Origin: a virus | Direction: 5' to 3' (one strand) | Virus record (IMG/VR): IMGVR_UViG_3300034198_005002 | Coordinates: 1-30,060 of that record | DNA: 30,060 nucleotides | Shown: positions 1-30,060 of the stretch, piece by piece | Layout: every line of letters begins with the position of its first letter | Position numbering within the stretch: the first letter of the stretch is position 1 | Notes under the pieces: model-generated | The model's input: only the letters and a program-made list of their open reading frames with translations | Told to the model about the DNA's origin: nothing | Databases searched by the model: none | Translations under genes and position numbers: made by a program

Positions 1-114
1 CTTGAGATGGTTGGTGATGCGGCCATTGCCCGTGCAGCTATCAGATCAGAATCGGCCATTGCTCGTGCTGAACTCGACAAGCGAATTGCTCTCATTGAAA
101 CGAGGATCAAGTGA
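1..114 (+). CDS. C-terminal end of an unrecognised phage gene (partial)
   Basis: An open frame runs from the first base of the window to a TGA at 112-114 and encodes the last 37 residues of a protein whose start lies to the left. The visible part is rich in Ala, Arg, Ile and Glu with a regular charged/hydrophobic pattern (for example IARAELDKRIALIETRIK), which suggests an amphipathic helix or coiled coil. It is immediately followed by the holin ATG at 115, and the holin's GAGGA ribosome site lies inside this gene, so the two are probably co-translated. Too little is present to assign a function; a virion or lysis-associated protein is likely only from position. Confidence 0.6.
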   Translation, partial: LEMVGDAAIARAAIRSESAIARAELDKRIALIETRIK

Positions 115-636
115 ATGGACTTTTCAAAAATCGGTGGCCTTTTGGCCCAAGTAGCACCAACAGTAGCAACGGCACTTGGTGGTCCCCTCGCCGGACTAGC
201 GGTGAAAACCCTGTCAGAAGCAATGTTTGGCCATCAGGATGCAAGCGAATCCGATGTGTCAGCCGCTCTAATGAACGCCACGCCAGAGCAGTTGCAGAAG
301 CTGAAAGAGACCGACGCCACCTTCAAGTTAAAAATGAAGGAATTGGACATTGACCTTGAGAAGATTGCAGCTGGGGACCGTGACTCTGCACGAAACATGC
401 AGATGCACACGAATGATTGGATTCCCCGTGCAATGGCCATCATGGTCACATTCGGGTTCTTTGGCATCCTGACTTGGCTGCTAACTAAAGGTGTGCCGCC
501 CACGGGATCTGAGACATTGATCTACATGCTCGGTGCGCTTGGAACAGCTTGGACTGGGATTGTGCAGTTTTACTTTGGATCGTCGGCTGGCAGCAAGGCA
601 AAGACCGACGCTATGGTGCAGGGAGAGAAGAAGTGA
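115..636 (+). CDS. Holin, GTA 3-TM type
   Basis: A 173-aa membrane protein expected to permeabilise the inner membrane at lysis. A glycine/alanine-rich hydrophobic stretch lies near residues 7-33, followed by a charged helical middle (about 45-100) and two clear membrane segments near 105-122 and 131-152. The sequence ends in a short charged tail (YFGSSAGSKAK region). This order and the terminal motif match the holin family first described in gene transfer agents (GTA_holin_3TM), common in alphaproteobacterial phages. The start is supported by GAGGA at about 102-106. The stop overlaps the GTG start of the endolysin gene, forming a classic holin-endolysin cassette. Confidence 0.85.
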   Translation: MDFSKIGGLLAQVAPTVATALGGPLAGLAVKTLSEAMFGHQDASESDVSAALMNATPEQLQKLKETDATFKLKMKELDIDLEKIAAGDRDSARNMQMHTNDWIPRAMAIMVTFGFFGILTWLLTKGVPPTGSETLIYMLGALGTAWTGIVQFYFGSSAGSKAKTDAMVQGEKK

Positions 637-1145
637 AAGACAATTTTGAACAGTGCCTCGTTATGCTGCTCAAGCATGAAGGTGGTTACGTCAACAACCC
701 AAAAGATCCGGGCGGCATGACAAACCTTGGCGTGACCAAGCGAGTCTGGGAAGAATACGTTGGACATGCTGTTGACGAAGCAACAATGCGCAGCCTCACC
801 CCTAACATGGTGGCTCCCCTGTATAAGAAAAACTACTGGGATGTTTGCCACTGTGATGACCTTCCTGATGGCGTGGATTATGCCGTGTTCGACCTTGCTG
901 TAAACAGCGGGACACGCCGCGCAGCCAAGACGCTTCAGAAGGCTGCTGGCGTTCCCGACGATGGAGCCATTGGTCCGGCAACTATGAAGGCTGTTTCTGA
1001 ATGTAATCATCGCAATTTGGCTTTAGATATATGCGAAATGCGCCTAGCTTTCTTGCAAGCACTGCCAACTTGGGATACATTCGGTCGTGGTTGGGGCCGT
1101 AGGGTTGCAGAGGTCGAAGAAACTGCAAGTTCCATGATGGCGTAA
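633..1145 (+). CDS. Endolysin, glycoside hydrolase family 108 (N-acetylmuramidase)
   Basis: A 170-aa peptidoglycan hydrolase that cleaves the glycan backbone during lysis. The N-terminal HEGGYVNNPKDPGGMTN motif is the GH108 signature; Glu16 in HEGG is the expected catalytic acid. The second half (about residues 85-165) contains NSGTRRAAKTLQKAAG and DGAIGPAT, matching the companion PG_binding_3 domain. No signal peptide is visible, so it depends on the upstream holin. The GTG start at 633 is preferred: it overlaps the holin stop (GTGA), has GGAGAG about 6 bases upstream, and gives the usual family length. An in-frame ATG at 549 would add holin-overlapping residues with no family similarity. 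Confidence 0.9.
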   Translation: MKDNFEQCLVMLLKHEGGYVNNPKDPGGMTNLGVTKRVWEEYVGHAVDEATMRSLTPNMVAPLYKKNYWDVCHCDDLPDGVDYAVFDLAVNSGTRRAAKTLQKAAGVPDDGAIGPATMKAVSECNHRNLALDICEMRLAFLQALPTWDTFGRGWGRRVAEVEETASSMMA

Positions 1146-1157
1146 AGGAACTTTGGC

Positions 1158-1817
1158 ATGACATCCCAGATCGGAATGACATTCAATGAGCTGCAAGGTG
1201 ATGTAAGAAATTACCTTGAGCGCGGGTATTCTGCCGAAGTTGACCCCATTGTCTATGAACAGATTCCGAGACTGATCACTCTTGCCGAACGTCGCATCTC
1301 GCGTGAACTGAAGATCCAAGGATTTCAGGTTGTCACCACATCACAGATGGTGGCTGGGCTTGCCGTATATCCAAAGCCTGACAGGTGGCGCGAAACCATT
1401 TCCATGAACTTCGGGACTGGTGCAACATACAATACACGCAATCCCATCTTTCCACGTTCGTATGAATATGTGCGCAACTTCTGGCCTGATGAAACCGTCC
1501 AAGCTGCCCCTCAGTTTTACGCCGACTACAACTACACAAACTGGATTTTCGCGGCAACGCCTGACCAGAATTACCCATTTGAAGTCTTGTATTACGAGCT
1601 TCCACCGCTTCTCAGCACAGAGCAGCAGACAAACTGGCTGACAGAATATGCTCCGCAGCTCATCCTTTATGGTGCATTGCTGGAGGCAACTCCATTCCTC
1701 AAGAACGATGAGCGTATTGGGGTGTGGAAAAACTTTTACGACGATGCCAAAGCCTCTCTCAATACAGAGGACATCAAGAAGATCACAGATCGTTCTACGT
1801 CAAGGACGGAGGCTTAA
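1158..1817 (+). CDS. Head-tail adaptor protein (SU10 adaptor-like)
   Basis: A 219-aa protein that probably forms the adaptor ring between portal and tail in a short-tailed virion. The N-terminal part (MTFNELQGDVRNYLERG, then YEQIPRLITLAERRISRELK) has the helical pattern of podoviral adaptor/gateway proteins such as those of SU10 and phiEco32-like phages. The middle contains PDRWRETISM and aromatic-rich beta-like segments, and the C-terminus is helical (LILYGALLEATPFLKNDERIGVWKNFYDDA, given as a region near residues 168-197). Ribosome site AAAGGA lies at 1144-1149. It sits directly before the tail genes, as expected. The assignment is from remembered family pattern, so the exact subfamily is uncertain. 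Confidence 0.65.
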   Translation: MTSQIGMTFNELQGDVRNYLERGYSAEVDPIVYEQIPRLITLAERRISRELKIQGFQVVTTSQMVAGLAVYPKPDRWRETISMNFGTGATYNTRNPIFPRSYEYVRNFWPDETVQAAPQFYADYNYTNWIFAATPDQNYPFEVLYYELPPLLSTEQQTNWLTEYAPQLILYGALLEATPFLKNDERIGVWKNFYDDAKASLNTEDIKKITDRSTSRTEA

Positions 1818-3377
1818 ATGAGCGTTTATACAAATGTGTTTGGTGGGTCCACGATCTACCCAAGCAATGTGTCATACTATGCACTGACGCTTAGTTCTGC
1901 TGATGTTGTCCTTTCATGGCCGCTTGAGACCAACAATGTCGTTGATATTGCAGCTGCGATTGTTGATGTTAATTGCACGACAAGCGCGAAGAAGATCTTC
2001 CTGCCAGATGCAAACCTAGCGTCAACTGGCCAGACAATCCTTTTTAACAATGTCGGAACACAGACCTTCACGATTGTTAATTCGGCAGGGACAACAATTT
2101 GCGCTCCGACAACTGGCCAGCTTTGGCAAGTTTATGTCAGCGACAATACAACTGCTGCTGGGGTATGGGTTGCGCTCCAGTATGGCGCAACGGTTGGATC
2201 GGGCAATGCTGCTGCCCTTGCTGGTTATGGCATTAAGGCAATCACCACAACGCTCAACCAGTCGATGCCTGTCCTTAATGTCAGCACCAGCTATTCAATC
2301 TCATCGGCGCAACGAGCCAGTGTGGTTTTGTGGACGGGTTCCAGCGGAGTTTTGACGCTTGATAATCCTGTCACGGTTGGCAGCGATTGGTTTGTCAATC
2401 TTCGCAACCAAGGGACTGGCGTCCTGACTATTGACCCATCTGGGTCTGCAACGATTGATGGGTCTCTGACAAAAGACATCGCCCCAACTGAATCCTGCAT
2501 CGTATTTTGTGATGGGACCAGCTACTACACAATCGGGTTTGGTCAAAACGTAAATTTTGCGTTTGATTATACCCAGATTGTATTGCCAAGCTCATCATCT
2601 CCCAATCCATACACCTACACGCTGTCATCCGCTGAACAAAATCGAATTGCCTATAAGTTCACTGGTGCGCTTAACGCCAACATGAACGTGATCGTTCCAC
2701 CAACGGTCCAGCAATATTGGGTTGATAATGCTACAACCGGGGCTTTTACCGTCACTATCAAGACAGCATCAGGCAGCGGATATGCAGTTCCTCAGAACTC
2801 CCGTGCCATTCTGTATTGTGATGGGACAAATGTTGTTAATGCTGCAACCGCAGGCATATCGACTCCAATTTCGATTGCCAATGGCGGGACAGGAGCGACA
2901 ACTGCATCGCAAGCCCTCATCAATCTTGGTGGTGGCTCAACTGGTGTTGCTATCTTTGCTACGACAACTCAGGCCGCTGCTCAGACAGCGATGGGCGCAT
3001 CGACGCTTGGCAAGTCACTCTTTACATCTCCATATGCCATTGCAACCCTTGGTTCAATTACGGGTGGTTCTGGCTATCTTGGGACTGGTAACTATACTGC
3101 GGTTGCGCTGACTGGTGGTTCTGGAACGGGGGCAACAGCGAACATCACAGTTGCTGGTGGTGCTGTTACCGTTGTCACTCTTGTTAATGCCGGATCTGGC
3201 TATCTTGTTGGCGATACCCTTTCTGCCGCTAATACAAGCATTGGTGGATCTGGTGCTGGGTTCTCAATACCTGTTGCATCGGTTACGGCAACATCGGCAA
3301 GATCCACCCTTGATGTTTATTCGACTGCTGAAACTACCAATGTTGCAATCGCTTATGCTGTGGGGCTTGGTGGATAA
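1818..3377 (+). CDS. Modular tail fibre / tail-associated beta-rich protein
   Basis: A 519-aa protein, very rich in Thr, Ser, Gly, Ala and beta-formers and poor in charge, typical of phage fibres. Three related beta modules of about 90-100 residues can be followed by eye near residues 25-125, 150-240 and 255-345; each tends to end in a CDGT or similar turn. They are followed by ISIANGGTGATTASQALINL (about 351-370), a motif widely found in tail fibre proteins. Residues about 413-491 form a Gly-rich module (GGSGYLGTGNYTAVALTGG and onward) that reappears in the next gene. A strong GGAGG at 1808-1812 precedes the ATG, and the stop overlaps the next start (TAATG). It could be a fibre, appendage or adaptor for one. 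Confidence 0.6.
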   Translation: MSVYTNVFGGSTIYPSNVSYYALTLSSADVVLSWPLETNNVVDIAAAIVDVNCTTSAKKIFLPDANLASTGQTILFNNVGTQTFTIVNSAGTTICAPTTGQLWQVYVSDNTTAAGVWVALQYGATVGSGNAAALAGYGIKAITTTLNQSMPVLNVSTSYSISSAQRASVVLWTGSSGVLTLDNPVTVGSDWFVNLRNQGTGVLTIDPSGSATIDGSLTKDIAPTESCIVFCDGTSYYTIGFGQNVNFAFDYTQIVLPSSSSPNPYTYTLSSAEQNRIAYKFTGALNANMNVIVPPTVQQYWVDNATTGAFTVTIKTASGSGYAVPQNSRAILYCDGTNVVNAATAGISTPISIANGGTGATTASQALINLGGGSTGVAIFATTTQAAAQTAMGASTLGKSLFTSPYAIATLGSITGGSGYLGTGNYTAVALTGGSGTGATANITVAGGAVTVVTLVNAGSGYLVGDTLSAANTSIGGSGAGFSIPVASVTATSARSTLDVYSTAETTNVAIAYAVGLGG

Positions 3378-5182
3378 TGACCACAAAACCAGTCAAGATA
3401 GCATCACTATCTGGCATTAAACGTGATGGAACCAAATACGAAGGTGACTATTATGTTGATGGCCAATGGTGTCGCTTTCACCGAAAGCTGCCCCGCAAAA
3501 TGGGCGGCTACAAGCAACTGTCTAACAGCGTCAGTGGAATTGCGACTGGCATATATTCTTGGTCAAACAACAATGTCTTATATCTCCACATAGGAAGCGC
3601 AAACTATCTTGAGCAGATCACTGTTGGAATGGATGACTTTGCGACATCCCAGACATATGACAGAACGCCTTTAACATTTACAAAAGATGATAATAATCTT
3701 TGGAGTATGGATGCAATTTATGACCCAATCACAGCTTCTGCGGCCCTGATTGCTCATGCTTCTCCTAGTTTGGCTGATATTTCAAGCGATGCGGCGCGTC
3801 CTCTTTACGCAGGGCCAATGAACACGACTGATCGGCTTATTGCTATTGGTGGGACATCTCCATCAGTATCAGGCGGTGTGTTGGTGATGCACCCATATCT
3901 GACCGCTTATGGCTCCAATGGTTATTTTGCATGGTCATCTCCAGATGACTTGACTGATTGGACCGTGGCTAATGGCGGCGGCGATGCGTATATTACTGCG
4001 CAAAAGATAGTTTACGGCATCGTCACTCGTGGTGGCGCGGCCAATTCACCATCAGCTTTGCTGTGGAGTTTGGATAGCGTTCTCCGTGTTTCGTATATCG
4101 GTGGGGATCAAACATGGTCATTTGATACCTTAACTGATGAAAGCTCCATCCTATCCCAACAATGCGTCGTTGAATACAACGGCGTTTATTTTTGGGCTGG
4201 GGTCGATCAGTTCCTGATGTATAACGGCGTTGTCCGTGAAGTTCCAAATGATCTGAACCTGAATTGGTTCTTTGATAATCTGAACTTTAACCAACGGCAA
4301 AAGGTATATTCTTTTAAGGTTCCACGGTGGGGCGAAATTTGGTGGTGCTTCCCATTTGGGGATGCAACAGATTGCACCCATGCTGTAATCTATAATGCGC
4401 GTGAACAAACTTGGTATGACACAATTCTTCCGAACTATGGCCGTAGCAATGGCCAATATGCCAAGGTGTTCCAATATCCGCTGATGACTGGAACAACGAG
4501 TGTTAATTCCATTCTTGAACTTGGAACGCTTATCCCGGGGTCTGGATATACAAATGGGACATATTACCAAGTTCCTCTAATTTATACCACTGGATCAACA
4601 TATATTGGTGGGTCAGAGGCAACAGCTAACATTGTCGTATCAGGTGGGGCAGTCACAAGCATTACTCTGGTTAACACTGGCATCAACTATAAGGTTGGAG
4701 ATATCCTGACTGTTGCATCTTCTGCACTTGGCGGCGGTGGGTCTGGGTTCAAAATTACAGTCAATGCCCTGACAGGCTATTCGCTTTGGATGCACGAAAT
4801 TGGTGTTGATGAAAACATTGGAAGCCTTGTCACGCCTATCCTGTCCTACTTTGAGACATCTGACATCAGCCTTCCAGCAGCTAATGATTCGCAGAACAAG
4901 AGCTTGCGCGTCGTAATGATCGAACCAGACTTTGTTCAGAATGGTGAGATGTCGGTTGAGGTTACAGGCCGCGCCAATGCAAGGTCGCCTGAGATTAGCA
5001 CTGACCCTCAATACTTCCCTGAAGTCACCGATAATATGCCTGTCCAGAATCAGGTTGTATATTTCAAAACGATCCGCAGACAGATGAGGTTCAAGTTCAT
5101 CAGCAATGCGGTGGGCGGTGATTATCAGCTGGGGCAGACGTTGGCTCACATTGAGCCAGCAGACGGGACGGTGCTTGGATGA
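3377..5182 (+). CDS. Probable tail nozzle / tail hub structural protein
   Basis: A 601-aa protein likely to form the distal tail tube (nozzle) of a podovirus. It begins with a conserved pattern, GTKYEGDYYVDGQWCRFHR and PRKMGGYKQL, and continues with repeated beta-propeller-like segments (YSWSNNNVLYLHIGS; TWSFDTLTDESSILSQQ; VVEYNGVYFWAGVDQFLMYN), a style seen in nozzle/hub proteins of P22- and SU10-like phages. A Gly-rich insert at about residues 385-466 (GSGYTNGTYYQVPLIY region) resembles the module in the tail fibre gene before it. The C-terminus (PVQNQVVYFKTIRRQMRFKF) is beta-rich. Its place after adaptor and fibre genes fits. The start overlaps the previous stop by one base; the ribosome site is weak, suggesting coupling. 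Confidence 0.55.
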   Translation: MTTKPVKIASLSGIKRDGTKYEGDYYVDGQWCRFHRKLPRKMGGYKQLSNSVSGIATGIYSWSNNNVLYLHIGSANYLEQITVGMDDFATSQTYDRTPLTFTKDDNNLWSMDAIYDPITASAALIAHASPSLADISSDAARPLYAGPMNTTDRLIAIGGTSPSVSGGVLVMHPYLTAYGSNGYFAWSSPDDLTDWTVANGGGDAYITAQKIVYGIVTRGGAANSPSALLWSLDSVLRVSYIGGDQTWSFDTLTDESSILSQQCVVEYNGVYFWAGVDQFLMYNGVVREVPNDLNLNWFFDNLNFNQRQKVYSFKVPRWGEIWWCFPFGDATDCTHAVIYNAREQTWYDTILPNYGRSNGQYAKVFQYPLMTGTTSVNSILELGTLIPGSGYTNGTYYQVPLIYTTGSTYIGGSEATANIVVSGGAVTSITLVNTGINYKVGDILTVASSALGGGGSGFKITVNALTGYSLWMHEIGVDENIGSLVTPILSYFETSDISLPAANDSQNKSLRVVMIEPDFVQNGEMSVEVTGRANARSPEISTDPQYFPEVTDNMPVQNQVVYFKTIRRQMRFKFISNAVGGDYQLGQTLAHIEPADGTVLG

Positions 5183-5418
5183 TCGGCATTAACCCAATAA
5201 TGATGGATGTCTTTGAGTGGACCGACAAAATGGCCCCTGAACTCATTAAAAATGGGGGATATTTGGGCCGTCTGGAAGATCCAAAGCAATGGCGGGAATG
5301 GGCAAGATCTGTTATGCTTATTAACAATGAGTGGCAGGGATATGTTCCAGATCCATATGAGTTTGACGATTGGCGTGATTGGGCTGAAAGATTGCTCCAA
5401 ACTGTGACAGGTGAGTAA
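5179..5418 (+). CDS. Small conserved phage protein of unknown function (79 aa)
   Basis: A short acidic, tryptophan-rich protein whose ATG overlaps the preceding stop as ATGA. Visible motifs are EWTDKMAPELIKNGG, DPKQWREWARSVM and DPYEFDDWRDWAERL; the Trp-containing repeats suggest a small helical protein that packs against a partner. I recall similar short genes lying between nozzle and internal-protein genes in other podoviruses, but no function is known to me. Its last codons (GGT GAG TAA) also supply the AGGTGAG ribosome site of the next gene, so translation of the two is tied. A minor virion component or assembly chaperone is a guess from position only. Confidence 0.7.
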   Translation: MIGINPIMMDVFEWTDKMAPELIKNGGYLGRLEDPKQWREWARSVMLINNEWQGYVPDPYEFDDWRDWAERLLQTVTGE

Positions 5419-5419
5419 G

Positions 5420-6541
5420 ATGGTCGATACATTTCCTGTGTCTGTAAATTTCTCTGCTCAACCTGAAAAATATGCCCGTGGCGGTCTGAACGAAGCCGCC
5501 AATCGTGTCAGCAAAGCTGGCCAGCATGATGATACCATGATCGTCCACATCAATAAGGACGAATACGAATGGATGAAGCAGCAGTTTGGTGAGCCTAAGA
5601 TCAACCCGCAGACAGGTGTTCCTGCGTTTAGCTTCTGGGATGATGTCAAAGATTGGGTGGCTCCAGCTGTTGGTATTGGGGCAACTTTGCTTGGGGCTGG
5701 CGATTATGTTGGATCAGGCGTCAATGATGCGCTTGGCCTTGGTCTTTCACCGACAGCAACAACAGCGGTTGGAAGTGGATTGCTTGGTGCTGGTGCTGGT
5801 CTGTTGACTGGTGGTGGTGCTAAAGCCGCATTGATTGGTGGTCTTGCTGGCGGCGCATCTCCCTACGTCATTAATGCTCTTGGGTTTGGTGCAGCTCCTT
5901 CTGTTGGCAGCGCAGCGGCTAATGCTGCAACGACTGCTGGTGGCGTGAAAGATGTAAGCATCGCCGATGCTACTGGGTCCACCGGCGGAAACGCCGGAGC
6001 TAATGTTGCTGCAAAAGGTGGAACCAGCATCTTGGACAGCCTTATGGGCGGTAAATCTCCAGACCTTATGAAAATGGCTCCTCTTTTGCTGCTTGGAGCA
6101 GCGGCTGCAAGTGGTGGCGGTGGCCATAAAACCTCTATGGCTGGTCAGGAAGATGCCAATGCAGCCAATGCTGGCATGAAAGAACACCTATCAAATGTTC
6201 CATTCGAGCGCAAGCAAACTGGATACAAGGCCGATACCAACTATGGTTACGGCCCAGCTCATGCTTTTTTTGAAAACAATAGGCTTCCAGCAGCACAAGG
6301 GCGATACGTTCAGGGCGGCGGCACTGGCACATCTGATAGTATCCCTGCCAGATTGTCAGATGGCGAATATGTGATTGATGCTCAAACAGTCTCCATGCTT
6401 GGCGATGGTTCGTCTGATGCAGGGGCTAAAAAACTTGACGAAATGCGTGAAAATATACGAAAACATAAAGGCAAAGCATTGGCTCAGGGCAAGTTTGCTC
6501 CATCTGCCAAAGGGCCGCTTTCTTATGTGAAAGGAGCTTAA
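5420..6541 (+). CDS. Gly/Ala-rich candidate internal virion (ejection) protein
   Basis: A 373-aa protein. The N-terminus carries ARGGLNEAANRVSKAGQHDD and INKDEYEWMKQQFGEP. A long Gly/Ala/Leu-rich, weakly hydrophobic core spans roughly residues 70-235 and could insert in or cross a membrane. The C-terminal part holds GGTGTSDSIPARLSDGEYVIDA followed by SMLGDGSSDAGAKKLDEMR, a motif I recognise from phage virion-associated proteins just upstream of large ejected proteins. Its position between tail genes and the giant protein supports an ejection role. The ATG at 5420 is chosen because AGGTGAG (5409-5415) fits it; a GTG at 5411 in the same frame lies inside that ribosome site. No enzymatic motif is seen. 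Confidence 0.6.
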   Translation: MVDTFPVSVNFSAQPEKYARGGLNEAANRVSKAGQHDDTMIVHINKDEYEWMKQQFGEPKINPQTGVPAFSFWDDVKDWVAPAVGIGATLLGAGDYVGSGVNDALGLGLSPTATTAVGSGLLGAGAGLLTGGGAKAALIGGLAGGASPYVINALGFGAAPSVGSAAANAATTAGGVKDVSIADATGSTGGNAGANVAAKGGTSILDSLMGGKSPDLMKMAPLLLLGAAAASGGGGHKTSMAGQEDANAANAGMKEHLSNVPFERKQTGYKADTNYGYGPAHAFFENNRLPAAQGRYVQGGGTGTSDSIPARLSDGEYVIDAQTVSMLGDGSSDAGAKKLDEMRENIRKHKGKALAQGKFAPSAKGPLSYVKGA

Positions 6542-6543
6542 CG

Positions 6544-7683
6544 ATGGGTATGCTTGATTTCCTTTTCCAAGGACAAGTTCCTCCTGCTACGACAACATAT
6601 GGTAACTCAACGACGGGCATCCCGACGTTTATGACTGACTACACGCTTGGCCTTTTGAACAAAGCCAATGCTGTATCAGCAGAGCCATTCCAGTTGTATG
6701 GAGGCCCACGCCTCGCTCAGTTCACCCCAGAGCAACAGCAAGCATTTTCCCAGACGCAAAGTTCTGTTGGCCAATATGCTCCTACATTTCAAAATGCTTT
6801 GGACACAACGAGCAACGCAATAAAAAACAACAACGCATCTGCCGCTGCCAACCCATTTATTCAACAATCTGGTCAATCTGCTGCGGATGTCGTTGGCGGA
6901 TATATGAACCCATATATGTCCAATGTGACTGACCAGCTTGCTACTCTTGGGGCAAGAAACCTTAAAGAAAAATTGATGCCAAGCATCAACTCAAACTTCA
7001 TTCGTGCTGGGCAATATGGCTCAAGCGCAATGCAGGGTGCAGTTGGTAAGGGGTTACGCGATACTCAGGAAGCCGTCCTGAATGAACAAGACAAAGCATT
7101 GCAGCAGGGCTACAACAATGCAATGACTGCGGCACAGAGTGATCTTTCCCGCTATGGGAACCTTGGTCAGCTTTCTGGAAACCTTGCTTCTCAGACAGCG
7201 CGTGATCAGCTTCAGGCAGCTGGGCAGATGGGAACTCTGGCGAACATGGGCCAGACTGTTAACTTCAAAGATCTTGCCGCTCTTGAAGCTGTCGGTAATA
7301 CACAGCAACAGCAAGGTCAAAAAAGCCTTGATATGGCTTACAATGACTTCATGCAGCAGCGTGATTATCCCAACCAGCAGCTGTCCATGCTCAACGCACT
7401 GATCCGTGGCTTGCCATATGGAACCCAGTCAACTTACCAGAACGTCGGCCCTGCAAGCCAATATGGCGCATCGCCATTGTCGCAGATGATTGGTGGATAC
7501 TCTCTGTTGAACGCTTTCAGCGGCAAGGCAGAAGGTGGTAAAGTTGATGCTGTGGCAGACATGAAAGCCCCACTTGCTCAGGTAGCAAGCATCGACCCTG
7601 ATCTGTCCAAGGTCAAATTTGCCAAGGGTGGGCAGAAGAAGCGGAACAACAATCGTCGCTCAAGTCGTGGTCGCGGGAGATAA
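6544..7683 (+). CDS. Candidate internal virion protein with basic Arg/Asn/Ser-rich tail
   Basis: A 379-aa protein rich in Gln, Asn, Ala and Ser, with a long predicted helical region (about 60-270) containing repeated QQ and AA pairs. This is a composition common in phage ejection proteins. Recognisable segments include YGGPRLAQFTPEQQQAFSQ and NPYMSNVTDQLATLGARNLKE. The last 16 residues, QKKRNNNRRSSRGRGR, are strongly basic and could bind DNA or RNA. A short GGKVDAV/FAKGG motif precedes it, echoing the ARGG of the previous gene. AAAGGAG about 8 bases upstream supports the ATG at 6544. Function is inferred from position and composition; no enzymatic motif is visible. Confidence 0.6.
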   Translation: MGMLDFLFQGQVPPATTTYGNSTTGIPTFMTDYTLGLLNKANAVSAEPFQLYGGPRLAQFTPEQQQAFSQTQSSVGQYAPTFQNALDTTSNAIKNNNASAAANPFIQQSGQSAADVVGGYMNPYMSNVTDQLATLGARNLKEKLMPSINSNFIRAGQYGSSAMQGAVGKGLRDTQEAVLNEQDKALQQGYNNAMTAAQSDLSRYGNLGQLSGNLASQTARDQLQAAGQMGTLANMGQTVNFKDLAALEAVGNTQQQQGQKSLDMAYNDFMQQRDYPNQQLSMLNALIRGLPYGTQSTYQNVGPASQYGASPLSQMIGGYSLLNAFSGKAEGGKVDAVADMKAPLAQVASIDPDLSKVKFAKGGQKKRNNNRRSSRGRGR

Positions 7684-7686
7684 GTC

Positions 7687-8388
7687 ATGGCCGATTCAAT
7701 GAATCCCTTGCAGGATCTGTATAACTTCAATAAGCAGCGCGAAGCTATGCTGCAAGAAGCACAGAACAAGCCGCAATCCATGCTGGGCAATGTTGATCCT
7801 GTCATGTTGGCGATTGCTGGAGGCATGTTTGCCCCCACCAAGACTGGTGGTTTTGGTGAAAGCATTTCCAATGCGGCCAATGCAGCGGCTGGCCCACTGA
7901 GGGCTATCCGTGATCAGCAGACTGCAGCTCAGGATAAGCAAGCGCAACTTAAAGAAGCGACTGCCCGTCTGTGGCTGATGCAGCAGAAGCAAGACAGAGA
8001 TGCTGAAAACGGCCCAGACAGTGCGGATCTTGCCCGATATACAAATGCTCAAAAAACATATCGTGAAATGTATGGGCTTGATAATCCTTTGCTGATTGAT
8101 CTAAGAACAGGACAGCCTAAAGCCGGGAAAGAAGATGAATACGCTAAGAGGCTAGAGCAGTATAATACAGCCATGAAACGATATGAGGATATGCTTGCTC
8201 AGAAGGGAGCTGGCAGAGGTGCTGGGGCTGGTTCTGGTGCTGGGGCTGGTAGAAGTGGCAATAATTCTCAACCACAATCTTCTGGACAGCCTTTGCAAGA
8301 AGGCCAAATCGTATATGATAACAGAGGCGTTCCGCATAAAGTTGTTAATGGCGGGTTTGTTCCGGTTCAGCAGCCAAAAGGTGAGTAA
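7687..8388 (+). CDS. Candidate internal virion protein (233 aa)
   Basis: A Gln/Ala/Gly-rich protein. The N-terminal half is helical and probably coiled coil (LQDLYNFNKQREAMLQEAQNK; LRAIRDQQTAAQDKQAQLKE), with a short hydrophobic stretch PVMLAIAGGMFAP near residues 38-50. A Gly/Ala/Ser-rich linker (GAGRGAGAGSGAGAGRSG, about 172-190) separates this from a small C-terminal beta segment (GQIVYDNRGVPHKVVNGGFV). GGGAG upstream supports the ATG. The final codons GGT GAG TAA form the ribosome site of the giant gene. By order and composition it is the third of a set of virion proteins likely ejected with the genome, but I do not recognise a specific family. Confidence 0.55.
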   Translation: MADSMNPLQDLYNFNKQREAMLQEAQNKPQSMLGNVDPVMLAIAGGMFAPTKTGGFGESISNAANAAAGPLRAIRDQQTAAQDKQAQLKEATARLWLMQQKQDRDAENGPDSADLARYTNAQKTYREMYGLDNPLLIDLRTGQPKAGKEDEYAKRLEQYNTAMKRYEDMLAQKGAGRGAGAGSGAGAGRSGNNSQPQSSGQPLQEGQIVYDNRGVPHKVVNGGFVPVQQPKGE

Positions 8389-8390
8389 TA

Positions 8391-11300
8391 ATGGTCGAGC
8401 TTCCTTCAGGATGGTCAGCATCACCCCCCACTGCATATCTGCCTGAAAGATGGTCTGTAAATCCACCTCCTGCTCCTCCTCGTCGCCCGACTGAACAAGC
8501 TGAAGCCCCACAGGCTGAAGCTCCTTCATTTACGGAAACTATGGCACAGCCTCCTGTTGCCTATGATCCAATGACGGGTATGCCTATTCCTGCTGCTCCA
8601 AGTGTGGAAAACAAGCCTGACCTCACCACAATTCCCGGCGTCGCATACTATAGCGGGGCTGCAAACCTTGGTTCGCAAGACCCTGCCGATGTTGCTGCAC
8701 TGCAACGTGATCTTGATGCGATTGCGAAACGTGAGGCCGAACGCGCCAAAAATCCGACCAAATTCAGCAAGATCGAAAAAGAGAAGGGCTTCATCGCAGC
8801 CGTTCAGGAAGATCCCGGCGGCTTTGCTAAGGAAACAGGGCAAAGCATGGTCGAAGGCATTGTGCCTATGGGTGCTGCTATCGCTGGGACGATGGCTGGT
8901 GGTCCGGCTGGTGGTGCTGCGGTTGGTGCATTTTCATTCGGCGCAGATGCCTATGCTCGTGCATTGATTGATCAGACCCGCAAGCGCGGTGGTGATCTCA
9001 GTGACGCCGAGCAGTTCAATGCCGTTTATATGAAGAACAAAGCTGACATTGATGCAGCGGCTATGAAGGAAGCTGGCATCTCTGCTGCTCAGGGTGCGCT
9101 TTATTCCATGATCCCCGGCGGCGGTGGTCTCAAGGGTATGCTTGGCCGAGTTGGGGTGGCATATCCATCTATCGGGATAACCGGATCTGGCGCAAAGCGT
9201 TGGGTCAATGACGAAGAGCCAGCGACCGGAGAAGAGGTTCTCAAAGAATATTTGCAGGGTGTAGCAACCGGATTACCGTTTGAGGCTCCGGGATTGCTCC
9301 CCAATGGCGGTGGCCGTCCGAAAGGCCCACCATCAAACCGTTTGCTGGAAGGCCCACAGGGCGGTGGTCGTGGACCTGAAGGTGGTGCGCCACCGGAAGG
9401 TGGACCAGCTGGCGGCGGTGCTGCCGAGCAACCACAGGCTCGTAACCAATCCGTCACCGAAGCAGAGATCCTCAAGGGCGGTCAATTCTCTGCCGATGAC
9501 ATCGCCATTATGAGTCCACAGGAACGGGCTGCAACGGCTCGTGATCTTGCACAGCAGGGTGTAAAGCCTGAGTCGCTGACTACCGAAGAATACAACCAGA
9601 TCTTCAAGCCACGCACGACGGTCGAAGATCTGCTTGATAAGACAGGCAGTAAAAAGGGCTTTGAAGAGCGGAAGAAAAAAGAAACAGAAGAGCGGATGAC
9701 CCGCCAAGAGATCGAGACAAAGAATGAGTTCTTTGCCGTCTTGAAGGGCGATGGTCTTTCTGCTCAGGAAATTGGCCAGCTCTCTTGGCCTGAAGTGGCT
9801 GAACGGGTTCGTGACATCAGAAGGCGTAAAGCCGACAAGCCAATCTCTCTTACCCCCGAAGAGAAGATTGAACTCAACTTGCCTTTGACGAAGGCTGATC
9901 AAAAAGCCTTGGACAAAAAGACTCCACCATCCACCCCCCCGGCTGGTGTTGAGGGGCGGGGGCCGGAAACTCCCCCGGCCTCCGTTTCCCCAGAAGGCGG
10001 CACAAAGCCAGCGACTCAAACACAAACATCTACAGATACAGGAACAACAACTACGGCTACGGCCACGATTGAGAAACCAGCGACAGATCTTGATGCTCTG
10101 GCAGAACAGATCCGTCGGCAGAAGGAAAACGAAGAGCGTGGTGGCCGTCCTATTGATGATGTTGTCAATGAGTTGCCGAGAGACAAGGATGGCAATCCAG
10201 ATTTAGCCGTCCTTCAGGATGAGATTAAGAAGCGGACGCCCAATGATCGGGGCAATACGCCGTGGGAAAACCTTGCTCCTTGGGTGCAAGATGACATCAT
10301 CAAAGGGTTGCAGTCGCTTCGCCCACCAGTTCCAGAGGAAACTACCCCACCGGAAACTCCTAATGTTGACGAGCAAAAACCTACCGAAAAGAAGCTGCTT
10401 ACAGCAGATCTTTTTAACGACATAACTAGCAAAGATCCTCGTATTCAAAGCGTTGAAGCTGATGGTGATGAAGATTATACGGTAACATTAAAAGATGGGT
10501 TCTTGTTCCCAAATGGAACAAACACGGAGTATTTTGCTGGACCGACGCACCCATCCAAAACGTCAGATACAGTTGATAGTCTCCAAAACAGTCTTAGCAA
10601 AATTACTGGAGCTGAAAAACCGTCTGTTAAAAAGCCGACTGCGGAGCCAGAGACTACACCTGTCGAACATGCGTTTACGTTCAAGACATCCAAAGGCTCT
10701 GAGTATGAGATGACAACGGATGGCAAAACCATCCGCAACAAAGCTCCTCGTCCAGAGCATCCCGGCGATGAAGGCATCAAGCCTCAGAGCGAAAAGACTG
10801 TGTTTTTGGATCGTAATGGCGCAAATGCACTTGCCCCGCCCGATAACAAAGAGTGGGCAATCGTTGATCATAACGATGGCACTGCAACGCTCGTCACCAA
10901 AAACCCTGACGGCAAGTGGGGTGCGTCCCCATCTCAGTCAAAGGTTCCATACACAAACACTCCTGAGATCGGCAAATATCCTCTTGAGTTGTGGAAGGGT
11001 GAAAAGACTAAGGTCGTTGATGCAAACGGCAATGTTCCGTCATTCTTTACGACAACCCACTTTGGCAATGAGATTGTTTCGGTAAACCAGTATGCCGAAA
11101 TGCCTGAGCAACAGAAGCCTCAAGGTGGCAAAGGTGAAACTGCGACTCCAGAAGAAGCCGCTGCACCAGAGGAAACCAAGCCCAAAGAAGAGGAAGCTGT
11201 AACACCTCCGACTCCTCCTTCCGAGGAAGAGAAGCCAAAACCCAAGGAAGAAGTAGCAGAAGAAGAAGAAGCTGCCCCCCCTGCCGTTGAGCAGCACAAG

Positions 11301-14300
11301 GTGGACTATGACTTCTTTGGCCCTAACACCAACAAGATCGACCACATTGCAGGGACGGTTTACCCATATCTTCAAGATGGCAAAGAGTCTGGTCTTGATT
11401 TTCTTCAGATGGGAACACTGAGAAACCATCCGAAGATCAAGGGATCTTCTGACAAGGAAATTCAAGAAGGTGTTGAGCTTGCCCTTGTTGTTCTTGCCCG
11501 TCAGGTTGCACTGAACGATCCAAGATTGCCTCAATGGATGCAAGCCGACACGCCTCAAGGCAAGTTCGATGTCTTGCAAAAGGTATATGATAGCCAACCA
11601 AAGCTCACTGCTCGGACTAGCGAAAGCATTGCCAACCAAGCGTATTCTACGCCGATTCCGCTTGCCTATGTGGCATCCCGCCTTGCTGGAGTTAATTGGG
11701 ACAAGAGCGTTCTTGAACCTACGGCTGGCAATGGTGCGCTTGTCATTGAGGCCAACCCTGAGCATACGACGGTCAATGAGATCAACCGTGTGCGCCGTGA
11801 TAATCTCAAAGCCCTTGGGTTTACGAAGATTGAGTCGAAAGATGCGTCAGATTATAACTTTGTCAGAGGAAAGTTTGACGTAGTCATTGCCAATCCACCG
11901 TTCGGAGCAGTCAAAGCTGAGAATGGAAGCACCAAATCATTCAACATGGATTGGGTTCGGAATGGCTATCAAACATCTGAGATTGATCATGCCATATCCC
12001 ATGCTGCATTGGATCACATGGATGCCAATGGCAACGCTGTCCTGATCATAGGCAGCGTTCATCCTATGGCCGTGACGGATAAGGCTAGGTCTGATGCTTA
12101 CAATGGCAAAGCAAAGCGTGAGTTCTTCAAATCGCTGTATGACAATTACAATGTGACTGATCACTTCACCGTGGCTGGCAAACTGTATGAAAGACAGGGT
12201 GCTGCATGGCCTGTTGATGTCATCGTAATCAAGGGTAAGGGCAAATCTGCTTTGCCGCTTCCTGCCGCAAAAGTTCCACCACTCCTCACATCTTGGGAGC
12301 AGATTAAGGAGAAGATCCCTAATGAGTCCGAAACAACAACTGTATCAGCACCTTCTGTCTCTGTTTCAGAAACTGGAGGGGAAGGAGCTGGAACAAGAGC
12401 AGGATCTAGTGGACGCCCTAATGTTCAAGGGGGGAATACTAACAAGCCGACCAAAACTGAAACCACTGAAGATATTCGTGGCAAACTTGACGTTGAACAA
12501 CCCGAATCTGGATTGGGCGTTGAACCCGAAGAGCCTGAAGATGGCACTTCAGAGCAAAAGTCCGAGCGATTCAATAAACTGGCTAATACCAAACGAGCCG
12601 AACTGAAGCACGAAGAGGAAACTGAAACACAGCTTCCTTACATACCGAAGGCTCAACAATCTGCTGGATTGGGGACTCTTGCTCCGGCCAATATGAAGTC
12701 GGCAATGGAATATGCCCTTGATGCTTTGGAAGATAAGCGCGGGGATATTGATGCTTTCGTTGCAGATCGTTTGAAATATAAGCCAGAGGAACTGGAAAAG
12801 TATTTTTCAGGAGAGCAGATCGACGCCCTTGCTTTGGCGATTGATAACCTTGAGAAAGGCGCAGGGTTCATCATTGGCGACCAGACAGGAATCGGTAAAG
12901 GCCGTATCAATGCTGGCATCATTCGCTATGCCTTGATCAATAAGTTGACCCCAATCTTTGTCACCGAGAGGGATAACCTTTACAAAGATATGTGGCGAGA
13001 TATGTCGGATGACGAAGGTATTGGTTTACCAAAATACCTTGGCCGCGACCCCAAAATCCTTATGACAAATGTCAGTCCACCAATCGACCTAGATGATAAG
13101 GAGGATGGAAAAAAACTTACCACCCCGCCAAATCAGGAAAAGATTTTCAGGGATGCAATCGAAGCAAAAAAGCTACCCGGATATGATATAATTTTTACCA
13201 CATATTCGCAGATGCAAACGGTTAAAGGGCAAACCACCTTGCGCCGCGATTTTTTGCATAGCATGGCTAGTAGCTCAATCCTCATTTTAGATGAGAGCCA
13301 TAATGCTGGTGGGGCAGGTGCGGCAGCTAGGAAAGAAGAGGGACCACTTAACAGGGCTGACTTTTCCCGTGAACTTGCGCAGCTCTCGCAAGGAACATTT
13401 TACTCATCGGCAACATTTGCAAAGCGTCCAGACGTTATGGATCTTTATGCAAAAACTGATATGGGCCTTGCAGTTGGAAACATCAAAGATCTTCCAGAGT
13501 TGCTGACAAGAGGCGGTGTGCCTTTGATGTCTGTGCTTTCGGCAACGCTTGCCAAGGCTGGGCAATATATGCGCCGAGAGAGAACTTTTGCTGGCGTGAA
13601 ATATGATGCAAAGTTAGTTGGTGTGGATGAGGAAATCTATAATGATTTTTCTCGTTCAATGGGGCTTATCAACACATTCTCAAGGTATGCTAAAGAATCT
13701 GCACAACTTATATCTGAAGAAGTCAGGGCAGACGCAGAGTCAGTAAGTCCTGATGGATCTACAGGTGGGGCAGGAGCAGAATCGACAAACTTTACGTCGA
13801 TTATGCACAATCTCATTAACCAGCTTTTGCTGGCGATGAAGGCAAAACCATCTGTCGAAATTGCCCTCAAGGCCATTGAGGACGGGCAGAAGCCAGTTTT
13901 GACTGTTGCCAATACGATGGAAACATTCTTAAAAAAAACGGCTGATGACCTTGGCTTGTCTATTGGTGATACGGTTGAGCTGACATTTGGAGATTTGCTT
14001 CTCCGGTATCTTGATCGGACAAGGACTATCACTATCAAACCGCCTTACATGAAGAAGGGTGAAAAAGGCAGAAAGCATTATTTGACGGACGAAGATCTTG
14101 GCCAATGGGGTGTCGAGGCATACGATCATGCTAGAAACCTTATTGAAAGCATTGACTTTGGAGATCTGACAATTTCTCCGATTGACTTCATTAAGTATGG
14201 GTTGGAGAAAAAGGGTTATAAGGTTGGTGAAATAACTGGACGCCAAGTTATCCTTGACTATAGCGGCGGTGATGGCAAAAAACGGACTGGCCAAAATAAG

Positions 14301-17300
14301 TTTGGCGCACCTGTCCTTGCTACCCGTCCGGGGAACGCAACAACTGCAAGAGGCAAAAACAAAACAATCTCTGACTTTAATAGCGGAGAATTGGATGCGA
14401 TTGTCATTAATAAGTCTGGATCGACTGGCCTTTCCCTTCACGCAAAACAGGGATTCAAGGATGTTCGTCAGCGTCATATGATTATCGTTCAGCCAAACGA
14501 AAACATTGACACTCACATGCAGACACTTGGTCGTGTTCACCGAACAGGTCAGGTCATTGTTCCTGAATACACTCAAATGGTTGCCGACATTCCGGCAGAA
14601 AAACGTCCTGCTGCTGTGCTTGCAAAGAAAATGGCATCACTCAATGCCATTACGACGTCAGCCCGTAAGAGCGCGTTGACCGCTGAGAATATTCCAGATT
14701 TCTTGAATGAGTATGGTGATCTGGTTGCATATCAATTTATGCAGGATAACCCTGAAATACCTATAAGGCTTGATATTGATATTCGGGAAAACTACGAAGG
14801 CGACAGGCGACAAGGGGTGCAACAGGATGTAGAAAATCTTATGGCTAGGCTTACTGGCCGTATTCCGTTGCTGGAAATCCATGATCAGAAAGCTATCTAC
14901 GAAGATCTTGAGGCCAGATATGCAGATCTTCTTGCCCAGCTTGAGCTGCAAGGAATTAGCACCTTGGAAGCCAAGAGCCTTGATCTCAAGGCGAAGATCA
15001 TTGAAAGTGCTGTTGCTCGTGATTCAACGGGAGATAGCCCGTTTTCCGATGCTGTTGTCTACGGGCTTTATAACGTGAACCGCCTTGGCAAGCCCATCAC
15101 AGCAAGAGATGCAATCAATAAGGTTCTTGACGAGCAAGGGATGGGTAGCTTTGCACAGCAAGTTTCTTTCCCAAAAGTTTCGTTCAAAAAGTTTGACCTT
15201 AAAGACGTATCTGGTTGGTCTGACGAGGACTATCTTACCAAAGCTCAAGCATTTGAACGGAATGATGTAACTGCACTAAACGATCTTAATAATATGTTTG
15301 TCAAAAAACATATTGATTTGATCAAGGAATACCGGGAAAAATTTAATGGTTACGTTAAAGAATCCCTTGATGACCTTAAGGATCCAGATAGCAAAACAAG
15401 AGTTAAAGATAAACTTGATACGCAAGAAAGATTCTTTTTGGCATTTGCCAAAATGCTTGTTCCCGGTCGGCGAGTTCGCGTAACATTGCCATCCGGCGAA
15501 ACTGGACAATCTTTGATCGTAGGGTTCAAGACATCTGATAGGTCGATGAACCCCTTTGTTCCGAGCAACTGGACGGTGACATTGGCGTTCCCGTCTGGAT
15601 CTCCGATAATGAATATCAAGTTGAGCCAGATGCAGGCTGGTGGAGAGTCCGAAGAGAGAGTTGTTATAAATGATTTAGACCGGAACCGAGTCACCGATAA
15701 GGCTGAATCGTTTGTCGAAACATTTGACATGCTTGCCAAGGGCGGAGCCAAAGAACGTCGTGTTATTATTTCAGGGAATATCCTTGCTGGGTTTGATATT
15801 AATCGTGGCCAAGGACAGATCATCAACTTCACAACAGAAGATGGTAGCATTAAACAAGGGATCTTGCTTCCTCGCAAAATTAAATCTCTTGAAGATGCTC
15901 TGAAGATAACAAAGACTAAAATAAAGACAGTAGCTGATCTAAAAGCTGCCGTTAATAGTGCGCCAAAGAAATTTATTGTAAGTAGCGATGACGCATCTGT
16001 TCTTATCAAACAGGAATATACCGGGTATCAGGTTAGCGTTAACAGTGCAAAATCTAAAGGCGGCGCATATTACCTTGATGGAAAATTAAGGGAAATTCTT
16101 GGAGGCTCTGGGTTTTACTCAAACGGCAGAAAAATGACCACGCCTTATATCTCCAGAGATAAAGCGGATCAATTTTTTGAGCGGATACTTGAGATTGGAG
16201 CCAACTTCGAGGGTGCTGCCAATGTTAACAAAACCTCATATTCGGTATTACGTCCTGCGCTTAAAACCGAAACAGCCCATGTGATCCCTGAAGCCTACAA
16301 AGAGTTTGAAGGCATCATCAAAAGGACACTGGGTGAGAAGGCCCGTGTGACGTTCGTAGATCAGATCAAAATCACGGACTCACAGGCTGCGATGGATTCC
16401 GGTGGCGAGTTGGACGATTTTGCTTCTGGTTCGCATGATCGCCTGACGAACATGATCTATCTGGCCACAAGCCTTGAGCATGGTGCATCGCTTCCTGATG
16501 CGACATACCATGAAGCATGGCACTCTCTTGAGGATAAATTGACCCCTGAAGAGCGGAAGATCATTGCTGATGCTCGTCCTGAAAATAACCGCCTTGTTGC
16601 TCGGTATTACGGTGTTCCTCTTGAAAAGATTGAAGCCCTGTCAACGTCAGAGCAAGATGCCTATGCAATGGGGATGTTTGGGGCCAAGACTGATGATAAC
16701 ATGCCCACTGGCGGAATGGGCCGTGATTTATGGAATGTATTCCACAAAGTCTGGATGACCTATCGTCGGTTCCGTAATGTCGTAAACAAGCTATTCGGCA
16801 AGAAAAGCATGGACTCGATCTTCAATGACTTCTATGTCGGCGGCATGGCTGATCGTCTGGATATGGAAGCCGATGTCATGGCCGATAAGATGGGCGTCAA
16901 GACCTCGGATCTTGCCTATATGGCATTGCGTCAAAAGAAAAAGGTGCAGCCTAGTTACGAAGTCCACGAGGACACTCTTAAATCAGAATTGATGTATGGC
17001 CTCGTTAATAAGTATAACGACATCTCTATGATCCAACGTGCCATTGAGAAGGCGCGTGGCTCTAAGCTGCCTGAGACAATGGATGTTGAGATGGCAACTG
17101 GCCTGTTCAACAATCGTGTCATTGCCCGTCAGGAACAGGTCTGGGACAAAGAGCTTCAGCCATTGCTGGATGAGATGGCAAAGCTGAAACTCAATGAAGA
17201 TGATCTGGCTCGGTTCCTGTATGCCCGTCATGCTCCAGAACGTAATGCTAAGATGGCAAAGCGTGATCCTGTCCGATTCCCTCATGGTGGATCAGGCATG

Positions 17301-19712
17301 GAGAATGATGATGCAGAGGCCATTCTTGATGACTTCAAAAGCAGGGGCTTATACAAAACACTGTCCATTTTGGATAGGGACTATATCCGTCCCCTGATTG
17401 AAAATGATCTTGATGAACGTCTTGCTGCTGGTCTGCTGACACAAGATCAATACGATGATTATACAAAACCTTACGATGAAGGTGGATATGATCACTATGT
17501 GCCGTTGCGCGGTTATGCCGAGCAGGATGCAGACGCAAAAGAAAATATTAGTAGGCTTGGCCGTGGGTTCAGCGTATCAGGCAAGGAATATAAGGCTGCT
17601 ATGGGCCGCAAGAGCGAAGCCTATAATCCATTCCAGAACCTGATCCAGCAGCGTATGGATGGCATCGTTCGTCAGGAAAAGAACAGGGTTGACCGCGCTC
17701 TTTATCTCCTGATCAAGAACCATCCAAATGTAGATTTTGCGGAGATCCTCGACAGCAAAAATATGCCGATGGTCAAATACCTTGCGGCAGATGGCACTGT
17801 CCGTCAGCGTCCTGATACCAGCATTTATCGGGCTGAAGTTACTATCCCGTTCAAGATCAGCGGTGAAAGCCGTTACATCGTGTTCAATGATGAGAACCCT
17901 GCAATGGTTCGCTTGGTCAAATCATTGAAGAATCTTCCAAATGATTCGCCATCGAAGCTGGCCAAATTCACGTTTGAGATTGGCCGCTTCATGTCAAAGA
18001 TCAATACAGCATGGGTTCCAGACTTCTTCCTAACCAACTTCCCACGCGATTTGCAGGACGCAATGATTGCCCTGTATGGAACCAAGGAAGGGTTCGCCAC
18101 CAACTTCATGACTGAACTGGCTGGTGCAGGGAAGATCATTGCCAAAGCCGAAACGGTTGGCGGGTTAAGCACACAAGACAAAGCTCTTTATGATGAGTGG
18201 GTCTTAAGCGGTGGCCGCTTGGAGTATGGTGGCTTTGAAAACTTAGATAAGGTTCAGAGCAAAATCAGCCGTGAAATGTTCAAAGCCTTCTATGACAAGA
18301 AAACTGTCAACGAGAAGATCATGAACGGCATGATGGAGTCTGGGCGTCTAACCATTGCAGCTTTGGAAAAGACAAACCAGATCTTTGAAAACACCGTTCG
18401 CTTTGCCGTCTATCTTGCAGCTCGGAAGGGTGGATATACAAAGGGACAGGCTGCTGATCTGTCTCTCAACGCCACTGTTAACTTCCAGAAGAAGGGCGCA
18501 TGGATGCCGGGCCTTAACGCCATCAAGCCGTTCTTGTCGGCTGGTGTTGGTGGTATCCGCAACTTTGCGCGGCTCTTGATGTCCAAGAGGTTCCGTAGGG
18601 CTTTGTATGGAATAATTTTCTTAGCTTTCCTGACTGGCCTTCTTGGCGTCTGGATGAATGATGATGACGAAAATGAACCCGGCAAAAACACTTACTACAC
18701 TCAGGTTAAAGGCTGGGAACGCTCGAAGAATGTCATCATCCCAATCAAGAACAAGGATGGAGGCTTCTACAAATTTAATCTTGGCTTCTTGCTCAACTCA
18801 GCATGGAACATCGGCGACTATATGGCGGCGGTGTCCACTGGGAACATGACACCGAACGAAGCAGCGGTTGAAATTGCTGCAAGTGCGGTTGATTCATTCA
18901 ACCCAATGAGCCAAGGATCTTTCTGGTCTGCAATCTTGCCACTTGGTGTTCAGCAAATCGTGCAGCTCTCTGTCAACAAGGATGCTTTTGGCAATCGCAT
19001 CCACCCAGAGGCAGGGACAAAGAACGCAGAGAAGCCAGCATCTGAGCAATATTCCAGCAAAACTCCAAACTGGACGGTTGATCTTGCAAGCTGGCTGAAC
19101 CGGATGACTGGTGGCGATGAGTTCGAGAAGGGTAAAATTGATCTTTATCCGGGAACCATTGACTATTGGGCAAAGAGCCTTGCTGGTCAGACTGGTCAGT
19201 TTGTTCAACGCACATACAAGTCTATCAATGAAGGTCTTGAAGGAATCCCAACTCCCTTTGAAGAATCTCCGCTGCTTCGGCGTCTTGTTACAAAATCAGC
19301 TGGCATCAATGAAGGTGCTTACTATGACAAGCGCAAAGAGATCTTCGCCAAAGAGCAGCTGCTCAACAGCGCATGGGAGGAACTTCATACAAGCGGAAGC
19401 CCTGCGGCAGAGCGCAAGGTTGATCAGCTGACCGAAGAACTTGGGATGAGGACATCTGGCAATAGCCTTGTTCGCAAGAACAGCCTCCCAGATATTATTC
19501 GGAAGAATGATCAGGTTCTCAATGATATGCGTGATACCATCGCCAACATCAAAGGAGACGATACACTGTCTCCTCTGGCGAAGAAGAAGCAGATCACCGA
19601 GATCGAGGATACGATGAAGGAACAGATGGGGGCGACTCGGTATGCCATCAATTCGATGAAGAATGTCGAGAAGTCCCCGCTGCAAAGGCTGAAAGAAGCC
19701 TACAGCAGATAA
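8391..19712 (+). CDS. Giant polyvalent protein: DNA methyltransferase, DarB/Strawberry-notch-like helicase, HEXXH zincin and LPD38-like region
   Basis: A single uninterrupted 3773-codon frame. In order: a Pro/Gly-rich N-terminus with a Gly/Ala hydrophobic stretch (about 139-190); Pro/Thr/Glu-rich linkers (about 300-350, 515-570, 907-967); an amino-methyltransferase domain with LEPTAGNGAL (1108-1117) and NPPFG (1168-1172); an SF2 ATPase of the Strawberry-notch type with Walker A GDQTGIGKG (1496-1504), DESH (1634-1637) and C-terminal LGRVHRTGQ (2046-2054); an HEAWH zinc-protease motif (2707-2711), with Glu2754 in EQDAYAMGMF a candidate third ligand; and a C-terminal LPD38-like region (DFFLTNFPRDLQDA near 3211, NATVNFQKKG near 3360) with a membrane segment near 3403-3423. 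The methyltransferase/helicase pair resembles DarB of phage P1, an ejected antirestriction protein. Position after the internal virion genes suggests packaging and ejection. Confidence 0.9.
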   Translation: MVELPSGWSASPPTAYLPERWSVNPPPAPPRRPTEQAEAPQAEAPSFTETMAQPPVAYDPMTGMPIPAAPSVENKPDLTTIPGVAYYSGAANLGSQDPADVAALQRDLDAIAKREAERAKNPTKFSKIEKEKGFIAAVQEDPGGFAKETGQSMVEGIVPMGAAIAGTMAGGPAGGAAVGAFSFGADAYARALIDQTRKRGGDLSDAEQFNAVYMKNKADIDAAAMKEAGISAAQGALYSMIPGGGGLKGMLGRVGVAYPSIGITGSGAKRWVNDEEPATGEEVLKEYLQGVATGLPFEAPGLLPNGGGRPKGPPSNRLLEGPQGGGRGPEGGAPPEGGPAGGGAAEQPQARNQSVTEAEILKGGQFSADDIAIMSPQERAATARDLAQQGVKPESLTTEEYNQIFKPRTTVEDLLDKTGSKKGFEERKKKETEERMTRQEIETKNEFFAVLKGDGLSAQEIGQLSWPEVAERVRDIRRRKADKPISLTPEEKIELNLPLTKADQKALDKKTPPSTPPAGVEGRGPETPPASVSPEGGTKPATQTQTSTDTGTTTTATATIEKPATDLDALAEQIRRQKENEERGGRPIDDVVNELPRDKDGNPDLAVLQDEIKKRTPNDRGNTPWENLAPWVQDDIIKGLQSLRPPVPEETTPPETPNVDEQKPTEKKLLTADLFNDITSKDPRIQSVEADGDEDYTVTLKDGFLFPNGTNTEYFAGPTHPSKTSDTVDSLQNSLSKITGAEKPSVKKPTAEPETTPVEHAFTFKTSKGSEYEMTTDGKTIRNKAPRPEHPGDEGIKPQSEKTVFLDRNGANALAPPDNKEWAIVDHNDGTATLVTKNPDGKWGASPSQSKVPYTNTPEIGKYPLELWKGEKTKVVDANGNVPSFFTTTHFGNEIVSVNQYAEMPEQQKPQGGKGETATPEEAAAPEETKPKEEEAVTPPTPPSEEEKPKPKEEVAEEEEAAPPAVEQHKVDYDFFGPNTNKIDHIAGTVYPYLQDGKESGLDFLQMGTLRNHPKIKGSSDKEIQEGVELALVVLARQVALNDPRLPQWMQADTPQGKFDVLQKVYDSQPKLTARTSESIANQAYSTPIPLAYVASRLAGVNWDKSVLEPTAGNGALVIEANPEHTTVNEINRVRRDNLKALGFTKIESKDASDYNFVRGKFDVVIANPPFGAVKAENGSTKSFNMDWVRNGYQTSEIDHAISHAALDHMDANGNAVLIIGSVHPMAVTDKARSDAYNGKAKREFFKSLYDNYNVTDHFTVAGKLYERQGAAWPVDVIVIKGKGKSALPLPAAKVPPLLTSWEQIKEKIPNESETTTVSAPSVSVSETGGEGAGTRAGSSGRPNVQGGNTNKPTKTETTEDIRGKLDVEQPESGLGVEPEEPEDGTSEQKSERFNKLANTKRAELKHEEETETQLPYIPKAQQSAGLGTLAPANMKSAMEYALDALEDKRGDIDAFVADRLKYKPEELEKYFSGEQIDALALAIDNLEKGAGFIIGDQTGIGKGRINAGIIRYALINKLTPIFVTERDNLYKDMWRDMSDDEGIGLPKYLGRDPKILMTNVSPPIDLDDKEDGKKLTTPPNQEKIFRDAIEAKKLPGYDIIFTTYSQMQTVKGQTTLRRDFLHSMASSSILILDESHNAGGAGAAARKEEGPLNRADFSRELAQLSQGTFYSSATFAKRPDVMDLYAKTDMGLAVGNIKDLPELLTRGGVPLMSVLSATLAKAGQYMRRERTFAGVKYDAKLVGVDEEIYNDFSRSMGLINTFSRYAKESAQLISEEVRADAESVSPDGSTGGAGAESTNFTSIMHNLINQLLLAMKAKPSVEIALKAIEDGQKPVLTVANTMETFLKKTADDLGLSIGDTVELTFGDLLLRYLDRTRTITIKPPYMKKGEKGRKHYLTDEDLGQWGVEAYDHARNLIESIDFGDLTISPIDFIKYGLEKKGYKVGEITGRQVILDYSGGDGKKRTGQNKFGAPVLATRPGNATTARGKNKTISDFNSGELDAIVINKSGSTGLSLHAKQGFKDVRQRHMIIVQPNENIDTHMQTLGRVHRTGQVIVPEYTQMVADIPAEKRPAAVLAKKMASLNAITTSARKSALTAENIPDFLNEYGDLVAYQFMQDNPEIPIRLDIDIRENYEGDRRQGVQQDVENLMARLTGRIPLLEIHDQKAIYEDLEARYADLLAQLELQGISTLEAKSLDLKAKIIESAVARDSTGDSPFSDAVVYGLYNVNRLGKPITARDAINKVLDEQGMGSFAQQVSFPKVSFKKFDLKDVSGWSDEDYLTKAQAFERNDVTALNDLNNMFVKKHIDLIKEYREKFNGYVKESLDDLKDPDSKTRVKDKLDTQERFFLAFAKMLVPGRRVRVTLPSGETGQSLIVGFKTSDRSMNPFVPSNWTVTLAFPSGSPIMNIKLSQMQAGGESEERVVINDLDRNRVTDKAESFVETFDMLAKGGAKERRVIISGNILAGFDINRGQGQIINFTTEDGSIKQGILLPRKIKSLEDALKITKTKIKTVADLKAAVNSAPKKFIVSSDDASVLIKQEYTGYQVSVNSAKSKGGAYYLDGKLREILGGSGFYSNGRKMTTPYISRDKADQFFERILEIGANFEGAANVNKTSYSVLRPALKTETAHVIPEAYKEFEGIIKRTLGEKARVTFVDQIKITDSQAAMDSGGELDDFASGSHDRLTNMIYLATSLEHGASLPDATYHEAWHSLEDKLTPEERKIIADARPENNRLVARYYGVPLEKIEALSTSEQDAYAMGMFGAKTDDNMPTGGMGRDLWNVFHKVWMTYRRFRNVVNKLFGKKSMDSIFNDFYVGGMADRLDMEADVMADKMGVKTSDLAYMALRQKKKVQPSYEVHEDTLKSELMYGLVNKYNDISMIQRAIEKARGSKLPETMDVEMATGLFNNRVIARQEQVWDKELQPLLDEMAKLKLNEDDLARFLYARHAPERNAKMAKRDPVRFPHGGSGMENDDAEAILDDFKSRGLYKTLSILDRDYIRPLIENDLDERLAAGLLTQDQYDDYTKPYDEGGYDHYVPLRGYAEQDADAKENISRLGRGFSVSGKEYKAAMGRKSEAYNPFQNLIQQRMDGIVRQEKNRVDRALYLLIKNHPNVDFAEILDSKNMPMVKYLAADGTVRQRPDTSIYRAEVTIPFKISGESRYIVFNDENPAMVRLVKSLKNLPNDSPSKLAKFTFEIGRFMSKINTAWVPDFFLTNFPRDLQDAMIALYGTKEGFATNFMTELAGAGKIIAKAETVGGLSTQDKALYDEWVLSGGRLEYGGFENLDKVQSKISREMFKAFYDKKTVNEKIMNGMMESGRLTIAALEKTNQIFENTVRFAVYLAARKGGYTKGQAADLSLNATVNFQKKGAWMPGLNAIKPFLSAGVGGIRNFARLLMSKRFRRALYGIIFLAFLTGLLGVWMNDDDENEPGKNTYYTQVKGWERSKNVIIPIKNKDGGFYKFNLGFLLNSAWNIGDYMAAVSTGNMTPNEAAVEIAASAVDSFNPMSQGSFWSAILPLGVQQIVQLSVNKDAFGNRIHPEAGTKNAEKPASEQYSSKTPNWTVDLASWLNRMTGGDEFEKGKIDLYPGTIDYWAKSLAGQTGQFVQRTYKSINEGLEGIPTPFEESPLLRRLVTKSAGINEGAYYDKRKEIFAKEQLLNSAWEELHTSGSPAAERKVDQLTEELGMRTSGNSLVRKNSLPDIIRKNDQVLNDMRDTIANIKGDDTLSPLAKKKQITEIEDTMKEQMGATRYAINSMKNVEKSPLQRLKEAYSR

Positions 19713-19716
19713 AAAT

Positions 19717-19750
19717 AAACCCCCGTCAGGATACGCCCGACGGGGGTTTT
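19717..19750. terminator. Bidirectional intrinsic terminator after the late operon
   Basis: A perfect 11-bp inverted repeat, AAACCCCCGTC (19717-19727) and GACGGGGGTTT (19739-19749), encloses an 11-base loop and is followed by a T run on the plus strand. On the minus strand the same stem is followed by TTTATTTTT. It lies 5 bases after the stop of the giant gene and 29 bases from the end of the minus-strand gene at 19779, so it can end transcription from both converging operons. Confidence 0.92.
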
Positions 19751-19778
19751 GCGCATTATAGGCTATGCCTTGAGTGCA

Positions 19779-20054
19779 TTATAACTCAATTAGGGCATAA
19801 AAGTAAACTGGACGGCCTCTGGATGCCTTTTTAGGGTCTGTCGGCTGTCGTTTAGCAAGCCCAGCCCCGCAAAGATCGCGGAGCCGTTTGGATATAGCCT
19901 GACGGCTTAACCCCTTTATGTGTGGTTTTGCATCGGTGACACAGAAGGGTGCGCCACCGAACGCATCATAGAGAGCCAGATAATCTCGGATGTGCGTAAC
20001 AGTAGGGTCTAAGTCTAGAGCCTTACGGACGATTTCGAGATCTAGCTTGTGCAT
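19779..20054 (-). CDS. Winged helix-turn-helix DNA-binding protein (91 aa)
   Basis: A small basic protein with helices in the first 55 residues and a recognition-type segment LSRQAISKRLRDLCGAGLAKRQ, followed by GRPVYFYAL. This reads as a helix-turn-helix plus wing of the MarR/ArsR-like kind, where the wing hairpin carries the GRPVYFYAL strand. It is the last gene of the leftward operon and overlaps the possible lipoprotein gene by 32 bases; only a weak, distant GGAAAG precedes its ATG, so coupling is likely. It is a candidate repressor or activator of the divergent control region at 22646-22745, but that target is inference. Family membership is judged from the pattern alone. Confidence 0.65.
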   Translation of the reverse strand: MHKLDLEIVRKALDLDPTVTHIRDYLALYDAFGGAPFCVTDAKPHIKGLSRQAISKRLRDLCGAGLAKRQPTDPKKASRGRPVYFYALIEL

Positions 20055-20196
20055 CTTTGGGTATGCTTTCCGGTTTGATTAGAGGATCGCGCTGCTGCTT
20101 TGCACTGTCGTAAACGACGATGGAGCATCCGGCGGAGAAGCATCCAACCATGATGGCCGCAGCGGCAAGTAATGCTTTATATCCTGAGTGCGCCAT
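20023..20196 (-). CDS. Possible small lipoprotein, overlapping both neighbours (57 aa)
   Basis: A short frame with ATG at 20196 and TAA at 20023-20025. The N-terminus has a positively charged start (HSGYK), a hydrophobic core ALLAAAAIMVGCF and a cysteine in SAGC at residue 24, which resembles a lipoprotein signal with cleavage before Cys24. The -3 position is Ser rather than the usual Leu, so the lipobox is imperfect; Cys19 is another option. The mature part is short, charged and proline-containing. AGGAG lies about 9 bases upstream, a better ribosome site than many accepted genes here. It lies largely inside the 3' part of the 87-aa gene in another frame, an arrangement like the o-spanin gene Rz1 inside Rz, although the host gene does not look like an i-spanin. 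Confidence 0.45.
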   Translation of the reverse strand: MAHSGYKALLAAAAIMVGCFSAGCSIVVYDSAKQQRDPLIKPESIPKDAQARSRNRP

Positions 20197-20342
20197 GATT
20201 CAAACTCCTGTGTTTTGTCATTGATGACAAGCCATTCCAAGGGCAGCTGAGACCCGTGGTTGATAACAAGAATAGCAATCGCTCTTCCGTTTGGGGTTCT
20301 GACAACCATTGATGGATTAAGCTGAAGCATTTTGGACCTCAT
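20079..20342 (-). CDS. Small protein of unknown function (83-87 aa)
   Basis: An unrecognised protein with a beta-rich first half (MVVRTPNGRAIAILVINHG, LEWLVINDKTQEFESW) and a low-complexity C-terminus rich in Pro, Ser and Ala. Two starts are possible: ATG at 20342, or ATG at 20330 with GAGGT 5 bases upstream, which I favour as giving the proper ribosome spacing. Either start overlaps the end of the DUF6378-like gene. The 3' half is overlapped in another frame by the possible lipoprotein gene, and the low-complexity tail may be a by-product of that constraint. I see no catalytic motif. Confidence 0.55.
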   Translation of the reverse strand: MRSKMLQLNPSMVVRTPNGRAIAILVINHGSQLPLEWLVINDKTQEFESWRTQDIKHYLPLRPSWLDASPPDAPSSFTTVQSSSAIL

Positions 20343-20649
20343 TCAGTTTGGCTTCGACTTCTGCGGTAAACGCATCGTTTGAACGTGATGGAATATCAAC
20401 CAGCTGTGCTGCAATAGCCTGATATGCAGCAGAGTCAACCCAAGAATCTTTATTGCTTGAGTCATGCGCCAAACGCGCTTGTTTAACAGCTGACATGATC
20501 AAAGCCACATCGTAGGGCGTGATGTTCTTGTTGGTGGTCACGCTGGCAATGATAGCAGCACGGGTAAAACTAGTTCTGATGTCACCATAGTCCTTGCCCC
20601 GTCCACTGATTGTCTGCTGTGCTGTGGCCAAAATTTCTTGCGTGTTCAT
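20317..20649 (-). CDS. DUF6378-like protein
   Basis: A 110-aa all-helical protein. Key segments are RGKDYGDIRTSFTRAA, TPYDVALIMSAVKQARLAHD and DSWVDSAAYQAIA, a pattern I associate with the DUF6378 family of phage proteins. These proteins carry conserved Asp/His/Lys residues and are usually encoded near nucleotide-metabolism or nuclease genes; their biochemical role is not established to my knowledge. The ATG at 20649 is chosen because it overlaps the stop of the HNH gene as TAATG and has AAAGGA 11 bases upstream; the frame extends further to 20700, but those residues overlap the HNH gene and look unlike the family. Confidence 0.7.
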   Translation of the reverse strand: MNTQEILATAQQTISGRGKDYGDIRTSFTRAAIIASVTTNKNITPYDVALIMSAVKQARLAHDSSNKDSWVDSAAYQAIAAQLVDIPSRSNDAFTAEVEAKLNEVQNASA

Positions 20650-21023
20650 TAATCTTGTTCCTTTCGTAGAACGACTTGTCCATTCATTTTCCGCTTCCAT
20701 TTGCTGTTCTTCCCAGCTGGAAGCGGCGTCCGTGACTGTTTTAATCCAAGAGTGTTCACCTTTTGACGTTTGGCTTTCGCCGCTGTCTGGTGGTCCACCT
20801 TCGTCTTTTCCGTTGCGCAGCCTATACAGGTTAACCTCACATTATCTTCAGTATCACTCCCACCTAGTTCCAAAGCTCGGACATGCTCAAAGATGAATTT
20901 GCCCGGCCTGAGCTTGACTTCGCACATCATGCACTTGCCATGCTCTCTCTCCCAAATTGATAATTTTACCCTTGGTGATAGCCTCCCCCGTTTGGTAGTT
21001 CCCATATCCTCAACTTCAGCCAT
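20649..21023 (-). CDS. HNH endonuclease
   Basis: A 124-aa nuclease. The HNH/zinc motif is clear: CMMC at residues 31-34, EH at 46-47 in FIFEHVRALELGG, Asn61 in TEDNVRLTC and a second cysteine pair at 66 and 69 followed by TEKTKVD. The two cysteine pairs would bind structural zinc, while His47 and Asn61 line the metal site. The usual Asp-His is Glu-His here. The basic C-terminus (KNSKWKRKMNGQVV) could bind DNA. The start overlaps the end of the preceding gene by 8 bases; a second ATG at codon 7 is possible. It may act as a homing-type or packaging-associated nuclease, or in degradation of host DNA; context favours DNA metabolism. Confidence 0.88.
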   Translation of the reverse strand: MAEVEDMGTTKRGRLSPRVKLSIWEREHGKCMMCEVKLRPGKFIFEHVRALELGGSDTEDNVRLTCIGCATEKTKVDHQTAAKAKRQKVNTLGLKQSRTPLPAGKNSKWKRKMNGQVVLRKEQD

Positions 21024-21480
21024 CTATCTTCTCCTGAAGTATCTGCATGTCTCTTAGTTCATGCTGCGGCAAGGTGTGCAAAGGGACACCATTGTCTGCC
21101 AGCTTTCTAGGCTCTGTCTTGTGTAGGATGCTCCCCCACTGCCAGCCAAGAAGGACTGCCCTGTCTGTTTCAACGAAATACCGAGCCAAACAGTAAATGT
21201 CTGCCTTGTTGCGCTTAGGCTCGGCAACAAGGTTATAAGGTTTTTTGCTGGTCTTGACGTTGATCGTATACCGACGGCCTTCAATTATAACAAAAGAATC
21301 CTCGCCGCCATCACCGAAAAACTTGGTCTCAAACGAGGGTAGGTTTCTGGTAAATTCACCCAAAGCAATTTCCCCTGCTATCCAAACGCGCACATAGTCA
21401 TCAGACCACACCCGCCCAGCAAAAGTAGGGTTGCGCTCCATATCGGCTTTGAGGCGAAAAACAATCTCTTCCTTGTTCAT
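21016..21480 (-). CDS. Putative PD-(D/E)XK nuclease-like protein (154 aa)
   Basis: The start at 21480 forms an ATGA overlap with the stop of the preceding gene; the longer in-frame extension upstream overlaps that gene and looks like non-coding composition (His/Asp rich). Residues 50-80 contain FETKFFGDGGEDSFVI and then YTINVKTSKKP, which follows the order of a PD-(D/E)XK core: an acidic residue (Asp61), a short beta hairpin, then N-V-K (74-76) in the place of E-X-K, followed by Thr-Ser. Glu37 could be the upstream helix glutamate. This arrangement occurs in restriction-like nucleases, but the Asn at the E/D position weakens the case. It could be a nuclease fold without activity. Confidence 0.55.
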   Translation of the reverse strand: MNKEEIVFRLKADMERNPTFAGRVWSDDYVRVWIAGEIALGEFTRNLPSFETKFFGDGGEDSFVIIEGRRYTINVKTSKKPYNLVAEPKRNKADIYCLARYFVETDRAVLLGWQWGSILHKTEPRKLADNGVPLHTLPQHELRDMQILQEKIDG

Positions 21481-21731
21481 TGCTGCATGGTCACGATGCA
21501 CTCGTTGAGCATCTTGCGCATGGTCTGAGCCAAGCTGGTGATGACAACCTGATGCTTCTGGGGAGGTATCGTTGTCGCAATGAGCGAAACCATCGTGATC
21601 AGACATGCCTCAATGACAAGATGATGCGGCATATCCTCGGTTGACTTGGCCAGCTCCGACACTGCTTTCAGCAGCTTTGTCCGTTCGCCCAAGTCTATAA
21701 TCTTATCCTGATCAAACATCTCACCGCTCAT
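21477..21731 (-). CDS. Small helical protein of unknown function (84 aa)
   Basis: The ATG at 21731 follows a strong GGAGG and overlaps the stop of the preceding tiny gene as ATGA. The protein is mostly alpha-helical, with an acidic start (MSGEMFDQDKIIDLGERTK), a central helix LLKAVSELAKSTEDM and a hydrophobic stretch ACLITMVSLIATTIP near residues 42-56 that might associate with a membrane, followed by a Gln/Thr-rich helix. I do not recognise the family. The pattern could also fit a small regulator that forms dimers. The frame extends upstream to 21785 but that part overlaps the 37-aa gene and is not supported. Confidence 0.6.
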   Translation of the reverse strand: MSGEMFDQDKIIDLGERTKLLKAVSELAKSTEDMPHHLVIEACLITMVSLIATTIPPQKHQVVITSLAQTMRKMLNECIVTMQQ

Positions 21732-21841
21732 AGCTTCCTCCAGTTTGTTACAACAATCTTCACCAACACCGCCGCACCAACCCATAACGTGACGAACAAT
21801 GGCGCGGCCATAAGGATCGTCAGCACATCAATCTCTGTCAT
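21728..21841 (-). CDS. 37-aa single-TM microprotein
   Basis: An ATG at 21841 overlaps the stop of the DUF1064 gene as ATGA, and the TGA at 21728-21730 overlaps the next ATG as ATGA, so the frame fits exactly between two coupled genes. The product is short: a polar start MTEIDV, one hydrophobic segment of about 22 residues (LTILMAAPLFVTLWVGAAV, then LVKIVV) and a basic end NWRKL. This is the layout of a one-pass inner membrane peptide with its C-terminus probably in the cytoplasm by the positive-inside rule. Function unknown. The overlap on both sides is the main evidence that it is real. Confidence 0.65.
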   Translation of the reverse strand: MTEIDVLTILMAAPLFVTLWVGAAVLVKIVVTNWRKL

Positions 21842-22215
21842 TTGATCAACACCGATACTTTTATGTTGTGATACATCTCAGCGGCCTTCTTGCGTAAGCG
21901 ATAAGCCGCATCCTTTGCAGTCCCAGAGGATTTCAGTTCCTCGATCACCTCTACGCCATCCTTTTTATAACGAAAGTCTGCCGTGTAGGTGCAGAACAAG
22001 CCTTCCTTGGTTCCGTCTTTGCTAGACAGCATCACCGGAAACTTAGGCTGCAACTCAAGATCCGATATGATCTGCGCCCTGATACCAACCTTTAGTTCGG
22101 CATAACGGTTCATCTCCTTTTTGGATGCGAACACATGGCCGTCCATTGTGCGAAGCTCTGGCGCAACAACACCGAATCGGTTTGCTGATTTGCGCTTACT
22201 CTGAAACCCAGTCAT
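21838..22215 (-). CDS. DUF1064 protein, PD-(D/E)XK nuclease-like
   Basis: A 125-aa protein with the DUF1064 order: FASKKEMNRYAELK (residues 29-42, Glu34), then a helix and LELQPKFPV, then TYTADFRYKKDG (Asp80) and VIEELKSSGT (Glu93, Lys95). Glu34, Asp80 and the E-L-K pair together match the PD-(D/E)XK active site found in this family, which is thought to be related to Holliday-junction-resolvase-like phage nucleases. The final helix (AAYRLRKKAAEMYHN) is typical. The start overlaps the DUF551-like gene stop as ATGA. It may resolve branched DNA during replication or recombination; that role is inferred. Confidence 0.8.
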   Translation of the reverse strand: MTGFQSKRKSANRFGVVAPELRTMDGHVFASKKEMNRYAELKVGIRAQIISDLELQPKFPVMLSSKDGTKEGLFCTYTADFRYKKDGVEVIEELKSSGTAKDAAYRLRKKAAEMYHNIKVSVLIK

Positions 22216-22514
22216 AGCGGTATCTCAATTTCTTCAGGGTCGGCTGGTCTCGGCATCCATTTGATCGGCTTCATGTCGCTCAGTATTTTATCCACCTCAC
22301 CCCAGCTCAACTGCCATGCGCCTTCCTCTTCGTCATACCATCCTTCTTGAATGGACCCAGAATATCTGGTCAACTTGAAGAACAGCAGGATCTCCGTTCC
22401 ATCCTTCGGTGCGGTATCCATAGGACGCCACATTTCAAGGGCTTCCCATGCTTCTCGGTGAAGAGGATCACCGTGGAATGAATGGGCTGACTTCAGTCTA
22501 TCAATAAGGTCCAT
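22212..22514 (-). CDS. DUF551-like protein
   Basis: A 100-aa protein. The segment WRPMDTAPKDGTEILLFF, then GWYDEEEGAWQ and PIKWMPRPADP, is the recurrent pattern of DUF551-type phage proteins, small beta-rich proteins of unknown function found in many phages and prophages. The N-terminal 28 residues (MDLIDRLKSAHSFHGDPL) are a helical addition. GAAAGGAA lies about 9 bases upstream of the ATG; the start overlaps the end of the 50-aa TM gene by 22 bases. It shares an ATGA junction with the DUF1064 gene. Confidence 0.75.
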   Translation of the reverse strand: MDLIDRLKSAHSFHGDPLHREAWEALEMWRPMDTAPKDGTEILLFFKLTRYSGSIQEGWYDEEEGAWQLSWGEVDKILSDMKPIKWMPRPADPEEIEIPL

Positions 22515-22645
22515 TGCGCTTTCCTTTCACATGCTGGATATTTTTTTGCAGTTATATCAACCAAGACAACAATGGTGATGGCGATAAATACAACCAATGC
22601 TGCGGCCACCAATGATAAAACAAGGGTCTCTACAAGTTTGAACAT
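22493..22645 (-). CDS. 50-aa single-TM microprotein, first gene of the leftward operon
   Basis: The ATG at 22645 has AGAGGT 6 bases upstream. The protein begins MFKLVETLVLSLVAAALVV and continues FIAITIVVLVD, a hydrophobic segment of about 22 residues (8-30), followed by a short basic/polar tail (ITAKKYPACERKAQ) ending at TGA 22493-22495. It is therefore a one-pass membrane peptide and the first gene after the divergent control region, so it would be transcribed first and probably early. The last part overlaps the next gene by 22 bases. A role in membrane alteration, such as superinfection exclusion, or in lysis timing is possible but not shown. Confidence 0.65.
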   Translation of the reverse strand: MFKLVETLVLSLVAAALVVFIAITIVVLVDITAKKYPACERKAQWTLLID

Positions 22646-22671
22646 TTTTTACCTCTGCCGCAAAAAGGCAC

Positions 22672-22729
22672 TTGATTTAAGAATTAAACTAGCATAAAAA
22701 AAATATATCGCAACCCCGCGATATGAAAA
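22672..22729. promoter_or_regulatory. Divergent promoter region with inverted-repeat operator candidate
   Basis: The AT-rich gap between the leftward and rightward operons contains a 7-bp inverted repeat, ATATCGC (22705-22711) and GCGATAT (22718-22724), with a 6-base spacer. A sigma70-like rightward promoter can be read as TTGATT (22672-22677), 17 bases, TAAAAA (22695-22700). On the minus strand TTTTCA (22724-22729), 16 bases, TATATT (22702-22707) places the repeat inside the promoter spacer. A TTTAAgaaTTAAA palindrome lies at 22676-22688. Promoter boxes in AT-rich DNA are weak evidence. On the minus strand the repeat is followed by a T run, so a leftward terminator is an alternative. Confidence 0.45.
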
Positions 22730-22745
22730 AACTGGAGAAAACCAC

Positions 22746-22961
22746 ATGGCAACGACACATTTTATGAACGTCAAGGACGTTCGGGTCGAGATCCACGAAA
22801 TGCCAACGCTAAACCGCACAGCCCTGCACATCCTGATCGACACTGTTCCCTACACTGGTGAGACCTCGCATGAGGAAGCCGTTATAATGTGGAATGGCGA
22901 CAAGGATAGCTTGCTTAAAAAGCTCGGCATGGAAGCCCCACAGGTGCGGGATGACGGGTGA
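22746..22961 (+). CDS. Small protein of unknown function, first gene of the early rightward operon (71 aa)
   Basis: Preceded by TGGAG 9 bases upstream within the sequence GGAGAAAACCACATGG. The protein is a mix of short beta strands and a helix: FMNVKDVRVEIHEMPTL, ALHILIDTV, then a helical C-terminus DKDSLLKKLGMEAPQ. No catalytic motif is evident. It is followed, with an 11-base overlap, by a 32-aa membrane peptide and then by the recombination genes. Position makes it an early product; I do not recognise the family. Confidence 0.6.
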   Translation: MATTHFMNVKDVRVEIHEMPTLNRTALHILIDTVPYTGETSHEEAVIMWNGDKDSLLKKLGMEAPQVRDDG

Positions 22962-23049
22962 CTTCGTTTTCGGAGTTGTCATCGGTGTGTTCAGCAGCAT
23001 AGCGGGATACACACTAGTATGTATTTACAAAGCGCATTTCGGAGAGTGA
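22951..23049 (+). CDS. 32-aa single-TM microprotein
   Basis: ATG at 22951 overlaps the end of the preceding gene, and the TGA at 23047-23049 lies 1 base before the YqaJ ATG; the latter's GGAG ribosome site is inside this frame. The product has a short acidic start (MTGD), a hydrophobic segment FVFGVVIGVFSSIAGYTLV and a small basic tail (YKAHFGE). A one-pass membrane peptide is the likely structure. It has no ribosome site of its own beyond the GGTGCGGG region and may be coupled to the gene before it. Function unknown. Confidence 0.5.
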   Translation: MTGDFVFGVVIGVFSSIAGYTLVCIYKAHFGE

Positions 23050-23050
23050 C

Positions 23051-23842
23051 ATGCAACTTGGTTTGACAAAGGAACAGCAAGAGTTCCGTATGAACGTGAT
23101 TGGCGGCTCGGAAGCCAATATCTTGATGGGCGGAGATGATGTTAAGATCCTGCATTTATGGCGGCAGAAGATTGGCGAAGTTGGACCAGATGATCTTAGC
23201 GACATCCTGCCTGTCCAAATGGGCCTGTTTACTGAGCCGCTCAATCGGTATTGGTATGAGAAGCAAACAGGTCATGTGATCACCAATATCAACGAAACCC
23301 GCATCAGCATGGACTATCCGTTCATGGGATGCACTCTTGACGGCTTGACTTATAAGGGCCGAGCAGTCTGGGATGCGAAGCACACAAGCGCGTTCTCTAA
23401 GACTGAAGAAGTAATCCAAAGGTATAAGCCGCAGATGTTCCACAACATGATTTGCTGCGGTTTGGATGCGGCTGTCATTTCAGTGTTTTATGGCAACCAT
23501 AAGTGGGAAGAGATCGACATTGAATGGGATGAAGATTACGCCCAAAGCCTTATCTCTCTCGAAGAAGAGTTCTGGTTCAATGTCCAGAACAAGATCGAGC
23601 CTGTGATTGTTGCGCCAAAGTATGACGGTCCCGTCGAGCGCAAGGTCGATATGACTGGCAACAATTCGTGGGCATCAGCGGCTTCCGAATTCCTCAAGAC
23701 GTTGCCGATAGCCAAGACACATGAGTCATCGAAGAAGCTGATCAAGGAATTGATCGAGCCAGACGTCAAGGAAGCATACGGTCACGGTATCATCGCATCT
23801 CGCGCATCGAACGGGGCCATAACCATCAAAGGTGCAAAATGA
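23051..23842 (+). CDS. YqaJ-like phage recombinase exonuclease
   Basis: A 263-aa exonuclease expected to resect double-stranded DNA ends for single-strand annealing. The start GGSEANILMGGDD matches the YqaJ nuclease entry. PD-(D/E)XK core residues: Glu62 in GLFTEPLNRYW, Asp97 in GCTLDGLTYKGR, then Asp108-Ala-Lys110 in WDAKHTS, followed by YKPQMFHNM (about 125-133). GGAG 6 bases upstream supports the ATG. Its stop overlaps the next start (ATGA), coupling it to the ERF annealing protein, the usual partner. The C-terminal part (about 190-263) has no recognised domain. Confidence 0.85.
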   Translation: MQLGLTKEQQEFRMNVIGGSEANILMGGDDVKILHLWRQKIGEVGPDDLSDILPVQMGLFTEPLNRYWYEKQTGHVITNINETRISMDYPFMGCTLDGLTYKGRAVWDAKHTSAFSKTEEVIQRYKPQMFHNMICCGLDAAVISVFYGNHKWEEIDIEWDEDYAQSLISLEEEFWFNVQNKIEPVIVAPKYDGPVERKVDMTGNNSWASAASEFLKTLPIAKTHESSKKLIKELIEPDVKEAYGHGIIASRASNGAITIKGAK

Positions 23843-24492
23843 GAACCTCAGAAGCAATCAATGAAATCGCTGCGGCTCTTGCCAAAGCACAGGCTGAAGT
23901 GAAGAACCCATCCTTCAATCGGGTTAACCCACACTTTAAGTCGAAGTATGCTGATCTGGGCGAGGTGCTGAGTGCAGTCCGTCCAGCCCTGTCGAAGCAT
24001 GGCATCTCAATCATGCAGATGACGGATGTTACCGATACAGGGATTGTCCTGCATACCCGTCTCACTCACTCTGGTGGTCAGTGGATCGAGGGTGTCTATC
24101 CTGTCAGCCCAATGGGAACGCATCAGCAAATGGGTGCAGCCTTGACCTACGCCAAGCGTCAGGCTCTGTCGGCAATCGTCGGTGTTGCTGGTGAGGACGA
24201 TACCGATGGCGAGGACACCAAAGACGTTGATACCAAAGGTGTTAAGCCAAAGGCTCCAGTCCCAACAAAAGTGATCACAATGCTTAGTTCCGCTGATAGC
24301 GAGGTTGCATTGGAGAATATGGCCAAAGAGCTTGAGGATTGCAAAACCAAGCAGAACCTTCAGGCATGGGCGACAAAGTGGCGTGACATCAAGCAGACAC
24401 TCACAACGGAACATGCCAAGGTGATCACTGATCTTTGGACGCACACCCAGACACAGGTCAACGCTGCTGCTAATGGGGGAGGCGCAGCGTAA
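23839..24492 (+). CDS. erf: ERF family single-strand annealing protein
   Basis: A 217-aa protein that anneals complementary single strands in phage recombination. Its N-terminal 120 residues fit the ERF family: NPHFKSKYADLGEVLSAV (about 32-50), then HGISIMQMTD and the GTHQQMGAALTYAKRQAL segment (about 94-111), followed by a DDTDGEDTKD linker. The C-terminal part is helical and acidic with a Gln-rich end. Coupled to the YqaJ gene by ATGA and to the next gene by TAATG. Together with the exonuclease it forms a RecET/Red-like pair. Confidence 0.92.
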   Translation: MRTSEAINEIAAALAKAQAEVKNPSFNRVNPHFKSKYADLGEVLSAVRPALSKHGISIMQMTDVTDTGIVLHTRLTHSGGQWIEGVYPVSPMGTHQQMGAALTYAKRQALSAIVGVAGEDDTDGEDTKDVDTKGVKPKAPVPTKVITMLSSADSEVALENMAKELEDCKTKQNLQAWATKWRDIKQTLTTEHAKVITDLWTHTQTQVNAAANGGGAA

Positions 24493-24974
24493 TGAGCGGG
24501 AGCGCGATTATCATGCGCCGCAAGGGCGCAAGGCTAGAGCCTGTCACCGAGGTGGATCGGGAGCTGTTGCTAGACATTCCCGAGGGTGCAGATCTTACCG
24601 TAAAGGTGTCGCGCTCCCGCAGCCCCCGCCAGCACAGATTGTTCTGGGCTTTGTTGCAGTTGGTAGTGGACAATCACGAATATTACCAACGACCAGAGCA
24701 GCTGCTGGAATGGATGAAGGTCAGGCTTGGCTATGTCGATGAGACGGTCTGGCATGACAAACAGGTCTGGTTCAAAACCCGCTCGATTAGCTTCGCCGCT
24801 ATGGGACAGGACCAATTCAAGGAATTTTTCACTCGTGCTGTCGATGTCATTACAACGGATGTCATTCCCGAAATGGATAAAGAGGCATTGTTTAATGAGA
24901 TCTCCACAATGATGGGCGAAAACATGAGGGCTTACTATGTCAATGCAAAACCCGTGGACGATAGGAGAAATTAA
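24492..24974 (+). CDS. DUF1367 / NinB-like recombination-associated protein
   Basis: A 160-aa protein. The motif PRQHRLFWALLQLVVDN (about 45-61), then YYQRPEQLLEWMKVRLGY and RSISFAAMGQDQFKEFF, follows the order I know from DUF1367 and NinB-like proteins encoded next to phage recombination and replication genes. The N-terminus (MSGSAIIMRRKGARLEPVTE) is a short beta extension. It begins at a TAATG overlap with the ERF stop. NinB-like proteins are thought to bind single-stranded DNA or assist recombination; that role here is inferred from family and neighbours. The end overlaps the GcrA start by 38 bases. Confidence 0.7.
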   Translation: MSGSAIIMRRKGARLEPVTEVDRELLLDIPEGADLTVKVSRSRSPRQHRLFWALLQLVVDNHEYYQRPEQLLEWMKVRLGYVDETVWHDKQVWFKTRSISFAAMGQDQFKEFFTRAVDVITTDVIPEMDKEALFNEISTMMGENMRAYYVNAKPVDDRRN

Positions 24975-25434
24975 CATAGCCGTTGAGATGGCCAAGGAGG
25001 GGAAGAGTGCAAGGGCCATTTCAGAGGCATTGACTGGGAGAACTAGGAACTCCGTGATTGGATTACTGCATCGAAGGAAAATCCAGATGAGTATCTTCAA
25101 GTCAAAGCCTTACCCGACGAAGCCACCCAAGGTGGAACGGAAGAAAACTGTCACCCTGTCAACAGAGCCGCCACCCAAGATATTCACCCCCAAGATTAAG
25201 GACGATATTGTTTACGGCAGGGTTAAACTATTGGATGCTGACAAATCTCAGTGTCGGTTTATCGAAGGGAAAGACCTGACATTCGTATGCGGTGATCCTG
25301 TCCACCTTGGTTCGAGCTGGTGTGAGTGTCACTACAAGCGTGTGTTCACACCAGAGTCGGTTGCCAAGGCTGTCTCGGTCGAGATCAAAAGACTGAAGCT
25401 GATGAACCAATGGAAAGATAGACAAAGTTTCTAA
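24937..25434 (+). CDS. gcrA: GcrA-type cell-cycle transcription regulator homologue
   Basis: A 165-aa homologue of GcrA, the alphaproteobacterial regulator that binds sigma70 and adenine-methylated GANTC promoters. The N-terminal DNA-binding part has WTIGEINIAVEMAKEGKSA and TGRTRNSVIGLLHRR (residues 7-46), matching the GcrA helix-turn-helix with its RN-V-IG-HR signature. A Lys/Pro-rich linker (about 55-90) leads to the C-terminal domain SQCRFIEG, FVCGDPVHLGSSWCECHYKRVFTP (given as residues 104-139), with Cys106, Cys118, Cys129 and Cys131-His132 in the expected order. The start follows GAGGG by 6 bases. It sits between recombination and replication genes, so it is probably expressed early. Confidence 0.9.
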   Translation: MSMQNPWTIGEINIAVEMAKEGKSARAISEALTGRTRNSVIGLLHRRKIQMSIFKSKPYPTKPPKVERKKTVTLSTEPPPKIFTPKIKDDIVYGRVKLLDADKSQCRFIEGKDLTFVCGDPVHLGSSWCECHYKRVFTPESVAKAVSVEIKRLKLMNQWKDRQSF

Positions 25435-25485
25435 AAACAAACCATAAAGGAAAACCACTATAATGAGACGCAGGGGAGAGCTTTA

Positions 25486-25908
25486 ATGGCCCGAATTAGG
25501 ACGATAAAGCCCGAGTTTTGGACGAGCGAACAGGTGATGAATTGCAGCCCAACCAGTCGGCTGCTCTTCATTGGGTCGTGGAACTTTGCCGACGATAAGG
25601 GCCGTATGACCCTGAGTGAGAAGAAACTGAAGGCACAGATCTTCCCATCCGACGATATATCGCTGGATGAAATTCACAGAATGGTCTTGGAATTGGCTGA
25701 GAACGATCTGATAACTTTATATAGCGTTGAAAACATTGACTATATCCAGATCAATGGGTGGAAGCACCAGCGCATTGACAAGCCTCAAAGGTCTCGGTAT
25801 CCAAACATTCTTGGAACATTCGACGAAGATTCCACGAATGGTAAACGAATGGTAGGCTTAGGAATGGAATGGAATGGAAGGGATAAGAACCAGCAAAGGG
25901 TAGAATAG
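25486..25908 (+). CDS. Replication-initiator-like phage protein
   Basis: A 140-aa protein with the family pattern MARIRTIKPEFWTSEQVM, SPTSRLLFIGSWNFADDKGR and the LKAQIFPSDDIS, NDLITLYSVENIDYIQINGWKHQRIDKPQRS segments. This N-terminal domain is shared by many phage proteins encoded just before helicases or helicase loaders. Many relatives are longer, with a C-terminal extension; here the frame ends soon after the domain, in a repetitive stretch (25834-25880). GGGGAGAG precedes the ATG. Together with the downstream helicase and primase it probably starts DNA replication. Direct origin binding is not shown. Confidence 0.75.
   Translation: MARIRTIKPEFWTSEQVMNCSPTSRLLFIGSWNFADDKGRMTLSEKKLKAQIFPSDDISLDEIHRMVLELAENDLITLYSVENIDYIQINGWKHQRIDKPQRSRYPNILGTFDEDSTNGKRMVGLGMEWNGRDKNQQRVE
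25834..25880. repeat. Short direct repeats at the 3' end of the replication gene
   Basis: Two copies of ACGAATGGTA (25834-25843 and 25845-25854) are followed by three exact GGAAT units (25861-25875) and a fourth near copy GGAAG. The repeats lie inside the coding frame close to its stop. Tandem repeats within a replication gene can be initiator-binding iterons, as in lambda O, but they can also be simple slippage products. Confidence 0.5.
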
Positions 25909-25952
25909 AACTTATAAGTAAGAGTAGGGAAACCACGGCAGGACAAAACCAC

Positions 25953-27455
25953 ATGGCGTATCACGAGCTAAGGGACTACCAAGAGGCAGGGATAGCAAAT
26001 CTGCGAACTGCTCTTGCTGAAGGCCACAACCGCATCATGTTCCAGTTGCCAACGGGTGCTGGCAAGACAGCGACAGCGGCATCCATCATTCGATCAGCCA
26101 TCGGCAAGGGCAAGACCGTGATCTTTACGGTTCCCGCACTGAGCCTGATCACCCAAACCATCGAGAGCTTTCGCGGTGACGATATTTACGACATCGGCGT
26201 GATGCAGGGCAATCACGAGATGACTGACCCTGATCAGCCTGTGCAGATCTGCTCGGTGCAGACGCTGACACGCAGGAAGATCCCCAAGGCTGATCTTGTG
26301 ATCATCGACGAAGCCCATGTCGTGTTCAAACTCTACGAACAATGGTTCAACGATCCTGAGTGGGCAAATGTTCCCATCATTGGCCTGAGCGCGACGCCGT
26401 GGACCAAGGGATTGGGCAAACTGTATTCCAAGCTGGTGATCGGCACGACCACACAGGAACTGATCGACAAGGAGATCCTGTCACCGTTTCGTGCGTTCGC
26501 CCCATCCCATGTCGATCTGAGCAATGTCAAAACCGTTGCTGGTGATTACGATCTTGAAGAGCTGGGCGACACGATGAACAAGCCCAAGCTGGTTGCCGAT
26601 ATTGTCGAGACATGGTTGACCAAGGCAGAATACCGCCCGACGCTGGTCTATGCGGTCAATCGCGCCCATGCTGCAAACATTGCGGATGCGTTCAACAAGG
26701 CTGGCATCCCCTGCGGATACATGGACGGAACCACACCCATCGAAGATCGTGACATCATGTGTAATCGGTTCAGGCGCGGTGAACTGCGGATTATCGCCAA
26801 TGTCGGTGTGCTGACCACTGGGGTCGATCTGCCGTTTGTGTCTTGTCTTGTGCTGGCCCGACCGACAAAGAGCGAGATGCTCTATGTGCAGATCATGGGC
26901 CGAGGCTTACGCCGAGCCAATGGCAAGACTGATTGCATGATCCTCGATCATTCCGACACGACGCTGCGGCTGGGGTTTGTTACCGACATTCACCACACCA
27001 AGCTGAACACTGGCAAGAAGGATGAGGCCAGCAAGAGCAAAGAACGCGACGAACCATTGCCGAAAGAATGTCCTAGCTGCACGTTCCTGAAACCCGCTCG
27101 GCTCAGGGTCTGCCCGAATTGCGGGTTCGAGCCTAAAGCACCGTCGAATGTCGTTAACATTGATGGAACTCTGGCCGAAGTGAAGGGCAAGGGGAAGAAC
27201 AAGACCTACGAAGGCACACTCACCCCGTTTGACGAGCAGGAAAAATATTACCGCGAACTGAAGGGCATCGCCAAGCAGAAGGGATACAAGAGCGGCTGGG
27301 CCTATCATCAATTCAAGGATAGGTTCAAGACCTCACCCAACGAGACGTTCATCCAGATCCCGCTGGAACCATCGTTGCAGACAATCAATTACGTCAAACA
27401 TGCGTGGATCAAGCGGCGCAAGGCTGTCGGCTCGAACAACTGGGTCCGCAAGTAA
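25953..27455 (+). CDS. SF2 DNA helicase with C-terminal zinc ribbon (RadD-like)
   Basis: A 500-aa helicase. Motifs by residue: QLPTGAGKT (31-39, Walker A), DEAH (119-122), SATPW (146-150), GVLTTGVDLP (285-294) and QIMGRGLRR (313-321). The C-terminal part has a four-cysteine zinc ribbon, CPSC (373-376) and CPNCGF (387-392), followed by a helical tail ending in VKHAWIKRRK. This layout resembles RadD-like SF2 helicases. No hexameric DnaB-type helicase gene is seen in the window, so this may serve phage replication, restart or recombination. AGGA lies 9 bases before the ATG. Its stop overlaps the primase start (TAATG), indicating joint translation. Confidence 0.9.
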   Translation: MAYHELRDYQEAGIANLRTALAEGHNRIMFQLPTGAGKTATAASIIRSAIGKGKTVIFTVPALSLITQTIESFRGDDIYDIGVMQGNHEMTDPDQPVQICSVQTLTRRKIPKADLVIIDEAHVVFKLYEQWFNDPEWANVPIIGLSATPWTKGLGKLYSKLVIGTTTQELIDKEILSPFRAFAPSHVDLSNVKTVAGDYDLEELGDTMNKPKLVADIVETWLTKAEYRPTLVYAVNRAHAANIADAFNKAGIPCGYMDGTTPIEDRDIMCNRFRRGELRIIANVGVLTTGVDLPFVSCLVLARPTKSEMLYVQIMGRGLRRANGKTDCMILDHSDTTLRLGFVTDIHHTKLNTGKKDEASKSKERDEPLPKECPSCTFLKPARLRVCPNCGFEPKAPSNVVNIDGTLAEVKGKGKNKTYEGTLTPFDEQEKYYRELKGIAKQKGYKSGWAYHQFKDRFKTSPNETFIQIPLEPSLQTINYVKHAWIKRRKAVGSNNWVRK

Positions 27456-28429
27456 TGGATACGGTCGAGGCTGCGAGAGGCAGATGGTTTGGCATCCTGA
27501 CCCACTTCGGGATCGACGGCAAATATCTGCAAAAGAAGCATGGCCCCTGCCCGAACTGCGGGGGCAAGGATCGGTTTATCTGGGACAACAAGGAAGATCG
27601 AGGCACGTTCTACTGCAATCAATGCGGCGCAGGAAGCGGCTTCACATTGCTGTCCAAGGTGAAAGGATGGACAACGGTCGAAACAATGCACAAGGTGCGC
27701 GAGATCCTTGGAACAGTGGAGAGACGGGTGAACGACAAGCCAGAGGTGACAGACCAGCAAAAGAGAGAGGCTCTCAATAAGACATGGAAAGCCAGCCAGC
27801 CCATTTCAGAGGGTGACCCAGTGTGGTTGTATCTGAAAAGCAGAACTGGCCACCAGTGGGCTTCTAATGCGCTTCGATACCATGCCGAACTGTGGCATCC
27901 AGAGGAAAAGCAAACCTTCCCTGCGATGGTTGCCAAGGTTGCTGACCTAGACAACAAGCCCGTGAGTATTCACCGAACATTCTTGGACTTGTCTGGGAAT
28001 AAAGCACAGATCAGCAAGACCAAGATGATCATGAGCAGCACGATACCAGACGGCGCAGCCATCAGGCTCATGCCATACCAGCATGTTATTGGCGTGGCAG
28101 AGGGGATCGAGACGGCATTGTCGGCGCATGTGATCTTCGGCATACCTGTCTGGGCAACGATCAGCGCGTCTATCATGGCGAAGTGGACACCCCCGTCGGG
28201 AGTGGAGCGCGTGGTGATCTTTGCCGATAATGATCGGAACTTTGTCGGCCAGCTAGCGGCGTATCGGCTCGGCTGGAACCTAGTGAAAACTGGATTGGAT
28301 GTTGTTGTCGCTACACCGAATGTGACGGGAGCAGACTGGAATGACATAATCAAATTGGGCGACCTTGCTACTGTGAGGCATGAGAGCTATATCTCGCACC
28401 CTAAAGCCTTTCGTCTCAAGCCAGATTGA
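27455..28429 (+). CDS. DNA primase with zinc ribbon and TOPRIM domain
   Basis: A 324-aa primase. The N-terminal zinc ribbon is CPNCGGKDRFIWDN and YCNQCGAGSGF, with Cys32, Cys35, Cys54 and Cys57. After a helical linker comes a TOPRIM domain: VAEGIETALSAH with catalytic Glu216, and VVIFADNDRN with Asp258 and Asp260, ending with TPNVTGADWNDIIKLG. This matches P4/phage-type zinc-ribbon TOPRIM primases, and no helicase domain is fused. The ATG at 27455 is chosen because it overlaps the helicase stop as TAATG; the frame is open 51 bases further upstream, but that part overlaps the helicase gene. It is the last gene of the rightward operon. Confidence 0.9.
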   Translation: MDTVEAARGRWFGILTHFGIDGKYLQKKHGPCPNCGGKDRFIWDNKEDRGTFYCNQCGAGSGFTLLSKVKGWTTVETMHKVREILGTVERRVNDKPEVTDQQKREALNKTWKASQPISEGDPVWLYLKSRTGHQWASNALRYHAELWHPEEKQTFPAMVAKVADLDNKPVSIHRTFLDLSGNKAQISKTKMIMSSTIPDGAAIRLMPYQHVIGVAEGIETALSAHVIFGIPVWATISASIMAKWTPPSGVERVVIFADNDRNFVGQLAAYRLGWNLVKTGLDVVVATPNVTGADWNDIIKLGDLATVRHESYISHPKAFRLKPD

Positions 28430-28440
28430 TTGAGGCGATG

Positions 28441-28479
28441 AAAAGCCCCCCGCGAGTTTGTGGTGATCTCGCGGGGGGC
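28441..28479 (-). terminator. Intrinsic terminator of the right-hand leftward operon
   Basis: A perfect 12-bp stem, GCCCCCCGCGAG (28445-28456) and CTCGCGGGGGGC (28468-28479), with an 11-base loop. Read on the minus strand it is followed by TTTT, so it ends leftward transcription just after the HTH gene. On the plus strand it is followed by AACGATC with no T run, so it is less likely to terminate the primase operon, although the hairpin could still stall it or protect the mRNA end. Confidence 0.88.
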
Positions 28480-28484
28480 AACGA

Positions 28485-28649
28485 TCAGAGTAGGTTGTGA
28501 GAGGCTAGGATTGCCACCCACTTCGGTATCGGTGACGCACCACTGATCCAGCGGCGCACCGTTCGATCCGAAATGTTATATTCCTTGGCTAACTGCACCT
28601 GAGTTTTGTTTTTGTCGCTGAGATAGTCTTTCAATTCTTTAATGGTCAC
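28485..28649 (-). CDS. 54-aa helix-turn-helix protein (Cro/CI-like)
   Basis: A GTG start at 28649 with AAGGA 8 bases upstream begins a 54-aa frame ending at TGA 28485-28487. The centre reads TQVQLAKEYNISDRTVRRW (residues 16-34), a textbook helix-turn-helix, followed by ISGASPIPKWVAILASHNLL, a typical closing helix. It is the last gene before the terminator. Small Cro-like proteins of this size act as repressors or antirepressors in phages. There is no sign of an integrase or a longer CI-type repressor in this window, so lysogeny control is not implied. It could tune early transcription. Confidence 0.7.
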   Translation of the reverse strand: MTIKELKDYLSDKNKTQVQLAKEYNISDRTVRRWISGASPIPKWVAILASHNLL

Positions 28650-28662
28650 GGCTTGATCCTTT

Positions 28663-28902
28663 TTATGTAAGACGCTCGATCACAGGATTGTTTTGGATCA
28701 GGACAGCACCGAGGCGGTTGCGCTGCCCGACCATTTTCAAGGCAAGTTGCATGGCAAGGATCAGATCCGCTGCCAAGCCACCGCTTAACCCGTATGTATC
28801 TTCGATCTCAACATCATCCAATGAATAGACGGCTGCGTTTCGATCTGCATCCTCGTAAGACGAATAATTCTCGCTATCGTATATTTTTATGTGTCTCGAC
28901 AT
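28663..28902 (-). CDS. Small acidic protein of unknown function (79 aa)
   Basis: The ATG at 28902 follows AAGGAAAACCACA, the recurring start context of this phage. The N-terminus is polar and acidic (YDSENYSSYEDADRNAAVY, DDVEIEDTYG), and the second half is a probable amphipathic helix GGLAADLILAMQLALKMVG. There are no catalytic motifs and no recognised family. It overlaps the preceding gene by 16 bases and ends 13 bases before the HTH gene GTG, so they are co-expressed. An acidic small protein next to an HTH gene could be a DNA mimic or inhibitor, but this is speculation. Confidence 0.6.
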   Translation of the reverse strand: MSRHIKIYDSENYSSYEDADRNAAVYSLDDVEIEDTYGLSGGLAADLILAMQLALKMVGQRNRLGAVLIQNNPVIERLT

Positions 28903-29081
28903 TGTGGTTTTCCTTGTCTGCTATCTGGGTTGTAGTAACGGGTTTTTTCGTGTGGATCATCCGTGATTTCGCGGATGAACAGGATCGCGTCTGGCCCGTA
29001 TTGTTTACGGATCGAACGATGGTGAGGCGCGAGTGTTTCCACCCGCGACCCATCTTTGAAGGTTACCAAGAACCATTTCAT
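28887..29081 (-). CDS. Small basic beta-rich protein of unknown function (64 aa)
   Basis: The ATG at 29081 overlaps the stop of the TM microprotein gene as TGATG and gives MKWFLVTFKDGSRVETLAP. A frame extension to 29096 exists but overlaps the TM gene and lacks support. The N-terminal part resembles a two-strand beta hairpin, followed by a helix HHRSIRKQYGPDAILFIREI and a basic, Asn/Arg-rich C-terminus (KTRYYNPDSRQGKPQ). No recognised family. Confidence 0.55.
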   Translation of the reverse strand: MKWFLVTFKDGSRVETLAPHHRSIRKQYGPDAILFIREITDDPHEKTRYYNPDSRQGKPQCRDT

Positions 29082-29182
29082 CAGCCGAATACGCACATGA
29101 TGAATAGCATCAGGCTCGACCAGATGACGAACCCCGCGCAGTTGGCGAGATCGATCAGAAAATCTTCAAAGCGTTGTGACAT
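29081..29182 (-). CDS. 33-aa single-TM microprotein
   Basis: The ATG at 29182 follows AGGAG at about 8 bases (AGGAGAAACCAATG). The protein starts MSQRFEDFLIDLANC, then has a hydrophobic segment AGFVIWSSLMLFIMCVFG to the end, so it is a one-pass membrane peptide with a cytoplasmic-type N-terminus. The stop overlaps the next ATG (TGATG). Too short for normal gene finding; the ribosome site and overlaps support it. Function unknown. Confidence 0.55.
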   Translation of the reverse strand: MSQRFEDFLIDLANCAGFVIWSSLMLFIMCVFG

Positions 29183-29435
29183 TGGTTTCTCCTAACATGG
29201 CCTTACAGTCGGCGACTAATTGATTACCCTGCACGTCGAGATCATCCCAGAATTTGTCGATGATCGCGTCGATCTCAGCCATTTGTTGCAGACTATCTTC
29301 GTAAACGTCGAGGCAGGATTTCAGATCGTGTTCTGCCGCGAATTTCTGCATTTCCTTAATGTGCATCCGCGCCCGACGGAAGGCAGACTGGATCGTTAAA
29401 GAGTGCATCGGCTTTAGTGTGATTTCATACTTCAT
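29166..29435 (-). CDS. Small helical protein of unknown function (89 aa)
   Basis: The ATG at 29435 follows AAGGAAAACCACTA, the recurring start context. The protein is nearly all helical and acidic-basic patterned: SAFRRARMHIKEMQKFAAE, SCLDVYEDSLQQMAEIDAIID, KFWDDLDVQGNQLVAD. It is likely a small helical bundle or coiled coil that pairs with itself or a partner. It overlaps the TM microprotein gene by 17 bases. No family recognised. Confidence 0.6.
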   Translation of the reverse strand: MKYEITLKPMHSLTIQSAFRRARMHIKEMQKFAAEHDLKSCLDVYEDSLQQMAEIDAIIDKFWDDLDVQGNQLVADCKAMLGETNVTTL

Positions 29436-29456
29436 TAGTGGTTTTCCTTTCGTTTA

Positions 29457-29510
29457 CTGACGGCCTCGTCAGACCCCGCTTGACGGGATGACTGGGGATT
29501 GCTCCCCAGT
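29457..29510. promoter_or_regulatory. Two adjacent hairpins between leftward genes
   Basis: CTGACG (29457-29462) pairs with CGTCAG (29467-29472), and ACTGGGGA (29491-29498) pairs with TCCCCAGT (29503-29510) around a 4-base loop TTGC. Neither is followed by a convincing T run for leftward transcription. They lie in the 81-base gap between the genes at 29517 and 29435 and may shape mRNA processing or weakly attenuate the downstream genes. Function is not shown. Confidence 0.4.
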
Positions 29511-29516
29511 TTCGGC

Positions 29517-29804
29517 CTATTCGTATGTTGGCTTTCGATCTGGCCAGTGCCGAGGATAACCCTCGAACACCACCGGAACGTAGCGGCCTTCGCTTAACAC
29601 GCTGTTAATATCGGGCTTGCCCTCATTGAGCGCGTCGCATATTTTTTCGAGGTCATAGGCATATTCCTCGGCTGCGTCTCTAATGATGAACCCTTGGACC
29701 AGATTGGCATGTTCATCGGAAGGTATACCGCATCCGTAATACCATCCCCCTTCCTCTGGCCCACCGTAAGCACGATCAGCTAGGCATATGGCGACTGTAA
29801 ACAT
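29517..29804 (-). CDS. Conserved small phage protein (95 aa)
   Basis: The ATG at 29804 lies 10 bases after the stop of the sliding-clamp-like gene with AAGGGGA as ribosome site. The conserved start MFTVAICLADRAYGGPEEG and the following GWYYGCGIPSDEHA are a pattern I have seen in hypothetical proteins of unrelated phages, with a Gly-Gly-Pro-Glu-Glu-Gly loop and conserved aromatic residues. The rest is helical (AAEEYAYDLEKICDALNEG) with a final YPRHWPDRKP. No function is established to my knowledge. Confidence 0.65.
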   Translation of the reverse strand: MFTVAICLADRAYGGPEEGGWYYGCGIPSDEHANLVQGFIIRDAAEEYAYDLEKICDALNEGKPDINSVLSEGRYVPVVFEGYPRHWPDRKPTYE

Positions 29805-29814
29805 GGCGATCCCC

Positions 29815-30060
29815 TTACGCTGCTGCTTGATCTTGATCGGGCTGTGGCTTGGGAGCCTTGGCCCATTCGGTATTAGGAAATGGTCGATCCCCCCTGATCG
29901 GCATGATCACGCCGAACCAATCGTATATGTTGCCACCGTTCAGGTTGACCACCGCAGGATCCAGCCCGTTGTAGTGAACCGTGATCGAAGGCTTGCTATC
30001 ATCAGAGACTATTTTGACGGCTTTGACGAAATCCAGCAGATAGGCTGGGTTGTATTGCGC
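29815..30060 (-). CDS. DNA sliding clamp (DnaN-like) C-terminal part, truncated by the window edge
   Basis: The frame enters from the right edge and ends at TAA 29815-29817, giving the last 81 residues. It starts AQYNPAYLLDFVKAVKIV and ends with GVIMPIRGDRPF before a Pro/Gln-rich tail. The YLLDFVKA helix, a middle with beta strands (KPSITVHYNGLDPAVVNL) and the final IMPIR strand follow the third domain of bacterial beta clamps, where the chain also ends in a xMPxR strand. If correct the phage carries its own polymerase clamp, so a phage replisome is probably encoded further to the right. Only the C-terminal third is visible, so this is a moderate call. Confidence 0.6.
   Translation of the reverse strand, partial: AQYNPAYLLDFVKAVKIVSDDSKPSITVHYNGLDPAVVNLNGGNIYDWFGVIMPIRGDRPFPNTEWAKAPKPQPDQDQAAA

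Follow-up and report, generated by a model that had tools for sequence, protein, structure and literature searches.

A virus-encoded polyvalent protein of 3773 residues links a methylase-Strawberry-notch motor pair to a conserved C-terminal module

The 30,060-nt stretch of DNA analysed here (the window), which was taken from an IMG/VR virus record, encodes a giant that belongs among the polyvalent proteins which Iyer et al. described in 2017 (PMC5512222). Biochemically unrelated domains occur in a single chain, namely an N6-adenine methylase, a Strawberry-notch SF2 motor, a zincin-like metallopeptidase and a C-terminal module containing the LPD domain LPD38, and the gene lies in a virion setting of adaptor, structural and ejection-type genes (Table 1). 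The polyvalent nature that an initial annotation had proposed was thus borne out. The best explanation, which we consider probable, is that of a virion-packaged and ejected protein of a short-tailed phage that guards the entering genome. The giant adds to a known protein class, and its domain combination is already present in other phages.

Table 1. Position of the giant gene, its domains and relevant neighbouring genes in the window.
Feature	Position	Strand	Evidence
Head-tail adaptor (SU10 adaptor family), marking the virion gene block of a short-tailed phage	1158..1817	+	Pfam PF24175 E 8.8e-25
Virion or tail-associated gene, conserved upstream partner of the giant	5411..6541	+	PHROG profiles, relatives
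DNA-ejection-type protein gene, two genes upstream of the giant	6544..7683	+	PHROG 4287 'DNA ejection protein' E 1.1e-17
Small gene immediately upstream of the giant	7687..8388	+	conserved in nearest relatives
Whole polyvalent protein gene	8391..19712	+	ORF list; open in relatives L002, L006; purifying selection
Uncharged Gly/Ala-rich hydrophobic stretch near the N-terminus (residues 156-191), possibly membrane-active	8856..8963	+	stretch survey of complete giants
Pro/Thr/Glu-rich variable linker (residues 341-1000)	9411..11390	+	composition; lengths differ among relatives
Gamma-class N6-adenine methylase domain (residues 1050-1300; LEPTAGNGAL 1108-1117, NPPFG 1168-1172)	11538..12290	+	profiles, motifs, alignment, 2okc match
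Strawberry-notch motor, first NTPase half (AAA_34, residues 1476-1748; GDQTGIGKG 1496-1504, DESH 1634-1637)	12816..13634	+	Pfam E 5.7e-16, over cut-off
Strawberry-notch motor, second half (Helicase_C_4 'Strawberry notch', residues 1972-2185; LGRVHRTGQ 2046-2054)	14304..14945	+	Pfam E 6e-23, over cut-off
Zincin-like metallopeptidase (residues 2621-2790); HEAWH (residues 2707-2711) at 16509-16523, Glu 2754 at 16650-16652	16251..16760	+	alignment, predicted secondary structure, spacing to C-terminal module
C-terminal ~900-aa helical module (residues 2855-3773), conserved terminal chassis	16953..19709	+	sequence matches, giant survey, AlphaFold2 model, viral structural matches
Hydrophobic helix in C-terminal module (residues 3399-3422), marginal membrane segment	18585..18656	+	hydropathy, model, relatives
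LPD38 match in C-terminal module (residues 3436-3619)	18696..19247	+	Pfam E 1.7e-26, over cut-off

The gene is intact and its domains are under purifying selection

The open reading frame starts with ATG, has no internal stop and is immediately preceded on its 5' side by a ribosome-binding-like site, AGGTGAG. The uninterrupted 3773-codon frame claimed initially was therefore confirmed, and the motifs claimed with it (LEPTAGNGAL, NPPFG, GDQTGIGKG, DESH, LGRVHRTGQ and HEAWH) were all found at the mapped residues. The full-length frame also stays open in two relatives from other metagenomes that are 89% (L002, part of the 57.9-kb record G001) and 73% (L006) identical. Codon comparison with relatives revealed purifying selection on all four main domains (dN/dS of approximately 0.09-0.15), with values of 0.10-0.15 for the methylase, 0.09-0.11 for the motor, 0.13 for the zincin and 0.11 for the C-terminal module, in contrast to 0.58-0.80 for the linker at residues 1301-1420. 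These low values indicate that each of the four domains is maintained by selection. Neither RNA families nor tRNAs were found in the window.

Methylase and Strawberry-notch motor form a conserved pair

The methylase domain contains the TP motif, the Gly-rich SAM motif and the NPP(Y/F) motif of gamma-class N6-adenine methylases, and in the alignment these features (STP, LEPT.GNG and NPPFG) are invariant among distant relatives; scores for the Pfam families Eco57I, UPF0020 and N6_Mtase were slightly under their cut-offs. The best PHROG methylase match had an E value of 4e-10, and a match was obtained to the type I M subunit 2okc (E 0.0037). Defence-system profiles gave only methylase-type matches, the top one being mad2 over the methylase (E 3.3e-9). 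Ahead of the methylase, residues 850-1110 hold no GxG(G/A/S) motif of LPD36, and no LPD36 profile matched. Both halves of the motor exceeded the Pfam cut-offs for the Strawberry-notch families AAA_34 and Helicase_C_4. Walker A and Walker B are intact, GDQTG.GKGR and DESH being invariant in the alignment of relatives.

In Acinetobacter phage MD-2021a (L008:11218-17178), the methylase-Strawberry-notch pair occurs as a separate gene of 1986 aa, which indicates that the pair moves as a unit. Homologs of the pair are also encoded by stand-alone genes in cyanobacteria and Bacteroidetes, and the function of the pair thus need not depend on injection. Leptolyngbya/Nodosilinea-type cyanobacteria (L105, L110, L117, L129 and others) commonly encode several such proteins of ~1,900-2,800 aa per genome.

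The C-terminal module is shared by many phage giants

An LPD38-like C-terminus was part of the initial annotation, and the Pfam match above cut-off supports it. The AlphaFold2 model of the whole module is mostly helical (pLDDT 84.6, pTM 0.82). No match to the module was found in the PDB, either by sequence or by structure, while comparison of the model with BFVD gave strong matches to other phage giants (to E 1e-49, TM 0.82). Relatedness within the module family extends along the whole terminal ~900 aa; distant phage proteins match most of the module at 23-29% identity, and three PHROG families of giant proteins share the C-terminal region with the window giant. Relatives occur in Stx-type Escherichia phages, in phages of Vibrio and Burkholderia, and in a Methanosarcina virus. 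A bridging family (PTXU04, BA3, VvAW1, Pascal, Lederberg and others) is clearly homologous to the module (profile E 6.7e-64) and links Bacillus and Pelagibacter phages to it.

In a survey of 60 non-redundant giants, the module was terminal in every case, ending at most 48 aa from the C-terminus in 58 and at most 92 aa in all, whereas the length of the cargo ahead of it ranged from 271 to 4443 aa. The membrane segment that had been placed in the C-terminus exists as a hydrophobic stretch at residues 3402-3420 (mean hydropathy 1.54); it is weak, however, and only 30 of 59 relatives reach a value of 1.4. The N-terminal stretch at residues 156-191, absent from the initial annotation, is at least as notable. 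Among 47 complete giants, 14 have a similar Gly/Ala-rich uncharged hydrophobic stretch, and in none of them does it lie beyond the first ~371 residues.

A zincin-like domain lies at the junction of cargo and module

Alignment of 19 giants showed that HExxH and a glutamate 47 residues further on (Glu 2754 in the window giant) are nearly invariant. The structure predicted for this region places three strands after a first helix and ahead of the helices that carry HExxH and the glutamate, which is the order given by Iyer et al. for the peptidases of polyvalent proteins (PMC5512222). Thus the HExxH motif, a third-ligand glutamate in the next helix and a predicted three-stranded sheet are all present, in agreement with the zincin proposed initially. 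No match to this region was obtained from Pfam or from any other profile library searched, and a model of residues 2180-2864 (685 residues, pTM 0.38) had no significant PDB match in a fold search. The zincin assignment therefore rests on the motif, the conserved glutamate and the predicted topology. Profile searches recovered the proposed domains in part: the Strawberry-notch motor and LPD38 scored above the Pfam cut-offs and the methylase families just below them, but the zincin had no Pfam match.

The HExxH motif was found 100-260 aa upstream of the C-terminal module in 22 of the 60 non-redundant giants, whereas 200 shuffles gave 0.1 on average and 2 at most. As this near-fixed distance recurs in about one third of the giants, cleavage at the junction suits the data better than the cutting of host proteins. 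The zincin probably cuts its own chain and would thereby free the cargo; there is precedent for zincin processing in polyvalent proteins (PMC5512222). Cleavage of host proteins by the zincin once inside the cell, which the same authors list as an alternative, appears somewhat unlikely given this spacing, even though conflict systems are known to include zincin effectors and zincins sit at various places in other giants. Action on a host or virion protein, as initially suggested, is thus possible, with self-processing at least as likely. The junctional HExxH is missing in some relatives with the same methylase-motor pair (Bacteroides phage BS-TP4 and Bacteroidales proteins), indicating that cleavage is not essential to the design.

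The domain combination occurs in other phages

The components of the giant have already been described by Iyer et al., including Strawberry-notch motors in a few polyvalent proteins (PMC5512222). Like the window giant, the proteins of that study combine unrelated enzymes with LPD domains, a zincin, an adenine methylase-SF2 dyad and a virion context; they differ in having the Strawberry-notch motor only 'in a few instances' and in an LPD36 signature that was not seen in the window giant.

The initial suggestion that the exact domain combination may be new found no support. Searches with the C-terminal module or with the methylase-motor pair retrieved giants that combine the two from BS-TP4, several IMG/VR contigs and bacterial genome contigs. 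At least eight loci (L026, L029, L034, L035, L069, L093, L112 and L176) also have HExxH at the equivalent place, 100-260 aa before the module. A junctional HExxH is missing from BS-TP4, L061, L074, L107 and several Bacteroidales proteins, which likewise join the pair to the module. As in the window giant, the methylase of BS-TP4 gp3 (5391 aa, annotated as 'hypothetical protein') is followed by a Strawberry-notch motor and then by an LPD38 module at the C-terminus, and the two pairs are 28.5% identical over 1585 residues. BS-TP4 gp3 differs in being ~1,600 residues longer, in lacking HExxH and in that its gene adjoins the portal gene.

The 'DarB-like antirestriction proteins' of Bcep22-like phages (BcepIL02 gp70, JC1 gp69) show the same order, with methylase, SF2 helicase, an HExxH motif that precedes the C-terminal module by 146 aa, and the LPD38 module last (26% identical), and their genes likewise follow virion genes. 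In contrast to the window giant, their helicase is outside the Strawberry-notch family according to Pfam, and they carry a lysozyme-like SLT domain and LPD3. The giant of Ruegeria phage 45A6 (3912 aa) also shares helicase, methylase, the LPD38 module and a zincin that precedes this module by 177 aa; however, its helicase precedes the methylase, it has an extra GNAT domain, and no Strawberry-notch match exceeded the cut-off.

P1 DarB (2255 aa) resembles the window giant in having an N6-methylase followed by an SF2 motor in one virion-type protein, and its role is probably similar. The likening to DarB made initially holds as an analogy with remote methylase similarity but not as clear homology: DarB scored 17 bits against the pair profile, has NVPFG in place of NPPFG, belongs to another helicase family and lacks both HExxH and the C-terminal module. 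Membership of the window giant in the DarB family beyond the remote methylase similarity was accordingly ruled out. Active gamma-class methylases carry NPP(Y/F). With NVPFG, the methylase site of this reference antirestriction protein (L183:10469-17236) may be unusual or inactive.

The gene setting suggests packaging and probable ejection

In addition to the adaptor and ejection-type genes, a virion structural protein (PHROG 3287) and tail-type proteins are encoded upstream of the giant. The adaptor/ejection-type gene set is kept in relatives, and the near relative G001 encodes terminase, portal and head protein. Downstream of the giant, small reverse-strand genes are followed by a replication block (YqaJ, ERF, helicase, primase). 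Among the small genes are an HNH endonuclease-like gene just downstream of the giant (20649-21023, -) and, alongside it, a DUF6378 gene (20317-20700, -).

A GcrA-type regulator is encoded at 24937-25434 (+; Pfam GcrA E 3.5e-10). The GcrA family is known from alphaproteobacteria and reads adenine methylation in these bacteria. This regulator and the occurrence of relatives of the methylase-motor pair in Rhodospirillales, Rhizobiales and Sphingomonas suggest that the host is probably an alphaproteobacterium. The co-occurrence of such a regulator with a giant adenine methylase in one phage is possibly worth a look.

JC1 gp69 (4515 aa; LPD38, methylase, SF2 helicase) has been detected in CsCl-purified virions by 51 unique peptides (PMC9144972), this virion evidence coming from one relative whose cargo helicase belongs to another family. 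Together with the position of the window gene in a virion block, it makes packaging and entry with the DNA appear the most economical reading. The giant would be packed in the virion and would enter the host together with the phage genome by means of the C-terminal module, which, with LPD38, probably anchors the protein in the particle and the ejection machinery; the N-terminal Gly/Ala-rich segment probably touches the membrane. Between these two parts lies the predicted cargo, the N6-adenine methylase coupled to an ATP-driven double-stranded-DNA motor of the Strawberry-notch type. Once ejected, the motor-methylase would probably move along the incoming genome, methylating or occupying DNA and thus shielding it from restriction. 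Packaging, ejection, anti-restriction activity and self-cleavage are what we infer for the window giant. The packaged DNA-protecting protein claimed initially accordingly gains support from the virion setting and from JC1 gp69, and protection of incoming DNA by the pair may reasonably be inferred.

Other readings of the giant were considered. It might be mainly a structural ejection protein, forming an inner-membrane or tunnel part of the ejection apparatus, with the methylase-motor acting as an ATP-driven genome pump and methylation being secondary or vestigial. The gene does sit just past a DNA-ejection-type gene, the C-terminal module is conserved whatever the cargo, and an SF2 double-stranded-DNA translocase is part of the same chain. 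However, most relatives bearing the module have no such motor, indicating that the module works without it, and the methylase motifs are intact and under strong purifying selection; we give the pump little credence. It is unlikely that the giant is an unpackaged cytoplasmic protein which methylates progeny genomes before packaging: stand-alone methylase-Strawberry-notch proteins in phages and bacteria (Acinetobacter phage MD-2021a, cyanobacteria) would fit such a role, but here the pair is fused to a module known from the JC1 virion protein (PMC9144972) and the gene lies in the virion block. Mis-assembly or chance fusion of separate genes, which the unusual frame length and the occurrence of the pair as its own gene in one phage might suggest, is scarcely credible and was ruled out by the dN/dS values and by the presence of the same intact fusion in independent metagenome contigs and in distant phages.

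A possible link to N4 virion RNA polymerase

The virion RNA polymerase of phage N4 (gp50) consists of a membrane-inserting N-terminal domain, a linker, the enzyme, an HExxH domain (C1) and a helical domain (C2) (PMC12633501). The layout of this ejected giant, which ends in a ~1100-aa helical C-terminal part without a known fold, resembles that of the window giant; the two differ in their cargo, which is an RNA polymerase in N4 and the methylase-motor pair here. The module profiles A1 and A3 and the bridging profile A6 all aligned the same segment to the same segment of N4-type C2 domains, with P values of 0.005-0.014 compared with 0.2-0.6 for controls; these three profiles are not independent of one another, with an HH probability of 3-7% over a single segment of ~70-110 residues. 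This segment lies just before the hydrophobic helix of the C-terminal module. Addition of the bridging family did not strengthen the N4 match enough. At module residues ~500-554, the pattern TVNFxRRG...NAxYxFxNAxxQG is similar to EFVNYDxLPGR...GLxWFxxYKIR, which lies close to the end of N4-type virion RNA polymerases.

Homology of the C-terminal module to the C-terminal part of the N4 polymerase is therefore only weakly suggested by these alignments, which provide a lead. Speculatively, and rather doubtfully, the LPD38 module and the N4 C-terminal domain may be one ancient ejection chassis of short-tailed phages. Such a chassis would use a membrane-active N-terminus and a zincin-helical C-terminus to bring exchangeable enzymes into the host, RNA polymerase in the case of N4 and the methylase-Strawberry-notch motor in the window giant, and the zincin would release them.

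Implications

The window giant, whose catalytic motifs are all intact, is a further well-conserved case of a phage protein that probably brings DNA-protecting enzymes into the host. A fixed C-terminal module, common to Escherichia, Vibrio, Burkholderia, Bacillus and Pelagibacter phages and a Methanosarcina virus, can now be separated from exchangeable cargo, and in approximately one third of the giants a protease is placed where the two meet. What was a vague 'multidomain giant' thus becomes a testable delivery design, which raises the question of whether the N4 virion RNA polymerase shares it.
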